Assembly (NCBI GenBank): GCA_006247105.1
Contig: CM016927.1
Coordinates: 1,178,001-1,242,000 of the forward strand
Origin: Giardia muris
Lineage: Eukaryota > Fornicata > Diplomonadida > Hexamitidae
Direction of reading: 5' to 3'
DNA: 64,000 bases
The position numbers and the translations under genes are program-made. Shown here piece after piece: positions 1 through 64,000 of the stretch (its first letter is position 1; each line of letters opens with the position of its first letter). A model generated the notes under the pieces. That model saw only the letters and a list, made by a program, of their open reading frames with translations, ran no database searches and was not told where the DNA came from.

Positions 1-685
1 CCACTGTACGCTCCTGAGTACGTTCTCTATTCTCACGAAGCGACTTCTCCTCAAGGTCAAGTACAAGAGCATCCAGTTCTGCGATTCTCTTATCCTTCAT
101 GACAAGGGCAGCCCTATAATTGTCACGCTCTGTCAGCACGCGCTCGCACTTCTCCATGATCGCCGCAGCTTGAAGCTCAAGAGTCTCCATCGTTTGCATG
201 TTCTTTTTCAGCTCCTGTGCCGTCTGTTTGCTCTTTTCAAGCTCCTGCTTCAAAGTCTCAATCTCTATATCCTTCCTTTGTAATGCCTCAGTGCTCATCC
301 TTTCGGACATGGACCGGTCCTCCTCCAGCTGTAGGCGCAAGCGGGTCAGTTCTCTATCGCGTTCCAGAAGTGCGGAGGCACTGTATTGGACCTCCTTTGT
401 GCGTTCTGCGAGCTGTTCTTGCGTTGTAGTCACCGCCTCGCGCGCTTCTTGGAGATGCTTCTCTAGGGAGGCCACCTGTTGGTGCATCTCCTCCTCAAAG
501 GCGTTCCGCGCGCGCGTCTCATCAAGAGAGCGCTCTCCAAGTTCTGTGATGCGTAATGTGCAGGCGACGAAGTCCTTACCCCGTAACAAATCAATGCAGT
601 CTCGGTAGGGCTTCGGAATGGCCTTGATCCGCACCCCAACGTCGTCGGCGACGCCCTCGACGATTGGGCCCAAGTCTTGATACAT
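1..685 (-). CDS. Coiled-coil protein, N-terminal part only
   Basis: An open reading frame enters at the left edge and can be read on the minus strand from an ATG at 685, giving about 228 codons before the window ends. The first 40 residues look globular (MYQDLGPIVEGVADDVGVR). From about residue 50 the chain is rich in Glu, Gln, Lys, Arg and Leu with heptad spacing, typical of a long coiled coil. The start is chosen because it is the first ATG and lies just behind an A/T-rich patch shared with the divergent kinase gene. I do not recognise a family; long coiled-coil proteins are common in the diplomonad cytoskeleton, so a structural role is only an inference. The C-terminus is outside the window. 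Confidence 0.75.
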   Translation of the reverse strand, partial: MYQDLGPIVEGVADDVGVRIKAIPKPYRDCIDLLRGKDFVACTLRITELGERSLDETRARNAFEEEMHQQVASLEKHLQEAREAVTTTQEQLAERTKEVQYSASALLERDRELTRLRLQLEEDRSMSERMSTEALQRKDIEIETLKQELEKSKQTAQELKKNMQTMETLELQAAAIMEKCERVLTERDNYRAALVMKDKRIAELDALVLDLEEKSLRENRERTQERTV

Positions 686-708
686 GTCTTTTTAAAGATT
701 CAGTGTCC
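686..708. promoter_or_regulatory. Divergent promoter, 23 bp
   Basis: This is the whole space between the minus-strand ATG at 685 and the plus-strand ATG at 709. It contains the A/T-rich core tttttaaagatt. Short A/T-rich initiators next to the start codon are the known promoter form in Giardia, and this one would have to serve both genes. Confidence 0.5.
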
Positions 709-2898
709 ATGCAGTCGAGCTTCGCCCAGGACTACGAGGTCCTGAAGGACATCGCGGTCCGCCCTAGCGAGCGCCTTGTCCGGGCGCGGCTGCGCAAAAC
801 GGGCGACCCATACGCGGTGCGGTTCATCGATACCGCGAATATGGGGGGTGCTCAGAAGACAGCCCTTCGGTACGAGGCCACCCTCTTCTCCAACAGCGAA
901 GGGAAGGCCCTGATCCCCTATGAGGAGGTCTTCTGGAACGAGAAGCCTGATACCGTCATTATAGTCATGCCATTCTGCGATAACGGGTCCCTATATACCC
1001 ACATCGAGAGATACAAGAAGCGGGGGACTCCTTGTTCTGAGGAGAAGACTCGTGCTATCGGGTCACAGATGGCAAAGGCTCTTCAAGCCCTCAACGATGC
1101 TCTCCTTGCAGGAACTGACCCCTATCCTTTACCACCCTTAACTCCAGAGGCTATTCTGTTAACCTCGAGTGGGCAAATATATTTCAAGGCCTTCTGCTCA
1201 TGGCGCGCTCTCGAGTCGGAAGGCGTGACCGCATCGGAGTATGAAATCGCGTACACAGCCCCGGAGGTTCTAGCCGGGCAACCGCGCACTGAAAAGTCGG
1301 ACGTTTGGTCTCTGGGCTGTATCCTCTATGAACTCGCCTCGGCGCGCCCTTGCTTCAGCGGAGATACCGGCAGCTCGCTTCGTAGTCGCGTGGAGAATGG
1401 GGAGATCCGGCCGATGCCGACGCTGGTTCGCCCCGCGCTTGCAACGCTGATCGTGGCGATGCTGCAATATAACCCGGATAACCGGCCGACGTTACTGGAC
1501 GTGCGCGCCTCTCTCTTTGCGATAAGTGCTGCGGACCGAGTCTATCATTGGGATACGGACGTCGAATCCGAGATGGTGGACTGCGAGCTTCCAGTCATGA
1601 ACAAGATCAACGAACTCCTTTACGGGGTAAGAGTTAGCTTCCTGAGTACGACGATCCGTTCCAGTACCATATCCTTTTCAAACAGTGCGATGACTCTCAG
1701 TAATATCACTGAGCTGAATAAGGGAACGCCAAGTACGTTGGATAGGCCTCTGAATTCATCCGTTTATAGCTCCCGATTATTAGCCAGTGGTTCCGACTTG
1801 CCAAGCATGACTGGTAGTCGCCGAATCCCTATGCCCGCACCATACCCACCACAAGGTGTTCCACCCAATAAAATCAAGCCTATAGCAACGAGGCAAGACA
1901 TTCCTGGGTCCGGAGCAAAGCTGAGTACCCCCGAGAGTGATCTGACGTTAAGCACTCTTCGGGATAATACGCGCTTTCCACCCACCTCACCAACGCTTCC
2001 TTCGATGACGGGAAACGTGAAACTCCCCTCGGGAAGCATGCTCATGGGTGCAGGGTCCAGTTCTCCGTCCACCACTGCACCCTGCACCCTTTCTGTTTAC
2101 ACGGGAGTCGGGAACTCGACAGAATATACCGCCTTGATGATTGCTGCCATGCAAAACGATGTGGTACGTATCCGTGACTTGGTACACGAGTCTTCTAAGC
2201 AAGTTCTATGTAGAGGTCCCGGAGGCAAGACGGCGCTTATGCTTGCGGCCGAACGAGGCTTTGGAGCTGCCGTCTCCGCCCTTATGGGTTCCGAGGCGGG
2301 AGGGCAAATACTCTTGCCCGATGGGCGTCAAGGGATGAGTGCTTTAATGTTAGCAGCAGCCGCAGGGCACAACAGGATTGTTGAATATCTTTTATCGTCG
2401 GAGATTAAACTTCAGAACGAGGATGGGAACACGGCGCTCATCTTGGCCGCACGGGCAGGCCAGGCGACATGTGTAGAGATGCTCAAGGATTCGGAGGCGC
2501 GTATGGTGAATCGTCGTGGGGAGACGGCGTTGATGAACGCCGCAGCTGCGGGGCACGACGAATGCGTCCGGATTCTTCTCGAGGAGGAATCTGCGATGCG
2601 CACTAGCTATGGGTGGACGGCCCTTTGCTTCGCAGCGATGAACAACCGCATAGAGACGCTTCGCCTTCTGATGCCAATAGAGGCGGGCCTACAGGACTTT
2701 CATGATGGGTGTACTGGGGTGACGGCATTGATGATCGCAGCGGAGGCAGGGCATACGGAGTGTGTCCGTCTTCTGAAGGACAAGGAATTGGCACTGAGGA
2801 ACGCAGAAGGGAAGAAGGCAGTCGATTACGCGATCGGCGCAAATCAATACGACTGTGTCCTACTCCTTACAGAAGATACCGGGAATGAGGCTCCGTGA
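709..2898 (+). CDS. NEK-type pseudokinase with C-terminal ankyrin repeats
   Basis: 729 residues. Residues 9 to about 275 follow a protein kinase fold of the NEK type: the SDVWSLGCILYEL block, a YTAPE motif near residue 183 and a final NRP arginine motif are clear. The catalytic parts are lost: the VAIK lysine is Arg38 (YAVRF), the HRD stretch is replaced by sequence around LTPEAILL (about residue 145), and DFG by KAFC near residue 162. It should therefore bind partners rather than transfer phosphate. A Ser/Thr/Pro-rich linker (about 300-460) leads to six or so ankyrin repeats with the TALMLAA signature. Many Giardia NEKs are known to be inactive and ankyrin-fused. An ATG at 664 lies in frame upstream, but 709 starts directly at the kinase fold and leaves a promoter space. 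It is divergent from the coiled-coil gene. Confidence 0.9.
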   Translation: MQSSFAQDYEVLKDIAVRPSERLVRARLRKTGDPYAVRFIDTANMGGAQKTALRYEATLFSNSEGKALIPYEEVFWNEKPDTVIIVMPFCDNGSLYTHIERYKKRGTPCSEEKTRAIGSQMAKALQALNDALLAGTDPYPLPPLTPEAILLTSSGQIYFKAFCSWRALESEGVTASEYEIAYTAPEVLAGQPRTEKSDVWSLGCILYELASARPCFSGDTGSSLRSRVENGEIRPMPTLVRPALATLIVAMLQYNPDNRPTLLDVRASLFAISAADRVYHWDTDVESEMVDCELPVMNKINELLYGVRVSFLSTTIRSSTISFSNSAMTLSNITELNKGTPSTLDRPLNSSVYSSRLLASGSDLPSMTGSRRIPMPAPYPPQGVPPNKIKPIATRQDIPGSGAKLSTPESDLTLSTLRDNTRFPPTSPTLPSMTGNVKLPSGSMLMGAGSSSPSTTAPCTLSVYTGVGNSTEYTALMIAAMQNDVVRIRDLVHESSKQVLCRGPGGKTALMLAAERGFGAAVSALMGSEAGGQILLPDGRQGMSALMLAAAAGHNRIVEYLLSSEIKLQNEDGNTALILAARAGQATCVEMLKDSEARMVNRRGETALMNAAAAGHDECVRILLEEESAMRTSYGWTALCFAAMNNRIETLRLLMPIEAGLQDFHDGCTGVTALMIAAEAGHTECVRLLKDKELALRNAEGKKAVDYAIGANQYDCVLLLTEDTGNEAP

Positions 2899-2904
2899 AG
2901 TGAA
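2899..2904 (+). terminator. AGTGAA polyadenylation-type signal
   Basis: The hexamer AGTGAA follows the TGA stop of the NEK-ankyrin gene without a gap. AGTRAA is the known Giardia poly(A) signal and is placed this close to the stop in that genus. Confidence 0.55.
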
Positions 2905-2916
2905 TGCGGGCCATCC

Positions 2917-4179
2917 TTATAGATTATCAGAATCGGATTCGCTATCTAATTCTCCAACCTCAATCTCATCTCCGTCATCAGCCCCAACCCCAGCTCCATT
3001 AACGAGTATTCCCCCCGAAGCGGCTATGCGTTCAGCAATGTTCTTGATCTCGTCAATATCCTCCTGAGACAGGTCCATCTTAAACATTACTCGACGCCAC
3101 ACTTCAATATATTCCTCGAGCTGATCGGGATGTAAGACGACGCGGTCAAGCCGGTCAGTGTTATAGATGTGGCAATCCGTACAGGGGGTAAGACATGGGA
3201 GGCAGGGAACGTGCGTCTTCCGTAGGCACTGGCAGCAGAGTTGCAACATAACCTCCTGGCGACTGAAGGCCTCAGGCTTCAAGACCAGATGCTGCTTCTC
3301 CTCGCCCTCGAGGGTCACCATATCGTAGAAAAGCAAGTATGCACAAAGGACTCTATTAAGAGAGGCGGTGCATCTCTTCAAGGTATCTCCCTCAATGGTA
3401 TAACGCCGGCACAGTGGGCAACGGATATTTCCGTTGTGTAGAAGCGCATCCCAACAACTCAGGTGAATATAATGCCGCACCTTACAGGGGAGTTCGACGA
3501 AACCCTTGATGCTGGTTTTCAACGACTCCTGGCAGACACAACAAACGAAGTCATCGGAATCGCACGTATGCCCCTCGAAGAACTCATTCTTGAAGCACTG
3601 GTTACACTTACTGCAATGGCGGTTGTTTTGTTCTAGTCCGACGCGACAGAACCCGCAGTCCTTACAATGGTAGGTTGGACGGACTTCATACGAGTAATTG
3701 CTTATGTAGTTGCACTTGTGACAAAAGGAGACGGCGAGCAAGGCACCGCAATGAACACAATTCGTCCCGATAGGGCCACGAGCATTGCAGGTGAGGCACT
3801 GCACCTCGCGGATCGTGTTTCGGTCAAGCGGCTCACAAGTGAACGAGTCGTCGTGACAGATCCGACACGGGAAGGCCTTATCACACTTCGGGCAAATGAT
3901 CCGGCAATTCAGTTGATAATGCTGACACCCCGGAAGTTGTGCCTCATGCCAGCTTGCATACATATACTCATCCGGAGAGGCCACATCCTTGAAGGGTCGC
4001 TTCTCACAAAGCTCGGCGATCTGAGAATAAGTGATTGAGGCCGACCACTCGTCTGCGAGCATGATTGGAATGGGCTCCTGCATCTCAACACTAGTCTTGT
4101 GCCCAAGCAGATATGAACGAACAATGGAGGCGTCCGGTTTCCTCCCTAAGGTGATCCGGAGATGAACAAAAGTCTCCAT
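2917..4179 (-). CDS. CHY/CTCHY/RING zinc-finger E3 ubiquitin ligase, Pirh2/RCHY1-like
   Basis: 420 residues, dense in Cys and His. Residues about 85-150 match a CHY zinc finger (CQHYQLNCRIICPKC, then FPCRICHDD). Residues about 150-210 match the CTCHY finger (repeated CxxC with HCSKCNQCF). Residues about 213-257 form a C3H2C3 RING (CCVCQESL to CPLCRR). This order is that of Pirh2/RCHY1, a RING-type ubiquitin ligase. The N-terminal 80 residues are not recognised. The C-terminal tail is strongly acidic (DDGDEIEVGELDSESDSD). The start is the ATG at 4179, behind A/T-rich sequence; the frame stays open further up to a GTG that touches the EF2 stop, which is not credible as a start in a eukaryote. 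It lies downstream of EF2 on the same strand. It is not a Giardia surface (VSP) protein: there is no signal peptide or membrane tail. Confidence 0.85.
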   Translation of the reverse strand: METFVHLRITLGRKPDASIVRSYLLGHKTSVEMQEPIPIMLADEWSASITYSQIAELCEKRPFKDVASPDEYMYASWHEAQLPGCQHYQLNCRIICPKCDKAFPCRICHDDSFTCEPLDRNTIREVQCLTCNARGPIGTNCVHCGALLAVSFCHKCNYISNYSYEVRPTYHCKDCGFCRVGLEQNNRHCSKCNQCFKNEFFEGHTCDSDDFVCCVCQESLKTSIKGFVELPCKVRHYIHLSCWDALLHNGNIRCPLCRRYTIEGDTLKRCTASLNRVLCAYLLFYDMVTLEGEEKQHLVLKPEAFSRQEVMLQLCCQCLRKTHVPCLPCLTPCTDCHIYNTDRLDRVVLHPDQLEEYIEVWRRVMFKMDLSQEDIDEIKNIAERIAASGGILVNGAGVGADDGDEIEVGELDSESDSDNL

Positions 4180-4227
4180 TTTCAATCTTCGATTTACCCT
4201 TGACCCGAAGCATGCACCAGACGTCAC

Positions 4228-6897
4228 CTAAAGCTTGTCCTCGTACTCGCTCACGTCTGGGACGACCTCCTTCATGCCCTTACGCTTGCGGATCCCAAGC
4301 ATGACGGTCTGAGCCTGAGACCCGGCCTGAAGCGGAGATGAGGGGATGATGGCATAGTGAGAGAAGACACACTGCGGGAAGGCCTGCCCGGACGTCGCGG
4401 CGCGAAGGTCGGCGTCGAACCCGAATGAGTCCGCAACCGGAAGGTGTGCCTTGACCTCAGTGAGCGGCTGCCCCTCACGCGGTTCCTCGGATATGACGAC
4501 ACCACGCCTCTTGCTCATGGTCGTATAGATCCCGCCCATCGAGCCCTCAGGTGCAAGGATGTCGACGAGATAGTACGGCTCCATCAGCATCGGCTTGGAG
4601 TAGAGACACGCCGCGTAGAGCCCGCGCCTCGTCGCCGGAGTGATCTGCCCGGCTCCACGGTGGATAGCATCCGCGTGGAAGGTCGCGTCGCGAAGCTTGA
4701 AGCACGTCCCAACGAGCTCCTCGCCCGCAAGGACGCCGTTGCGGCAGACAAGCTGGAAGCCCGAGACGATGTGCTCACGAGACTCCTTGACGTACTGAAC
4801 TCCCTTCGTAGCCTCGAGGATGATATTCGTCGCATAGCCGGAGCTCGACCCGACAGGACCGAAAGACCAGATCTGCTTCGCCTCGTCCGCCTCCCAGCCG
4901 TAGGTATCTGTGAGGATGCGAGCGCGGACTTTCGGGTCCTGTTCCTGGGCGATCTCCCCGTTCTTGATCGCTTCGATCACCTCCTCGGAGATGGGCTCGC
5001 AGTCGAAGTAAAGACGGTTATGCTTGTTTGTCGACTTTGCCATGACCGTCTTCGAAGACTTCTCGGTGACCGTCTCACGGTACGAAACGATCGGGTCGGA
5101 GACGCGAATCTCCATCCCGCCACAGAAGTCCTCGCGAAGGTCCTTCAGGCAAATCTCGAGATGGAGCTCTCCAGCACCTGCGATGATGTTCTGATTCGCG
5201 TCCTTGTCGCAGATGCACATGACGCAAGGATCGGACTTATCAAGGCGCTTCATACCCTCGAGAAGCTTCGGAAGGTCCTTCGGGTTCCCGGGCTCGACGG
5301 CGACGCGAACGACTGGGGAAACTGAGAACTTCATCGGCTTGATCGAATGGGCCTTTTCATACGTCGAGATCGTCCCGGATTTGACGAGGTACTGGTCAAT
5401 GCCGACAAGCCCGACCGTGTTCCCGCAGGGGACGTCATCGATCTGTTCGATGCGCGATCCCATCATGAGGATCGTGCGCTGGATGTTCTTGATGAAGAGC
5501 TCATCCTTCTTCGACGTCCCTGGGTGGTACTCCGGGCCCATGATGTGGACCTTCTGACCCGTCTGGACCATCCCAGAGAAGACGCGCCCGAAGGCGAAGA
5601 ATCGGGACTTATCAACGGTGGGAACCATCTTCGAGACGTAGAGCATGAGCGGGCCTTCAGGGTCACAGTTACGGATTGCCTCCGCAGCAGGGTCATCGAG
5701 CGGGCCTGTATAGAGCGTATCGACACGGTACTGCTGTGCGCGCTTCGGAGACGGAAGGTGGACAATGATCATCTCGAGAAGAGCATCAGCCGCCGGGAGG
5801 AATTTCTGCATGATGGCCTTCAGAAGGCGCTTCCCAGTGAACTCCTCCTCATCGGGCGTCAGGTTGACGTTGAGCTGCTTGAGCATCTTCTTGTACTTCT
5901 TCGTCTGCTCTGTCATGACCGCATCGAAGAGCTGGAGGATCGGCTCCATGATGTACAGCGCGAACCCACGCTCATTACGGCCTCCGTCGTCGTTCTGAGA
6001 CCTCCCGGTCCACTTGCCCGTCTTCTGGTTGATGAACCGATTGCCCCAGAGGTTCTTCATCCAGGTCTGGAGATCACCACCGAACTTTCGGGTATAGATG
6101 CGTGCGAAGTGAGTGACGGTGAAGCCCCAGCCATGAAGCCCGGACCCGAACGCGACGTTCCCGCGGGAAGGGTCGACGCAGAGGTCGGTACGGCCCCCAA
6201 AGATCTTCTTGTACTTCTTCTCGGTGAATAGGGTCTTGTCCTGGTACGTCGAGATGAGCTGGTTGACCTCTCCAATCGTCTTCTCGAACATCAGGAATGC
6301 CTCTTCGCCCGAGAGCTTAAGCTCCATGATGACACGGTCAACCTTGTTCAACATGAGGCAAGGGATGACACGCTCGGATAGCGCCTGACGCAGAACAGTC
6401 TCTGTCTGGACGCAGACTCCTTCAGCACAATCGACGACAACAAGGGCGCCGTCGGTGACACGGAGGGCGGCCGTAACCTCGGACGAGAAGTCAACATGTC
6501 CTGGAGAGTCGATCAAGTTGATGAGGTAACCACCAGACTCACAGGTGGCAACCTCCTCGACGACCTCTTCCTTCTTCTCCTTCTTCTCCTTGGCATCACC
6601 CTTCTCGGCAGCCTTCTTCGCCGCCTCCTCCATGATCTCCTTGCTCTCGTCAGTCCACTCGTAGTAGAGGGAGACGCCTGTGGACTTGATTGTAATGCAG
6701 CGATCCTTCTCGTCCTGGCGCGTGTCTGTGAAACGTGTGTTTCCGGCCGAGCCCATGGAGATAATTCCCGCGTGGGCGATCAGGGAGTCGGTCAGGGTCG
6801 ACTTCCCATGGTCGACGTGGGCAATGACGGACATGTTGCGGATCCTGTCCGTGTGGTTCATGCACTCTCGGATCTGCTCCGTGGTGAAGTGGGGCAT
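4228..6897 (-). CDS. EEF2: Translation elongation factor 2
   Basis: 889 residues. This GTPase drives ribosomal translocation in the cytosol. Visible are the G1 loop AHVDHGKS at residues 26-33, DSPGHVDF (G3), NKVDR (G4), and the domain IV loop DAIHRGAGQ whose His746 is the expected diphthamide site. The protein is 30-40 residues longer than fungal or animal EF2, partly because of a Lys/Glu-rich insert (about 90-115, EEAAKKAAEKGDAKEKKEKK) in the G domain. The loop reads HRGAGQ where HRGGGQ is usual. The start ATG at 6897 gives the normal short N-terminus before the G domain. The gene is followed by the CHY-RING gene and preceded by thymidylate kinase on the same strand. Codon choice is strongly biased, as expected for a highly expressed gene, and this creates long open frames on the opposite strand. 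Confidence 0.98.
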   Translation of the reverse strand: MPHFTTEQIRECMNHTDRIRNMSVIAHVDHGKSTLTDSLIAHAGIISMGSAGNTRFTDTRQDEKDRCITIKSTGVSLYYEWTDESKEIMEEAAKKAAEKGDAKEKKEKKEEVVEEVATCESGGYLINLIDSPGHVDFSSEVTAALRVTDGALVVVDCAEGVCVQTETVLRQALSERVIPCLMLNKVDRVIMELKLSGEEAFLMFEKTIGEVNQLISTYQDKTLFTEKKYKKIFGGRTDLCVDPSRGNVAFGSGLHGWGFTVTHFARIYTRKFGGDLQTWMKNLWGNRFINQKTGKWTGRSQNDDGGRNERGFALYIMEPILQLFDAVMTEQTKKYKKMLKQLNVNLTPDEEEFTGKRLLKAIMQKFLPAADALLEMIIVHLPSPKRAQQYRVDTLYTGPLDDPAAEAIRNCDPEGPLMLYVSKMVPTVDKSRFFAFGRVFSGMVQTGQKVHIMGPEYHPGTSKKDELFIKNIQRTILMMGSRIEQIDDVPCGNTVGLVGIDQYLVKSGTISTYEKAHSIKPMKFSVSPVVRVAVEPGNPKDLPKLLEGMKRLDKSDPCVMCICDKDANQNIIAGAGELHLEICLKDLREDFCGGMEIRVSDPIVSYRETVTEKSSKTVMAKSTNKHNRLYFDCEPISEEVIEAIKNGEIAQEQDPKVRARILTDTYGWEADEAKQIWSFGPVGSSSGYATNIILEATKGVQYVKESREHIVSGFQLVCRNGVLAGEELVGTCFKLRDATFHADAIHRGAGQITPATRRGLYAACLYSKPMLMEPYYLVDILAPEGSMGGIYTTMSKRRGVVISEEPREGQPLTEVKAHLPVADSFGFDADLRAATSGQAFPQCVFSHYAIIPSSPLQAGSQAQTVMLGIRKRKGMKEVVPDVSEYEDKL

Positions 6898-6932
6898 CCT
6901 TTTCTTTCAACGACTAACAGTCTCCTCCAATT

Positions 6933-7538
6933 TCAAATTGAATTGGGTGCCGCGCGAGGGCGCGAGGCGAGTTCACCAATGATGGCTAGGGCATCGGTGA
7001 GTGCGGTCTCGGGCTGCAGACGAACGAACTGTGTGCTCTTATCGGCCGCGAAGAGGGCCAGGAATTGCTCGCGGATGCGTGCTTGGAAGTCCACCTGCTC
7101 GTAACGTTCATTCCCGAAGCCTGGCCGATGACAGATGGTGTCCACGGGGGTATCGAGGTAAAGGACTAGGTCCGGGGCAATGTTACCCTTATCAGCGACG
7201 AGGCAATCAGCCAGGGGATAGCCTTTGGCGGCTGTGTAGCAAGCGCCACTATAGGCGTACCGTCCACAGACGATGGTCTTCTCCGCCGCCAAAGTCTCGG
7301 CGATCCAAGCCTGCTTCTCCCTACGGTTCTCAGCATAGAGCTCATGGATTACCCAGTCATCGAGGTCAATCTCCCGCTTAAGGTACTGGTTGATTAGCGT
7401 CCCTGTAGGACTTGATCTGTCAGGGAACTCGATGGACTCGACGGGGCCGGATTGCCCCAAGATCTCAACGAGTTGTGATATGAGTGTGTTCTTCCCAGCC
7501 CTATCAAGGCCCTCGACGACTATGAACAACCCCCGCAT
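6933..7538 (-). CDS. Thymidylate kinase
   Basis: 201 residues. It phosphorylates dTMP to dTDP, needed for DNA synthesis in a parasite lineage that relies on thymidine salvage. The protein opens with the family signature FIVVEGLDRAGKNT (P-loop, usually GKST), followed by the DRSSPTG segment and the LID-side motif GRYAYSGACYTAAKG. In the family the last motif normally begins DRY; here the Asp is Gly, which is unusual for a residue near the substrate. The start at 7538 matches the normal N-terminus and is preceded by an A-rich run (GAAAGAAAAG). An in-frame ATG at 7604 would add 22 residues; that is possible because the gap to the divergent ankyrin gene (97 bp) is otherwise large for this window. 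Confidence 0.92.
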   Translation of the reverse strand: MRGLFIVVEGLDRAGKNTLISQLVEILGQSGPVESIEFPDRSSPTGTLINQYLKREIDLDDWVIHELYAENRREKQAWIAETLAAEKTIVCGRYAYSGACYTAAKGYPLADCLVADKGNIAPDLVLYLDTPVDTICHRPGFGNERYEQVDFQARIREQFLALFAADKSTQFVRLQPETALTDALAIIGELASRPRAAPNSI

Positions 7539-7635
7539 CCTTTGGACTTTTCTTTCAATCTCCTCGATATGATGGTCTGGGAGTATATTCCAGTTCCTCA
7601 ACATTTCGCGTGGATAACAATCTGGAATTAAAGCT

Positions 7636-10600
7636 ATGAAGGACACGGATATCTTCGATGCAATCAAGAACAATGATATCTCCACGGTCCTGGCCTCTAT
7701 TGATGATATCTGGAGTACTGATGGCCAGGGAAATACTGCTTTAGAGGTCGCCCTTCGTTCTGGACGACGGGAGTGCGCAAAGGTCCTTATGGCGCACGCT
7801 GGAGGGCTTCCTATCGATTTGGACCTACTTAAAGAGCTTAGTTGCCTGACTGTTGCAGCCAGGGCTGGTTGTATGGATGGAATTAAGCATTATCTTGCTG
7901 ACCCCATCTTTCTCGACAAGGATGGATGTACCGAGCTCATGATGGCGGTGAAGAATGACCATCCTGAGTGTGTCGAGCTGTTACGACCAACACGCCAATG
8001 CTTTGTCGATGGGAGCGGTCAGACAGCACTCTTACATGCAATCAAGCATGCCCATCCGAAGTGCGTTCGAAGCTTATTGACGGAAGCGTGGATACCCAAC
8101 GTCCATGGGCAGCTCCCAATGACTATTATGCAACAGATGATTAGAGACGATCGATATAGCGAGGACTTCTACAAGGCTTGCGTTGAATGCAATGCCATCT
8201 TACAGAAATACTCCGAGTATTTACAAGACCTGTGGGATGCCGTCACCGCACTTGACCATAGCGAGATGATGAGAGCACTTCATACCTTACACACCTTCGA
8301 TGGGACGCAGGATAGCATTCTCATGTATGCGGCTCGAGCGGGGAAGGTCGATTTCGTCATGCATTTTCTCAACGAGCTGAACGTACAGAACTCTGAGGGC
8401 TGGACTGCTCTCATGTACGCCGCGTCCGTTGGGTCTGTGGAGTGTTGTGAGCTTCTTCTCGCCGAGGCCAATAGGCAGAACGCATTAGGACAACGTGCAT
8501 GCACCATCGCAGCCATTGGTGGACACCTCAATATCGTTGAAATGATACTTGAGCATTTAATCAAAGACATGGACCCGCAACCATCTTGTATAGAATTGGC
8601 CCAGGCTTTAGGAGAACAAGACTGCTTACGACTTCTTCTTTCCAAGCAGTTACCAATGAGCTTGAAATCCTTACGTGCTCTTCAACCGACCGTCCTCATG
8701 CTCGCCTCAGCCGCCGGATTTCATGATATTGTCGAGTTACATCTCTCCGAACTTGGTCTGAAGGATCGTCATGGACAGACAGCTCTTATGTATGCAGCGG
8801 CGTATGGCTCGGTAGAATGTGCCGCCCTTTTGCTTGATGAGGCTTGGGAGCAGGATTGCTTAGGCCAAACCGCACTCATGAAGGCGGCAGCTCAAGGGAA
8901 GCTAGGATGCATCAAGCTTCTCTTCGAGAAGGAAGGTTGCATGCAAGATGCTCAAGGAACAACCGCCCTAATGCTTGCCACTTCGAAGTGTCATACTAAT
9001 TGCATCCGTCCCCTTCTCCAAGAGTCGGGATCTCAAAACAAGAGCGGCCATACGGCTCTCATGTGCGCTGCTGCACTAGGATACATTGATATAGTCCGGA
9101 TCCTCGCAAATACCGACTGCGGCCATCAGAACGAGTTGGGGATTACGGCTCTGATGTTTGCGGCCAAGAAGGGTCATACGGAGATCGTATCTCTTCTTGT
9201 AGCGAAGGAATCGATGATGCAGAATAAGTCTGGGAAGACCGCCCTCGCATTTGCCGTCAAATGCGGGCATCTGGACTGTGTCAAGCTTCTCCTCAACGAA
9301 CTAAGCGTGCAAACACGGGAGGAGAACTCGCCCTTGGGAATTGCGCACGCCACCGGGAATATCGCATGTCTTCGGATTCTTCTTCAAGCCGAGGTCGGTC
9401 TTAGGGCCTTAGATGATGACTCATTGACCAATTTGATGTTGTTTGCCAGGGTAGGACGTGCTGACTATGTTGCAAAGTATTTACAAGAGCTGGGACGACA
9501 TGACTCCACTGGGAAGACGGCCTTGATCCATGCCACCAGACATGGCCACTACGAGTGTGTTCTGCAGCTCCTCGATGAGATCTCCATCGTAGATTCGACA
9601 GGAAAAGATGCCCTGACGTATGCCATTGAGACTGGGCATGAGGACTGTGCCATTCTGATCATGACCCATAACTCAGGCCTGGATACGACGTTCGTGAAGG
9701 AGCATACTCCACTGATGCTAGCCGCCACGATGGGGAACTACCAGGCCGTGAAGAACTACCTTCATCATGCTAGGAAGAAAGATGGACAAGGCCGAACCGC
9801 GCTCAGCCTCGCCGCAGAGAGAGGCCACCAGAAGTGTGCGCAGCTATTATTAGATGAAGCGTGTCAAGCAGATTATCAGGGACAGACCGCGCTCATGTAT
9901 GCTGCAAGGAAGGGCCGCACGAAAACGGTGCAAGTACTACTCCTGGAGGCTGGGAAAAGCACGGAGGACGGGAAAACGGCCTTGATGTTTGCCGCAGAAG
10001 CCGGAAACGTCGGGTGCGTAAAGCTCTTGCTCTCAGAAGCCCGCAAGCAAGACGATAACGGGATGACAGCGCTCATGTACGCCGCTAGGAGCTCGCATAA
10101 AGACGTCGTAGCAGTTCTCGTTGAGCATGAGCAAGGGGTCTATGACAACAAAGGAAGGCCGGCCTTATCGTACGCCATTGAGTTCAGACATCCCGAGATC
10201 GTCACTCGCTTACTATCGGAATGGACCTATAAATGGTCTCCACAAGAGCAGTTGGATGACCGTCGATGGCAAAAGGCTGACCTCACTCCCAAAGAACAAG
10301 CGCGCCAGAAGCAGTGCGTCGCAATCATCAACAAGTATAGGGTGAGGCTTGACGCGCTCCTGAATGGCCTTGTCGATAACGAGTCAGAGAAGGAGCTAAC
10401 CGCTAAGCTGCGGTTCATCAACGAGCTGGACTACTCGACCGCGACGATCCTCCAATACGCGAAAAGGATGAACCATACCCAAAGCTTGAAGTTGCTCCTC
10501 GCCAAGGAAGGATCACTCGACTTACCTCGAGATCTGCTCTTGGAGAAGAGCATCTTAATGGTGGCCAGCATGAGTGGAAATGAGGAGTGCGCCACATCCT

Positions 10601-11772
10601 ACCTTGACGAGCTTATGTGGGTCGATTTTGAGGGCAAATGTGCGTTGATGTATGCCATTAGATATGGACACCTGGAGATCGTCAAACTCCTCATCCGTGA
10701 GGCAACCATCGTTGCTAAAGATGGCAGCACGGCACTAAGCGAGGCCTTGGCCAGGGACGACGACGATTTCATCATAGTTGTCCTTCAAGCTCTTTGTCAG
10801 ATCCAACCAGAAGAGGCACGTGCTCAGAATGTAACTCCATTGATGCTGGCTGCCAAGCTAGGGCAGGTGGAGTGTGTTCAGCGCTATCTCCGGGAGTTAG
10901 GGGAGCAGGATACGAAAGGGCAGACGGCGCTAATGTATGCAGTACTTTCCTGTGAGCTCGAGAGTATGAGGCTTCTCTTTGATGAGGCTGGTGCCCATGA
11001 TAATGATGGGATGACCGCCTTGATGCTAGCGGCGACCCGTGGCTATGCAGAGGGGGTGGAACTTCTAAGAGAGCGAGAGTGTGGCTTACAGACGGCTGAT
11101 GGCACAACCGCTCTCATGATGGCTGTTATCAAGCGGCACCTCGAGCTTCTTCCGGTCTTGAGCAAGGAGCTGCACATGTTTGATAATGGCGGTAACTCTT
11201 GTTTCACTTTCGCGCAGAAGAATGACATAACGATGTATCAGCTTCTGACTCTCCGGTCCTTCCTCGCATTCGGCGTAGCGGGTCTCTCCGAGCGTCTCTC
11301 GGGCGTGTACACGACCATAGAGGCTCAAGCCTCGAGAGTGCCATCGGATTATCTGGTGGAGTACCACACCCTCATGGATACGATGTGCAGTATCCTTCTG
11401 TGCGAAATGGAGTATAGCTCGGTCGCCACGGGTCTAGGCCATGACCTGGAAAAACTCCAGAAGGCCTTCTTTGAATACTTGTGTCCCACCTCAGAGGGGA
11501 CATGCTCCGTCTGTCTATCTCAGGAGCGAACTGTACTTCTGCTACCGTGCCGCCACCTCATCCTATGCACTCACTGCTCCAGTCAGCTCACGTTCTGTCC
11601 TTATTGCCGTCAAAATATCGAAAGTACTGTTGAGATTGAGGTTCCAGATCATTCCGACCTGGAGAACATAGGGCTCAACGAGTCACCAGTGTCCTTGGGG
11701 TGTCTCACCTTTAGAGAAGATAGTGGCAGTTTGAGCGCGTCGGATTCCTCCGATACCGAATCCAGAGACTGA
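7636..11772 (+). CDS. Giant ankyrin-repeat protein with C-terminal RING finger
   Basis: 1378 residues. Almost the whole chain from residue 10 to about 1200 is ankyrin repeats, most carrying a TALMYAA or TALMLAA core followed by a GHxxCVxLLL-type helix, in several blocks separated by degenerate linkers (near 170-230, 870-930 and 960-1000). A C3HC4 RING lies at residues about 1290-1328 (CSVCLSQE, LPCRHLILC, CPYC), followed by an acidic Ser-rich tail. The RING suggests a ubiquitin ligase whose ankyrin array selects targets; this is inference. Ankyrin proteins are a large family in Giardia, but a RING at the end of such a long array is a distinct architecture. The start ATG at 7636 is preceded by aattaaagct. 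The gene is divergent from thymidylate kinase. Confidence 0.92.
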   Translation: MKDTDIFDAIKNNDISTVLASIDDIWSTDGQGNTALEVALRSGRRECAKVLMAHAGGLPIDLDLLKELSCLTVAARAGCMDGIKHYLADPIFLDKDGCTELMMAVKNDHPECVELLRPTRQCFVDGSGQTALLHAIKHAHPKCVRSLLTEAWIPNVHGQLPMTIMQQMIRDDRYSEDFYKACVECNAILQKYSEYLQDLWDAVTALDHSEMMRALHTLHTFDGTQDSILMYAARAGKVDFVMHFLNELNVQNSEGWTALMYAASVGSVECCELLLAEANRQNALGQRACTIAAIGGHLNIVEMILEHLIKDMDPQPSCIELAQALGEQDCLRLLLSKQLPMSLKSLRALQPTVLMLASAAGFHDIVELHLSELGLKDRHGQTALMYAAAYGSVECAALLLDEAWEQDCLGQTALMKAAAQGKLGCIKLLFEKEGCMQDAQGTTALMLATSKCHTNCIRPLLQESGSQNKSGHTALMCAAALGYIDIVRILANTDCGHQNELGITALMFAAKKGHTEIVSLLVAKESMMQNKSGKTALAFAVKCGHLDCVKLLLNELSVQTREENSPLGIAHATGNIACLRILLQAEVGLRALDDDSLTNLMLFARVGRADYVAKYLQELGRHDSTGKTALIHATRHGHYECVLQLLDEISIVDSTGKDALTYAIETGHEDCAILIMTHNSGLDTTFVKEHTPLMLAATMGNYQAVKNYLHHARKKDGQGRTALSLAAERGHQKCAQLLLDEACQADYQGQTALMYAARKGRTKTVQVLLLEAGKSTEDGKTALMFAAEAGNVGCVKLLLSEARKQDDNGMTALMYAARSSHKDVVAVLVEHEQGVYDNKGRPALSYAIEFRHPEIVTRLLSEWTYKWSPQEQLDDRRWQKADLTPKEQARQKQCVAIINKYRVRLDALLNGLVDNESEKELTAKLRFINELDYSTATILQYAKRMNHTQSLKLLLAKEGSLDLPRDLLLEKSILMVASMSGNEECATSYLDELMWVDFEGKCALMYAIRYGHLEIVKLLIREATIVAKDGSTALSEALARDDDDFIIVVLQALCQIQPEEARAQNVTPLMLAAKLGQVECVQRYLRELGEQDTKGQTALMYAVLSCELESMRLLFDEAGAHDNDGMTALMLAATRGYAEGVELLRERECGLQTADGTTALMMAVIKRHLELLPVLSKELHMFDNGGNSCFTFAQKNDITMYQLLTLRSFLAFGVAGLSERLSGVYTTIEAQASRVPSDYLVEYHTLMDTMCSILLCEMEYSSVATGLGHDLEKLQKAFFEYLCPTSEGTCSVCLSQERTVLLLPCRHLILCTHCSSQLTFCPYCRQNIESTVEIEVPDHSDLENIGLNESPVSLGCLTFREDSGSLSASDSSDTESRD

Positions 11773-11782
11773 GTCTAGGCGT

Positions 11783-14161
11783 TTATTCGCCAGTGGCGCA
11801 GAGACCTATTGAAGACTCACGTGTCGAGTAGACGCTTGTAACCACCCGTGGGTCGTCGCGTGCGACGCCCTCCGTAATCAAGTGCTGCTTGTCCACCTCC
11901 GAGTCGTCACCGAGCATTTGTCGAGGCCGGCAGGCACCATGGGCCAAGTGCTCCGTATGTTTCAGTGGGGGTGGGATCTGCTCGGATGGCGTTATCGGAA
12001 TGTCTTCGTCCACCGGCTTCTTTAGGGTTATGGCCGCCTGTGGAAGGGGGGAGACCATCGACTTTCTAGAGGAACGCGAGGTAGGAGCGGGCTGTTCAGT
12101 CGCCCGCCGCGACTTACCCTGTAGGCCCTTAGTCTTTCTAGTCTTCTTGCCATCATTCGTGATGACCTTCACGGCATCTTCTGCGACCGATATCGTCAAC
12201 CGATGATCCGGGATTGGCCGAGCTTCGAGAAGAAACGCTGGAATGCTAAATTCTTTGCGTAGTTCTCGTAAACAACCAATTGATGACGGGCGTCGGCTTA
12301 TGCTCTCGCGTTCTCCCGCCTGGGGGTCATCAAAGAGGATCGAGAGGTCAATATTGTACACGTTGAGGGTCCCGTCCGAAGATAGGGTGTGCCGGCTGCT
12401 TCGACTAGCCGTATCGATGTCTGGGAGGTCATAGGTCTGCATGTCCATACTCTCCGCGGAAATACTGAGCATTTCAGAGCCTGCCACTCCTCGGTGCATG
12501 GTACTCCGTCGATCCGCCAGGATCCTTCGAAGAGAGGAGACATCTGATGGTCTGAGCTGCGAGTCCCTTGAGCCATAAAACGAGAAGCTTGTAGGCTTCG
12601 TCAGGGTATGGACATGAGTGCTATTCTTGTGCGGGGTGGCAAGCGATTGGGATCGTTCCACGACCTCTGCATCGTCGTCAATGAAATCAGTAACCGATGT
12701 AATAGCTTGACCCTTGGCGTGGATAAGATCGACTGCAGTCCTTGGGGTTTGGGGCCCTCCGACCTCCTGAAAGTCCATCGCGAAGATATCTTCTGGAGAA
12801 CAAATGCTGGCGGCTGAGGCCTTTAGAGAACTCTTGGTGACCTTGCAACTCGATTCGTTCGTTGCGCCTCTATGTGGTGGGAGGAGAATGGATTTAGTGG
12901 TCCGGATGTCTGTAGCAGCCTTCCGGACCATATAGGTTCTATCGACAGTGCGGAATGTTGGAGAGCCATATAGATCATAGCAGTTACACTCCTCTGACTC
13001 GTCATCAAGGCTGTCGCTGCTCATGAAGGGGCTATTCTCCGCTTGGTCGTCGCTCTCCTCAACTAGAGAGGGTTCAGTGAACCCCGGTAGGACCGGTTGT
13101 AACCCTCCAAACTCCACAACCGTATGTGCTGTGATCATCTCGGGTGGGATCCCTGCAAAGCAACTGCTCTTGTTAGAGGTGGTATCCGAGACTGAAACTG
13201 AGCACTTGAAGGACCCGGACTTCCGCGTCGCTTGAGCAGGATGCTTATCCGTAGGTTCTTCCTGTTCCATCTTTCCCAGGAGATCTTCAAGAGGTGGAAG
13301 ATCTTGCTTCCCCACGGGGCCCTGCTGCTGCCGATAGTTGCGCATCAACAATTCCTGTTGTCGTGTCTGTCGTTGCCGCTGTGGTTGAACGGTGATGCTT
13401 CGGTCCGGAAGATCGTGTACGTCCGACCTGGCGGTATTATAAAGCTTCTGCGGAGGTGTATCATATAACGCGTACTTTGTCCTGACCGTCTGATCTGTAA
13501 CTCCACTGATAAACCCAGCTCTACGTTGCGAGTGAGCTCCGGACGTCTCAAGTGAGGAATGGGAGCGGTCGATTCCAGAACGAAGCATGTGCTGGGAGGA
13601 GATGGGGGTGAGAAGGGCGGTAGGTGTCGACCGAATTGAGCCAGTTAATGCTGATGTTAGATATAGACGTTGAGTAGCGGGCCGAGCAGATAAGCTTGGC
13701 CTTTGGCCTGGAGGTTGTGGGACGGTGATTTGTAAGGATGGAGTCGCTACCCAAAGCTGTTTCGAGCTGACTTGTGATGTATTCTGCTTCCCACCTGAGT
13801 TCTGGGTCACGCGTAGGGCGCTCCCTAGGTTCCCACTCCCGACATACCTAGTGTTTGAGTGTGTGGAGACGAAATGGCCTGGGGTATGGGCTCCAGGGGT
13901 TGAAGTGTAAACATTGCCTAAAGGAGAGGGGTTAGGCTTCGGTTGGCGTAGGATGGGTTTTCCGCCGACCATCTGCAAGACTGATCGCGGGGGGCGAGGT
14001 TGTTGAGGACTACGCCAGGCACTAGGGGCCGTTGGCATGGGAGGTGCGCTTTCGATGACTTCAAAAACAGGGCCGTTCTGGGGTTGTACTAAGGGGGAGG
14101 GGGTTACGTAGTCATAGCGGCGGCCGTATGGAGAGGGCTGCTGGCCGTGGCGTGGTGGCAT
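11783..14161 (-). CDS. Low-complexity Ser/Thr/Pro-rich protein of unknown function
   Basis: 792 residues with no recognised domain. The first 280 residues are rich in Pro, Gln, Ser, Thr and Arg and look disordered. The middle has acidic and Ser-rich patches (for example SSDSLDDESEECNCYDLYG), and there are many SP and TP sites that could be phosphorylated. The start is the ATG at 14161, with an A/T-rich patch (GAATTTTCG) just before it on the coding strand. It ends 10 bp from the convergent ankyrin-RING gene. A scaffold or cytoskeletal role would be a guess. Confidence 0.8.
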   Translation of the reverse strand: MPPRHGQQPSPYGRRYDYVTPSPLVQPQNGPVFEVIESAPPMPTAPSAWRSPQQPRPPRSVLQMVGGKPILRQPKPNPSPLGNVYTSTPGAHTPGHFVSTHSNTRYVGSGNLGSALRVTQNSGGKQNTSQVSSKQLWVATPSLQITVPQPPGQRPSLSARPATQRLYLTSALTGSIRSTPTALLTPISSQHMLRSGIDRSHSSLETSGAHSQRRAGFISGVTDQTVRTKYALYDTPPQKLYNTARSDVHDLPDRSITVQPQRQRQTRQQELLMRNYRQQQGPVGKQDLPPLEDLLGKMEQEEPTDKHPAQATRKSGSFKCSVSVSDTTSNKSSCFAGIPPEMITAHTVVEFGGLQPVLPGFTEPSLVEESDDQAENSPFMSSDSLDDESEECNCYDLYGSPTFRTVDRTYMVRKAATDIRTTKSILLPPHRGATNESSCKVTKSSLKASAASICSPEDIFAMDFQEVGGPQTPRTAVDLIHAKGQAITSVTDFIDDDAEVVERSQSLATPHKNSTHVHTLTKPTSFSFYGSRDSQLRPSDVSSLRRILADRRSTMHRGVAGSEMLSISAESMDMQTYDLPDIDTASRSSRHTLSSDGTLNVYNIDLSILFDDPQAGERESISRRPSSIGCLRELRKEFSIPAFLLEARPIPDHRLTISVAEDAVKVITNDGKKTRKTKGLQGKSRRATEQPAPTSRSSRKSMVSPLPQAAITLKKPVDEDIPITPSEQIPPPLKHTEHLAHGACRPRQMLGDDSEVDKQHLITEGVARDDPRVVTSVYSTRESSIGLCATGE

Positions 14162-14167
14162 CGAAAA

Positions 14168-14173
14168 TTCACT
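14168..14173 (-). terminator. AGTGAA polyadenylation-type signal
   Basis: AGTGAA lies about 20 bases downstream of the stop of the WD-repeat gene (stop at 14193-14195) and only 6 bases before the ATG of the next gene on the same strand, so the signal of one gene falls inside the start region of the next. Confidence 0.55.
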
Positions 14174-14192
14174 CTTTTCTAGTGTGGAAGAG

Positions 14193-15443
14193 TTAGAAGA
14201 GGTCGGAGAAGAACGCCTGGCGCCGTGCTTGCGTTGGAACCTTACTACGAGCCTGCTGCTTAGTGATCTTCTTTGTCGATCTCTTTTTCACTGGCTCAGC
14301 AGCCCCAGTGATACCAGCACCTGGCTCCGAGGTCATGGTTGCCCCGTCCACCATCTCCTTGATCCACGTACAGTCGAGCATATAAAGCTTCAGGTCGAAG
14401 GAGGCGACCACGGCTAAGCTACCATCGGTTGCTAGGGTTAAGATCAGGACTGGGTCTTTGAAGAGATGGCAAAAGATCCCATAGACCGTGGGGGGTTGCG
14501 TTCCAACGAGGCGGACGATACCCGTCTCCGAACCGACTAGGAAGAGGTTCTCGAAGACGTGGACCATTTGTTCGACGTTCTTCGAACCAGTCCTCACCTT
14601 ATTAGTGGGGAGGGAGACGTCCTTGATGGAGTAGATGAAGAGGTGACCCGTCGAGGTCCCAGCATATAGGTACCGGCCATTTGGGTCCATGGATAGGCAG
14701 GTGAGCTCACAGTCCTCGGGGGAGGAGTTATCCATCAGCTTGAATCGCAAGGACTTCAAGCGCTCTGTTTCCCTATGAAAGACTGAGTACTTATAGACGG
14801 TCCCATCTCCGGAGGAGGCGTAGAGTTGCCCTCGGAAGTCCGACCACTCGATACCTGAGATATAATCGCCAGCGTCATCGAGAGTTTGTAATACGGTTAG
14901 GCCCTTGAAGTCATCTAGGGCCTTAGTGATGGCGATATAACCCTCCTCGTCACCGAAGGCGATATAGAGGTCATCCTTCCACAAGAACTCCTTGGCATGA
15001 CTGATGGGATGTGTGCAAATACTGTTCTGTATTGAAACGATGGTAAATGAGACATTTGACATGGGGGCGTCACGGGAGCAGGTCTCCTTGCAATTGGTCA
15101 GCAGGTCCACCACATCCTCGACGCCCTTGAACTGTGTGATGGCAACGATCCCTTTGGTGTCAACTGATAGTAATGTTGCATCCTCCAACCAAATTAGGAT
15201 CCGAATCGAGCTACTATGCGGTTGACACATGGCGAGCAGCTGCGTCCCGGGGTAATACGGGTTATCCACCTCGCAGATGTCCGAATCGAACGAGACGCTA
15301 GGGGAGACCTCACACCCCGGGACGAGCTGCCTTAAGTAGACCTCCCCGTGGATTGTTCCGTACGCGAAGATGCTCGCCTCGCCCGAGAAGGCGACAACCG
15401 TGGGGCTCCCCTCAATCTTCTGTCCAAGAAGCACATCCGCCAT
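14193..15443 (-). CDS. WD-repeat protein, WDR55/Jip5-like
   Basis: 416 residues. Weak WD/beta-propeller repeats run through residues 10-360, for example GDGTVYKYS, MDPNGRYLYAGTSTGHLFIYS and GSETGIVRLVG. The late block GIVRLVGTQPPTVYGIFCHL followed by a DGSLAVVAS-type strand resembles WDR55/Jip5, a nucleolar protein used in rRNA maturation, and the basic tail ending in FFSDLF fits that family's C-terminus. I judge the family from memory of its pattern only, so the call is moderate. The start is set at the ATG at 15443: the frame is open to 15665, but that extension overlaps the divergent IST1 coding region. Only 12 bp separate the two starts. Confidence 0.65.
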   Translation of the reverse strand: MADVLLGQKIEGSPTVVAFSGEASIFAYGTIHGEVYLRQLVPGCEVSPSVSFDSDICEVDNPYYPGTQLLAMCQPHSSSIRILIWLEDATLLSVDTKGIVAITQFKGVEDVVDLLTNCKETCSRDAPMSNVSFTIVSIQNSICTHPISHAKEFLWKDDLYIAFGDEEGYIAITKALDDFKGLTVLQTLDDAGDYISGIEWSDFRGQLYASSGDGTVYKYSVFHRETERLKSLRFKLMDNSSPEDCELTCLSMDPNGRYLYAGTSTGHLFIYSIKDVSLPTNKVRTGSKNVEQMVHVFENLFLVGSETGIVRLVGTQPPTVYGIFCHLFKDPVLILTLATDGSLAVVASFDLKLYMLDCTWIKEMVDGATMTSEPGAGITGAAEPVKKRSTKKITKQQARSKVPTQARRQAFFSDLF

Positions 15444-15455
15444 AGAAGAAAACTT
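15444..15455. promoter_or_regulatory. Divergent promoter, 12 bp
   Basis: The sequence agaagaaaactt is all that lies between the WDR55-like start (15443, minus) and the IST1 start (15456, plus). It is A-rich on the plus strand and must carry initiation signals for both genes, or those signals lie inside the coding regions. Confidence 0.5.
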
Positions 15456-16196
15456 ATGCGAGTGAAGGAGTTGGATTGGAGCACCGCGCTCACGATGGCG
15501 ACCGTCGCGATCAAGCAGCAGATCGACAAGGATGCGACGACCGCGCACAAGCACAGGCGCGACGTAGAGAACGTTATCAGGAGCAGGCAGGAGCCGATCC
15601 GTGATCTCTCCGAAATCCATATCCGTGAGATCCTCCGCCTTCGCAAGAAGAGCGCCGTCCTTCATCTCTGCGAGCAGTACTCGGAAGAGCTCCGTAGGAA
15701 CGCCAAGACCCTCTCCACCGAGAAGACCCCACCCGATCGTCTATGTCGTTCACTTCGTTCCCTTCTTCTCGCCTCGAAGTATGTTGAGATCGACCGCGTC
15801 ACTGAGCTCGCAAAGGTCATTGCGACCGCGTACGGTCCCAAGTTTGCCGCTAGTGCCGAGGAGGCCCATGCAAATACGGATGACGGTCTCTACCCCGATA
15901 AGGCGTTCGTCGAGAAGCTGAAGGGAGCGCCATGCGAGAACCAAGACGTCGAGGAGATGTACATGGAGATCTATAGTAACATCCCGGGTCTTAATCTCGC
16001 ACCGGTTCCAGGCCCTGTCCCGATGGTCGACCCTCAGATCCCGACCGACACCGTGTTTGGCGCACCCTCTGATAAGGCAACTCCAAGCACGAAGAACCCA
16101 TCACCCCCCGCACCATCTGCTCCGTCTGCACAGCGTTCTCAACCGAAGGCTAATGACACCCTCGACGACCTTATCCGTCGGATGAACGACCTGTAA
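15456..16196 (+). CDS. IST1-like ESCRT-III regulator
   Basis: 246 residues. IST1 is a helical ESCRT-III-fold protein that regulates Vps4 in endosomal sorting and cytokinesis. Here residues 1-165 follow the family: a basic first helix with AIKQQIDKDATTAHKHRRDV, the helix HIREILRLRKKSAVLHLCEQY, then SLRSLLLASKYVEIDRVTELAKVIATAYGPKFA, which corresponds to the conserved block before the KYG motif. A Pro-rich linker follows, and the C-terminus (TLDDLIRRMNDL) is an amphipathic helix that could act as a MIM-type Vps4 or MIT binding segment. The start at 15456 avoids overlap with the divergent WD-repeat gene; the frame is open up to 15348. Confidence 0.85.
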   Translation: MRVKELDWSTALTMATVAIKQQIDKDATTAHKHRRDVENVIRSRQEPIRDLSEIHIREILRLRKKSAVLHLCEQYSEELRRNAKTLSTEKTPPDRLCRSLRSLLLASKYVEIDRVTELAKVIATAYGPKFAASAEEAHANTDDGLYPDKAFVEKLKGAPCENQDVEEMYMEIYSNIPGLNLAPVPGPVPMVDPQIPTDTVFGAPSDKATPSTKNPSPPAPSAPSAQRSQPKANDTLDDLIRRMNDL

Positions 16197-16492
16197 TGAT
16201 GGTTATATAGCTTCCGAAGTGAACATACATTGGACTGCCCCTGATTTCCTTCTAGAACTAAGGGGGTTATCCCTTGACCTTCAGACTGAAGAGAGAGATG
16301 GTTCTACGTGACTTTACGCACTACTATCAAGACATAGAATGGTACGTTACGGAATATCACTTGCCTGATCCGAAGGCCGCCTTCAAGGCCTTTGGAGCCA
16401 TTGGAACCTCCAGAAGGTCGCACATGAGCTCTTTACTGCTCTCTACTTCCTCCTTTCCCTCCTCTTTCATTCCACCTCAAAAGAAAACTGAG
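16197..16492. other. 296-bp spacer, possible 5' leader or N-terminal extension
   Basis: This is one of the larger spacers in the window. Bases 16274-16492 stay open in frame with the next gene, and an upstream in-frame ATG occurs at 16298. The last part (about 16430-16480) is pyrimidine-rich (ctctctacttcctcctttcc). No intron consensus of the Giardia type (CTRACACACAG) is present. I read it as non-coding, without certainty. Confidence 0.4.
16218..16223 (+). terminator. AGTGAA polyadenylation-type signal
   Basis: AGTGAA lies 21 bases after the TAA stop of the IST1-like gene. Confidence 0.5.
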
Positions 16493-17356
16493 ATGAACAA
16501 AGTCAAACGCCCCCCGCACATCGCCCTGCGCGAGCATGCGCGCGCCCTTGGAGCACTAGAGCGACAGGTCGTCCATCGTGAGAAGGATATCGCCAAGGCT
16601 CAAGCTCTTTTGGAACAACGGAAGCGGTACTTGGCAAACATACCGAATCTCGAGGAAACCGTCGAGGAGAAAAAGGCCTTGATTGCTAAGCATGGCTTGG
16701 AGCTCGACGCAACGATTGAGAAGCTTGAGACCGCGATCAGAGACTTCTCCACCATGTCAATTGACGACCGCAAGAAAGCACTCGAGGATTCATATCAGGA
16801 GCGTATCGACGATGTAGAGAAGAAGCTTGAGCAGGCGAGGACCTTACGGGAGTCTCTGGAGAAGCATCATAAGGAGCTCATGGATACTCGTCTTCTTCTT
16901 GAGGAGAAGAAGGAATTGACCATTAAAGCGTACGAGGAACGGACTAAACAATCTACCGACCTTCAATCCTATCGTCAGAAACTAGAAGATGTGGCCGTCG
17001 GCGTTTATACCCAATTGACAGAGTCGGAGGGAAACATGACTCGTGCCAAAAGGGCATATGAAAAAGAAGCAGAACGTTTTCAAACGACCAATAGTTTCCT
17101 TCTCAAGATGCAAGCATATCTCCGGACTCATACCTTACCGATCTTACATGACCAGGTATCCACCCTTCTAGAGGACTTCAAGGCCGCTTCGCCTAAGGTA
17201 TTGGAAGTACGTGCCGAAGCGCTTAAGCTTCGGCGTGAGTACATCAAGGCGGCTAACCTAGAGGTCATCAAATACCCACCCCTGGAGCCTTTGCTTCTGG
17301 GAGAGGGTACACGTTGGGAGATGCTCAACACTCATGCGAGCACTGAAGCGGAGTGA
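16493..17356 (+). CDS. Coiled-coil protein of unknown function
   Basis: 287 residues. From residue 20 to about 240 it is nearly continuous coiled coil (EKDIAKAQALLEQRKRYL, DDVEKKLEQARTLRESLEKH and similar), with a less regular C-terminal end. I do not recognise the family; it has the look of an axonemal or basal-body rod. The start ATG at 16493 follows aagaaaactgag, a typical A-rich initiator. An upstream in-frame start (16274 or 16298) would add up to 73 residues of unlike composition. It ends 7 bp before DPCD, a ciliary gene, on the same strand. Confidence 0.8.
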   Translation: MNKVKRPPHIALREHARALGALERQVVHREKDIAKAQALLEQRKRYLANIPNLEETVEEKKALIAKHGLELDATIEKLETAIRDFSTMSIDDRKKALEDSYQERIDDVEKKLEQARTLRESLEKHHKELMDTRLLLEEKKELTIKAYEERTKQSTDLQSYRQKLEDVAVGVYTQLTESEGNMTRAKRAYEKEAERFQTTNSFLLKMQAYLRTHTLPILHDQVSTLLEDFKAASPKVLEVRAEALKLRREYIKAANLEVIKYPPLEPLLLGEGTRWEMLNTHASTEAE

Positions 17357-17357
17357 A
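17352..17357 (+). terminator. AGTGAA signal overlapping the stop codon
   Basis: The hexamer contains the TGA stop (17354-17356) of the coiled-coil gene and ends 6 bases before the DPCD start codon. Confidence 0.55.
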
Positions 17358-17363
17358 AAGAAA

Positions 17364-17939
17364 ATGTCTCTAGTCCCAGGTGGGAAGAAGACTGCAATGC
17401 TTAAGGATGGGGTCCAGCGTATTCATACGGTCTTTGAGGGCGGGGGTGAGTGCATCGAGGAGTTTGATGCTAAACTCCAGACCTTGTTGCTTCGTAAGTG
17501 GAGAACGGTGACTAAGGTTGGGCGTGAGACTCCATGGGAGGTGGAGGTTGGAGAGGCCCCAGTACAGACGGAGGTTGTTACTGGAATGTTCACAACCAAG
17601 GATGCACCCGTGGTGACTAGATTGGACACTAAGGAGTCCTTTCTCTTCAGAATTACAAACCTACCCGGTCCAGAGTCAAACTATAGCGCCACAGCAGAGG
17701 AGGATGGGATCGTCATCCGGACTGCAAACAAGAAGTATTACAAGAAGCTAACCATTCGAGATCTTACCTGGCACAAGTTACCGTACATGCAGCAGTTTCT
17801 CCGCATCAAACACCAGCAGAACACACTCCTCGTTGTCTATGCCAAGCCTCCAGCCATCCTTCAGGCAGAAGCGGCCGCCATGGAGCAACGCCGATCAAAT
17901 ATGAAACGTGATGGGGATGTTCAGTGCCCGACCCAATAA
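17364..17939 (+). CDS. DPCD: DPCD family protein
   Basis: 191 residues, the usual DPCD length of about 200. Family features run along its length: KKTAMLKDGVQRIHTVF at the N-terminus, EEFDAKLQTLLLRKWR, WEVEVGE, the RLDTKESFLFRITNLPGP block, IVIRTANKKYYKKLTI and a C-terminus ending near DGDVQCPTQ. DPCD is a ciliary biogenesis factor linked to primary ciliary dyskinesia and known to associate with the RUVBL1/RUVBL2 ATPases in dynein pre-assembly. This window also encodes RUVBL2 at 58.1-59.5 kb. The start ATG at 17364 follows gaaaagaa; an in-frame upstream ATG at 17334 lies inside the preceding gene. Spacing to that gene is 7 bp. Confidence 0.92.
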   Translation: MSLVPGGKKTAMLKDGVQRIHTVFEGGGECIEEFDAKLQTLLLRKWRTVTKVGRETPWEVEVGEAPVQTEVVTGMFTTKDAPVVTRLDTKESFLFRITNLPGPESNYSATAEEDGIVIRTANKKYYKKLTIRDLTWHKLPYMQQFLRIKHQQNTLLVVYAKPPAILQAEAAAMEQRRSNMKRDGDVQCPTQ

Positions 17940-18195
17940 CCCAACGATACCCCCCATCCCCTTCAATACAGGTGAATCGTTAGTTACATGGAACCGAATC
18001 GCGCTTTACTTCACCATGCCAAGCCCTCTCCTAGTAGTAAAACCAATGAGAAAGAAGAAGGAACCTCCACCTCCTTCATCTCTTGTGATACTCTCTGACA
18101 CGATGGGATTCCACGATTAGGGGGATCGTTCCTCCTTTCATGATACTTCCGAATCTTGAAAACCCCCCGGTTCCACCCCCTTGCCTCGCTCCGAC

Positions 18196-18822
18196 TCAAT
18201 ACCCATACTTGGCAAGCTCTGCATTGATGGCCTTCAGCTCGGCATCGGACTCCATCGCCTTCTCAACCCTCTTGTCGAAGTCTTCCCTTGCCGCAGACCA
18301 CCTGGCTGACTCGTCCTCACGTCTGGCTTCAAACTTCTTGACATCCTCGTAGTGCTGCCACCCGATCTCGTGGGAAACACGCCCAAGCTCACAACGGTTG
18401 GTGGTGTGGGCAAGATTCAAGTGAGCAAGAGCCAAGGGGCAAACGAGACGCTTCTTGTTCGCGTAAGAGGTCGGGATCCCATCGAAGACCTTCAAACGGC
18501 CCAATGCCTCCATCCCACGGTGGGTCTTGTAGGGGATCATCCCACGGATCGTACGACGCGCGATCGCCGAGGGGGCGCGGAAGTGGAAGGGCCCGCGCTT
18601 ATGGTTGTAGTTCACGCGCTTGTTCATCTTCTTGAGGAAGCGGGTCTTGACGTCGCGGAAGGACCCGCTAAGCACGATCTGCTCGCAGCGAAGAAGGGTC
18701 ACCTTCCTGCCCTGCAGCAGCTCCTTCGCGACGACCGACGCCACGCGCCCAAGGATGTGCCCGCGGCAGTCGAGGACCAGCTCCGTCGAGGGGTCGTACA
18801 AGCACTCCGGTTGGTCTATCAT
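18196..18822 (-). CDS. RPL13A: Ribosomal protein uL13 (L13a)
   Basis: 208 residues, normal for eukaryotic uL13. This is a large-subunit protein. The signature is unmistakable: DCRGHILGRVASVVAKELLQGRKV, then RGPFHFRAPSAIARRTIRGM, the block GRLKVFDGIPTSY, and GRVSHEIGWQ. The start is set at the ATG at 18822; the frame is open 9 bases further to a TTG. It carries an extra dozen residues before the conserved core compared with animal L13a. It is divergent from an unknown gene at 18877 across 54 bp and convergent with DPCD across a 256-bp spacer (17940-18195) in which I see no gene. Confidence 0.97.
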   Translation of the reverse strand: MIDQPECLYDPSTELVLDCRGHILGRVASVVAKELLQGRKVTLLRCEQIVLSGSFRDVKTRFLKKMNKRVNYNHKRGPFHFRAPSAIARRTIRGMIPYKTHRGMEALGRLKVFDGIPTSYANKKRLVCPLALAHLNLAHTTNRCELGRVSHEIGWQHYEDVKKFEARREDESARWSAAREDFDKRVEKAMESDAELKAINAELAKYGY

Positions 18823-18876
18823 CCAGCTCAATCCTCGAAGAAATCGACGCCCGAATTTGGATTCAAATCGAACTCA
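18823..18876. promoter_or_regulatory. Divergent promoter between uL13 and an unknown gene
   Basis: This 54-bp spacer holds an A/T-rich stretch, aatttggattcaaatcgaac, next to the plus-strand start; the uL13 side is less A/T-rich. Confidence 0.4.
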
Positions 18877-19626
18877 ATGTTCTCGTTGGTCTCCTCTAGG
18901 CGGGAGTTCGAAACTCTCCCCGCTCACTGCCGTCCAAACACTAACCCTCCACGGCTCAAGGTGGGCTATAACGAGGCTGGACGGGATGACCTCAGTCGAA
19001 GCAGTCTGATGACGGATGTTATTGAGAAGCATCGTTCAATCATTACCGAGAAGATGAGTCAACAGGATACTTGGACACAGCGGCACAGTAGCCGTATCAA
19101 TGCTTCGAAGGTTCTCTTGGCCAAACTCGATGGCACTGACACACATGCTTCTACAATGTCGATTAGTACCTCACAGAAGTCACGCACTACAGGCGAGGAG
19201 GTAGCAGAACTATTGGGGGTTAGCATCACGGCCGTCCCCGAGTCCTTCCCAGACCTACAACGGTGGGTGGCCGCAATAGTCCGCGTCCTATTGCTGCGCC
19301 GTTGCAAGGGGGAGCTTGGAGAGGAGGCTGAGGAGATTGCCACCCTTTTCGGAGACCTTGTCGCCCCACCCATTAGTGCTCAGATCCGAAAGGCAAATCA
19401 GAGGTTCATTCGCACAAGAGGTAGTGGAATAACGGAGTTCAATTGTAGTCTTGAGTCCAGAGAATATATCGAGGAGGTCTTCTCCATGATCCAGAAGATC
19501 TTCAGAGGCAAGCTCTCGGTTAGTGGCGTAGGGGCTGGACGTCGGATCGACCGCCTAACGATGGATGTGATTGACGAGTTACGTGTCGCGACAGGCAACG
19601 TCGGGGAGGTCAACGAGTGGGATTAA
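18877..19626 (+). CDS. Unknown protein, 249 residues
   Basis: No family is recognised. The first 75 residues are charged and Arg/Ser-rich; residues about 110-249 look like a mainly helical globular domain (DLQRWVAAIVRVLLLRRCKGELGEEAEEIATLF, in part). The start at 18877 follows an A/T-rich patch. The frame is open upstream to 18352, but that part overlaps uL13 on the other strand. It ends one base from the convergent NHL-repeat gene. Confidence 0.75.
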   Translation: MFSLVSSRREFETLPAHCRPNTNPPRLKVGYNEAGRDDLSRSSLMTDVIEKHRSIITEKMSQQDTWTQRHSSRINASKVLLAKLDGTDTHASTMSISTSQKSRTTGEEVAELLGVSITAVPESFPDLQRWVAAIVRVLLLRRCKGELGEEAEEIATLFGDLVAPPISAQIRKANQRFIRTRGSGITEFNCSLESREYIEEVFSMIQKIFRGKLSVSGVGAGRRIDRLTMDVIDELRVATGNVGEVNEWD

Positions 19627-19627
19627 T

Positions 19628-22600
19628 TCAGACCGTCTGGATGTACTGTGTGAAGAGAAACTTTTGCAATGGCTCCTTACGGATGTCGCCAAGCTGTCTA
19701 GGTAGAACCGTCCCAGTGGTCAAACGGATCTCGGCCGAAAGGGCTTCACGTCGTCCGTTTCGTACCGCGACTATCCGTACAGGACAACTAAGTGCTGGCT
19801 CATACGTTGGACTCAATCCTTCATCTCCTTCTATAATATCTGCTACCTCGACCACATGAGCAAGTGGGATAGTTGTCCGCCAGAGAGTGTTCTCGATGAG
19901 GGCACCATATTGCGTTAACGAAATATCGAGGTCTGGAACCACTGTATCAACCTCCGTTACTTCTCCACAGATCGACAAACTCTTAACGATAACGTCATCG
20001 TCATGCCCAAGGATACTCACTATGAGAGATGCGCTTAAAGACAAGGGAGAGTCCTTTCTTTTGTCCCTTGTTCGCCCCCCTCTTGTCTCCATCCCTTGAA
20101 GCTGAATCGTCTGAGTAAGTGATAAAAGCTGAGTCTCTCCATCCTCGGAATATCCCGCTACCCCCATGTTCCCCCCATCCTGAATTCGGGCAATAAGAAG
20201 CACCGTCGAGGCACGCGCACAATAGGATAGCAGGGTCCCATAGTATTTGAGCGGATCAACCGGCCTACCCCCAAGTAGCTGCGTAATATGGCCAACGTCT
20301 TGTTGTCGGACACGTAGAAGCATCGTCAAAAGGCCTTGGTGCTGCGATTGGCATCGACTCCGCACCAGCTCGGCAATTGTCCGAGGTTCTCCTCGTGTTG
20401 GTGATGGGATTCGTGCAATTCGGTTGCTTTGCCTTCGAGTATGGAGTTGGGTGACCCCCCTTGAAGTATGTTGGTGCTCCTCTTGAGCCTGTTCAGCAGA
20501 GGTGTCATCTCGGCTAGTGCTCTTTTCTGGGATACTTCGAGGAGCGGATGCAAGCTGTGAACTATGTGCCGGAGAGTCTCGCCGTACCCGTTCTTCCTGC
20601 TCCTCACTATCTCTCCACTCCCTCGGATGCATTTTTTCGGGAGCATGACGCTTAGCAATGTTAGTCACTGGTGTTAATCGTTCGGCAGGCCCTTGGATGT
20701 CCACAATCTTGACGTCCGCGTCTGCTGACTTCGCTCGCCGCCTTGGTGAGCGATCGATGCACGTGCTACGGCAAAGGTTGATGGCGGCCGTAAGAGGGTC
20801 GTTGGGAGGTCGCGACGAAGCAAGAATCGTACTGGTCTTGGCACGAGGAGAGGTGATCATATCCGGGTTGGTATCCAAGTCATTGGTGCCTGAGAAACGG
20901 ACTCGGCTAGAAGAGCGCTGCATGGTTGGGGCCATCTCCTCAATGGTAAGGCCATCTGTGTCAGGAGTATCTCGAGTGCTTCCTCTGAGCTCGGAGCGCG
21001 CTAAGGAGATGATTTCGTTGTCGTCGGGCTCGGAAGACGAAGGTTTCCGCTCAACAGACTTCGTTGGGCGAAGGCTGACGCGGTTATCCGGTGCTTGGAG
21101 GAGCGTGCCAATTCTCCTAGCCACTGCTTCCCGCGTCGTGCTGCGTTGCTGCTGTTCGCTCTGTACCGGAAGCTTACTATGTATCTCATATTCTTCGCTT
21201 GAATCATCACGAGACACAAACTTCCAATCCGAGACCTGCCCTGCACCATAGGATTCCTCATCGGGGCGTGGTACTGGGACTCTCTTGACGTCGCTACTGG
21301 ACCCGATACGTACACCGGTTATCCGAGGACGTTCACGGACGTACACTCCCTCACCCAGGACGATATCATCTAACTCCTTATCGCGCTCGGTAGGAATGCT
21401 CCCATCGTTGTACATGACGTTCTCACGTGGCTCTGAAGCATGAGCGGGAGCGGGAACCGCATCGTATACTAAGGAAGGGTTGTGAGACGCCTTTTTAGTT
21501 TCAACAAGCATCTTCGAATCCGTAGGGAGTGGTTCTGGTGCTCCGAAGACAATCATTCGCAGCGAATTGGTCCCTCCATCTGCCACAAAGATCCGGTCGT
21601 CATACGAAAGAAGAGCCGTGGGTGCCGTGAATAATGCCTGGTTTAATGGACCATCGCGCCACCCCACGTGCACGCACAGGTTTGCGACAGGCCATAGGAG
21701 GCAACGCTCGGGGCAAACCCTGGAAAGGCCCGTCCGATCTAGAACAAGAAGAGTGCTATCGGGAAGTTCGCAAACAGCCCGTGGACAATGAAGCATGCTC
21801 TCGTACCCGGCAGCAGTCCCCGCTCGCTGCTCAATGCCGGCAATGTTCTGAGCCACTTGGTTGACGGTATCGATGAGCTTGACGGTGTGGTTCCCCGTAT
21901 CTGCCACGAAGACGACACCCGGCCTCGTCTGAGAGACACAAAGGCCTGTTGGCCGTAGAAGAGTGGCACTATCAATTGGGACTCTATCCCTGATGTAAGG
22001 ATCAAGCGGATTCCGAGTCTGCTTCTCTCGAGGGCTCCGGGTGGCGCCAGGAGACCCTACCAATGTGGTGACGAAACGATTCTGAATGTCTATACATCGA
22101 ATGCAATTATTGCCGGTGTCTGCAACGAGGATGATCCTCCCATTGCAAGCACTGGCCAGGGTTGTCGGGCGCTTGAAGAGAGCCTTTGTTATCACCCCAT
22201 CTGCATGCCCAGCCACGGAGCCGGCCAGGGTCAAAAGGACGTGGGTTTGGTTCGTCGTACGTTTGACCTTCGTCTGCTCTCGGTAAAAGGGGTCTTCGAG
22301 AATGGTCTCATATGGGTCTTCAAAGCCATGGCTATGAGCCTCGGACTCTGGGACGGGTCGAAGAAGCTTGATCTTATGATGGACATCATCTGAGAAGACG
22401 ATCCCTAATGGGGTCTGAATGACACCTCCAATTGAAACGGAGGATGCCGTGCCCTTATGGACAAGGGATTTGAGGGTTCGTAACATGGAGCGACTAGCTA
22501 TGCGAAGTCCTGTGGAATCTGCGACAAGGACATGAAATGCGTCCTCTGAGGAATAAGCCCTATCGGGTGTGAAGGGGCAGATGGCCCGTGGGTTAGAAAG

Positions 22601-22798
22601 CGAGCCGATCCCCGGGACCCCGTCGACGGGGACGTCACGCCCGTTCCCACAGACCGTAGTGACGGTGGCGGAGGCTAGGACCGTCGAGGCCTCGGTAGAG
22701 TCGTACTCCCGGTCGAAGGGGTTGGAGGCGTGCCGCTTGACGGCCCGGACCTGCCTTCGAGAGACGGGGCGACGAAACTGGACGGTGTTGTGCAGCAT
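19628..22798 (-). CDS. NHL-repeat beta-propeller protein
   Basis: 1056 residues. The first 420 or so residues form NHL-type repeats: LVADSTGLRIASR, ILVADTGNNCIRCID, VFVADTGNHTVKLID and IFVADGGTNSLRMI are four clear copies with the VADTGNxxI core. The rest is a Ser/Arg/Glu-rich, probably disordered middle (about 430-830) and a globular C-terminus of about 200 residues without a recognised domain. NHL propellers bind proteins, lipids or RNA; there is no RING, B-box or membrane segment here, so it is not a TRIM-NHL. Start ATG at 22798. The divergent neighbour begins 19 bp away. Confidence 0.88.
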   Translation of the reverse strand: MLHNTVQFRRPVSRRQVRAVKRHASNPFDREYDSTEASTVLASATVTTVCGNGRDVPVDGVPGIGSLSNPRAICPFTPDRAYSSEDAFHVLVADSTGLRIASRSMLRTLKSLVHKGTASSVSIGGVIQTPLGIVFSDDVHHKIKLLRPVPESEAHSHGFEDPYETILEDPFYREQTKVKRTTNQTHVLLTLAGSVAGHADGVITKALFKRPTTLASACNGRIILVADTGNNCIRCIDIQNRFVTTLVGSPGATRSPREKQTRNPLDPYIRDRVPIDSATLLRPTGLCVSQTRPGVVFVADTGNHTVKLIDTVNQVAQNIAGIEQRAGTAAGYESMLHCPRAVCELPDSTLLVLDRTGLSRVCPERCLLWPVANLCVHVGWRDGPLNQALFTAPTALLSYDDRIFVADGGTNSLRMIVFGAPEPLPTDSKMLVETKKASHNPSLVYDAVPAPAHASEPRENVMYNDGSIPTERDKELDDIVLGEGVYVRERPRITGVRIGSSSDVKRVPVPRPDEESYGAGQVSDWKFVSRDDSSEEYEIHSKLPVQSEQQQRSTTREAVARRIGTLLQAPDNRVSLRPTKSVERKPSSSEPDDNEIISLARSELRGSTRDTPDTDGLTIEEMAPTMQRSSSRVRFSGTNDLDTNPDMITSPRAKTSTILASSRPPNDPLTAAINLCRSTCIDRSPRRRAKSADADVKIVDIQGPAERLTPVTNIAKRHAPEKMHPREWRDSEEQEERVRRDSPAHSSQLASAPRSIPEKSTSRDDTSAEQAQEEHQHTSRGVTQLHTRRQSNRIARIPSPTRGEPRTIAELVRSRCQSQHQGLLTMLLRVRQQDVGHITQLLGGRPVDPLKYYGTLLSYCARASTVLLIARIQDGGNMGVAGYSEDGETQLLSLTQTIQLQGMETRGGRTRDKRKDSPLSLSASLIVSILGHDDDVIVKSLSICGEVTEVDTVVPDLDISLTQYGALIENTLWRTTIPLAHVVEVADIIEGDEGLSPTYEPALSCPVRIVAVRNGRREALSAEIRLTTGTVLPRQLGDIRKEPLQKFLFTQYIQTV

Positions 22799-22817
22799 GT
22801 ATTATATTCGGGTCCGA
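22799..22817. promoter_or_regulatory. Divergent promoter, 19 bp
   Basis: The spacer begins with tattatattc, A/T-rich on both strands, between the NHL gene (minus) and an unknown gene (plus). A second plus-strand ATG overlaps the NHL start codon at 22797; I prefer 22818 so that the A/T patch stays outside the coding region. Confidence 0.45.
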
Positions 22818-24032
22818 ATGCAAGTGTCAGTTCTTCACCCGTCGCCTCGAGACGGTGCACAGCGGAGGCGCATGACGCACGCGACCGTCACGGAGACGCG
22901 CAAGGGCTGCAAGCTCACGCACGTCCTACGAGCCCAAGTCCCCGCACCTTTTGAGAACTCTCCTTCTTCATCTAAGTCCTCGCCATGTCGCATATACTAT
23001 GAGAAGTCTGCAAAGGCGTCAGGGACTCCGCAGCATAAGCCCGTCTTCACATACCACATCCCTGTGGCTCATTCATACGAGGGTCGGATGACTCCATATA
23101 CCACTCTCGTTGGCCCTGAGCAGAAGGAGATCCTTCCAGGGGGGAAAGGAACTGGTGGACAGGTCCAAGCCTCTAATATGCCAGTAAGTACACCGATGAG
23201 GCTCTCGCGGAAACCTAAGTCCGCCTCTAACCAACAACCCCCGGTTTCTCCAAAGCGTGCGCAAGTGATAGAGAAGATCGTTAACGATTCGGTCTACGAC
23301 TCAACCTTTGATCCATTGGCGTACCTGGAACAGAACACCATGTATGCAGAGCACGCACATGCTCTGGAGGTGATTCGGAACGCATATCGCGACCAGGACC
23401 CATTAGTCCTGGAAAGCGGTGATGCAAACATCGGACGTATCGAGTATGAACGCGGAAACCTTGAGCGCTTCATGAACGTCGAGGCGATCACGGACATCGC
23501 GCGTTCCTATCTGCGCTCAGTTGAGAACGTGGCCAATACGGACCTGGAGAAGACCGCGCGGATGTACTTGACAGAGACGACGCAGGAACGGCATCTTCTT
23601 CGTCGAAAGAAGTATCTAGCTTGCCTCCGTGAGAACGCAAACTCGGACATGGGAGAGTATGAGCGGATGCATGATCTCTTCACACGCCTTATCGGCGTGG
23701 AGGATAACAGAACGGCAAAACTACCCCATCTCGTCTGCGGCTGTTATAATGAGCATCTTGATGAAAGTGCTGACGCATCTTACAACGCAAGTGATATCTC
23801 GAGTAATGATGAGGTATCACCGGAGATGGGTATGACTACTAGCTCAGCAGAACCAACATCCGAGTTTCTTTTACGGAAGAGAGGCAAATTGCATATGAGC
23901 GAGCTCTCATCACCAAGTACGCAGATCCCTCGTGCCAGCTTATCGTCGATAATCGAAGTGGGCGGGGTGCTGAATCCTTTCGCGAGTAAGCCACCAGAGT
24001 CATCTCTAATACTGGACAGCCATAGCCATTAA
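22818..24032 (+). CDS. Unknown protein, 404 residues
   Basis: No domain is recognised. Residues 1-150 are basic and Pro/Ser-rich; residues 150-300 are helical and charged (EYERGNLERFMNVEAITDIA, LEKTARMYLTETTQERHLL); the tail is acidic then Ser-rich. The central part could form a short coiled-coil or helical bundle. In-frame starts are available at 22797, 22818 and 22872. It ends 17 bp from the convergent coiled-coil gene. Confidence 0.75.
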   Translation: MQVSVLHPSPRDGAQRRRMTHATVTETRKGCKLTHVLRAQVPAPFENSPSSSKSSPCRIYYEKSAKASGTPQHKPVFTYHIPVAHSYEGRMTPYTTLVGPEQKEILPGGKGTGGQVQASNMPVSTPMRLSRKPKSASNQQPPVSPKRAQVIEKIVNDSVYDSTFDPLAYLEQNTMYAEHAHALEVIRNAYRDQDPLVLESGDANIGRIEYERGNLERFMNVEAITDIARSYLRSVENVANTDLEKTARMYLTETTQERHLLRRKKYLACLRENANSDMGEYERMHDLFTRLIGVEDNRTAKLPHLVCGCYNEHLDESADASYNASDISSNDEVSPEMGMTTSSAEPTSEFLLRKRGKLHMSELSSPSTQIPRASLSSIIEVGGVLNPFASKPPESSLILDSHSH

Positions 24033-24049
24033 ACGAAGCATCCTTTATC

Positions 24050-26827
24050 TTACTCGTCGGTCTCGCCATAAGAGTCGCGTGGACTCTGGTTGGCGACGAA
24101 CCGGCCTATCGACGCCCGTGAGCCCGCCAACGGTGAGGACTCGGCTGGTCCCCCGACCAGCTCGCTCATCTTCAGGTCGTCGTTAGTCTCGGCAGCCAAT
24201 CGACTAGATGCGGAAAGAGTCACAGGGCTGGTCCCATTTAGCTGACGCGTTTGCAAGGGCGAGCGGCCCGACTCATCAAGCGTCTGGTTCGTGCTTAGAA
24301 GCGATACGTTCTCGTGTGGGGTCTCCGTGTTGACAAGGGTGGCCTCTGGTGTCGCCCGGGCGAAGGCAGTTAGAACCAGGTCTTCGGCCGCTCCGGCGCT
24401 CGAATAGCGATCGGATCCCTTCAGGACCGGAGCATGCGTATGGACGTTAAGCTCAGTTCCCGAGGAGAGGTTTGAGGTATTAAAGGTCGAATTGGTGAGA
24501 GAATCGAAGATCCGTCGCGACTTCCCAAGTGCGAGATCATCCCGCAGATCTGAGCGTAGCATCTCGAAAAGTTCTCGACGATCGGCGGCGCTGGGTAAGG
24601 GGACACTTGTGGTAGGCTGAGTTAATCGAGCTAGTTGCTGAGCGATCTCATGAGACTGCGCGGCTAGCTCATCACGAGTTTTGGTCGTCCCAAAGTCTGT
24701 GATGGGCGGCACCTCGACGGTGAGTGGCTTGGTGCTTGGTGGGGTGGATGCCTTTGGCTTCTTCGTATGCTTCCGCGCGGACACAACCTCTTGTTGTACA
24801 AGACTGTTTCGCTTCGCCTCGTCGCGGGCCACGCCATACCCGGGGACCTGCGGAAGGCTTGGGACGATCGGATCTGCTAATGGCTTCGGTACGCGCAAAG
24901 GTTTTATCGATTCCTTCGATGCTTCAATTTGAGACTTGCGAGGCGTGCTTACCTGCCCCGGCTTACGCGCAGGAAGTTTGCTAAGGGGTGTGCTTCCCGT
25001 CGGTCTCTCGGATGATTGGGAGGCGAAGGAGCCGCGTGGAGTAGTGCTTGTGGATTTCCGACGGCGGACCGCTGATTGCTCACGGACCACTGACGACCGT
25101 GGAGTTCGGCTGGTCATGGACGTCGAAAGGCTCGAGTCTCTGTCGCTATACCTTTGTGAGTTCCTCATGCTACTCATACCCATACGTGGAGACATACGAG
25201 AGAGACTATCACGTCTGCGTGAGTGTGGGCTATTAGTGGGTGCAAAGACAGACCCATAAGTCTCCGACATCGGCAATACCTTTGCTAGGCGACGAGTGCC
25301 TTCCTCCCCACGGATCTTCTCGATCGCTTCTGAGAGTGTCCGACAACGTAGAAGACTTCCGGGAGGTGCAAGACGACGTATTTCCTCGGGCATCTCGATG
25401 ATCCCATCCGATCTGATGGAGGCGTTGCCTTGTAACATCTGTCTCTGAGCCTGCAACTTACCGACGAGCGCGATGAGCTCTGCCTCCTTCTCGCGCGTTC
25501 GGTTAAAGTTCTGGACGGAACTAGCCGCCCTATGTTCTTTCTCACTGAGTAGGTGCTCCTTCTGATACTGAACACGCCGGAGATGCATCTCTGCGCGCCG
25601 CGTCCGAAGATCTTGCAGTAGCTCATCTTCAAGGAGACGCGCACGGAGCTGTGCCGCCGTGTCGTCAATTTGTCGGCTCGAGCGGAGGTTTTCCGCATCG
25701 ATCTTCCTCTGTTTCGACGCCTGTGTCGTGCGATATATTTCTCCAAAGTTGGCCAGGACCTCACTGATCCGGCGGTCGGTCTGGGAGATCCGTTGACTGT
25801 TCGCCAGGCTCGCCTCCTCCTCAACTCTTCTAAGCCCGGTCTGACGACGGCGTTCAAGACGGACATGGTCTGCCGATTTGGACCTGGCCACCTCCTCCCA
25901 ATACTGTTCAAAGGCACGGGTATGCCTTTCCTGAGAGTCCCGAAGCTCCTGACGAAGGCGTTCGACATTAGCGTTCTTCAGCTCCTGTGCACGTTGTGAA
26001 CGCTGCTCACGAATCAGTTGCCGCTCCTTGAACTCAAGCTCGCGCGCGCGATCCTCGGCCTTCCGCTCCATCGCCAGCTGATAAAGGAACTCTTCACGTG
26101 GAACACTACGGGTCTTAGAACGCTCTGAGGCGTCGTCGAGGATGCGCTGCCGACGCTCCTTCAATCGTTCGCGTTCCTCGAGCTCTTGCATCGTGCGTTG
26201 CTGTGAACGAATCCGCGCCTTCTCCTGGCGTGCTTGGAAGTCCTCGATGATCCCGAGGCGATGTTGCTCCTGAAGTACGTATTTGACCGCCTCGTCATCG
26301 TAACGGACCGTAGTCCAGTTCGCAAGCTCCTGCATCTTCTGCTGGTGCTCATGGGCGGCCTCGAGCTGCTGCTGCTGTTGTGCCTCATGGGCGATACGTT
26401 GACGAAGGTCCTGCTCCACCTCCTTAAGATGGCGTTCAATGGCCCGGAGCTTCAGTTCGTCCGGGTCATGCACCGCGGTCGTGCGTGTCACCGCGCTCTT
26501 TGCACGGGGTTGGGACCTCCTTGAAAACTTTAGGGTAGGGTATAGTGCCTGTTCCGCATCTTCAAGACCGTCCTGCAGGATGACATGGTACTCCTCGATG
26601 GCCTGCGCCAAGGCCTCCTGCCGCATGCACTCGTAGTTCTCATAATAGATCGCAAACTCCCGATCATTGAGGGACTTGTACGCGATACGGTGCCGCAACT
26701 CCTCTTTCGTCACGTATACTATGTCTGCGGGCGTGATCCCACAGCGATTCATCGCGACGATCGAGCGCGGAGAAGTGGGCGCCTCGCGGATCTGGTCCGA
26801 CGGGGAAAGGCCCTTGAAACTTGGCAT
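24050..26827 (-). CDS. Large coiled-coil protein, probable cytoskeletal component
   Basis: 925 residues. The N-terminal 90 residues are globular (ITPADIVYVTKEELRHRIAYK), then residues about 110-460 are dense in Arg, Glu and Gln with long helices typical of a coiled coil (HLKEVEQDLRQRIAHEAQQQ, ERERLKERRQRILDD). The C-terminal half is Ser/Thr/Pro/Arg-rich and probably disordered. A microtubule- or basal-body-associated role is likely from composition but not shown. Start at the ATG at 26827, right after an A-run (AGAAAAAAGC); an earlier in-frame ATG at 26863 lies above that patch. Confidence 0.8.
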   Translation of the reverse strand: MPSFKGLSPSDQIREAPTSPRSIVAMNRCGITPADIVYVTKEELRHRIAYKSLNDREFAIYYENYECMRQEALAQAIEEYHVILQDGLEDAEQALYPTLKFSRRSQPRAKSAVTRTTAVHDPDELKLRAIERHLKEVEQDLRQRIAHEAQQQQQLEAAHEHQQKMQELANWTTVRYDDEAVKYVLQEQHRLGIIEDFQARQEKARIRSQQRTMQELEERERLKERRQRILDDASERSKTRSVPREEFLYQLAMERKAEDRARELEFKERQLIREQRSQRAQELKNANVERLRQELRDSQERHTRAFEQYWEEVARSKSADHVRLERRRQTGLRRVEEEASLANSQRISQTDRRISEVLANFGEIYRTTQASKQRKIDAENLRSSRQIDDTAAQLRARLLEDELLQDLRTRRAEMHLRRVQYQKEHLLSEKEHRAASSVQNFNRTREKEAELIALVGKLQAQRQMLQGNASIRSDGIIEMPEEIRRLAPPGSLLRCRTLSEAIEKIRGEEGTRRLAKVLPMSETYGSVFAPTNSPHSRRRDSLSRMSPRMGMSSMRNSQRYSDRDSSLSTSMTSRTPRSSVVREQSAVRRRKSTSTTPRGSFASQSSERPTGSTPLSKLPARKPGQVSTPRKSQIEASKESIKPLRVPKPLADPIVPSLPQVPGYGVARDEAKRNSLVQQEVVSARKHTKKPKASTPPSTKPLTVEVPPITDFGTTKTRDELAAQSHEIAQQLARLTQPTTSVPLPSAADRRELFEMLRSDLRDDLALGKSRRIFDSLTNSTFNTSNLSSGTELNVHTHAPVLKGSDRYSSAGAAEDLVLTAFARATPEATLVNTETPHENVSLLSTNQTLDESGRSPLQTRQLNGTSPVTLSASSRLAAETNDDLKMSELVGGPAESSPLAGSRASIGRFVANQSPRDSYGETDE

Positions 26828-26934
26828 GCTTTTTTCTGTTCCCATCATACTTTGTTCCCACAAGAGATTCCAAAGCCAGACGGAAAGGGTTTACTACCCA
26901 GACCCTAAAAGGGAGGCCTCCGTTTCCCTCTCCC

Positions 26935-28416
26935 TCAGCCGCTGAGGAGAAGAGAGATCGCAAGGCTCGTGAAGGAACCGAAGAAAAGACCGGTGTTCAG
27001 GAACAAAGACATGACGCGGCCGCCATCACCCGCATAAGACATGTGAGGAAGGCAGTCAACAAACCGGACCATCGCCACAGACCCGACGTACCCGTTTGTG
27101 ATGGCGAATATCAGCATGATAATTTGGACGATCACATCCGCCCCTATGACCCCCTTATTGCTGCAATTGCCCGCACTCTCGCAGAAGGGCTTGACTAATG
27201 CCGGGGCAGTCGTCAGCCCGTCAGTGCTCCTCGGAACCGCGAACAAAAGAAAGAGGGGAAGGAAGACGAAGCGGCAACAAGAGAAGATGAGGATCGGGAC
27301 GACCTTAATCCGCGACAGGACTTCGATCTTCGGGATCGCACGCCCGATCCAGTCTCCAACCATGAAGTTGGCCGTGAGTCCAAGGTTCCACCAAGTGAAG
27401 GAACTAGGACTGAGACCCTTATCGTGAAAGGTGTCATTCCCTATCATGTTGCCTCTATAATAGAAGAAGACTCCCGCCATGTTAGTGATCTGAGGGAAGA
27501 GGCTAAGTGTGATGAAGAACACAAGGAAGACGGCGATCCCGGGCACGACGAGGTGGCGTGAGATCTCAACGGTAGTGTACCGCCGTCCCGTCTTCGGGTT
27601 GAGCTCACTTGGATCGACCACTCCCTGCCCAGCAGAAGCATCCTCATGGATATCGTGCTTGAGCTCGGGGAAGCGCTTCATGACGATATTCCAGGCTATA
27701 ATGCAAGAGCCGACGAGGATTCCGGATATGACGAAGTATGCCAGAGTGGCGTACCGAAGGAAATTTCTGTCGTCATAACTATTGCCATTACTACTCTTGA
27801 TGGCCATACCGACTCCCGTAACGATGATGTTGATGAGGACGGCAACGATCCCAGCGACCCCGTTGCCGTTCATGATTGCTTGACACATGTCCCAACTCAG
27901 TCGAGACGCGACCGAGAAGGTCATTGGAAAGGCTACGCCGTTGAAGGCGCCGCAGATAAGAATTAGACAGCCAGTGATACCCATCCTAATCGACCTCACT
28001 CTATCATCCTCAGGGGTTCCTGGATCTCCCCCGTCCTTGATGATGATAGCCACAAGGGGCGTCATTACAAGAGCCACAAGCCAGACTACGAGAGAGACCT
28101 GAACCATGACGTTTGCGTTGAGCTTATGACCGAACTTGAGCATAACCCACATCATCGACCAGTTCCCAACGTTATTGAGGGAGGAGCAGAGGGAGAAATA
28201 GAGGTCTCCCGGGTAAAACGCGAAGACATAATCACCGGGGGTGATGAAGCAATTGAAAGGCATCAGGATGGCGGTTCCCAAAAGTACGAAGATGAAATAC
28301 ATCCCACATCCCAAACGCTTCTGCCCAGTTGCCTCCTTCTCCTGAATCCCCTCATCCAGAGTCCCCACAGTACCGAGTGCTGACGAATCCATTCGCCGAT
28401 CAAGTTCCTGCTCCAT
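26935..28416 (-). CDS. Equilibrative nucleoside transporter (SLC29/ENT family), copy 1
   Basis: 493 residues. A soluble N-terminus of about 35 residues precedes eleven likely membrane segments. The first segment ends in the family mark LLGTAILMPFNCFITPGDY; the CSSLNNVGNWSMMW region and later the GNxxF-like GVVNIxxxG-type helix (VAVLINIIVTGVGM) fit ENTs. A long loop sits between segments 6 and 7 (ELKHDIHEDASAGQG), as in ENTs. It should carry nucleosides or bases across a membrane, essential in a lineage without de novo purine or pyrimidine synthesis. A paralogue lies 1.4 kb upstream on the same strand. Start ATG at 28416, preceded on the coding strand by GTAAGAAATAA. Confidence 0.93.
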   Translation of the reverse strand: MEQELDRRMDSSALGTVGTLDEGIQEKEATGQKRLGCGMYFIFVLLGTAILMPFNCFITPGDYVFAFYPGDLYFSLCSSLNNVGNWSMMWVMLKFGHKLNANVMVQVSLVVWLVALVMTPLVAIIIKDGGDPGTPEDDRVRSIRMGITGCLILICGAFNGVAFPMTFSVASRLSWDMCQAIMNGNGVAGIVAVLINIIVTGVGMAIKSSNGNSYDDRNFLRYATLAYFVISGILVGSCIIAWNIVMKRFPELKHDIHEDASAGQGVVDPSELNPKTGRRYTTVEISRHLVVPGIAVFLVFFITLSLFPQITNMAGVFFYYRGNMIGNDTFHDKGLSPSSFTWWNLGLTANFMVGDWIGRAIPKIEVLSRIKVVPILIFSCCRFVFLPLFLLFAVPRSTDGLTTAPALVKPFCESAGNCSNKGVIGADVIVQIIMLIFAITNGYVGSVAMVRFVDCLPHMSYAGDGGRVMSLFLNTGLFFGSFTSLAISLLLSG

Positions 28417-28573
28417 TTATTTCTTACAACTGGTCAACGGAAGTCGGAGGCTCGAAGACTTTTCCGGACCGCTGTATGCCATCGTCGGTTATGGGCCATT
28501 GAGCTTGTCTACTAGGAGAGAGAAGGTGGGAACGCTGCTGCTGGTTGTTGTTGTCGCCGACCAGGCCCAAAGA

Positions 28574-28972
28574 TTAGAGCAGAATCTGAGGGGCCGTCAA
28601 AAGACGAGCGGTGGCTAATCCCGTTGGGGTCATTGCTAGTTGCTCCTGACGCCCTTGAATAAGGGGTAGTTGTCGGCCTCGTTTCTGGACGGAGATGTCC
28701 TCCCCACTTGGTGCAGAGCGAAGACTGCTTCGAATCTGTGGGAGCATCGGCTCACGATAGTACCCATCTTTGGTGAAGGAGGAATACATTGGGGCGAAGT
28801 CCTCGGGAGTTTCCGTGATGTGGACATCATCAAGGAAACTCTTTTGACTGATCTCCTTCATCCGTTCTCGGGAGAACTTACTGTTCCGTGGGTGATAGAC
28901 CTCGGGTGCCGTCCACTTCGGAAAAGGTTGGCGTGGGATTGAGGGTGGACATTCTTCATATCCTTTTGGCAT
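28574..28972 (-). CDS. Small unknown protein, 132 residues
   Basis: It begins MPKGYEECPPSIPRQPFPKW and is rich in Pro, aromatic and charged residues, with no predicted membrane segment. The composition (PRNSKFSRERMKEISQ, FAPMYSSFTKDGYY) resembles small axonemal proteins in general, but I cannot name a family. Support for a real gene: an ATG after an A-rich patch (GGAGAAAATG) and codon use like its neighbours. Its start overlaps the end of the upstream ankyrin gene by 17 bases on the same strand. Confidence 0.65.
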   Translation of the reverse strand: MPKGYEECPPSIPRQPFPKWTAPEVYHPRNSKFSRERMKEISQKSFLDDVHITETPEDFAPMYSSFTKDGYYREPMLPQIRSSLRSAPSGEDISVQKRGRQLPLIQGRQEQLAMTPTGLATARLLTAPQILL

Positions 28973-29783
28973 TTTCTCCTTGTAGAAGCAAACGTTCTAT
29001 CTTCTGAGACGAGGGACGCCGTGTCTCTAAGCCGTACCACACATCCAGCTCTCGTTGTAGCCCAGAAATGACGTCGACAAGCAAGTTATTCTCCTCACGT
29101 AAGCAATTCAGGTCGTCAATGTCCACCAGGTTCCGGGTGATAGGAGCCGGTTCCTCCTTGGCTCTATTATGTCTACAGACGACACCATCGTCTAGCTCAC
29201 CTTCCTCGACACACAAAAGCGAGATTAGCTTCAGAAAGATATCAATTCGCAACGGTTGAGTAAGATAGCCTTTAAGCATATGCCAGAACGCAGTGTGGCC
29301 GTCGCAATCGCGTAGACCCAACTCGTAACTCTCAAGTAGCTGAATAGCCTCGACATTCCCAAGACGAGCAGCAAACATTAAAGCAGTGGAACCGCATGGC
29401 ATTCCATCACAAGGCTTTGTGAGACACATCGTGGCGCATTGAATGAGATGTGGGATGGCTTCTACGAAGCCCATTTGGACTGCGACGATGAGTGCCGAAC
29501 GGCCGAAACAATCACAAATCAATGCCTCTTCTAAGAGAGCTTCAATGCACTTCAGATGTCTATTCTTAATGGAGTACATCAAGGCCGTCCACCCCTGATT
29601 GTCTTGCATCCCCCCCTCAGCCGTCAACAAGAGAGCGACACAGTCAACCTTACCCTCACGTGCCGCATACATCAGGGCTGTCCAACCATCGGCGTCTTGT
29701 CGCATAACGTGCTGAAGGTTCTCCATCACGGCCTTGGAGTCCCCCATGATGGCGGCTCGCATCAATGGCGTATGGGAACTCAT
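28956..29783 (-). CDS. Small ankyrin-repeat protein with C-terminal helix
   Basis: 275 residues. Five ankyrin units with the local family core (DGWTALMYAAREGKVDCVALLL and similar) occupy residues 1-180. The end is charged, with a short coiled-coil-like helix (DLNCLREENNLLVDVISGL). This is the protein 21.1 type known from Giardia. The start is the ATG at 29783; the frame is open 9 bases further to a TTG. It lies between two nucleoside transporter genes, all on the minus strand. Confidence 0.88.
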   Translation of the reverse strand: MSSHTPLMRAAIMGDSKAVMENLQHVMRQDADGWTALMYAAREGKVDCVALLLTAEGGMQDNQGWTALMYSIKNRHLKCIEALLEEALICDCFGRSALIVAVQMGFVEAIPHLIQCATMCLTKPCDGMPCGSTALMFAARLGNVEAIQLLESYELGLRDCDGHTAFWHMLKGYLTQPLRIDIFLKLISLLCVEEGELDDGVVCRHNRAKEEPAPITRNLVDIDDLNCLREENNLLVDVISGLQRELDVWYGLETRRPSSQKIERLLLQGENAKRI

Positions 29784-29795
29784 CCTTTTCAAAGG

Positions 29796-29801
29796 TTCAC
29801 T
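29796..29801 (-). terminator. AGTGAA polyadenylation-type signal
   Basis: AGTGAA lies 26 bases after the stop of the second nucleoside transporter and 12 bases before the start of the ankyrin gene, on the same strand. Confidence 0.55.
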
Positions 29802-29826
29802 TATAATGGTAATAACAGGGCACCCA

Positions 29827-31422
29827 TCAATCGAAGATCAGCTTGAAGGAGAGGGAGAGCATGGCCCCCGCGAAGGTTCCGGTCCCGTAGAAGAGCGACA
29901 TGATCCTCCCTGCCTCTCCGTCATAGGAGCTATCCGGGAGATATTTGCGGTACTTCATCATCGTCACCGACGTGAGATGCCCATTCGATAACCCAAACAG
30001 CGCGATGACGACGTGTAGGAGGATGGAGGGAATCCAGACGAAGGAGGTGTTTTCGTGGGTGTAAAAGTACTCCAATAACATTGGAAACGTGCACTTGGTA
30101 GTATCTGACCAGTCATTGCACACCATGGCTGGAAGGGAGAAGAAAGCGAAGACTGGGATGAAAATGACCCGAATGATCGCAAGTGTCAACACCCCTGGGA
30201 TATCTATTCTTCGACAACAAGCAGAACGCGTTGAGGTACGGCCCAACCAATCGAAGAGTAAGTAATTCGCCATGAAAGCGAGAAGCCACCAGACACTGTA
30301 CGTGGCAGCCCTCGTTTCCACCTCTGTGGTGTTCACCTCCGTTAAAATTCGTGAGAGGATACCGATGAGAGACGGCTCCGCCATCGCTAACATACCTGGG
30401 AAGACGAAGTAGGTGGTCATCAAGCAGACAAAGACCGCCGAGCCCGGTAAGGTCAACATCTTCGAAATCTCTAGGGTAGTATAACGTCGGCTCTTCTGGA
30501 CGAGACTTTCTGTCAACCTGTCACCAATGTAGGAGCGGACGACGTCCGTCTGTACGATCGTATCCTCGAGCTGGATGTCCTTGGAGAGGAAAGGATATTC
30601 ACGCATCAGCCAGATCCATGCGTAAATGCTCGCGCCCATAAGCCCAGCACTCAAGAGGTAGTAGGTGAGGGTTGAGTACTGAAGGAAGTTCGTGGTCTTC
30701 CGTATCGAGAGGAGGTCAATGCTTTTCATATCCAATTTGAGGGCAAAGGACCCAATCATGCTCACAATGATATTGATAACGACCGCCACCAGCCCTGCTA
30801 GACCGCTCCCCAGCATGAAGAGGTAACATTGCCTTGCCCCTAGACGTGAGGCGACAGAGAAGACTAGGGGGAAAGCAATCCCTGAGAAGACCCCACTAGT
30901 CACACTCAGAAGGGAGTTGATAACCAGCCTAATCGTCTTGCGAGAGGCAAGGGTATCAACGTCGTGACGGCTGAGTGGGTCTGGGACTATGAGGGTGATG
31001 AATGGGATGATCACCAATACGCACAGCCATACGATGAAAGAGGTGAGGATCATCACGTAGGAGTTGAGCTTATCCCCATGCTTTAGCATGGCCCAGGCCG
31101 AGCACCAGTTTCCGAACGCATACAACAACGAGCAGATGACAAAGTAGTCGGATGGGTAGAAGAAAGTATAGTAATCGACCGGGACTATGGCACTGTTGAA
31201 GGGGAGGAGGGTGGCTATCCCAAGGAGGAGGATGAAGCCATTCGTCTTCTTCAAATGCTCCGGAAGAATGATCTCATCCTTTTTGATCCCGCCCGACGTC
31301 AGACCTTGTCCTGAGCCGCTTACTCCCGCCGCCTCGTTCTCGAAGGAAATGAGGGTCGTCTGGCGGCAATCAATGTCCTGAGTCACTTGTAAGGAGTCCT
31401 CCGGGACGTTCGACACGCTCAT
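29827..31422 (-). CDS. Equilibrative nucleoside transporter (SLC29/ENT family), copy 2
   Basis: 531 residues, with a longer hydrophilic N-terminus (about 70 residues) than copy 1. The same family marks are present: LLGIATLLPFNSAIVPVDYY, LLYAFGNWCSAWAMLKHGDK and VAVVINIIVSMIG. The transmembrane layout matches copy 1, including the loop before segment 7. The two copies share clear residue-level similarity in the first segments but differ widely elsewhere, so the duplication is old; different substrates are possible. The start ATG at 31422 is directly preceded by an A-run (GAAAAAGAAAA); the frame is open upstream to 31497. Confidence 0.93.
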   Translation of the reverse strand: MSVSNVPEDSLQVTQDIDCRQTTLISFENEAAGVSGSGQGLTSGGIKKDEIILPEHLKKTNGFILLLGIATLLPFNSAIVPVDYYTFFYPSDYFVICSLLYAFGNWCSAWAMLKHGDKLNSYVMILTSFIVWLCVLVIIPFITLIVPDPLSRHDVDTLASRKTIRLVINSLLSVTSGVFSGIAFPLVFSVASRLGARQCYLFMLGSGLAGLVAVVINIIVSMIGSFALKLDMKSIDLLSIRKTTNFLQYSTLTYYLLSAGLMGASIYAWIWLMREYPFLSKDIQLEDTIVQTDVVRSYIGDRLTESLVQKSRRYTTLEISKMLTLPGSAVFVCLMTTYFVFPGMLAMAEPSLIGILSRILTEVNTTEVETRAATYSVWWLLAFMANYLLFDWLGRTSTRSACCRRIDIPGVLTLAIIRVIFIPVFAFFSLPAMVCNDWSDTTKCTFPMLLEYFYTHENTSFVWIPSILLHVVIALFGLSNGHLTSVTMMKYRKYLPDSSYDGEAGRIMSLFYGTGTFAGAMLSLSFKLIFD

Positions 31423-31532
31423 TTTTCTTTTTCCCACCATACAGAACGACACGCTTGTAACGGCCCTCTTGGATTCAATGCTCAACCGGGCCAGCACCTT
31501 TAGTCATCCTCCTCCTCTTAAAACGAACTAAA

Positions 31533-34500
31533 ATGAAAACCCTTCAGGAGACTCTTGATTCTCTCAAGAACGTCTTCGAGACGCACGTAAAAACGGCCTT
31601 GAAGGGGTGGCTGGATGGCCTAGAGACGGGCCAGGACATCAAGATGGTGCCAGCTCTTGCCATTCGCTTGGATTCCTCAGACGATATCAAAGCTGTTTTA
31701 GACGACTTCCAAACTGCTCTGAGAGGCCTCATCCCGGCTTTTTCTACACGCTATACCGCATGGCTGTCCTTCTGGCGGGTGATCTACGAGCATTTGGGCA
31801 ATGTTGCAAGGACGGTCTTCCTATATACGGTGGCTCATCGGAATCCTGATAAGACACAGACCTGTGTTCCAGTCTGGCGCCTTCTGGTCGGTGAAAGGAT
31901 CAGATGTATCCGTATCACCCCACTAGTCTTGTCCCTTGTTCACCTTTTCGTTACTGATCCTTCCTCTATCTCTTCTGGCTTATTCTCATATGTCACTGAC
32001 TGTCTCTTTCAGCACCTCCATGGCACCTCCTTCACCACTCATGAGGCTCTCCACGTGACTCATACGTTCGGGGTGGAAGTGATCAATGGCCAAGCCGGTC
32101 CCATCTCCTCCCACATGGGTGGAATCCCAACAGTTCTTAACAAGTCAACCGCGGATTTGACACGCTACCAGATGGCCCTCGCTAAGGACGATCGTATCAT
32201 GGCAGAACCATCTTTTCTCTACTCCTTGCGTCAAACTTCTCTCTTCTCCGTCGAAGAATTGGACCATCTCTCTTGTGCGATGAGTGGTGCCGCAGTCCAT
32301 CTGAAAGATCTCCGAGATCTTGGAACCCTTCTGAACACTCACTTTGTTGTCACAGAAGGCGCAGCAATGCGTAAGTATGGGCCCGAAAACGCGCCCAGAA
32401 GAGTCCCCCTCGTTCTAGCACACGGTTCTTTTCAGCTCAACGATAATTTTCTTCTCGTTCCTAAAATCGAGTCCTCTCCTGGTTTCATTGCCATGGACCT
32501 TCCTGGGAACTTCCGACTGGAAAGGTGTGACGACTCAACACAGAGTCCCGCCTTGACAGTTGCTAATGTGTTATCCACCTTTGAGAAGAAGTCTCTTCTC
32601 ATGTCCTTACAGCCCTCAGAACAATTGGAAGCCTATGAGCGCCACCTTATCCAACGGAACTCTTGGGAGAGTATGGAGTGTGTCCCTCCGTTCCGTGGAT
32701 GCTCGCAGTTCGTCCTCCCACAGTTCCCAGCAACCCCAATGGTCTGGTTCGCTGGTTTCACCCCCTTCATCATTGTTGCACGGAACGAATTAGAAGAGGA
32801 ACGTATCTTCCGAAGGGAGAACTATCAAAGCGTCGGGAGCATGGTCAGAGCCTTCTTCCGTACTGTCTCTGATATTGGCCAGCATCTCAAAAGGTTTCAG
32901 ACCGTTTATGTCAAGAATCTTGACCATGTCTATAGATTGATTGCAGCCTCCCTTGAGACAAAGCCAGGAAGCGTTATCACATCATCGTCATTGCAAATCA
33001 TTTCTATGGCGGTCCTGATCTTCAGGAAGGGCCAATCTCCACGGAGCGTTTATATAAAGGACCTTTCGCACATCATTCCCGCTCCCTTTGCAGCGTTCCC
33101 GACCATCTTCGGCTTGGAACATACTCCTTTGTCCTTCCCAGAGGCGTTTTATACTCCTCAGGCGCTGGAGAGGCTTTCAAAGGAGGTGCGGCCGTTGATG
33201 CACGAGTATCTTGCGGGTTTTCGGCACAGTATGGAGCTTGAGGTGTCCATGGAACGGGAAGGCTTTCTTTCTCAAGGTCGGGTGCTGGCGCTCGAGTTTG
33301 CACAGCACTGCCTGCGGCGTGAGTGCACGATTCTGAAGGAGAGCTTCCTATCCTTTGAACGCGAATTCGGGCAATTCTTGGAACTAGACATACGAATGGC
33401 TCAAACCCTTCCAGCACTTGCACAGACCTATGCCTTGTCGCGGGGTTGCTTCGAGGGTTGTCGTCGAGTCGCGGGGAGTACGGCTCTCTTTCTTCGGCGA
33501 TGTCTTGTAGGAGGGAGGAAGATGTTCAAGGATAACGAGCCTTTATCTGTTGAAGGAGACATCGTAGAGCTCGACGCTGTGAGCATGTACCCGAGTGCTA
33601 TGATGCGGTTACATACTCTTAAGGGCCTTCCAAAGGTGGTCGACCCGGCCATTCATACGCTCCAGTGGCTATTGGAACGAGATGGGTGTTTCCTCGAGGT
33701 GGAGATCCAGGAAGTTCCTCGTAAGCTTCACTTCCCCATAATCAATAGGATGGAGGGCGGGAAGCGCATCTTCACGAACATTCCAGGAAGGATGTTTGCA
33801 GATAACATCACCTTGGAGGATATCCATTCTTTCCATGAGGTCCCGTATGAGAGCATCCGTGTCCTACGCGGGTACTACTATGACGAGGGTAAGAACTTCT
33901 CCGTTCGCGACGTGATTCGACATCTCTTCGATCGCCGTCAACAGCTTAAGGCCGCTGGGTCGGAATTGGAACGATTCTATAAGCTGCTGATGAACTCCTG
34001 CTACGGAAAGGGGGTTGCGCGGCCAAATACCCTGCAGGTCGAGGTCCTTTCGGAGAATGCTTTACAAACGCGCCTACTCGAGACCGACGGGTTCCTCACG
34101 TGGGAGTCTTTGGGTCCCGAAGACGCTCCAGAAAAGTACATCACAACTACCGCGCGGCCACTCGTCGACCTGAGTTCCTACCCGACGCTCAGCGTTCAAA
34201 TCACGAGCATGGGGCGCCGAATCATGAACGAGGTCTTCATCGTAGCCGAAGACCTTGGAATTCCCATCTATTCCACCGTAACGGACTCCTTCCGAGTGGA
34301 TGCGGCCATGTTGGACAAGCTTTGCGCCGCATACCACGAACGGTATCGACGCCCACTCCTTGGGTCCGAGCCAGGCCAATTCGCTCGAACAAAGGAGAAT
34401 ATAATCCTTCTTCTAGGGATTAGTCCCAGCGCTCACTTCCAGAGGTATCGTGGGACTACAGATGCGGGATCCTTCCATGCTTCTCTTAATGGGATGAGCC

Positions 34501-34607
34501 GGGTTGCAATAGAGGAACTGGCAACACGGCGCATTGGAGATATCAACCCGGTCGTTGATCGTGTGGAAGCTCTATATCGATCGCTTCTGGAAGGTCTACG
34601 TACCTGA
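31533..34607 (+). CDS. Orphan family B DNA polymerase, protein-primed type, altered active sites
   Basis: 1024 residues. The C-terminal half has the family B palm: motif A LDAVSMYPS with Asp681, motif B KLLMNSCYG at 817-825, and motif C as VTDS at 916-919. A GGR motif at 660-662 sits between the exonuclease and polymerase parts, as in protein-primed enzymes of phi29, Polintons and linear plasmids. Motif C keeps its second Asp (918), but the first is Val916. The exonuclease region can be followed, yet its acidic residues look lost: Exo II reads KNLDHVY (about 461) where HN..FD is usual, and Exo III reads HCLRRE. The first 300 residues are unrecognised. No integrase, capsid or terminal-protein gene lies nearby, and codon use resembles the neighbours. 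Start ATG at 31533, preceded by aaaacgaactaaa. An ancient captured, possibly repurposed gene is my inference. Confidence 0.85.
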   Translation: MKTLQETLDSLKNVFETHVKTALKGWLDGLETGQDIKMVPALAIRLDSSDDIKAVLDDFQTALRGLIPAFSTRYTAWLSFWRVIYEHLGNVARTVFLYTVAHRNPDKTQTCVPVWRLLVGERIRCIRITPLVLSLVHLFVTDPSSISSGLFSYVTDCLFQHLHGTSFTTHEALHVTHTFGVEVINGQAGPISSHMGGIPTVLNKSTADLTRYQMALAKDDRIMAEPSFLYSLRQTSLFSVEELDHLSCAMSGAAVHLKDLRDLGTLLNTHFVVTEGAAMRKYGPENAPRRVPLVLAHGSFQLNDNFLLVPKIESSPGFIAMDLPGNFRLERCDDSTQSPALTVANVLSTFEKKSLLMSLQPSEQLEAYERHLIQRNSWESMECVPPFRGCSQFVLPQFPATPMVWFAGFTPFIIVARNELEEERIFRRENYQSVGSMVRAFFRTVSDIGQHLKRFQTVYVKNLDHVYRLIAASLETKPGSVITSSSLQIISMAVLIFRKGQSPRSVYIKDLSHIIPAPFAAFPTIFGLEHTPLSFPEAFYTPQALERLSKEVRPLMHEYLAGFRHSMELEVSMEREGFLSQGRVLALEFAQHCLRRECTILKESFLSFEREFGQFLELDIRMAQTLPALAQTYALSRGCFEGCRRVAGSTALFLRRCLVGGRKMFKDNEPLSVEGDIVELDAVSMYPSAMMRLHTLKGLPKVVDPAIHTLQWLLERDGCFLEVEIQEVPRKLHFPIINRMEGGKRIFTNIPGRMFADNITLEDIHSFHEVPYESIRVLRGYYYDEGKNFSVRDVIRHLFDRRQQLKAAGSELERFYKLLMNSCYGKGVARPNTLQVEVLSENALQTRLLETDGFLTWESLGPEDAPEKYITTTARPLVDLSSYPTLSVQITSMGRRIMNEVFIVAEDLGIPIYSTVTDSFRVDAAMLDKLCAAYHERYRRPLLGSEPGQFARTKENIILLLGISPSAHFQRYRGTTDAGSFHASLNGMSRVAIEELATRRIGDINPVVDRVEALYRSLLEGLRT

Positions 34608-34610
34608 AAC

Positions 34611-37523
34611 CTAGATGTCATTGGTCCGAAGGATGCGGGACTGGGAGTTGCTGTCGGTGAAGTCCTGATCCTGTGCGTACCGGCGAATCAGGAGGCGGAT
34701 CTTCGACTTCTTTGCCTTACTGTTATTAATCGATTTCTCACCCTCGAGGATGGCCAACGTCCCCGAGGAGGCGCCCTCTATTGGAGCCAGAATCCGGATG
34801 CAGCTGATCTGCCCTTCACGGGCGGCCCAGACTAGGGCTGTCCAGCCACCGGACTCGCGATCTGACGGCATGTGCATCATGTTCGCCTCATGACGGGTCA
34901 ATACGTCGACTGCCTGCACGTACCCCAACCGCGCCGCGCACATCAGTGAAGTGAATCCCGCACCATACTTGTAGCTTTGAACCGTCGAGATTCCAGCTTC
35001 CTGCTCGACTAGAAGCTTGACAATATCAATCCGGTTCGCCTCCGTCGCTTTAAATAGCGCGGTACACCCATTGACATCCCGTTTGCAAGCTTCAACGTTC
35101 CGAAGGATGAGGACTATATCGGCATAGCCTCGAGATGCCGCATGCATCAATGCAGTCATCCCGAACTTGTCCTGAATCCCCTTCTCGCGCTCATGTAGGA
35201 GGTAGACCACCTCTGCCTGCCCGCTAATGGCCGCAAGAATCAGGGCCGTGGCGCATGGAACCATGCTTTTCCGCTTCGTTGTAATCCCCGCCTCACGATC
35301 CATAAGCATCCGCACAATGTTAGCGAACCCACGCTTTGCAGCCACCATCATCGCGGTGTATCCGTACGAGTTCTGAAGTCCAGCTTGGTGGAGATGCTCC
35401 TGAACCGCCTTCTGATTATTGGATAACGCCGCAAGGATGAGTTGCGTGTTCCCCTTTTTATCTCGACGAATCGAGTGCAGGTTAGCAAGAGCATCAGCAC
35501 GAGACCACCAACTGATCATTCGACGAGCAGAGGGTGACTCGGGATCGCGCATCCTAGGGGAACGCCGTTGCTGAGAAGGGAGTGTGGGAGACGGCATGAA
35601 CCGTGGGAATGAGCTCATCTCAGTGCTTTGATCGATGGTCTGCTCCTCACGCTGAGGCGTCCGTCGTACTTGTAGGGAAGATGGCCGCCGAGGCTCATCC
35701 TTCTTTTGCGCGGTGAGTAATGTGTTCTCCTCAAGAGTGATGTAAGGGGTAGGTGAAATCCCCTCGATATTGAAGGAGGGTTCTGTATTCAAGGACTGTG
35801 CATGTCCACCACTGGCGGAACGCCTTACGCCTCGGACGTAGATGGGTTTGAAACGAAGCGGGTCTCCAGGCTGCCAATACGAGAATCGATCCCCTTTTCC
35901 ATTGGGTATGACGTTGGAGATCAGAAGGGGAATAAGCTCTCCTCCTTCACGCTCACGACTAGGTGCACGAGCTCCAACCGTTCGTGATCTTGCCTCCGGT
36001 GTGTTCTCGATCGACCCTTTCCATGGCCGGATCTGTCTGTTCAACGACTTCTGAGCACGCGAAGGATATTCAAGCATGGGCTGTGCGGATGCTGCTCGTT
36101 GAGGTTCGGATCGTAAGTTCATTGGCGTTTGGATTGGAGTACGTCCAGGAAGAGGGGGTGGGACTGCAGGGCTGGGGTTGGAAACCTTAACGGTCGTTGT
36201 ATTCAGCTCTTCTGGCCGCTCCGGAGTCTCCGGAGTGAGAAGGTCAATCTTCCCCGGCTCACAGATTCTCGTTTGCGGTGTACAGGCACGAATGGGAACT
36301 GTACTGATCACATGCGAGTGCTGAAGCGGGTGTGGCCGTGGTTGGCCTTGTGGATGATGAAGGGCGATCGGGGACTCATATTCCTCTATGGTGCAGGAAT
36401 TAAGCTGGGAACCCTTGTCATTCGGGCCAGGAAGGCTCTGCATCGACGTGTCCTGGGGTAAAAAAGCATCAACGGCAGGTGGGATATCACAAGTGGTATC
36501 GTGATGGATAGGGCCTTGGGAGGCCAGGCGAACGGCAATTTCAGGAACGTCAAGAAGCCTAGCGACGGTACCTCGTGCCATAGGGTCTGGGTCGACCATC
36601 CTGGTGGCGAAGTCGACCAGGTCCGAACTATACACGTTCTCAAGGTCTGAACGGTAATCCTGGAAGTCGGAGGTTAAAAGGCGACTGAGATCCGTATGTT
36701 TCTGGCAGTATGAACAAGAGAGAGTCATGAGCTCGCAAAGAACCATCCCGAAGGCCCAGAGATCCGATGCCAAATCAAGTTCTGTAGCACCCCCAGTGCG
36801 CATTGAAGAGAGGGCACCACCAAGGACGGTATGATCTCGGGAAAGGAGTGTGTATTGTCCAGCGACGAGTTGCAGCTTATCCGTGCTTCCATAACGTCGG
36901 AAGCACTCCATCAACTCGGGAGAGCAATATATGAGCTCGTCTATCTTCCGCCCAGAGGCATTCCGGACGGGACCGAAGTTACGATAAAGCGCTGGGTGTG
37001 ACAGCTTCGTATCACCGCGCTCGAGAGTGGTCGCATCAGGCCGGTGTGGTACGAATATGTTTGAAGGCTTGATCCCAGCGTGGGCCATCTGCCCTATACG
37101 GATCTCCTGTCCCGTGCTTGGGTTCACGAAGACTTTGTTGTTCTCGGTGTGGAGATAAGCAAGGGCTGCAAGGGTATCTGTGGCAAGGTTCCAGATTGCG
37201 TCCTCCGTGAAGAAGGTTCCCGCGCGCCTATGCTCAACGATTAGTTTGGAGAGGCAAACCTGACCGAATTCTTCGAAGAGGGTGACGGTGTCGTTCTGGA
37301 TGTTGAAACGGGTCCCAAAACAACGCAGAATGTTTGGGTGCGCCAGTTCCGCGAGGTGAGCCGGGTCATTGACGGTGCACAGCTGAAGGCTCTGTCTGAC
37401 CTCTCGTAGGTTGACTATCTTGGCGACGCACATCCCCGCAACGCCCGTCGCCGTGCCGAGCAGGACGATGGCGTGCCGCCGTCGGGCGAGGACTGTGGAA
37501 GAGCGAAAATCGCCCCCGCTCAT
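34611..37523 (-). CDS. NEK-type pseudokinase with C-terminal ankyrin repeats, second copy
   Basis: 970 residues. The kinase-like domain spans about residues 10-330. The VAIK lysine is kept (VAK, Lys35), and the catalytic loop keeps Lys152 and Asn155, but HRD is HAG (148-150) and DFG is NFG (182-184), so the base and the metal-binding Asp are missing. SPE replaces APE. Residues 330-670 are Pro/Ser/Thr/Arg-rich and probably disordered. Six or seven ankyrin units follow from about 680 (GYTAMMVAAKRGFANIVRML and similar). Unlike the first NEK in this window it could still bind ATP. Start ATG at 37523, after an A-run (GGAAAAAAGC). The 3' end is 3 bp from the convergent polymerase gene. Confidence 0.9.
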   Translation of the reverse strand: MSGGDFRSSTVLARRRHAIVLLGTATGVAGMCVAKIVNLREVRQSLQLCTVNDPAHLAELAHPNILRCFGTRFNIQNDTVTLFEEFGQVCLSKLIVEHRRAGTFFTEDAIWNLATDTLAALAYLHTENNKVFVNPSTGQEIRIGQMAHAGIKPSNIFVPHRPDATTLERGDTKLSHPALYRNFGPVRNASGRKIDELIYCSPELMECFRRYGSTDKLQLVAGQYTLLSRDHTVLGGALSSMRTGGATELDLASDLWAFGMVLCELMTLSCSYCQKHTDLSRLLTSDFQDYRSDLENVYSSDLVDFATRMVDPDPMARGTVARLLDVPEIAVRLASQGPIHHDTTCDIPPAVDAFLPQDTSMQSLPGPNDKGSQLNSCTIEEYESPIALHHPQGQPRPHPLQHSHVISTVPIRACTPQTRICEPGKIDLLTPETPERPEELNTTTVKVSNPSPAVPPPLPGRTPIQTPMNLRSEPQRAASAQPMLEYPSRAQKSLNRQIRPWKGSIENTPEARSRTVGARAPSREREGGELIPLLISNVIPNGKGDRFSYWQPGDPLRFKPIYVRGVRRSASGGHAQSLNTEPSFNIEGISPTPYITLEENTLLTAQKKDEPRRPSSLQVRRTPQREEQTIDQSTEMSSFPRFMPSPTLPSQQRRSPRMRDPESPSARRMISWWSRADALANLHSIRRDKKGNTQLILAALSNNQKAVQEHLHQAGLQNSYGYTAMMVAAKRGFANIVRMLMDREAGITTKRKSMVPCATALILAAISGQAEVVYLLHEREKGIQDKFGMTALMHAASRGYADIVLILRNVEACKRDVNGCTALFKATEANRIDIVKLLVEQEAGISTVQSYKYGAGFTSLMCAARLGYVQAVDVLTRHEANMMHMPSDRESGGWTALVWAAREGQISCIRILAPIEGASSGTLAILEGEKSINNSKAKKSKIRLLIRRYAQDQDFTDSNSQSRILRTNDI

Positions 37524-37535
37524 GCTTTTTTCCGA

Positions 37536-37541
37536 TTTACT
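37536..37541 (-). terminator. AGTAAA signal abutting the stop codon
   Basis: AGTAAA follows the TGA of the Sec12-like gene directly and ends 12 bases before the start codon of the next gene on the same strand. Confidence 0.55.
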
Positions 37542-38807
37542 TCAACCCTTCCTATGGCATCGAGCGCAGCCCTGATCCTTGAGACGAGGGAGTCGATCCC
37601 GGAGCTTCCTGAGTCCTGGGTAAGTAGCCAGTGGGTCTCGTCCAGCATGTTCTGCACGACGATAGGCTAAACCAAGAGCGATGATGAAGAGAAGAAGAAG
37701 TATGAGGAGAAGAGCTTGACGATTGGCTGTATTCTTGGGCCGTACGGAACATACCTCCACGCCAGCTGGTGAAAGAAGAGCGTATTGAGTTCCTTCCTCA
37801 TTGAGAACGATCTCAAGTAATAAGGAATCCTCCTTCCCTATGAAGCTGAGAGTAGGCTTAAGGGTATCAGCAGCGAAGCCGAGGAGCTGTCCATTTGCTA
37901 ATAGGACGTAGAGGACATGGTGCTCGGGGTCATAGGTGGCGACTCCACAAGCTCTTTTGAGAGGTCGTGTCTTAACGATCTCCCCACACTCATCTAGAAG
38001 GCAAATCGACGCCTTGCGAGCGTTTGCTAGATAGCCGACATAATGGCCCTTGAGAGGATGCTCATCCGTATATTGCAGTGGATACAGAGCTCTAAGACTT
38101 TCTCGACCACGAGATGTGCTCTCAATGGAGATTGGGCCCGTCACGAAGGGAAGGAACCCGGATTCGGGCTGGTCTATCCGTGGGGCCATGTAGGTCTCTC
38201 CATCCTCCATTAGGATGAGGTTCGAAAGGATATCTGGCATAAAGGGGGGGCGATAGATGCAGACGGACCCATCACGTCCCACAATATGGAAATGAGTGTA
38301 TTTCTCCATCTGCATTGGATTTAAGAAGAGAGGAGGAGAAGGGATACGAAGAACGACACTATGAACGTCCACGAGCTTCTTCCCTTCGAAGAACCAGAGA
38401 TAAAGGCGGTAGATCTGCTTTCCATCAGCCTCCTCGGCAGTAGTACAAACAAGGTAGTCTGCAGTCGCATACGCCACCAGTATTCGCTCCTCCACAAACT
38501 CATGTAGACGAGTAACAAGCTGTAGCTTATCCTCGTCAACCAGAGAATAAAGGCTGATGGTTCTGATGCCAACAACGACGACCCCATGAGGATACCGGCT
38601 CCCCTTGGCCAGATAGATGGCCGGGTCATCCTCCAATCGAGTCGACGAAAGGCATTCCCCATTCTTTGTCAGAACCTCCAAACGGTTCTCTCGACCGGAT
38701 CGTTCTGCCCCACCACCACCTCCAATAATCAATCGGCTCGAGTCTAACCATAGTCCGCAGAGATATGGGAACGTCGACGCCCGATGCCCCAAACTCCGCG
38801 CTATCAT
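37542..38807 (-). CDS. Sec12/PREB-like propeller with C-terminal membrane anchor
   Basis: 421 residues. Sec12 is the ER-membrane exchange factor that loads Sar1 with GTP to start COPII budding. Here the N-terminus runs FPYLCGLWLDSSRLIIGGGGG, followed by AERSGRENRLEVL. This matches the first blade of Sec12/PREB with its glycine-rich K-loop, although the usual KTG is RSG. Weak propeller strands continue to about residue 370 (YDPEHHVLYVLLANGQLLGF). A single hydrophobic helix near the end (ALLLILLLLFIIALGLAY) with a basic lumen- or cytosol-side tail completes the architecture. The start at 38807 sits behind ACAAATAAAGG; the earlier in-frame ATG at 38888 coincides with the AGTGAA signal of Cdc48. 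It lies downstream of Cdc48 on the same strand. Confidence 0.75.
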   Translation of the reverse strand: MIARSLGHRASTFPYLCGLWLDSSRLIIGGGGGAERSGRENRLEVLTKNGECLSSTRLEDDPAIYLAKGSRYPHGVVVVGIRTISLYSLVDEDKLQLVTRLHEFVEERILVAYATADYLVCTTAEEADGKQIYRLYLWFFEGKKLVDVHSVVLRIPSPPLFLNPMQMEKYTHFHIVGRDGSVCIYRPPFMPDILSNLILMEDGETYMAPRIDQPESGFLPFVTGPISIESTSRGRESLRALYPLQYTDEHPLKGHYVGYLANARKASICLLDECGEIVKTRPLKRACGVATYDPEHHVLYVLLANGQLLGFAADTLKPTLSFIGKEDSLLLEIVLNEEGTQYALLSPAGVEVCSVRPKNTANRQALLLILLLLFIIALGLAYRRAEHAGRDPLATYPGLRKLRDRLPRLKDQGCARCHRKG

Positions 38808-38887
38808 CACCTTTATTTGTCCCAGAGCCCCAGTAGGCCCTGACGAACCTCCTCCAGTACACCCCGACGCAAAAGAGCTGGATACCA

Positions 38888-38893
38888 TTCACT
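38888..38893 (-). terminator. AGTGAA polyadenylation-type signal
   Basis: AGTGAA lies 23 bases after the Cdc48 stop. It overlaps an in-frame upstream ATG (38886-38888) of the Sec12-like gene and so argues against using that ATG as the start. Confidence 0.55.
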
Positions 38894-38916
38894 AGTCGAC
38901 CGCTCACACGGCCGGC

Positions 38917-41532
38917 TTAGAAGAGGTTGCTCTCCGCACTCCCGCCTCCCAGAGTCTTCTTCGGCGCGGCAGATGACGTGGCCGTCCCCCCAAAGCTGAA
39001 GTTCGCCACCGCAGGGTTGACGTTCTTTCGCGCCGCGTTCCCGCCCTCACCAAGGCCATCTCCAATCCCCCCACTATACGCCTGCTTGAATGCCTCAAAC
39101 CTACGAAGTTCCTGCTCGGAGATGGATTTCCTTGACTCGCGAACAGCCTGGACGAAGTGGCGCCCGTGAATGCTCGCATCTCCGAATTGCTCCGAGATCT
39201 TCGCTTCCTCACGCTTCAGCTCCTCCTCCTTCTCCTTCGGGAGCGATCCCTTGTAGCGGGCAAGCGTGTTCGCGCGGAGCGTCTCAAACGCGCGCATCGC
39301 TTGGGTAAACTTCTGGACGTTCTCTCGGATGGAATACTTGCAGGCACGGCTGCAGATCTCTGCGAGATCGGCGCCGGAATAGCCCTCGGTCACCCGCGCG
39401 ATGTCCTCGAGCTTGACCTCGGCCTCGTTGACCTTCGACTTGCGGAGGTGGGCCTTCAGAATCGAGATCCGAGACTCGTAATCCGGCAAGGGGATGTAGA
39501 TGAGGGTGTCGAGGCGCCCGGGGCGCATGAGCGCAGAATCGATGGTGTCGGGCCTGTTCGTCGCCCCGATGATGAAGACGTCCTTCCGGACCCCGACGCC
39601 GTCGAGCTCTGTGAGGAGCTGGTTTAGCATGCGGTCCGTGACCTCTCCCCCACCGGAGCTCGACGACCCACGGTGCTGGGTCACAGACTCAATCTCGTCG
39701 AAGAAGAGGACGCAAGGCGCGGCCTGACGAGCCTTGTCGAAGATGTTCCTGATATTTTGCTCAGACTCACCGACCCACTTCGAAAGGAGCTCGGGCCCCT
39801 TAATCGAGATGTAGTTGCAGTTGCACTCATTGGCGATCGCCTTCGCCAGGAGCGACTTTCCTGTTCCTGGCGGGCCCCAGAGGAGGGCGCCACGAGAGGG
39901 CTCGATTCCCATCTGCTGGTACTTGTCCTTGTAGAGGATTGGATACTGGATGAGCTCGACAAGCTCGCGCTTGGTGTTCTCAAGGCCGCCAATGTCATCC
40001 CAGGTCGTCGTCGGCATCTCGATAACCGTCTCGCGAAGGGTGCTCGGGGTGACCTTTGCAATTGCTGCGGCGAAGTGTGCGTCGGTGATGAAGATCTTGG
40101 AGAGCTCGTTGTCGTCGAGCTTCGCCTCAGACTCCATGTCGAGGACGGCCTCCATCGACTCCCGAACGCAGTTCATCGCCGCCTCCGTGCAAATCTGGGC
40201 GAGATCGGCACCCACGTACCCATTGGTATCCGCAGCGATCCTTTGAAGGTCAACACCGTCCGGATGAAGCTTCAGCTTCCGGGTGTGGATCGAGAGGATC
40301 TCCATACGCCCGGTCTCGTCGGGAACGGGGATGGCGATCTCTCGGTCGAAACGCCCGAAGCGCCGGAGGGCCGGATCGATGGTATTCGGACGGTTGGTCG
40401 CGGCGAGAACGATGACGTTCGAGCGCGGCTTGATCCCGTCCATCAGGGTCAGCAGCTGCGAGACAATTCGCTTTTCAACCTCCCCCTTTGAGTCTGCACG
40501 GTTCCCCGCGATACAATCGATCTCGTCGATGAAGAGGATCGCACACCCGACGCCGTCGTTCTCTGCTGCAGACTTCTCGGCCTCCTGCTCGCAAATGTCG
40601 AAGGCCTTGCGAAGGTTCTTCTCGGACTCTCCGGCCATCGAACTCATGATCTCGGCTCCGTTCAGGAGGAAAAAGTAGGCACCCGCCTCGTTTGCGATGG
40701 CCTTCCCGATTGTCGTCTTCCCGCACCCAGGAGGCCCGGTGAGGAGGATCCCACGCGGGGGCTTGACACCGAGATAAGAGAAGAGCTCGGGATGGCGTAA
40801 GGGTAGCTCAATCTGCTCACGAATAAGACCGAGCTCCTTCCCAAGGCCACCTAGGTCAGAATACCCAACCTTTGTGTTCTCACGCTCATACTCGTCACGG
40901 TCAATCGCCTCGCCCTCGTAGAAGATGTCTCCACCATCCATAACGATGCAGGCGGGGGATGGATCGGTGAGGACAACCCTGAACTCGATCTCACGGTTAA
41001 CAGGAAGGGCGGTGGTCATGATCTTGAACGTGTCCCCCTCGGTGACGGGACGGCACTTGTCCTTAAAGTAGGGGACGAGACAGATGTCAAAAAGATCGTA
41101 GACCTTTCCAGGGTTCGGAGGAGGCTGAGCCTTCCCGTCGGGCCCGGGCTTAACCGTGTACCCCGAGATGTTTAGGCCCTCGAGGTCCTGGGCGAAGGGG
41201 AGGACCTTGATGCGCTTGTGGTAGGGGAGGTCAGAGGCGGCACTAAGGATGACGATGTCTCCGAGATTGACCCCAAGGTTCGTGCGAATCGTCCTGTTCA
41301 TCAGGATCGTGATGTCGTCAATCCGGTCGCTGGATTTCGTCGGTTTGAAGGCCTGGATCATCGCGTGCGTCTTCTTGTTGAAGCGGCCACGGATCTTGAC
41401 GTAGTCGCCCTCGAAGAGCCCGAGGGTGTTGAGCTTCTCGCTGCTGATGAAGACCTGAGAGTTGTCGCCCCCGGGGTTGTCGCGGACGAGGAAGCGGTTC
41501 GAGAACTTCTCGCAGATGGACCGAGAATCCAT
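38917..41532 (-). CDS. CDC48: AAA+ ATPase Cdc48/p97/VCP
   Basis: 871 residues. This hexameric segregase pulls ubiquitinated proteins out of membranes and complexes for degradation. An N-domain (about 1-205) is followed by two AAA modules. D1 has Walker A GPPGCGKT at 266-273 and Walker B ILFIDEIDCI; D2 has GPPGTGKS and VLFFDEIESV. The Cys/Thr pattern of the two Walker A motifs is reversed from animal p97 (GTGKT in D1, GCGKT in D2). The N-domain carries an insert of about 20 residues near 128-147 (KPGPDGKAQPPPNPGK). The C-terminus ends ESNLF rather than the usual acidic-Leu-Tyr-Gly tail. The start ATG at 41532 is the normal N-terminus; the frame is open upstream to 41676 inside the divergent gene. 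Confidence 0.97.
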   Translation of the reverse strand: MDSRSICEKFSNRFLVRDNPGGDNSQVFISSEKLNTLGLFEGDYVKIRGRFNKKTHAMIQAFKPTKSSDRIDDITILMNRTIRTNLGVNLGDIVILSAASDLPYHKRIKVLPFAQDLEGLNISGYTVKPGPDGKAQPPPNPGKVYDLFDICLVPYFKDKCRPVTEGDTFKIMTTALPVNREIEFRVVLTDPSPACIVMDGGDIFYEGEAIDRDEYERENTKVGYSDLGGLGKELGLIREQIELPLRHPELFSYLGVKPPRGILLTGPPGCGKTTIGKAIANEAGAYFFLLNGAEIMSSMAGESEKNLRKAFDICEQEAEKSAAENDGVGCAILFIDEIDCIAGNRADSKGEVEKRIVSQLLTLMDGIKPRSNVIVLAATNRPNTIDPALRRFGRFDREIAIPVPDETGRMEILSIHTRKLKLHPDGVDLQRIAADTNGYVGADLAQICTEAAMNCVRESMEAVLDMESEAKLDDNELSKIFITDAHFAAAIAKVTPSTLRETVIEMPTTTWDDIGGLENTKRELVELIQYPILYKDKYQQMGIEPSRGALLWGPPGTGKSLLAKAIANECNCNYISIKGPELLSKWVGESEQNIRNIFDKARQAAPCVLFFDEIESVTQHRGSSSSGGGEVTDRMLNQLLTELDGVGVRKDVFIIGATNRPDTIDSALMRPGRLDTLIYIPLPDYESRISILKAHLRKSKVNEAEVKLEDIARVTEGYSGADLAEICSRACKYSIRENVQKFTQAMRAFETLRANTLARYKGSLPKEKEEELKREEAKISEQFGDASIHGRHFVQAVRESRKSISEQELRRFEAFKQAYSGGIGDGLGEGGNAARKNVNPAVANFSFGGTATSSAAPKKTLGGGSAESNLF

Positions 41533-41560
41533 TCCTTTTTTAATTCGAGATTTCGGAACT
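41533..41560. promoter_or_regulatory. Divergent promoter of CDC48 and an unknown gene
   Basis: The 28-bp spacer contains ccttttttaattcgagattt, among the most A/T-rich stretches in this part of the window, and separates the two start codons. Confidence 0.5.
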
Positions 41561-42334
41561 ATGGGGACGTTAACGAGCACTAGACGGCCGGCCCTTCTCA
41601 TCCCGTTCTTTCTCCCCTGGGGGATGTCCTGCGAGAACCCCACACGGGGCTTTGTTGAGGCCCTGACACGGGCCATCTGCGATGCAGTCTTTCCGAGGAA
41701 GCACAGCTATCCTGGGATGCACGTCGAGCTTGGCGTGATTTCCGCGAGTGGAGGAGATAAGAAAGCTATTCCGATTATGCAAAGCGTGTTGAAGAAGCAA
41801 GCGGGATTACTAAAGAACGTGCACGTCGTCGAGTACCCGTTCAAGGACGAGTCTCTTAAGCCACTGACGATGATCCATTCACTTCCCTTGTGCATAGCGG
41901 TCCCATTGAATCTGACCTCGATGGAGGTCAAGGTTAGCACCAAAATCAGCGTTTGTGAGTACATCAGACAAGTCCCAAGCGTCTTCCTGAAGCTCTATGC
42001 AGACCTCTTGCAGACGAAGTTTTATACCGATAGTGAGCAGCCAAAGGGAGTCCACCCTGTAATGAACCTGCAACGGCAGAACTTAGAAGCCTGTCTTGAG
42101 GGGGTATGTAAGGAGGGGAAGCAGCTCTGCATAGGGACCGAGGATCCGCTGAAAGAGGCTGTCGCAAAAGGTGGGCATAGAGATGCTCGCTGTTTCGCAT
42201 TACCATTCACTTGGATCTTGAATAAGAAGAAGAGGACGCTTGATGAATTGAAGGGAGACCTGAAGGACTGTATGGAGGTCATTATTGAACGGTACTTATC
42301 GTTGTACGATGAGTCCGAGGCCTCACGAGCTTAG
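41561..42334 (+). CDS. Unknown protein, 257 residues
   Basis: No family is recognised. The sequence looks like a soluble alpha/beta domain: hydrophobic strands (PALLIPFFLPWGM, GMHVELGVISASGG, LPLCIAVPLNLTS) alternate with helices, and the C-terminus is a charged helix (DLKDCMEVIIERYLSLYDE). The start ATG at 41561 follows the A/T-rich patch shared with CDC48; the frame is open upstream to 41462 inside CDC48. It converges with the next gene across 28 bp. Confidence 0.78.
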   Translation: MGTLTSTRRPALLIPFFLPWGMSCENPTRGFVEALTRAICDAVFPRKHSYPGMHVELGVISASGGDKKAIPIMQSVLKKQAGLLKNVHVVEYPFKDESLKPLTMIHSLPLCIAVPLNLTSMEVKVSTKISVCEYIRQVPSVFLKLYADLLQTKFYTDSEQPKGVHPVMNLQRQNLEACLEGVCKEGKQLCIGTEDPLKEAVAKGGHRDARCFALPFTWILNKKKRTLDELKGDLKDCMEVIIERYLSLYDESEASRA

Positions 42335-42362
42335 GGATCTGATAGTATTTTGGGGATGCATG

Positions 42363-43052
42363 CTATGACAATAAATATCCACTCACTACTTGCTCCTTAT
42401 TGAGAAGGGCCTCGTTCAACCTCAGGGCGAGGACTCTCAAAGGACACCCCTGATTAAACGAGAATAAAGGCTCTTCTTTCAGTCGTCCTAAACGGACCTG
42501 TTTGAGGGGCATCTTCGTTTGTACCCCCAACATGGCCGTACCGTAATCGTCAAGTAGTTCCTCCAGCCTTTGAGCGTAGGCATGCATCTTCCCGCCTAAC
42601 GCTATGAAGATGGTCATGACACGGATGTCTATTGCGTGGCGAAGAACGTCTGCTGCTGCTATAATGGTTCTCACACAGTCTTGAGTAACGAGTTGTCCCC
42701 ATTCAAGAAGGTCGCAAGCCTCCCCCAGGAGGTGCTGGTATTGTTCAGAAGTGCAGGCAGGGTCTGGAACACGCGCTTTTCGATCCATACTTGTCCCCGT
42801 TATTCGACTCAGTAGGGTTGCCGCCCGCTTATAACGGACATAAGGAGGAAGCCTCCGATAGCGTGCGCGAGTCACCTGGACGAACCGTTTGGCCTCCAGA
42901 AGCATCGTTGCGAAGTCCTTTTGCTCAAGAAAGGCGACTATCCTTGTCCTGGCTAGCTCTATATCTCCGGCTGCCAACGATCTAAGCCGTTGCGTGCCTG
43001 GCTGCTTCCTTGCAGGCTCCTTCTTGGCCATTAGCCCCGTCAGGAGGTCCAT
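42363..43052 (-). CDS. Unknown mainly helical protein, 229 residues
   Basis: After a basic N-terminal segment the chain is almost all helix (LARTRIVAFLEQKDFATMLL, QYQHLLGEACDLLEWGQL, TIIAAADVLRHAIDIRVMTI). The pattern recalls helical bundles such as ESCRT-III-like folds, but I see no diagnostic motif and do not assign it. The start at 43052 is chosen because the frame above it (open to 43211) overlaps the divergent kinase gene. Confidence 0.72.
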   Translation of the reverse strand: MDLLTGLMAKKEPARKQPGTQRLRSLAAGDIELARTRIVAFLEQKDFATMLLEAKRFVQVTRARYRRLPPYVRYKRAATLLSRITGTSMDRKARVPDPACTSEQYQHLLGEACDLLEWGQLVTQDCVRTIIAAADVLRHAIDIRVMTIFIALGGKMHAYAQRLEELLDDYGTAMLGVQTKMPLKQVRLGRLKEEPLFSFNQGCPLRVLALRLNEALLNKEQVVSGYLLS

Positions 43053-43092
43053 TGTGTGCCTGGGAGGGAGTGAAGAAAATTTTCCGTTCATC
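43053..43092. promoter_or_regulatory. Divergent promoter, 40 bp
   Basis: The spacer holds gaagaaaattttcc between the unknown helical gene (minus) and choline/ethanolamine kinase (plus). Confidence 0.45.
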
Positions 43093-44046
43093 ATGATTAA
43101 CTCCATAGGGATATCGAAGATTGCACACGACTTGGTCACCGAGGTACTTGGTGACGAGTACCTAATCGTTGGGACGAAGTCCGGCTGCAATAATCGGGTT
43201 CTTTTCCTCACTTCTCAGTCGGACTCGAGGATCTACGTCCTTAAGGAGGCCTCCGCTCGCAGTCGCCTGTCCATGGAGGCGGGGATGTTGGAGATTGTGG
43301 CAGGTGGCCCCCTTGCCACCCCGCGCGCATATTCTAATAGCAACGTCCTCCTAACTGAATACGTTGAGGGGTATTTACTGGGGGATGACTCTACTCTTCT
43401 TGCTCCTCCGAACCTTCCACGTGTTGCACGAGCCATCTCCTTGCTTCATGCACATTACGTTAGACGCACGACAGCTCCTCTTCAAATGTTTCTTCGGGTT
43501 ATCACACCCCCCTTCTTCGAACCAGATGTTTGTACTCTTTTCAACCGTCTCTATGCACCAGACTCGATCCCAACAGGTCCAGACCTTTGGACCTGCGTCT
43601 GCCATAATGATTTGCACTCTGGGAACATTATCTTCACCCACAACGGCACCGCCAAGTTCATCGACTGGGAATACGCCTCCATCGGGTACAACCTCTTCGA
43701 TGTTGCCTGCCTCTTCTTCGAAGTCCCGGGCGTCTCGTGCGACCTCTCTTTCTTCCCTTCCGTTGAGACGCGCCGTAGTTTCTATCGCGAATATTATCAA
43801 TCTGCGTGCGCCTCAATGGACTTGGACCTAGCAGACCTGGACCTGGACCTGGTAGACATACACTGTCTGTATTTCATACCCCTGGTCGCAGGCTATTGGG
43901 CTCACTGGTCTCTTGGGCGCGAGGGCTTCGAGACCTACACAGCCACCCGTCGCCTAGTGGCATATGAGGGCGTCAAGTACCTCGCAGGCGAGGGGAAGCT
44001 AACAGACGCCCTCAAAAAAGTAGGCTTCTCCCAATTCGACCATTAG
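43093..44046 (+). CDS. Choline/ethanolamine kinase
   Basis: 317 residues. It phosphorylates choline or ethanolamine, the first step of the CDP pathway to membrane phospholipids. The Brenner-type catalytic motif is CHNDLHSGNIIF (about residue 172) and the choline kinase motif is FIDWEYASIGYNLFDVACLF, both fully conserved. The N-lobe lysine lies in IYVLKEA. A short DLDL repeat (MDLDLADLDLDLVDI), from a hexamer repeat in the DNA, sits in the C-lobe. Choice between choline and ethanolamine cannot be made from sequence here. The start at 43093 follows the divergent promoter; the frame is open further upstream inside the neighbour. The stop codon TAG is followed at once by the ATG of the next gene. 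Confidence 0.95.
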   Translation: MINSIGISKIAHDLVTEVLGDEYLIVGTKSGCNNRVLFLTSQSDSRIYVLKEASARSRLSMEAGMLEIVAGGPLATPRAYSNSNVLLTEYVEGYLLGDDSTLLAPPNLPRVARAISLLHAHYVRRTTAPLQMFLRVITPPFFEPDVCTLFNRLYAPDSIPTGPDLWTCVCHNDLHSGNIIFTHNGTAKFIDWEYASIGYNLFDVACLFFEVPGVSCDLSFFPSVETRRSFYREYYQSACASMDLDLADLDLDLVDIHCLYFIPLVAGYWAHWSLGREGFETYTATRRLVAYEGVKYLAGEGKLTDALKKVGFSQFDH

Positions 44047-47000
44047 ATGCCTTTGTTGTCAGTCCCGTCTCTTATACCACAGACGCCCCCTCTCCTCCTC
44101 ATCAATCATCCGAGCTCTCACCCTCAAATCTGTGCGCGTCTCGACTCTCTTTGGGGCTCTCAACAACCTGGTCTTGAGTTACGTGCCGGCCCCTTCCAAG
44201 GCGTCTCCTATGAGACCGTCGAGACGATCCCGGACTATGGCGACTCCACGGTCCTTCTTAAGGCGGAGCTAGCTAATTATAGCGAGCGTTCCGAGGAGGC
44301 TGTTTTCAACATGTTAAGTGACGAAGCCCTTTCAGACCTGACTCGGTTCCCTGCTGCAGTTCTCTACCTCATCGAGTACTCAGTCCATAGCCCCGCCGAA
44401 GTCCTTCACCAGTTCTACAGCTCGATTGTCGAGAGCCTTGGAATCTTGCGCCAACGCTTCTCTGGAATCGGGTCCTTCCCCTTGATAGTCCTCCTAGTTC
44501 CCATGGGCGGGATAGTCCCCTCCCATTATGTCCAACTCGTTGAGGAGTTCATCACCAATCTAATACGCACGGCTGGCCTTCAAAGACATCAACTCGTTCA
44601 CCTCGTGAACCCGATGCAAGCCTTTCCACAGCTGCTCTCGTCTCTCATCGCCGTCGGCCACGAGTTCCTCACCGGCCTTGCAAGACGCATCGAAGCCTTC
44701 CCTACAACCTTTTCCCAGTGCCTCCCTAGAAGTGGAGAACGTTTGCGTAGCAAGTTGCTCCTCATGGGGATGATCCGCGCCTCCTATTTCTTAGGTGTAG
44801 CTGCTCTCCTACAAGTCCCTGCCTCAGACTTGGCGCGGCATGCCGAATACGCATTACAACTGCACCTCTCCTCCCCTTTTCTCGCCATGCTCCAGCGCGG
44901 TGTCCCTGGGACTCAGCACATTGTCGACTATTATCAAACGATCACTTTAGCATTAGCACAGCACTATGAGATGGTTGGACCGTCCACGGAGGTCATCTTG
45001 CTCCTGGCGAGCTACATACGCTTGCTGGGTGAGGCACGCTTGCCTCTCAAATACGTTGGAGGAGTTCTTCGAATGCTTCGCACTCCTACAGGCGTTTTAC
45101 AAGCATCGGAGTGTGTTGAATCTTTTCCCTCGACCGTGGAAGCGCCAGATAGTAAGACCCTCATGTCCTCTCCGATTCTCGATTCTGACTTAGCATCTGC
45201 TAGTCCCAGACAGTCGCATAGTCCGCTCCCTGTCGTCTATGGCATCTTTGATATGAATGTCGATCGAAGCGTCTCCGCAGACCAGTTCTTTTTCAGCTAT
45301 ATTAAGGCCATATTGGCTCTGATCCAGCTTCCACTCCGAGACACCTTTGTCTTCTCTGAGCGTCGTAAGTGGGTCTCACATGCACATAAGGTCATGGTGC
45401 GCCTGGCAACCCTAGCGCTACTGGGAGAGCTGCTGCGGATTGTTGGTCTTTCATTGGGGGTTTCAGCGTCCGAATTGGCTGATATTCCTTGTCCAGCGGG
45501 ACAACTTGCCGAATATATCAAAGCGCAAAACGAGAGCCCGTTGCGCTTCGTCCTGGACTTCTGCTCAAGGACGACCGACCCGACCGTCTTCCTGGTTCGT
45601 GACGGGATAGCCTCCATGGCCGACATTCAAAGGCTGATCGCTATTATTGCCAGTTCCGTTGCTACGGACTTCGAGGAGCCACTCAGGAAGTTGCAGCACG
45701 TGAGCTTACGACTTCGGGGCAGACTTCCTGCGGGGGAGTCATTGGATCGCTTTATGTGTTTCCTCACGCCAGATCCATACCTGGGTGCGATTAGTCTTTG
45801 TTGTACAGAGATCCTGAATGGTCTCGACAACATCCCTAAAGACCTCATCTCCACATCAGCCTTGGCGAACTACGATAAGCCCCTGTATGCGGGTTCCTTG
45901 GAAGCATGCATCTGTGCTGCCTCCGATATTGCAGAAAACGGGCTTCGCGACTTTCTCTTTGCACGAACTCTTGATGGGACCGGAAACGTTATTACCCTTC
46001 TACGTCAGCTTGCTGAGGCCTTACATGAACGTGCAGTACGGACGCTATTTGACTATGCGATTTCCGCAAGCATCAAGGCCAGCAGTATGACCGGCGTCCT
46101 TGCTCTCCCATCAATCTCCGCAGACGCTCGGATGAAGTTGCTTACCCTTGCAATCTATGCCCAGCTGACTGGAAGGGATGACATCTATCTTGAGTGCACC
46201 CTGGACGACTGTCTGAAGAATTCCCTGGAGGAGACGCTCACAAATTTTCGTCAGTTGTTCTCCATAACAGCGCTTGTAAGATGCTTGGATGGGTGGAACC
46301 TTTCGCAGCTTTCTACCCATCTTTCTCAACGCCTCCCTATTATCCTCTCGGCTAAAGGCATTCCTGACCGTCTACGGGCATATCTCCTGGCGGAGTCCTT
46401 CTCCCTCTTGTCGAATGTGCTCATCTGTGCACGACTCGACTCAAAAGGAGTCACCTCCTTCTTCTTTGGCAGTCAACTTCTGCGCCCAGACACGGCGGTC
46501 CCGTCTCTTGATGACCTTCCCGTCGATCTGTTGAAACAACTCATTCGTTCACTTGCAGAGGGTAGTGGTGTGCAGACCCAGAGCGTACCGGGCTATCCTC
46601 TACGCCTTATATCTCTTTCGTGGGATAAGGAGTCGTACTTCGTGTCGAATACCGCGGTGCTCTCGGCACGCCTTTCAATCCCATCGATACTAAGCACGAT
46701 CTTCAAAGATGTAGGAGTAAGCCTCTTTCTTCGCTTCGAGGGGAAGACTCCTGCATCCCCCATTCCCTTTGTGGCTAAGTACAAGATGGCCGAGTGTGCA
46801 GAGGTCGAGTTGGAGGTCTGTCGCGTCCTGATTACAGACCAGATTGCACGCGAGGTAACACACTTAACGCTGAATAGCTTTCAGCTTCAGTTTTCCATAT
46901 CAAAAACCGAGCCTGCGACGTATGCGTTCCTAGCAGAGTACTCGGACCTGGTGGCTCTAAAAGAACGCGAAGAGAGGTTCGCTTCAACTAGGTTTTATAG

Positions 47001-48003
47001 TCACGGCGAAGGAAGGCTTGACTGTCTGATTCGGCACACACAACGCTGCTTCAGCTTCGTGGGACACCTGCGGCCAGCAATTAGCGGCCCAGTTTGCCGT
47101 GTCAAGTGTGGTTATTGTCTTGGAAGTCCGAACCTTTATGCAGGTCTTCCCTTTGTCTTCTTCTTGCTCTTGTACTCGGGGCAAACTCTTGATAGTTGCC
47201 AGCTCGCGGTCTCTTATCAGCTGCAACCGACACTGGCCGAGACCGTCACCGTCTCTGGTGCACAGTATCGCACAACATCCACCGCTTCGATGCCCCTCAT
47301 CACATTGGCGGCGCTATGGGGTGGAAAGGAGGTGCATGTTCCAGAGAATCAATCGCAGCTGAACCTTGCTTTGGGTCTTAATGCCAACAACACTGTCGTC
47401 ATCCCCCTCATTATCACCCCAACTGTTCCTTGCTACCTTCAGCTGAGCTTTTCTCTGGGAGATGGGCAACGGACTATACTTTTGACTCCTCAGTTAGTCG
47501 ATCCATCCAGTCCCACCCTCAATGATTCCATTCCCACTCCCACTCCAACCCCCACATGCTGTCCACTCTTCGTCCAGGCTCCTGTGACTCTGACAGTTCA
47601 AACCCACAAGACCTCCGACGTCGGAGCCTGGCACATTCTCTCACTTACGGGCCTATTCAAGGAGGCGGTGACGGTCCGAAACGTGACATTACTGCCTCAA
47701 GGGAACTCTTTACGGCTTAAGAACAGTTCTGGGGTCCAGGATATTCTCTGCCCCCCTGGAAGCCTATTCACCGTCGTCGTTGAGGAAAAACCGGGAACTT
47801 CCATGAAGGATGCTACTTCGGAAGAGGGGGTGCCCAGGGGATACACGATTCAATATATAGACCAGCCACGTCGGCCGTTCTGCATCCTAGAGTACTCGAT
47901 CGAGCAGCCACCCCTCCCACAGCTTGGTGGCGAGACCGAACGCACGCTTCTTATGCAGCAGGTATTTCGGGGCCTCATCTACGCCGAGCTGCCCGTTATG
48001 TGA
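44047..48003 (+). CDS. Large protein of unknown function, 1318 residues
   Basis: No domain is recognised with confidence. The first 900 residues look like a helical solenoid with many Leu-rich helices; residues 940-1318 look beta-rich, with a PTPTPTPT linker near 1165. A helical front plus Ig-like beta-sandwich end is the layout of the large TRAPP subunits (TRAPPC9/10/11), tethering factors in membrane traffic, but this is a resemblance of layout only. No signal peptide is evident. The ATG is the first codon after the TAG of choline kinase, a gap of zero bases. Codon use is like its neighbours. Confidence 0.8.
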   Translation: MPLLSVPSLIPQTPPLLLINHPSSHPQICARLDSLWGSQQPGLELRAGPFQGVSYETVETIPDYGDSTVLLKAELANYSERSEEAVFNMLSDEALSDLTRFPAAVLYLIEYSVHSPAEVLHQFYSSIVESLGILRQRFSGIGSFPLIVLLVPMGGIVPSHYVQLVEEFITNLIRTAGLQRHQLVHLVNPMQAFPQLLSSLIAVGHEFLTGLARRIEAFPTTFSQCLPRSGERLRSKLLLMGMIRASYFLGVAALLQVPASDLARHAEYALQLHLSSPFLAMLQRGVPGTQHIVDYYQTITLALAQHYEMVGPSTEVILLLASYIRLLGEARLPLKYVGGVLRMLRTPTGVLQASECVESFPSTVEAPDSKTLMSSPILDSDLASASPRQSHSPLPVVYGIFDMNVDRSVSADQFFFSYIKAILALIQLPLRDTFVFSERRKWVSHAHKVMVRLATLALLGELLRIVGLSLGVSASELADIPCPAGQLAEYIKAQNESPLRFVLDFCSRTTDPTVFLVRDGIASMADIQRLIAIIASSVATDFEEPLRKLQHVSLRLRGRLPAGESLDRFMCFLTPDPYLGAISLCCTEILNGLDNIPKDLISTSALANYDKPLYAGSLEACICAASDIAENGLRDFLFARTLDGTGNVITLLRQLAEALHERAVRTLFDYAISASIKASSMTGVLALPSISADARMKLLTLAIYAQLTGRDDIYLECTLDDCLKNSLEETLTNFRQLFSITALVRCLDGWNLSQLSTHLSQRLPIILSAKGIPDRLRAYLLAESFSLLSNVLICARLDSKGVTSFFFGSQLLRPDTAVPSLDDLPVDLLKQLIRSLAEGSGVQTQSVPGYPLRLISLSWDKESYFVSNTAVLSARLSIPSILSTIFKDVGVSLFLRFEGKTPASPIPFVAKYKMAECAEVELEVCRVLITDQIAREVTHLTLNSFQLQFSISKTEPATYAFLAEYSDLVALKEREERFASTRFYSHGEGRLDCLIRHTQRCFSFVGHLRPAISGPVCRVKCGYCLGSPNLYAGLPFVFFLLLYSGQTLDSCQLAVSYQLQPTLAETVTVSGAQYRTTSTASMPLITLAALWGGKEVHVPENQSQLNLALGLNANNTVVIPLIITPTVPCYLQLSFSLGDGQRTILLTPQLVDPSSPTLNDSIPTPTPTPTCCPLFVQAPVTLTVQTHKTSDVGAWHILSLTGLFKEAVTVRNVTLLPQGNSLRLKNSSGVQDILCPPGSLFTVVVEEKPGTSMKDATSEEGVPRGYTIQYIDQPRRPFCILEYSIEQPPLPQLGGETERTLLMQQVFRGLIYAELPVM

Positions 48004-48436
48004 ACCCTTTCAGCTTTCAGGACGGTTTGAATGTTAATGGGATGTATTCGAGGTGATAATGAAGAACGAGGAACGAGGAAGAAAGCCAGATCGCTGAGAA
48101 ACCGCATACGAGAGGATACTGGATCCAAAAGAGCACGGATGAGAAAGGGGTGGATGATCCTGATAGGCATTATGTGAAGGAGGATCATGAGGAGATCATA
48201 GCTCTTATTCCTGAGGAACCCTTGGAATATCAGAATACTAGTTGTCTCGGGTCTTGTTCACAAGAGAACTCTTTAATCCAGCGTGCCGTACGTACGGGAA
48301 TTGCACTACGAAGATGTTACTTATCATCCTTCTCTAAAGCTCGAACTGATGGCCAGATATCAATAACATTCTTGACAAGCCCATCCACAAGGATATGGAT
48401 AGCTGTGCAAAGCCTGTTCTGAGTGGCACCCACAGC
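48004..48436. other. 433-bp convergent spacer without a recognised gene
   Basis: This lies between the 3' ends of the 1318-residue gene (plus) and an ankyrin gene (minus). The only open frame (48150-48422, plus, 90 codons) has no family resemblance and an unconvincing start context. It is more A/T- and purine-rich than coding DNA nearby (gaagaacgaggaacgagg). I see no tRNA or other RNA gene. Confidence 0.5.
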
Positions 48437-49705
48437 TCATTGCCACTTTCCTCTCTCTTCCAATAACAAGAGGAGTTGCAGATGAGTCTCCTGTAAGTCC
48501 TGTGCCAATGAGCGTCGATCCCCGATGGGCTCCTTACAGTCCTCACATTTCAGTGCCGAGGCCTGCGCCTTATACCGGGCCACCTCCTCCTGCAATGCGG
48601 ATTGGACCTTCTTCAAGCTGGTGATCCGCGACCTGAGTCTCAGGTTCGAATGCCGTGCTAGCTTCAACTCTGCGGCACAAGCACCTTCTCGCGAGTGGGC
48701 CTCCTGAATCTGCGCGTCCTTCGCGTCCACTTGCTGCTGCAGGAGGGCAACCTGGACCAATAGGTCGCTGATTCTTTGGTTTGCCTTTTCGAGTTCGGTT
48801 GCGGTCTTTTGGATGCTCTCGAGAACCACCTTATTGTGATGCCGAAACTCATGCAACTCCACTTGGACTGCGTCTTGTGTCCTCTGCAACCGGGTCGTCA
48901 TTCTATCGAGAGTAACTTGCAGGCCATCAAGTTGTCCTTTTAGACCTGGGTCGGGTGCGGTGGAAGGGATGGGGGGCTTGGGATCGACACGCGAAGTCGA
49001 TAGTGACTGAGGAGGTGGGTTTTGAGTACCTCTTGAGGGGCAATGGTTTGTCGTCATGGAGAGGCCATTCTTCCCATCTCCCGCCTGCGTCATGGTGGTA
49101 GAAGCCCTTTCGGAGGTGGTGATGGTGGTGGTGGAAAGGAGCTGGATGATACGAGGGTGTCCATCCTTGACGTGATTGCCTCGAATATCGACAGCGTTGT
49201 TCTTAGCGTGCCAAAGGGCGTCCCTCCCATAGACATCTCTATACTTCGCCTCGTACTGGCAGAGTAAGGAGACCAAGGAGAAGTAGTTCCGTGTTGCCGC
49301 TATGATCAAAGCGGTGGTTCCCTTTTCGTACCTAGAAGAGGACTCTGTGGACTGGAAGCCCACCTCGCCAAGGAGCAGCTTGACACACTTCTCGTGGTCG
49401 TTGAGGACAGCATTCATCAAGGCGGTCCAGCCAGTATTAGTCACGAGACGCAACTCATACTGGGAGAGAAGCTCGACAATGTCGGCGTTCCCGGACATTG
49501 CCGCCCAGATGAGGGCGGTGCGGCCGTCGCGGTCGCGGATGCGAGCCTCGTGAACGACGAGAACCCGCGCGCACTCGAAGTGGCCGTTCCGCGCCGCGTA
49601 CATCAGGGCGGTGAACCCGAGGTCTGTCTGCAGCCGCACCATGTGGAGGTTACTTCTGACGGTCTCGACGTTCCCGTCGAGCGCCGCACGCATCAGGGTG
49701 TCCAT
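48437..49705 (-). CDS. Ankyrin-repeat protein with C-terminal coiled coil
   Basis: 422 residues. Five ankyrin units (TDLGFTALMYAARNGHFECA and similar) cover residues 1-190; a Thr/Ser/Pro linker follows; residues about 255-410 form a long coiled coil (QLDGLQVTLDRMTTRLQRTQ, LLQQQVDAKDAQIQEAH) containing a lone CxxC pair. The ankyrin-plus-coil layout is common among Giardia protein 21.1 members, some of which sit on flagella or the disc. The start is the ATG at 49705 (a TTG lies three codons up). It directly follows another ankyrin gene on the same strand, 15 bp apart. Confidence 0.88.
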   Translation of the reverse strand: MDTLMRAALDGNVETVRSNLHMVRLQTDLGFTALMYAARNGHFECARVLVVHEARIRDRDGRTALIWAAMSGNADIVELLSQYELRLVTNTGWTALMNAVLNDHEKCVKLLLGEVGFQSTESSSRYEKGTTALIIAATRNYFSLVSLLCQYEAKYRDVYGRDALWHAKNNAVDIRGNHVKDGHPRIIQLLSTTTITTSERASTTMTQAGDGKNGLSMTTNHCPSRGTQNPPPQSLSTSRVDPKPPIPSTAPDPGLKGQLDGLQVTLDRMTTRLQRTQDAVQVELHEFRHHNKVVLESIQKTATELEKANQRISDLLVQVALLQQQVDAKDAQIQEAHSREGACAAELKLARHSNLRLRSRITSLKKVQSALQEEVARYKAQASALKCEDCKEPIGDRRSLAQDLQETHLQLLLLLEERGKWQ

Positions 49706-49720
49706 GACTGGCAATAGTCT

Positions 49721-51127
49721 TTATTTATTATACTCCGAGAGAATATCATAGATCTCGCGGTTCTTCTCCCGGTTCACCATGTAGAAGGCGGTCGAGCCGT
49801 TACGGAGGCGGCACTCGTGCTCGGCGGGGGCGAGGAGGCGGACAGCGTCCGGGAAGCCGTGAACCACCGCCTTGTGGAGGGCCGTCGTCCCGTCATGTGT
49901 CGCCATCCTCTGTTCGGTGCTGAGGAGGAGCTGGATGACGTCACAGCGGTTGTTCGCGGCCGCGCTCATAAGGGCCGTCCAGCCATCACGACGGGTCAGA
50001 CCCGCCTCCTTCTCAAGGAGGAGCTTACAAACCTCAAGGTGTCCGTTGTGAGCGGCCTTCATGAGGGCCGTCGTCCCGGAGTTCGCTCGCATCCCCGCCT
50101 CCATTGGGATAAGGAGCTTGACCAGTTCAACGTGGTTGTGGGCCGCCGCCAACATCAACGCCGTAGTCCCGTAAATGTTCTTGTGCTTCGCCTGAGTCTG
50201 GATCAAGGGCTTTGCTGCCTCTACATCACCTTGTTCGACGGCAAGCATCAACGGGGTGTTTCCGTCACAATCACGCTCGAAGTCCTCCTTCATTCGCGTA
50301 TAGTTGAGACCAGCTCCAAGAGGAGCGGGATCAGCGGCCTCGACTTGCCGGGTACGGACTGCAACGTGGGTCTCGCGCGGCTGCTCCCTCGCCTTGCTGA
50401 GCTTGTTGGCGAGTAGCTCGTTCTCACGCGACATGGCGGCAAGCTTACGTTCCTTCTCAGCCAGCTCGGCCATTAGGACCTGAATCCTGTCAAGCTCGTC
50501 ATCCTTCTTCACGTCATCCGCAATGTTCGTCCCAGGCCCCTTTCCAGTCTTACGAACGAAGTCGGCGCATAGCCCAGCCGTTTTACGATCGGCCTTATAG
50601 TTTCGAAGATAGTTGGCAATATCGGGGTGACCACCAGTCTCAGCCGCCGAGGTGGCACTATCTAGGAGATCCTTCTTCTTAAGCTTTCCTTTAAGAAGGA
50701 TTAGATCGACAATATCAGGCTTTCCAAGGAAGCATGCGTAGGCTAGGGGCGTGTATCCTTGGGCATCCACCTCGCCTTCCTGATAGGGGAGCAGAACCTC
50801 AAGACTTCTTGTTGCGTCGTTATCGACCGCCACATGAATCGCTGGAGACCCATTCGGAAGCTTGTGCCTCCCCTCCGAGGGCGCCAGGAGCTTCACGATC
50901 TCGGGACGGTCCAACTTCGTGGCGACCAGAAGGGCTGTCTCTCCCTCATTGTTACGCATCGAGTTCTCGATGGAGTGCAAGGCCTCGGCAAGCCTCAGGT
51001 CGCCCTCACGGGCGGCGATCATGAGCCCCGTCTCCCCGTACCTATCCTGGGCCTTCGCGTGCTTGGGCGCCATCTCGACGACCGCCTCGTAATCCCGACC
51101 GTTGATGGCGCTGAACCAGGGATCCAT
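49721..51127 (-). CDS. Ankyrin-repeat protein with central coiled coil
   Basis: 468 residues in three parts: five ankyrin units at 1-175, a charged linker with a short coiled coil at about 215-250 (VLMAELAEKERKLAAMSREN), and six ankyrin units at 285-468 (TTALMLAAAHNHVELVKLLI and similar). The second block is very regular and GC-rich. It is a scaffold-type protein without catalytic parts. Start ATG at 51127, after a short A/T patch (AAAGACAAAAATGG). Its last codons and the following AATAAATAAAG stretch lie just ahead of the next ankyrin gene. Confidence 0.9.
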   Translation of the reverse strand: MDPWFSAINGRDYEAVVEMAPKHAKAQDRYGETGLMIAAREGDLRLAEALHSIENSMRNNEGETALLVATKLDRPEIVKLLAPSEGRHKLPNGSPAIHVAVDNDATRSLEVLLPYQEGEVDAQGYTPLAYACFLGKPDIVDLILLKGKLKKKDLLDSATSAAETGGHPDIANYLRNYKADRKTAGLCADFVRKTGKGPGTNIADDVKKDDELDRIQVLMAELAEKERKLAAMSRENELLANKLSKAREQPRETHVAVRTRQVEAADPAPLGAGLNYTRMKEDFERDCDGNTPLMLAVEQGDVEAAKPLIQTQAKHKNIYGTTALMLAAAHNHVELVKLLIPMEAGMRANSGTTALMKAAHNGHLEVCKLLLEKEAGLTRRDGWTALMSAAANNRCDVIQLLLSTEQRMATHDGTTALHKAVVHGFPDAVRLLAPAEHECRLRNGSTAFYMVNREKNREIYDILSEYNK

Positions 51128-51248
51128 TTTTGTCTTTATCTACCAACATTTGGGGCTTTGAGGCATCTCAGCACATCTTTGACGTACCTGGGGCCTGGGA
51201 GCTGAGTATGAAAGCTCCATACTCAAAAGCGACAAGATAGAGGATAAA

Positions 51249-52589
51249 ATGTATTCTGAGTACCAGAACGACCCACATGATCTACTGAGGCCCTTCCTTC
51301 GTGTAATCATCCAAGTCCTGGCTAGACTCCCCGAGGGGAGTGGGCTGGAGGCGCTCACGGGGACAGAGGAGGCGATACACAAGATGTGGCTTCAGACTAT
51401 CACATCAGCATTGAGCTTTCCGACACAGCCCGTCGATTTGCGGGACCTTTGCGCCCATATCTATCCCGACTGTGCCGGAGGGTTAGCGGCAGCCACTCCG
51501 ATGCTCCAACATCTTGAACGTTATCTTCTTTCAATGCCAGTCTCCTTACGCAACCGTCTCTTTCGCTACGCCCTCGTCTGCAACAGCTGCAACCACGAGC
51601 ACGATGGTTGTTACGTCCCCCTTCTGGGAGAGAGCACCGAGGTGTACTTTGTCGAGTCAGCCAAACGATTCTGTTGTTCCAATTGTCAAGGGACAACTCT
51701 TACGATCCGGGAGCTTCCCTTGCTTCTCCTCTATTATAACGAGTGTGGGTGTGCGTTACAAGGGATTCCTCCGAAGTACGTCGAGCTTGGACCGAACTAT
51801 GGCCTTCTAAGCGTCATCACCACCTCTCTCCGTTCTAATTCCGGGCTCCTCAACGTGACCCAGTGGGCCGTTAACGAGGAAAGCCATGGACCTACTGATG
51901 TGCTAGCTCAGTTCTACCCTCAAGGAAAGGGGATGAAGCGCGTGCCACGGAAGGCCGCCCTCGACTTTCTCAGTAATCCGCTCTCCTTGAAGACGGGGAA
52001 CGTGGCCTTTATCTTCTACGTCAACCTGGACCGGCTCGAGGGCATCTCGAAGACGAAGTATACGGCCGTCCTATCTTCCCTCCAGAGCAACCGGTTCTTC
52101 GAGGTCCAGAAGACCGCAACGCTCTATGGAGAGACGTCGGACTCCCACAACGTCTCGAGCCATAGCGTTTTCAGTCGTTCCCTTGAAGGGACACCAGGAT
52201 ATCTTCAGGAGCGTTCATGCGAATCGATACAATCGGGGCGCAGCCTCTCGGCCTTCCCTCCGAAAGGTGGGACGCGTGGCCAGTCCTTGCCGCCGAGCGC
52301 GACAACGGCTCTTGGGTTCGAGACCATCACCTTCGAGGACTTGACCAGAAAGGTGCTTGCCCTTGAGCGCACGCTGAATAGCTACCAGATACAGCAGCAG
52401 AAGGCACAGAGCACCCTTCAGTATGCCCAGAAGCCCTCGGGGAAGGCTGGGAAAGTAATCAACTTGAAGTGCATTGAGGTCGAGCTTTGGCTTTTTATCA
52501 CCCTTTGCGTGATGGGCGGCGTCCTTCTGCTCAGCTTCATCCTGGCATGCGTCGGGATCAGCCTTCCTAGTGCCACGGCGCCTGCTTGA
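51249..52589 (+). CDS. Unknown protein with C-terminal membrane anchor
   Basis: 446 residues. The N-terminal half is globular with two Cys pairs (VCNSCNHEHDGC and FCCSNCQG at about 110-150) that could hold a zinc ion. The middle is Ser-rich; a short coiled coil (LTRKVLALERTLNSYQIQQQ) comes before a single C-terminal hydrophobic helix (LWLFITLCVMGGVLLLSFIL) with only about 17 residues after it. No signal peptide is seen, so it is probably tail-anchored, as SNAREs are, but no SNARE motif is clear. Start ATG at 51249 follows agaggataaa. The next gene starts 32 bp downstream on the same strand. Confidence 0.82.
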   Translation: MYSEYQNDPHDLLRPFLRVIIQVLARLPEGSGLEALTGTEEAIHKMWLQTITSALSFPTQPVDLRDLCAHIYPDCAGGLAAATPMLQHLERYLLSMPVSLRNRLFRYALVCNSCNHEHDGCYVPLLGESTEVYFVESAKRFCCSNCQGTTLTIRELPLLLLYYNECGCALQGIPPKYVELGPNYGLLSVITTSLRSNSGLLNVTQWAVNEESHGPTDVLAQFYPQGKGMKRVPRKAALDFLSNPLSLKTGNVAFIFYVNLDRLEGISKTKYTAVLSSLQSNRFFEVQKTATLYGETSDSHNVSSHSVFSRSLEGTPGYLQERSCESIQSGRSLSAFPPKGGTRGQSLPPSATTALGFETITFEDLTRKVLALERTLNSYQIQQQKAQSTLQYAQKPSGKAGKVINLKCIEVELWLFITLCVMGGVLLLSFILACVGISLPSATAPA

Positions 52590-52621
52590 TATCGGTTGAT
52601 ATCCAGTGTCGCATAATAAAA

Positions 52622-54526
52622 ATGTCAGTTGAGAGTGCCAAATCCCCGAGTTCCACGACGGCCACGCCCGAGCCGGAGGGAAAGAAGATCCGCGTCAAGC
52701 GCGTGGGGAACTACATCATCGGGAAGTCCATCGGGGAGGGCTCCTTCTCGAAGGTGCGGATCGGAACCCACATTCCGACTGGCGAGCGAATCGCCTTGAA
52801 GATAATTGAAAAGGGGAAGATCACGGAGGCCGCAGACGTCGAGCGGATCACTCGCGAGATCCAGATCCTTAAGCTCCTGAATCACCCCTATGTGATCCGC
52901 CTGTATGAGATCGTCGACACCCCGCGCCACGTCTACATCGTGCAGGAATACATGGGGAATGGAGAGCTCTTCGACTACATCGTCGCCAGAGGCCACCTCT
53001 CCGAGGTCGAGGCCTGTCGCTTCCTTTGCCAAATGCTTTCCGCTTTAAACTTCCTTCATAGCCGCCGCATCGTCCACCGCGACCTGAAGCCCGAAAACGT
53101 CCTCCTCACGAAAAATAACGACATCAAGATCATCGACTTCGGGTTATCGAACATCTTCCATGGCAGCTATATGAAGACCTGCTGTGGCTCCCCCGCTTAC
53201 GCCCCACCCGAGATGATCGAGGGCCAGCTATATAGCGGCCCCGCGGCAGACCTCTGGAGTACTGGGGTGATCCTTTATGCCATGCTTTGCGGCTGCTTGC
53301 CTTTTGAGAGTAGCACGACCCAAGGGCTATATCGCAAGATTCTCAGCGGTGAGTTCTCCATCCCCGACCAACTGAGCCAAGGGGCACGAGACGTCCTTCG
53401 TTCCCTTCTTACGGTCGATCCGAAGAAGCGAATAACAATCAAAGAGCTCGTCAACCACCCCTGGATCATCAGGAACTGGGCGCTGACGACCAACGGCGCC
53501 CAGATTCCGATTCTCACCGACGTACCCGAGATTTCCTCGGACCTAAACTTCGCCGTCCTGCTGCAGATGAAACGGATGGGCCTCGACCCCGTAGAGTGCA
53601 TCCGAGGCCTCTTCCAGGGGAAGCACAACGCCGCCACCGCGACCTACACTCTTCTGGCGGAGAAAGTCGAGGTCTCCTTAAGGGAACGTGGGCCAGGTAC
53701 GGCCGTCACGGAGATCATCCCCCTCCACGGCTATGAGAAGAAGGATTTCTCGACCAGGGAGGTCAAGAAGGAGGCTTGCGCCGAGCTTGGACTCGTTCTT
53801 GATGACGACTCGAATATTTTATTCACGGAAAACGGGAAGTCATTGGTCATCGGTCACCTCACTATTCACAGCCAGTCTCCCTCTCGGATAGAGTCTCCAC
53901 GAGCCGATAAGCAGGAGAAGGTCGCCGTCCGAGTTGGTGATGGAGTCATTCATGTACGTCCCGAGACCGCAGCATTGATGGCGACCGTCCCAGACCTTCC
54001 CGTAAAGAAGCCGAAACAATTTAAGGCGTCAACCCAAGGTGATTCCGCTCAAGCACATGGGACTGAAGATCCTAATGGAGAACTTTCTCGTGATCATCCA
54101 AAGGCTGATCTCTTCCCTGCAAGAGGCCCTGTTACGACTCGAGACCGCGAGACTGAGAAGCTCATCGACCGTTCAAACACGTGTGCACCCAAGGAGGCGC
54201 CGGAGCTCACGGTGGAATACGACGAAACGGAACTACGAATCTATAAAGATGAATCTTTACCTGGGACGACTTGCACCCTCGCCCCCGAGGAGCTCTTCAA
54301 GCGTATCGAGGATACCTTGACCAACTTGCAAATCCGCTTCGTAAAGGACCGAGTTGGAGTCTATCGCTTCAACCGTGTCAACATTAGCGTCTCTCTTGAG
54401 GTCTGCCGCGTTGGATCGGCAATCTCCCCGACGCTCTGCATCGTCACGCGTCGCCTGAACGGAGACGGGTGGATGTACAAGGAGGTCTGCACCCAGATCC
54501 TCAACCAGCTGGACCTTGACGCATAG
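52622..54526 (+). CDS. SNF1/AMPK-family serine/threonine kinase
   Basis: 634 residues. All catalytic motifs are intact: Gly loop IGEGSFSKV (37-45), VAIK-type Lys60, HRDLKPEN at 152-159, DFG at 172-174, and the activation loop MKTCCGSPAYAPPE with the regulatory Thr186. This is the AMPK/SNF1/MARK pattern. After the kinase domain a UBA-like segment (about 310-350, LLQMKRMGLDPVECIRGLFQG then ATYTLL) matches the autoinhibitory domain of AMPK-type kinases, and the last 60 residues look like a KA1-type domain (NISVSLEVCRVG, then CTQILNQLDL). Its role would be energy or polarity signalling. The start ATG at 52622 follows cataataaaa; the frame is open 36 bases further into the previous gene. Confidence 0.93.
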   Translation: MSVESAKSPSSTTATPEPEGKKIRVKRVGNYIIGKSIGEGSFSKVRIGTHIPTGERIALKIIEKGKITEAADVERITREIQILKLLNHPYVIRLYEIVDTPRHVYIVQEYMGNGELFDYIVARGHLSEVEACRFLCQMLSALNFLHSRRIVHRDLKPENVLLTKNNDIKIIDFGLSNIFHGSYMKTCCGSPAYAPPEMIEGQLYSGPAADLWSTGVILYAMLCGCLPFESSTTQGLYRKILSGEFSIPDQLSQGARDVLRSLLTVDPKKRITIKELVNHPWIIRNWALTTNGAQIPILTDVPEISSDLNFAVLLQMKRMGLDPVECIRGLFQGKHNAATATYTLLAEKVEVSLRERGPGTAVTEIIPLHGYEKKDFSTREVKKEACAELGLVLDDDSNILFTENGKSLVIGHLTIHSQSPSRIESPRADKQEKVAVRVGDGVIHVRPETAALMATVPDLPVKKPKQFKASTQGDSAQAHGTEDPNGELSRDHPKADLFPARGPVTTRDRETEKLIDRSNTCAPKEAPELTVEYDETELRIYKDESLPGTTCTLAPEELFKRIEDTLTNLQIRFVKDRVGVYRFNRVNISVSLEVCRVGSAISPTLCIVTRRLNGDGWMYKEVCTQILNQLDLDA

Positions 54527-54542
54527 GCGTCGGAACCATGGT

Positions 54543-56156
54543 CTATCTGGCCTCACTTTTGGTCTGGAATAGCCTTGAGCATGCTGCGCGCCGGCGCGTT
54601 AGGTGGAGATCGCAATACCATGCACACTCATTCGTGTCATTAGTCTCTCCTTCAGCAAACCTCAGGACGTGCCGTATGAAATGGTCGGCCTCCTCTAGAA
54701 TCGGGAAGAGGAGTTTGTCCTCTCCTCCGGCGGGTATGTGGAGCTGTTCCTGTCCGGGTGGAGGAGGATGGGGATGGACGTGGTTAGTGCCTGGGCTTCT
54801 AACCTCGAGTCGTGGGATTTGTTGGCACGAATAAACAGCAAATCGCTTCTCCCAATCTTCCGAGTATGCGGCTCGTAAGTAAGTAGCATAATCAAAGTCG
54901 AAGACGAGCGAGACTAGACAGGTGTCTTCCCAGACGTCCATTGTCATTCCAAGGGCAGCTGAGAGTTCCATTTGCAGGACGGTTAGAGCCTCTTCACCAT
55001 TCAAGAAGCCTCCAAGCTTACTATCACTTAGTGCGACAAAGTCGATACTGAAGTAGTCTCGGGGTAGTGCCTTATTAGAACCGACTCGAAGAAGTACCAA
55101 ACCCGATGGGATGATCAGTTGATAGTTGTAATGTTCTTCTGAGTAAAGCCCTTGTAACTCGATAAGAAGGTCGCCTTGTCGCAGGATGAAGAAGAAGCGT
55201 CTGAAGGTGGGGAGAACCTCTGGAGAGCTGAGGCAGATGCAGTCGGGCTGGAAAGGCACATGCTCACTGGTTGGCAAGTCAATTAGGATCTGCTTGTCTT
55301 CAAATCGAAGCTGGCAATCTCGAAGAACAAGGCCCCCGGCCGAGAAGACGAAGCGCTCAAAGGTCTGAGCTACATCGCTGAGGCCGTACTCCAGCACCAA
55401 GTGCGCCGTCGTAGGTCTGTACGCCCCAAACGATTGCAAAAGGTAGATCACAATCACCAAGAGGTCCGAGAAAGGAACATTCGGAAGATCCGATAATGGC
55501 ACTCTCAACACTTGTCGAAGGAAGGTCTCGGGGACACGAAACTTGTTCCCCACCTCTAAGGCCGTCTCTCCAGCTTGAAGAGCCTCAAGGATATACCGAG
55601 TATCATCATTATCACCAAGAGCTACTCTATCTGAGGGGCCTCTTTCAGTCTCCTCTAAAGTCCAGAAGTAAGCGCTCTGCACAAACTCGCGGAGAGCTCG
55701 AAGGAAACGGAGAATAGCGCGTCGTTGACTCGTGCTATATTGCTTGCAATGAAGCAAGGAATGGGTGGAGACGGGAAGGGGGATTAGCTCGGAGAGGGAC
55801 AAGGCTGGTAAGGCGGCTTCCTCGAAACGGAAGTATGGATCTGTTTGAAGCGTACTAGCAAGGGTCACAAGAGGAGATGATGCCCAAAAGGAGGCGACAG
55901 AAGTCTCGACAAATGTCTTCTTGATTGGGTCTGTGACGTCCTTGGCGAGCTTGATGTGTAGAAGGCTAAGTCCTGGTGGCAAACGAGTAGAACGAGTAGC
56001 GTCAGGATGATCATACAGATCGCAGAGTTGAACCGCTAGCCATGGGGCTTCCAGCTCGGGAGCGGCAGAAATCACCATGCAGTCGACGCCCCGCCGTTGT
56101 AGAGCCGCCGCGGCAAGCACCTGGGAGGCCGTCCCACCAATGAAAAGAACCTTCAT
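54543..56156 (-). CDS. Rab escort protein/GDI superfamily member
   Basis: 537 residues. Rab escort protein presents new Rab GTPases to geranylgeranyl transferase. The N-terminus MKVLFIGGTASQVLAAAALQ is the degenerate dinucleotide-binding turn of the GDI/REP fold. Family blocks follow: LLHCKQYSTSQRRAILRFL (compare the KRxxMKFL helix of REP/GDI) and LEYGLSDVAQTFERFVFSAGGLVL, which corresponds to the YGxGELPQxFxRxxAxxGGTY signature. Strong divergence and length (GDI is about 450) favour REP over GDI, but I cannot exclude the latter. Start ATG at 56156 is only 3 bases past the DRC3 stop codon. It converges with the SNF1-like kinase across 16 bp. Confidence 0.75.
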   Translation of the reverse strand: MKVLFIGGTASQVLAAAALQRRGVDCMVISAAPELEAPWLAVQLCDLYDHPDATRSTRLPPGLSLLHIKLAKDVTDPIKKTFVETSVASFWASSPLVTLASTLQTDPYFRFEEAALPALSLSELIPLPVSTHSLLHCKQYSTSQRRAILRFLRALREFVQSAYFWTLEETERGPSDRVALGDNDDTRYILEALQAGETALEVGNKFRVPETFLRQVLRVPLSDLPNVPFSDLLVIVIYLLQSFGAYRPTTAHLVLEYGLSDVAQTFERFVFSAGGLVLRDCQLRFEDKQILIDLPTSEHVPFQPDCICLSSPEVLPTFRRFFFILRQGDLLIELQGLYSEEHYNYQLIIPSGLVLLRVGSNKALPRDYFSIDFVALSDSKLGGFLNGEEALTVLQMELSAALGMTMDVWEDTCLVSLVFDFDYATYLRAAYSEDWEKRFAVYSCQQIPRLEVRSPGTNHVHPHPPPPGQEQLHIPAGGEDKLLFPILEEADHFIRHVLRFAEGETNDTNECAWYCDLHLTRRRAACSRLFQTKSEAR

Positions 56157-56158
56157 GA

Positions 56159-56164
56159 TTTACT
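56159..56164 (-). terminator. AGTAAA signal overlapping the DRC3 stop codon
   Basis: AGTAAA contains the TAA stop (56160-56162) of the DRC3 gene and ends 2 bases before the ATG of the Rab escort gene. Confidence 0.55.
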
Positions 56165-57941
56165 TCGTACTCGTCGCCTGAGTCTGCGCCATGAACCAGT
56201 TCTCTACCCATTGCTCTTCCGCTCGAATAAGCAGGTCAATATCTAGACTGTGTTGACGGCTACGCTGTGATTCTCCAGCATTTATTATCTTCGTGCTGTG
56301 CTCCAGAAACTCTTTCTGGGCGGCGATCAGGGCGTCTTCTCGTTGATCAAGGGCGGACATACGTGACTCATGAGCTGCGACGGAAGCGCTAACGACTGAA
56401 CCCTTATCTCGAAGTAGTGCATGGACCTCGGGGGTAAGTTCTGCTGGGAGAAGGCTCTGAAGCTCGGCAAGCGTCGCGAAGTTGACGAAGCCAGCCGCCA
56501 TAGTGTTTCCGGTGCCCTGAGCGGTGTCTCCACCTTCGGCGATGGTCTCAGCACCTAGATCTGCACGTCCATCTAACCCTCCCGATAACCCGGCCTCCTT
56601 GGCCGCCTTGAGCTCCATTGCTCGGGATAGAAGGGTTGCGCATGACTCGTGTAACTGGAGTAGTTGGTCACGGACCTTTGTGAACGCGGTCTGGGTCAAT
56701 TCTATCGTCTTTCCGACAAGCGCTGTCAGGTTAGCGGTTACTTGGTCCATTATATCGTTGAGATCCGAGGTGGTTTCGGCCTCGATCCCAAAGAGTTCTT
56801 GTCGAAGCTCGGGGATCAATGAGAGGACACCGTCTCGCGTCTCTGTCGCGTAATGTACACTGTTCTTCGGGTTCTTGCTGGTGCGAAGGTCGTAGAGGTC
56901 CATGAGGTCGTCTCTCCGGAACTTATACGCTCGAATGGCGCGGTCAATGTTGCTGAGCCCCTGTTCCGTGATGATATCGTAGGCCTCCTCGAACTCCGCC
57001 AGCTCTCCAACCGTAAGGATGCGTCGTCGGCGCAGAAGCCGAGCAAGGTCTCTGAGGATCGCCGAGGTGAGTGTACGGAAGCGTCCGTGACATTCTGTCC
57101 TTACTGCGGGTATCAAACAGATACGAGTAGTGACCTCCGTATCCAGGAACTCACGGTCTGTGAACGTGGCCAGTCCAAGGGCGTCTGCGGCACAATCGAC
57201 GCGTATCTGACGTGCCTTCGCCAAAGCCTTCTGTCGGGCTTGAGTCTCGACCGTATCTCTTTCCTCAAAGGAGACCAGGTCCATCTTGAAGCTCTCATGT
57301 GAGGCCTTCCTCTCCTGCTCCATGATCACTCGATTATCGAGGTAGCGAAGAGAGGGTAAGAAGGCGATCGCTTGAGTGCGATAGCCAGCCTGCTGAGCGA
57401 GAGGGTTCTTCTCTGTCGAAAGCACGCGAAGGTCGCGGAACTCGCGCAGGAGAAGAATCGTCTGGGTGACGTTTGAGAGCGAGTTATTGGACAGGTTGAG
57501 GACCTGGAGGCCATGATATTGCTCGGGAACCCCAGTAAGGACACGGATGACAGAATTCAATTGTCGAAGGCCCTCAATATCGGTCAGACGATTATTATTC
57601 AACAGAAGGTCTGTTAAGCGATGAAGATGACCTATGTTCTCAATGCTTGTCAACCGATTAAATGACAAGTCCAAAGACTCCAGATTAACGAGATTATCTA
57701 GCCCTGATATCTTCTCTATTGCGTTGTTCGAGAGATTCAGCCTGGTCAGAGCTGTAAACCCCCCTAGGTTCGAGATGAAGCAGAGCATCCTGTACGACAG
57801 CGATAGAGTCCGAACGGTTGGGAATGCCTCCGGAGTCCATTCGACTTGATCATCAGCCTCCCGAAGGGCATCAAGAAGGATGTCGTTCGAAACGACCTGA
57901 TACTCCTTCGTCGCCCCTGGAAGCTTCGCGATGTCGGACAT
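56160..57941 (-). CDS. DRC3: Dynein regulatory complex subunit 3 (DRC3/LRRC48)
   Basis: 593 residues. DRC3 is part of the nexin-dynein regulatory complex of motile axonemes. Residues about 40-190 hold SDS22-type leucine-rich repeats (LTRLNLSNNAIEKISGLDNL, SLDLSFNRLTSIENI), capped by FLPSLRYLDNRVI; the rest is helical. The late block LLRDKGSVVSASVAAHESRM followed by DQREDALI matches the DRC3 C-terminal pattern closely. The frame is open to 58289, but that extension runs through a tRNA gene and into RUVBL2, so the start is the ATG at 57941 (MSDIAKLPG), after AACGTTTCCAAAA-type sequence. The upstream tRNA ends 11 bp away. Confidence 0.88.
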   Translation of the reverse strand: MSDIAKLPGATKEYQVVSNDILLDALREADDQVEWTPEAFPTVRTLSLSYRMLCFISNLGGFTALTRLNLSNNAIEKISGLDNLVNLESLDLSFNRLTSIENIGHLHRLTDLLLNNNRLTDIEGLRQLNSVIRVLTGVPEQYHGLQVLNLSNNSLSNVTQTILLLREFRDLRVLSTEKNPLAQQAGYRTQAIAFLPSLRYLDNRVIMEQERKASHESFKMDLVSFEERDTVETQARQKALAKARQIRVDCAADALGLATFTDREFLDTEVTTRICLIPAVRTECHGRFRTLTSAILRDLARLLRRRRILTVGELAEFEEAYDIITEQGLSNIDRAIRAYKFRRDDLMDLYDLRTSKNPKNSVHYATETRDGVLSLIPELRQELFGIEAETTSDLNDIMDQVTANLTALVGKTIELTQTAFTKVRDQLLQLHESCATLLSRAMELKAAKEAGLSGGLDGRADLGAETIAEGGDTAQGTGNTMAAGFVNFATLAELQSLLPAELTPEVHALLRDKGSVVSASVAAHESRMSALDQREDALIAAQKEFLEHSTKIINAGESQRSRQHSLDIDLLIRAEEQWVENWFMAQTQATSTK

Positions 57942-57952
57942 TTTTGGAAACG

Positions 57953-58024
57953 AGCCCACACCGGGACTCGAACCCAGATCGCCAGCTCCGGAGGCTGGCA
58001 TGCTGTCCATTGCACTATGCGGGC
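57953..58024 (-). tRNA. tRNA-Arg, anticodon CCG
   Basis: Read on the minus strand from 58024. The acceptor GCCCGCA pairs with TGTGGGC (one G-U). The D-arm contains AATGGACA. The anticodon stem CCAGC/GCTGG encloses the loop CTCCGGA, giving anticodon CCG for the arginine codon CGG. The T-arm is GGGTTCGAGTCCC, which also forms the internal B box for RNA polymerase III. There is no intron and CCA is not encoded. It stands in the short gap between RUVBL2 (stop at 58084) and DRC3 (start at 57941), all on the same strand. Confidence 0.93.
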
Positions 58025-58041
58025 AGGGGCCCGTTGACCCT

Positions 58042-58047
58042 TTTACT
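58042..58047 (-). terminator. AGTAAA polyadenylation-type signal
   Basis: AGTAAA lies 36 bases after the RUVBL2 stop and 17 bases before the tRNA 5' end, on the same strand. Confidence 0.5.
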
Positions 58048-58083
58048 CGCTTACTCGCGCGGGGCTGCCCCATCCCACATATC

Positions 58084-59511
58084 TCACGCCTCATCTTCAT
58101 CAATGTCAAGGGTTGCACGTTTCTGAGGAGGAGAGGGACGTACGGGTGCGGCAATGGGTGCCGCTCCAGATCCAACAACGACACCCGTCGAGATCTCATT
58201 GAAGAGGAACATGCTTCCATAGGTGGAAAGAAACTCACAAGAGCGCCCGACGTCCATGAATAGCCCATAGACCTTCTTGCAGTCATCAACCCCGACGAGG
58301 GGGGCCTTGCGGCGTTGGGCGACGATGTGAGCGGTCGTAATCAGCTGGATCGCATAGCGGAGCGACGTGTTATGTGCGATCTCCGTCAGGAAGTCGGTGG
58401 CCTCGTCGTCCAGCTCGACGCCTTCCTGCTCCGCGCGGATCTTCAGGATGCCACGGAGCTGCTCGTCCGTGAAGGGCTCTGTATGGATGATGAGGAGCCT
58501 ATCGAGCAGGTCCGTTGGCATCGCGAAAGGGGACTCGTAGTTGGTCCCGCGGATCTGCGCGATCCCTCGGTTCGTCGCGAAGATGATGATTGGGGAGAGC
58601 TCAGACTCGAGGGCGCGGTTCAAGAACGAGTAGCACTCGATGCTGAGCATGTGGGACTCGTCGATGAAGAGGACTCCGGGGATGACCGTCGCCTTGTCCT
58701 CCTCCTTCCAGGTGGCGACCTTCTGATCGACTTGCTCGCGTACCTCGACAGAGATCTCTCCGGTATCGCCGTTGAAGAGGGCAAGGAACCCCTGGCTTCT
58801 AGAGTTGATAACGTCCATATCGTGCAGAGTAATGTCGTGCTCAACCTCCTTTCGAGTGACCAGCTCTCCCGTTGGGGGCTGTAAAAGCTTCGTTTGAGCC
58901 CCCAACGCGTCATACTCCTGGGCGGTCGAGAACGAACGCCCAATCTTCGTCAAACGGCCTGTGATCTTGTCAATGCTAATAATGTCTCCGACGGTCACCG
59001 CCTCCTTGTTGAGTTGCTCGACCATCTTCGATCCAAGGTCGAACGAGCTCTCCATGTCCTTCGTCTTAAGGACTATCTGGCCGGTTCTTTCCCCAGAGGG
59101 ACCATCCTCGGTACGAATGGATGCGACCTCGCCCTCGATGAGCTCTGTCTCCTCCCGGATCTTGATTGCGATCGAACGGCGAAGGGCTTGGGTCAAAGCC
59201 TCGGTTTGGTTGATACTTAACGAGAAGAACTCACTAGATGAGGTCGAGGTGAAAGGAGTCTCCTTCCCAAGAGACTGGGAGATGGCGGTCGCCAAAGCCG
59301 TCTTTCCGGTGGCAGGCTTCCCCGCGATCATGATGGCCCGGCCTGCAAGCTTCCCATCTTGAATCAGTTTGCATATCACGCCTGCAGCACGTCTTGCATG
59401 GTCTTGGCCGACCATACCCTCGCGCGACTCCGGGTGAAGCTCGTCTGTGAGGCCGAGCCCGCGGATGTGGGAGTGGGCGCCGATGCGCTGGAACGTCGCT
59501 CCGACAGACAT
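58084..59511 (-). CDS. RUVBL2: RuvB-like AAA+ ATPase 2 (reptin)
   Basis: 475 residues, normal for the family. RUVBL2 forms a ring with RUVBL1 in R2TP, INO80 and related complexes. The RUVBL2-type N-terminus RIGAHSHIRGLGL is present, then Walker A GKPATGKTA (usually GQPGTGKTA), the OB-fold insertion (IEGEVASIRTEDGP), Walker B LFIDESHML (usually DEVHML), sensor 1 IIFATNRGIAQIRGT and sensor 2 TSLRYAIQLIT. The paralogue is RUVBL2 rather than RUVBL1 on the basis of GLGL plus the AHSHIRG block. The change from G to A in Walker A is conservative but uncommon. Start ATG at 59511. R2TP and DPCD act together in axonemal dynein assembly, and DPCD is encoded at 17.4 kb. Confidence 0.96.
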   Translation of the reverse strand: MSVGATFQRIGAHSHIRGLGLTDELHPESREGMVGQDHARRAAGVICKLIQDGKLAGRAIMIAGKPATGKTALATAISQSLGKETPFTSTSSSEFFSLSINQTEALTQALRRSIAIKIREETELIEGEVASIRTEDGPSGERTGQIVLKTKDMESSFDLGSKMVEQLNKEAVTVGDIISIDKITGRLTKIGRSFSTAQEYDALGAQTKLLQPPTGELVTRKEVEHDITLHDMDVINSRSQGFLALFNGDTGEISVEVREQVDQKVATWKEEDKATVIPGVLFIDESHMLSIECYSFLNRALESELSPIIIFATNRGIAQIRGTNYESPFAMPTDLLDRLLIIHTEPFTDEQLRGILKIRAEQEGVELDDEATDFLTEIAHNTSLRYAIQLITTAHIVAQRRKAPLVGVDDCKKVYGLFMDVGRSCEFLSTYGSMFLFNEISTGVVVGSGAAPIAAPVRPSPPQKRATLDIDEDEA

Positions 59512-60055
59512 CTTTTGGAGTTAATTTCCTTCCACTTGAGGATGATCATGCGAGGATGATGATTGAAAGGTGAGGGGTTGCTGCAGGGAGTGGACCTCTA
59601 CCGTGGGTGGGACAGGACGGGACGAGCTGCTAGCTCCCATCCCGTTCTCCTGGAGGTCTTCTCCATCCTCCTTCCTCTACGCCAGTGATGAGTCAGTTCT
59701 ATGAGATATTCTATGGACCACCGTTTATTCGTGGCTCAAGAGCCTCTCTCGCTTCATGCCCATCACAGGAGGGGAAAGGAAGCAGCATAAGTCACTGGAG
59801 ATGTGAAGATCTCTTTCCGATTCGAAGCTGAAGCTAAGGCTGAAGGTCTTTCAAGTGATATCATCTGCTTCATTATGAACAGTCAGAGGCCTTTCCCCTG
59901 GACTCTGGGATATGGAAGCATACTGAGAGACTACTGAGGGGGAATGATCACCCTCGGCCCAAGACTAAAGCATAGAACTCATGGGAACGGTAGAACGGTT
60001 ATTATTCAATGAAGAATGACACACAACATGTTTCTCAATTCCCTCGGAAGAAAAA
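59512..60055. other. 544-bp divergent spacer, the largest in the window
   Basis: It lies between RUVBL2 (minus) and the UBR-type gene (plus). No protein-like open frame is convincing. A GTGATGA box near 59690 is the only RNA-like element I noticed, with no matching downstream box at C/D snoRNA distance. An A-rich initiator (gaagaaaaa) abuts the plus start. The region is far longer than other divergent spacers here (12-97 bp) and may hide a non-coding RNA or a regulatory block. Confidence 0.5.
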
Positions 60056-63000
60056 ATGCCTTTGGTCATCACCAACTCAACCATGAATAGGGCCTGGGCC
60101 GTCCTTGAGGCCTCCGCCGCCTTCTCTCCCGAGACGTCTATTGTTGCGAACGGCGGGTTATTCGTTTTCGCCGAGGAGCTCATCCACCTGACGCTCGAGC
60201 TGGCCGCACACTCGGACCTGCCTTGCGAGAGGATCAGTTCCTTCTATACAAGCACCATCCTTAGCCAGGTCTTCTCGGAAGAGATGATCGAGAGGGTTCT
60301 GAACGTATCGGAGCCGGACCGGGACGAGTCGGCAAAGAGAGAGGTTTTCCCGTCGAGTACTCCCAAGGAGGAGGATGCAGATGCCGTTGGAACGAAACTT
60401 CTGAAACGGTTGGCCCAGATGTTACCTCGAGCGTTCTGTGGGCGCCATCTCAACTCCGTAATAGGCTATCGTTGTCAAACTTGCACCACAGACAAGTACG
60501 CGGTCATCTGCATCGATTGCTTCGATGAACTTGAGCATGTTGGTCATGAGTTCAAATGCTTTCTTAGTAGCGGGATATGTGACTGTGGGTATGAAGACGC
60601 CGCCGGCGTTATTAGTTGCTGTAAGAAGCACGTAGGCACTCATAACGCCCCTCACCCCTTCTGTGCCGTTCGTGAGGAGTTCGGAGATGGCTTCTCCCTC
60701 ACAGCCCTGGCAAACGTAACGATGGTCCTTTTGCTCTCCTTCCTTGGAATAGTCATTTGTGCTCCCGCGAAGTCCGATGGCAGCCGCAATGTTAGCGAGT
60801 ATTTCCGGGCGCAACATGTCATCATGCAGACCCTTTTCCAGCTATTCAAGACCCATACCATCGATAGCTTCTGGCGCGTCTTGGCCCTCTGTTTATCCGC
60901 CGATATCACCCCCGATTTGACGACTAGCGTGCTTCTTGAACGTTCCATAGTCCCCCCTATTGAGTATCGTAGAGGTGAGCTGCTCATCCAGAAGATGCTC
61001 CACGCGCAGGATAGGGTTAGAGACATCTCCCTATACTCCCTCCTAGAATTTCACAGCATAACGGAGGTTCTTCTATGCCTCCCGCTTTTCCTCCAGCTAC
61101 GGAAGGATTGGCCGGTCGATCGCATGACCTATGTCGTCCTCGAGGAGGCCTACCACTCCAGCAAGCCCTCCTGCGACGAGCTCCTCTCCTTCGTCGTCAA
61201 CAATTTCATCTTCGAGCCGTACTATCGGCAATACCTTCACGTCATGCACCAATGGTACGAGCCCGTCAGCACCCTCCAGGTCTTCCGAGCCTCCCTCCTC
61301 AGGTCAAACGAGATGCTCACCCGGGAGACCCTCCTTGACAATTATGTCTGGCATCCTCTTGAACTCTTCACGTCGTCGAGCGGCTTCCTCAATATCTGGC
61401 GCTCCTCCCTCTATAGTCAGGTCCCCACAGCGTACGTGGGTCGCGTCTTGGCCCGTGGCCCCGATAACCCATACTTGCTTCCTGAGATCCGCTACAAAGC
61501 TCACATCGAGAGAAACATCTGGCAGACGGCCGTGGCCCAGCTTTATTCCGATTACAGCCCGCCAGACGCCTTACGACGTATCCTTCCGGCATATGTTCTT
61601 GCGCTCTCCGCGGCCGCAATGCGTTCTCTTGCCTTCCGAGTATACGTCAGCCCTGACCGTGCCCAGCGTCTCCATCGCTATTGTGCCGAGCTATCAGTGG
61701 CAGGATTTGCGTTCGGTAAGGATGAGACGGCAAGGCGTCTCTTGAATGCGTTGATGAATGGAGTCATAGGAGGACTAATTGGTCCCGACCCTTATATCCT
61801 TGTGTGGCCGCCCACGGACGGCCTATATAAGCCTGTCTTCGATGCTAACCGTACGACCCTGTCGGATGTCAATTATATGTCGGTCCTGGGGAACATGGTC
61901 CTAAATGGAAACACGATCATGTCGTACGCGGGGAAGATGATGAACTTCATCGAGAACGTCTACTACGAGCCGGTCGCGGCTCTCTTCTTCTGCCACACGT
62001 TCACGATGCTTAGTGCCCTCGACGTCGTCCAGGTCCTTCGAGGGAAGCACATCGAGTCCGACGACATCTTTTATCAGGGCCGTCTCAACTTCCTCAACTC
62101 GACGCTCTCGTTCATCAACGATTTCTCCTATAGCTCGTGGTTCGCACTCGTCCATGGCCGAACTCACTCCAACGATGAGCGGCAGCGAAAGATATCGAAC
62201 TTCTATACCCTATCCGAGCTCCGTGCGGGGTTTGGACGCTCGGCTGAAGAACGGAAGGCTGATGATGATGCTATCCTGCACTTCGTCATGACCATCCTCA
62301 TGCACGTTATTACTCTCAATTCATCCGAGGCTATGTCCTTCGAGCCCATCTACGCGATCACAGACCTCAAAGCCGAGGACTATTGCCCTTATGCAGACGA
62401 ATACATAGATGCTGAGTCGGAGCGGCAGAAGGATTGGGACATTGTTATGTACCACCCCTTCTACATACCGCTTCACGGCCTCCTGGCATATTCCCTTGAT
62501 GCGGGAGACACGCGCCGCCGAATGGGTATCTCCTCGCGTGGAGCGGAGGATACCCTCATCACCGCACTTTTGGAACTCTCCAAGGCTCAGTATTATCAGG
62601 AGATCACTCCTGAGGAACGGGACCTTCAAAGGACTCACTTCGCGACGATGAAACTTCGTTCCAGCCAGCGGGTGCTTGGGAAGCAGACCATCTTCCGGAA
62701 TGAGGCATGCATAGGAGAGTCTAGCTTACGTACCACGCTTATACTTGAGACTCTCCTTGTTCCAGTCAAACACATTCTCGTCCACATCCTTGCGCATGGT
62801 GGCCACTTGGCACGGACGGGTGTCAATACCCGGATGCTTCTAGGAGTCCTCGCTGAACAGAGCCGGTTTGCAGCCTCTTCCATCCGTTCCACTGGAAGGC
62901 TCATCCAGATAGGTGTCAATGCACTCCTTGCAGAGGGAGGTGTAGACGACTTCTTACAACTGGTGTGGGGCTTGCTTGAGAAGTACCTCCACTTCTCTAA

Positions 63001-64000
63001 CGAGGAGGACAAGAACATCGCCTGTCGTGTCTATCTGCTTCATTTCTTGACGAGTTTGTCCTGTTTCGACTACTCCTTCGTAACGCCAGAGAACCTCATG
63101 CTTACCCTCTACATCGGACATTTCGTCTCGATCCAGGGCGGGTACTCCCACAGCTCTCTCGTCGACCTGTTCATGCGGGCGCCGTTTTGGCATATTCCGG
63201 TCGTCGAGAACCTGCTTTCGCAGCTGTGTGAGCAGGTCCCACGGGCCACTGACATCCCTGAGGTCTACGATCCGAGTTGTAAGAAGAACCTCTATCGAAT
63301 GACTCGCGGCGGATGGGATGCCTCGTCCATTTACTCGCCCATCAAGACGGTGGACGGGTACGTCGACTCATGGGAGCAGTACAACCGAGAGGTGATCTGG
63401 AGGGCTCAGGAGCCTTCCAAGGAGAAGGTTGTCGCGGTTCCTGCATGTATCGCGGGTCCAATGGCGATGACAAGCGTTCCGACAGAAGACCTCGCCCCTC
63501 TCGTCGCGAGACATGGGAACGGGCTCAATCCGGCGCTAGCGAGAGCCATTTTCCTCTCGTCCCGCTGTGCCTTGGAGATTTGCAATGCGGTAAGGACCGT
63601 TATCATAACTACTTGTCAAACCAACGAGCCTAATCGTTTCCTTACCTCGACCGATATTTTGAGCCTTATGAACAGCTTCTACTTACTGCGGTACCACGCC
63701 CTTGAGAGGAGCAACGCTGGGGAGTTTATAGAGCCGGCTCTGATCAAGGAAATCAACAAGACCTACGATGCGCTCTATGACTTGATCATTCGGGAACAGG
63801 AGCGGAACTCAGGGCTTTATATTCTGAGCCCAACGATCCTCGCCTTTTCCCAAACGTACCTATATGCTGGACGGTTTTCCCCTTCACCCGCATCCGCGAC
63901 GCAGACTAAGACGGGGGTGGCGCGTCCGAAGCTAAGGTTTCTGAAGAATAAGCTTCCGCCCCCCAGCGGCTCTCTTTTACTGGCGACGAAGAATAGGATT
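60056..64000 (+). CDS. UBR1-type N-recognin E3 ubiquitin ligase, 5' part
   Basis: The frame is open from the ATG at 60056 to the window edge, 1315 codons, with no stop. Residues 128-192 form a UBR box (CGRHLNSVIGYRCQTC, then DCFDELEHVGHEFKC, ICDCGYEDA and CCKKH), the zinc domain that binds N-terminal degrons. The usual GGG before CDC is SSG, and the Asp after CDCG is Tyr. The following helical region, with YHPFYIPLHGLLAYSLD near residue 800, fits the UBR1/UBR2 body. The RING and cap domains would lie beyond the window. Such ligases feed substrates to the proteasome, often through Cdc48, which is also encoded here. The start follows an A-run (gaagaaaaa). Confidence 0.88.
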   Translation, partial: MPLVITNSTMNRAWAVLEASAAFSPETSIVANGGLFVFAEELIHLTLELAAHSDLPCERISSFYTSTILSQVFSEEMIERVLNVSEPDRDESAKREVFPSSTPKEEDADAVGTKLLKRLAQMLPRAFCGRHLNSVIGYRCQTCTTDKYAVICIDCFDELEHVGHEFKCFLSSGICDCGYEDAAGVISCCKKHVGTHNAPHPFCAVREEFGDGFSLTALANVTMVLLLSFLGIVICAPAKSDGSRNVSEYFRAQHVIMQTLFQLFKTHTIDSFWRVLALCLSADITPDLTTSVLLERSIVPPIEYRRGELLIQKMLHAQDRVRDISLYSLLEFHSITEVLLCLPLFLQLRKDWPVDRMTYVVLEEAYHSSKPSCDELLSFVVNNFIFEPYYRQYLHVMHQWYEPVSTLQVFRASLLRSNEMLTRETLLDNYVWHPLELFTSSSGFLNIWRSSLYSQVPTAYVGRVLARGPDNPYLLPEIRYKAHIERNIWQTAVAQLYSDYSPPDALRRILPAYVLALSAAAMRSLAFRVYVSPDRAQRLHRYCAELSVAGFAFGKDETARRLLNALMNGVIGGLIGPDPYILVWPPTDGLYKPVFDANRTTLSDVNYMSVLGNMVLNGNTIMSYAGKMMNFIENVYYEPVAALFFCHTFTMLSALDVVQVLRGKHIESDDIFYQGRLNFLNSTLSFINDFSYSSWFALVHGRTHSNDERQRKISNFYTLSELRAGFGRSAEERKADDDAILHFVMTILMHVITLNSSEAMSFEPIYAITDLKAEDYCPYADEYIDAESERQKDWDIVMYHPFYIPLHGLLAYSLDAGDTRRRMGISSRGAEDTLITALLELSKAQYYQEITPEERDLQRTHFATMKLRSSQRVLGKQTIFRNEACIGESSLRTTLILETLLVPVKHILVHILAHGGHLARTGVNTRMLLGVLAEQSRFAASSIRSTGRLIQIGVNALLAEGGVDDFLQLVWGLLEKYLHFSNEEDKNIACRVYLLHFLTSLSCFDYSFVTPENLMLTLYIGHFVSIQGGYSHSSLVDLFMRAPFWHIPVVENLLSQLCEQVPRATDIPEVYDPSCKKNLYRMTRGGWDASSIYSPIKTVDGYVDSWEQYNREVIWRAQEPSKEKVVAVPACIAGPMAMTSVPTEDLAPLVARHGNGLNPALARAIFLSSRCALEICNAVRTVIITTCQTNEPNRFLTSTDILSLMNSFYLLRYHALERSNAGEFIEPALIKEINKTYDALYDLIIREQERNSGLYILSPTILAFSQTYLYAGRFSPSPASATQTKTGVARPKLRFLKNKLPPPSGSLLLATKNRI

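What the first reader, a model, noticed from the sequence alone, without database searches (positions are those of the whole stretch)
31533..34607. A lone protein-primed-type DNA polymerase gene in a compact diplomonad genome
Seen: motif A (Asp681), motif B (817-825), a TDS motif C and the GGR linker motif that separates protein-primed family B polymerases from the replicative ones. Known: this class belongs to Polinton/Maverick transposons, linear plasmids and phi29-like or adenovirus-like viruses, all of which also need a terminal protein, and Polintons an integrase and capsid genes. None of these lies in the 31 kb on either side; the flanks are a nucleoside transporter and a NEK pseudokinase in normal tight packing, and codon use looks local. 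Inference: an old capture of an element's polymerase, kept long enough to blend in. With no organellar DNA known in this lineage, its substrate is unclear.
Basis: partly seen in the sequence, partly recalled or inferred. Interest (0 to 1): 0.88.

Follow-up and report, generated by a model that had tools for sequence, protein, structure and literature searches.

The report
Repurposed viral DNA polymerase in Giardia
A genome that looks like the mouse parasite Giardia muris carries one gene that appears to have begun as the DNA-copying enzyme of a small virus; it and a related parasite have lost the same key catalytic parts but kept the gene intact, which suggests that the cell has put it to a new use.

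The parts
31520..31532 (+). A-rich stretch directly before the start codon (9 A of 13), like the enrichment the G. muris paper reports for host genes
   Evidence: sequence; PMC7641422 section 8
31533..34607 (+). ORF of 1024 aa, polinton-type protein-primed DNA polymerase homologue
31533..32111 (+). Residues 1-193, at the position of the terminal-protein domain; fold not established (much of it pLDDT under 50)
   Evidence: model; domain order from PMC11071308
32142..32492 (+). vOTU-like domain, about residues 204-320 (boundaries approximate)
   Evidence: separate model and fold matches
32211..32213 (+). vOTU catalytic Cys position, now Ser227
32427..32429 (+). vOTU catalytic His position, now Ser299
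32754..32762 (+). Exo I: Asp408 is Gly and Glu410 is Thr
32916..32930 (+). Exo II: Asn462 kept, Asp466 is Val
33309..33323 (+). Exo III: Tyr593 is Cys and Asp597 is Glu
33510..33518 (+). GGR motif 660-662, kept
33573..33602 (+). Motif A 681-690 with Asp681, Ser684, Tyr686, kept
33981..34010 (+). Motif B 817-826 with Lys817, Asn821, Tyr824, Gly825, kept
34272..34289 (+). Motif C 914-919: Tyr914 is Ser, first Asp916 is Val, Asp918 and Ser919 kept
34425..34436 (+). KxY region 965-968: Lys965 is Pro, Lys966 is Ser, Tyr968 is His
29827..31497 (-). Neighbouring nucleoside transporter ORF; an 82%-identical protein comes from a contig of the same length as the second polymerase copy
34611..37523 (-). 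Convergent neighbour, protein kinase and ankyrin domains

Best explanation
The gene for the fused replication protein (terminal protein-vOTU-exonuclease-palm) of a polinton-like virus was captured into a chromosome of an ancestor of G. muris and of the organism behind P0002, and was remodelled before they split. Self-cleavage (vOTU), proofreading (exonuclease) and primer-terminus gripping (KxY; this role is recalled from phi29 work) were lost and the metal site was altered (first Asp of motif C to Val), while the nucleotide pocket (Asp681, Ser684, Tyr686, Lys817, Asn821, Tyr824, Gly825, Asp918; roles recalled) was kept. Shown: family, losses, their sharing, and purifying selection since. Inferred: direction of transfer, nuclear site, and the work done, which I take to be slow, proofreading-free DNA synthesis on odd substrates such as gapped or damaged DNA, in the manner of Sulfolobus Dpo2. 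Capture and exaptation: about 0.85. Polymerase mechanism: about 0.4, which is the confidence given.
For: Class: Pfam and fold. Losses shared by both copies and absent from 24 of 24 full-length relatives. Selection: 770 of 1024 residues identical, one gap column, no stop; 600 neutral simulations gave 2 or more stops each. Stem branch 1.65 against tips of 0.083 and 0.12. Palm keeps 41 of 55 conserved columns against 1 of 14 in the dead exonuclease, Fisher p 5.6e-6, so the palm is not released as the exonuclease was. Dpo2 lacks an exonuclease and the first Asp of motif C, was predicted inactive, yet is a damage-inducible bypass polymerase (PMC7390963, passages).
Against: KxY and Tyr914 are lost as well, and 1 of 8 conserved columns after residue 960 is kept in both. 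Retention of the 8 nucleotide/metal residues is not clearly beyond the palm average (p 0.08; 0.27 if Asp916 is counted among them). The genome has two Y-family polymerase matches, so there is no bypass vacancy to fill. No activity or expression data.
Confidence: 0.4

Rival explanations
1. Non-catalytic pseudo-polymerase: the protein keeps the fold and binds DNA, nucleotides or viral partners without making DNA, for instance as a decoy that blocks replication of related viruses, or as a structural factor, much as poxvirus F12 is an inactivated polymerase used in virion morphogenesis.
For: Loss in three functional sites at once, plus Tyr914, Asp916 and KxY in the palm; dead exonuclease domain still 80% identical between the two copies, so it is kept for its fold; F12 precedent (PMC4304020, part 1 of 3); relatives sit on virus-like contigs.
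Against: Asp681, Asp918 and the motif B residues are intact in both copies; palm columns are kept far better than exonuclease columns. No related virus of Giardia turned up here.
Confidence: 0.38
2. Decaying relic: a viral insertion on its way to a pseudogene that happens to be still open.
For: Many catalytic residues are lost and the stem branch is long.
Against: Two copies at 75% identity with one gap column and no stop; neutral simulations (200 at each of three transition biases) gave 10 to 12 stops on average and never under 2, and mean BLOSUM62 of differences at most -0.28 against +0.19 observed.
Confidence: 0.06
3. Polymerase of a living element (polinton, linear plasmid or virus) integrated here.
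For: Family and nearest relatives.
Against: Single copy, no rve integrase match in the genome, no flanking inverted repeats at the lengths searched, host neighbours, and lost catalytic residues. Capsid and ATPase searches with L003 proteins were empty but had no positive control.
Confidence: 0.04
4. Contamination or assembly error.
For: DNA came from cysts purified from mouse faeces (PMC7641422); nothing else found.
Against: The gene lies in a 1,296,710-bp contig, matching the 1.297-Mb chromosome contig of the paper, among genes of cellular families with local codon use; a second source holds the gene, and the neighbour, on contigs of one length.
Confidence: 0.01

Closest known systems
Polinton / polinton-like virus pPolB (Preplasmiviricota)
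   Same: Pfam family, domain order vOTU-exonuclease-palm, fold, and closest sequence relatives on virus-like contigs (PMC11071308 passages)
   Different: vOTU, exonuclease, first motif C Asp and KxY residues lost; single host-embedded gene without integrase or repeats found; terminal-protein fold not shown
Sulfolobus Dpo2 (archaeal PolB2)
   Same: First Asp of motif C substituted; no working exonuclease expected; once predicted inactive (PMC7390963, passages)
   Different: Dpo2 lacks the exonuclease domain altogether and has 555 aa; it is archaeal and was shown genetically to bypass damage; nothing of the kind is known for the Giardia gene
Chordopoxvirus F12, an inactivated pPolB-like polymerase
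   Same: Inactivated relative of protein-primed polymerases kept for another role; a turkeypox 'virion release protein' is in the viral fold list (rank 42; that this is an F12 homologue is my inference)
   Different: F12 is a viral gene, most conserved palm catalytic residues are replaced and exonuclease motifs are better kept (PMC4304020): the reverse of the pattern here
Entamoeba histolytica polinton-derived pPolBs
   Same: Polinton-type polymerase genes in a parasitic protist (PMC3511435, passages)
   Different: Four genes, catalytic residues conserved, one shown active in vitro
Tritrichomonas sp. LL5 DNA_pol_B_2 protein (PMC7446861)
   Same: Same Pfam family in a gut protist; the legend of its S4 Fig names a 'Giardia sp.' homologue
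   Different: Catalytic state not discussed in the passages seen; the figure and its accessions were not seen

Membership tests
Protein-primed family B polymerase (by descent) | DNA_pol_B_2 profile match over the curated cut-off | tested here: met
   57.2 bits against 25.8
Protein-primed family B polymerase (by descent) | phi29-type fold rather than RNA-primed family B | tested here: met
Protein-primed family B polymerase (by descent) | TPR1 and TPR2 insertions | tested here: inconclusive
   The model aligns along phi29 polymerase, but the insertions were not examined and residues 821-880 have pLDDT 44-57
Working protein-primed DNA polymerase | Motif A Asp, motif B, motif C DTD, KxY | tested here: not met
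   Motif A, motif B and second motif C Asp kept; first motif C Asp and KxY lost in both copies
Working protein-primed DNA polymerase | 3'-5' exonuclease motifs | tested here: not met
   All four carboxylates replaced in both copies, Glu for the last
Polinton-type pPolB domain layout | vOTU domain with catalytic Cys and His | tested here: not met
Polinton-type pPolB domain layout | N-terminal terminal-protein domain | tested here: inconclusive
   Residues 1-193 mostly modelled with pLDDT under 50
Polinton / Maverick element | rve integrase in the genome | tested here: not met
   No match; control genomes rang in 7 of 14
Polinton / Maverick element | Capsid and packaging ATPase genes | tested here: inconclusive
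   Empty genome searches with L003 proteins, no positive control; none among 23 window ORFs by Pfam
Polinton / Maverick element | Terminal inverted repeats | tested here: not met
   None of 20 bp or more in 29700-36000 or 40 bp or more in 20000-46000
Dpo2-like bypass polymerase (works like) | First motif C Asp replaced and no proofreading residues | tested here: met
   Dpo2 facts from PMC7390963 passages
Dpo2-like bypass polymerase (works like) | Damage-inducible, mutagenic bypass activity | not testable with these tools
   Needs expression and activity data

The most novel reading that the evidence does not exclude
A eukaryotic cell has domesticated a whole viral protein-primed polymerase as a conserved host protein with a protease-dead, proofreading-dead and rebuilt VTD active site: either a new kind of cellular gap or translesion polymerase, convergent with archaeal Dpo2, or a host-encoded dominant-negative shield against the viruses it came from.
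Probability: 0.5. Interest if true: 0.82.

Novelty: new variant of a known kind. Interest (0 to 1): 0.68.

Why it matters
Exaptation of transposon integrases and of viral capsid or envelope genes is familiar (recalled). A captured protein-primed polymerase kept as a conserved host gene after loss of its catalytic residues was not met in the literature searches made here (listings). It gives a concrete test of whether a family B site with VTD for DTD can still make DNA, the question that archaeal Dpo2 raised, and it records an old meeting of the Giardia lineage with polinton-like viruses.

Tried and rejected
Contamination or assembly error: rejected (contig size, neighbours, second source). Other family B classes: rejected by fold and profile. 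Decaying pseudogene: disfavoured by the comparison with P0002 and the simulations. Living element: no integrase, repeats or second copy found.

Searches that led nowhere: plasmid collection, no match. Phage collection, 67 records at E up to 1, the 20 listed being PRD1-type at E 0.03 or worse. P0003 in the phage collection, no match. Viral-contig scans with P0017 and P0003 alone, no relative. The profile search with A1 returned only P0001 and P0002, not even the other 16 rows of A1, so it is no measure of the family's size. NCBIfam, nothing over its cut-offs. Sequence search of solved structures, one chance match. L021 encodes a 583-aa polymerase on a phage-like contig and was not used. L012 and L018 are partial and were left out of the residue table and the tree. 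L022 was found after both and is not among the 24; its protein, printed, has CLIRA, HYF, DFET, DTDS and GKK.

Control that failed: to learn whether G. intestinalis is in the protein collection, I searched the neighbouring transporter (E up to 1e-10). It returned only the window's own copy and P0020. So the lack of a recognisable G. intestinalis polymerase says nothing. That P0002 and P0020 lie on one contig is inferred from equal contig length (6902) and source (lgn), not seen. The organism behind P0002 is unnamed; 'Giardia-like' is inferred from its identity to the window.

Against expectation: retention of the nucleotide pocket is not clearly beyond the palm average (p 0.08, or 0.27 with Asp916 counted), and the genome has two Y-family matches. 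The simulations are simple: substitutions only, one lineage, no indels.

Papers. PMC7641422: abstract, passages, sections 6 and 8. PMC4304020: part 1 of 3 of the text. PMC11071308, PMC12721341, PMC3511435, PMC8516963, PMC7390963, PMC7446861, PMC4409740: passages. Others: search listings only. In the listings I saw no paper on the catalytic state of this gene; a Giardia homologue is named in a figure legend of PMC7446861. No supplement was opened.

Full report
What is there. The ORF at 31533-34607 (+) has 1024 codons from an ATG, with an A-rich stretch directly in front, as the G. muris paper reports for host genes (PMC7641422 section 8). The window lies at C3:1178001-1242000 of a 9.74-Mb, 52-contig genome. 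The protein's contig is 1,296,710 bp, which fits the 1.297-Mb chromosome contig of G. muris, a genome of 9.8 Mb and 54.7% GC. The species name is inferred, not given. The neighbours are a divergent nucleoside transporter and a convergent kinase/ankyrin protein. Pfam on 23 window ORFs, this one included, gives cellular families or nothing.

Relatives. The protein search gave 17 other proteins: P0002 at 75% and 16 at about 20-33%, depending on the alignment. A scan of prokaryote genome contigs gave nine MAG contigs and viral contigs gave L003 and L022. Those whose DNA I saw are short contigs; L010 has a packaging-type ATPase over the Pox_A32 cut-off (24.7 against 22.8). The contigs behind P0003-P0018 were not seen.

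Catalytic losses. In a joint alignment of the pair, 24 full-length relatives (P0003-P0018, L003, L010, L011, L013-L017) and one PRD1-type phage polymerase, all 24 relatives keep the vOTU Cys and His, Exo I Asp and Glu, Exo II Asn and Asp, Exo III Tyr and Asp, motif C Tyr and both Asp, and the Lys and Tyr of KxY. At these places the window protein has Ser, Ser; Gly, Thr; Asn, Val; Cys, Glu; Ser, Val, Asp; Ser, His. P0002 is the same except Ser for Gly in Exo I and Asp for the Exo II Asn. Both keep GG of GGR, Asp681, Ser684, Tyr686, Lys817, Asn821, Tyr824, Gly825, Asp918 and Ser919. P0002 comes from another source at 75% identity, so shared losses are not sequencing errors.

Timing and selection. 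Of columns conserved in 23 or more of the 24 relatives, both copies keep 0 of 2 in 201-320, 0 of 2 in 321-399, 1 of 14 in 400-600, 41 of 55 in 601-960 and 1 of 8 in 961-1024; four of these columns are lost in one copy only. The tree (27 rows, 601 columns, LG+C20+F+G4) joins the pair at 100/100 and sets it beside P0003-P0005 at 100/96, with a stem of 1.65 and tips of 0.083 and 0.12. It flags unusual composition for both rows and five others' length or make-up, so the exact sister is less sure than the support suggests. Change was concentrated before the split. Since then 770 of 1024 residues are identical with one gap column and no stop. Neutral simulations to the same identity (200 runs at each of three transition biases) gave means of 10.1 to 11.8 stops, never under 2, and mean BLOSUM62 of differences at most -0.28 against +0.19 observed. 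Identity is 66% in 1-205, 61% in 206-370, 80% in 371-600, 84% in 601-780, 88% in 781-830, 83% in 831-950 and 72% in 951-1024. The neighbouring transporter is 82% identical in P0020, from a contig of the same length, 6902.

Mechanism. The exonuclease shows what a released active site looks like in this protein: the domain is kept at 80% identity, its catalytic residues are gone. The palm differs (41 of 55 against 1 of 14, Fisher p 5.6e-6), so something still needs palm residues. One reading is residual DNA synthesis. Sulfolobus Dpo2 has no exonuclease and a substituted first Asp in motif C; it was called inactive, yet genetics shows a damage-inducible bypass polymerase (PMC7390963, passages). 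The other reading is a pseudo-polymerase that binds DNA, nucleotides or viral partners; poxvirus F12 is a precedent for an inactivated polymerase with a new role (PMC4304020). Loss of KxY and Tyr914 favours the second. The intact metal and nucleotide residues favour the first, though their retention is not clearly beyond the palm average (p 0.08, or 0.27 with Asp916 counted), and two Y-family matches leave no vacancy for bypass. I lean to the first at 0.40 against 0.38, which is close to even.

Known or new. A 'Giardia sp.' member of this family is named in a 2020 figure legend (PMC7446861). The word polymerase does not occur in the main text of the G. muris genome paper. In the searches named I saw no account of its catalytic state (listings); subscription papers and supplements were out of reach. 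Inactivated or exapted family B polymerases are known; a whole polinton-type one kept as a host gene in this state is a new variant. Whether G. intestinalis has it is untested, because the control could not show that species in the collection.

Noticed in passing
L010-L018; L011 and L022: Contigs filed in MAGs of bacteria or archaea carry polinton-type polymerases and look like misbinned virus contigs. L011 and L022 share gene order: two proteins of about 460-495 aa, one of 983-1231 aa, a 275-279 aa protein, the polymerase and a 137-aa protein.
   Followed up: partly
window 26935-28416 and 29827-31497, minus strand: Two nucleoside-transporter genes (Pfam Nucleoside_tran) lie near each other with an ankyrin ORF (28956-29792) between them.
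   Followed up: no
BFVD list for the window protein (rank 42): A turkeypox 'virion release protein' appears among the fold matches (E 3.1e-8), in line with the published reading of poxvirus F12 as an inactivated polymerase if it is an F12 homologue.
   Followed up: no
PMC7446861, legend of S4 Fig: A tree of a Tritrichomonas DNA_pol_B_2 protein includes a 'Giardia sp.' homologue, Trichomonas vaginalis, Entamoeba invadens and oomycetes (written 'oocytes'); the accession was not seen.
   Followed up: no
window 29827-31497, minus strand: The ORF caller starts the transporter at a GTG (31497); P0019 is 531 aa, which would put the start at an ATG at 31422.
   Followed up: no
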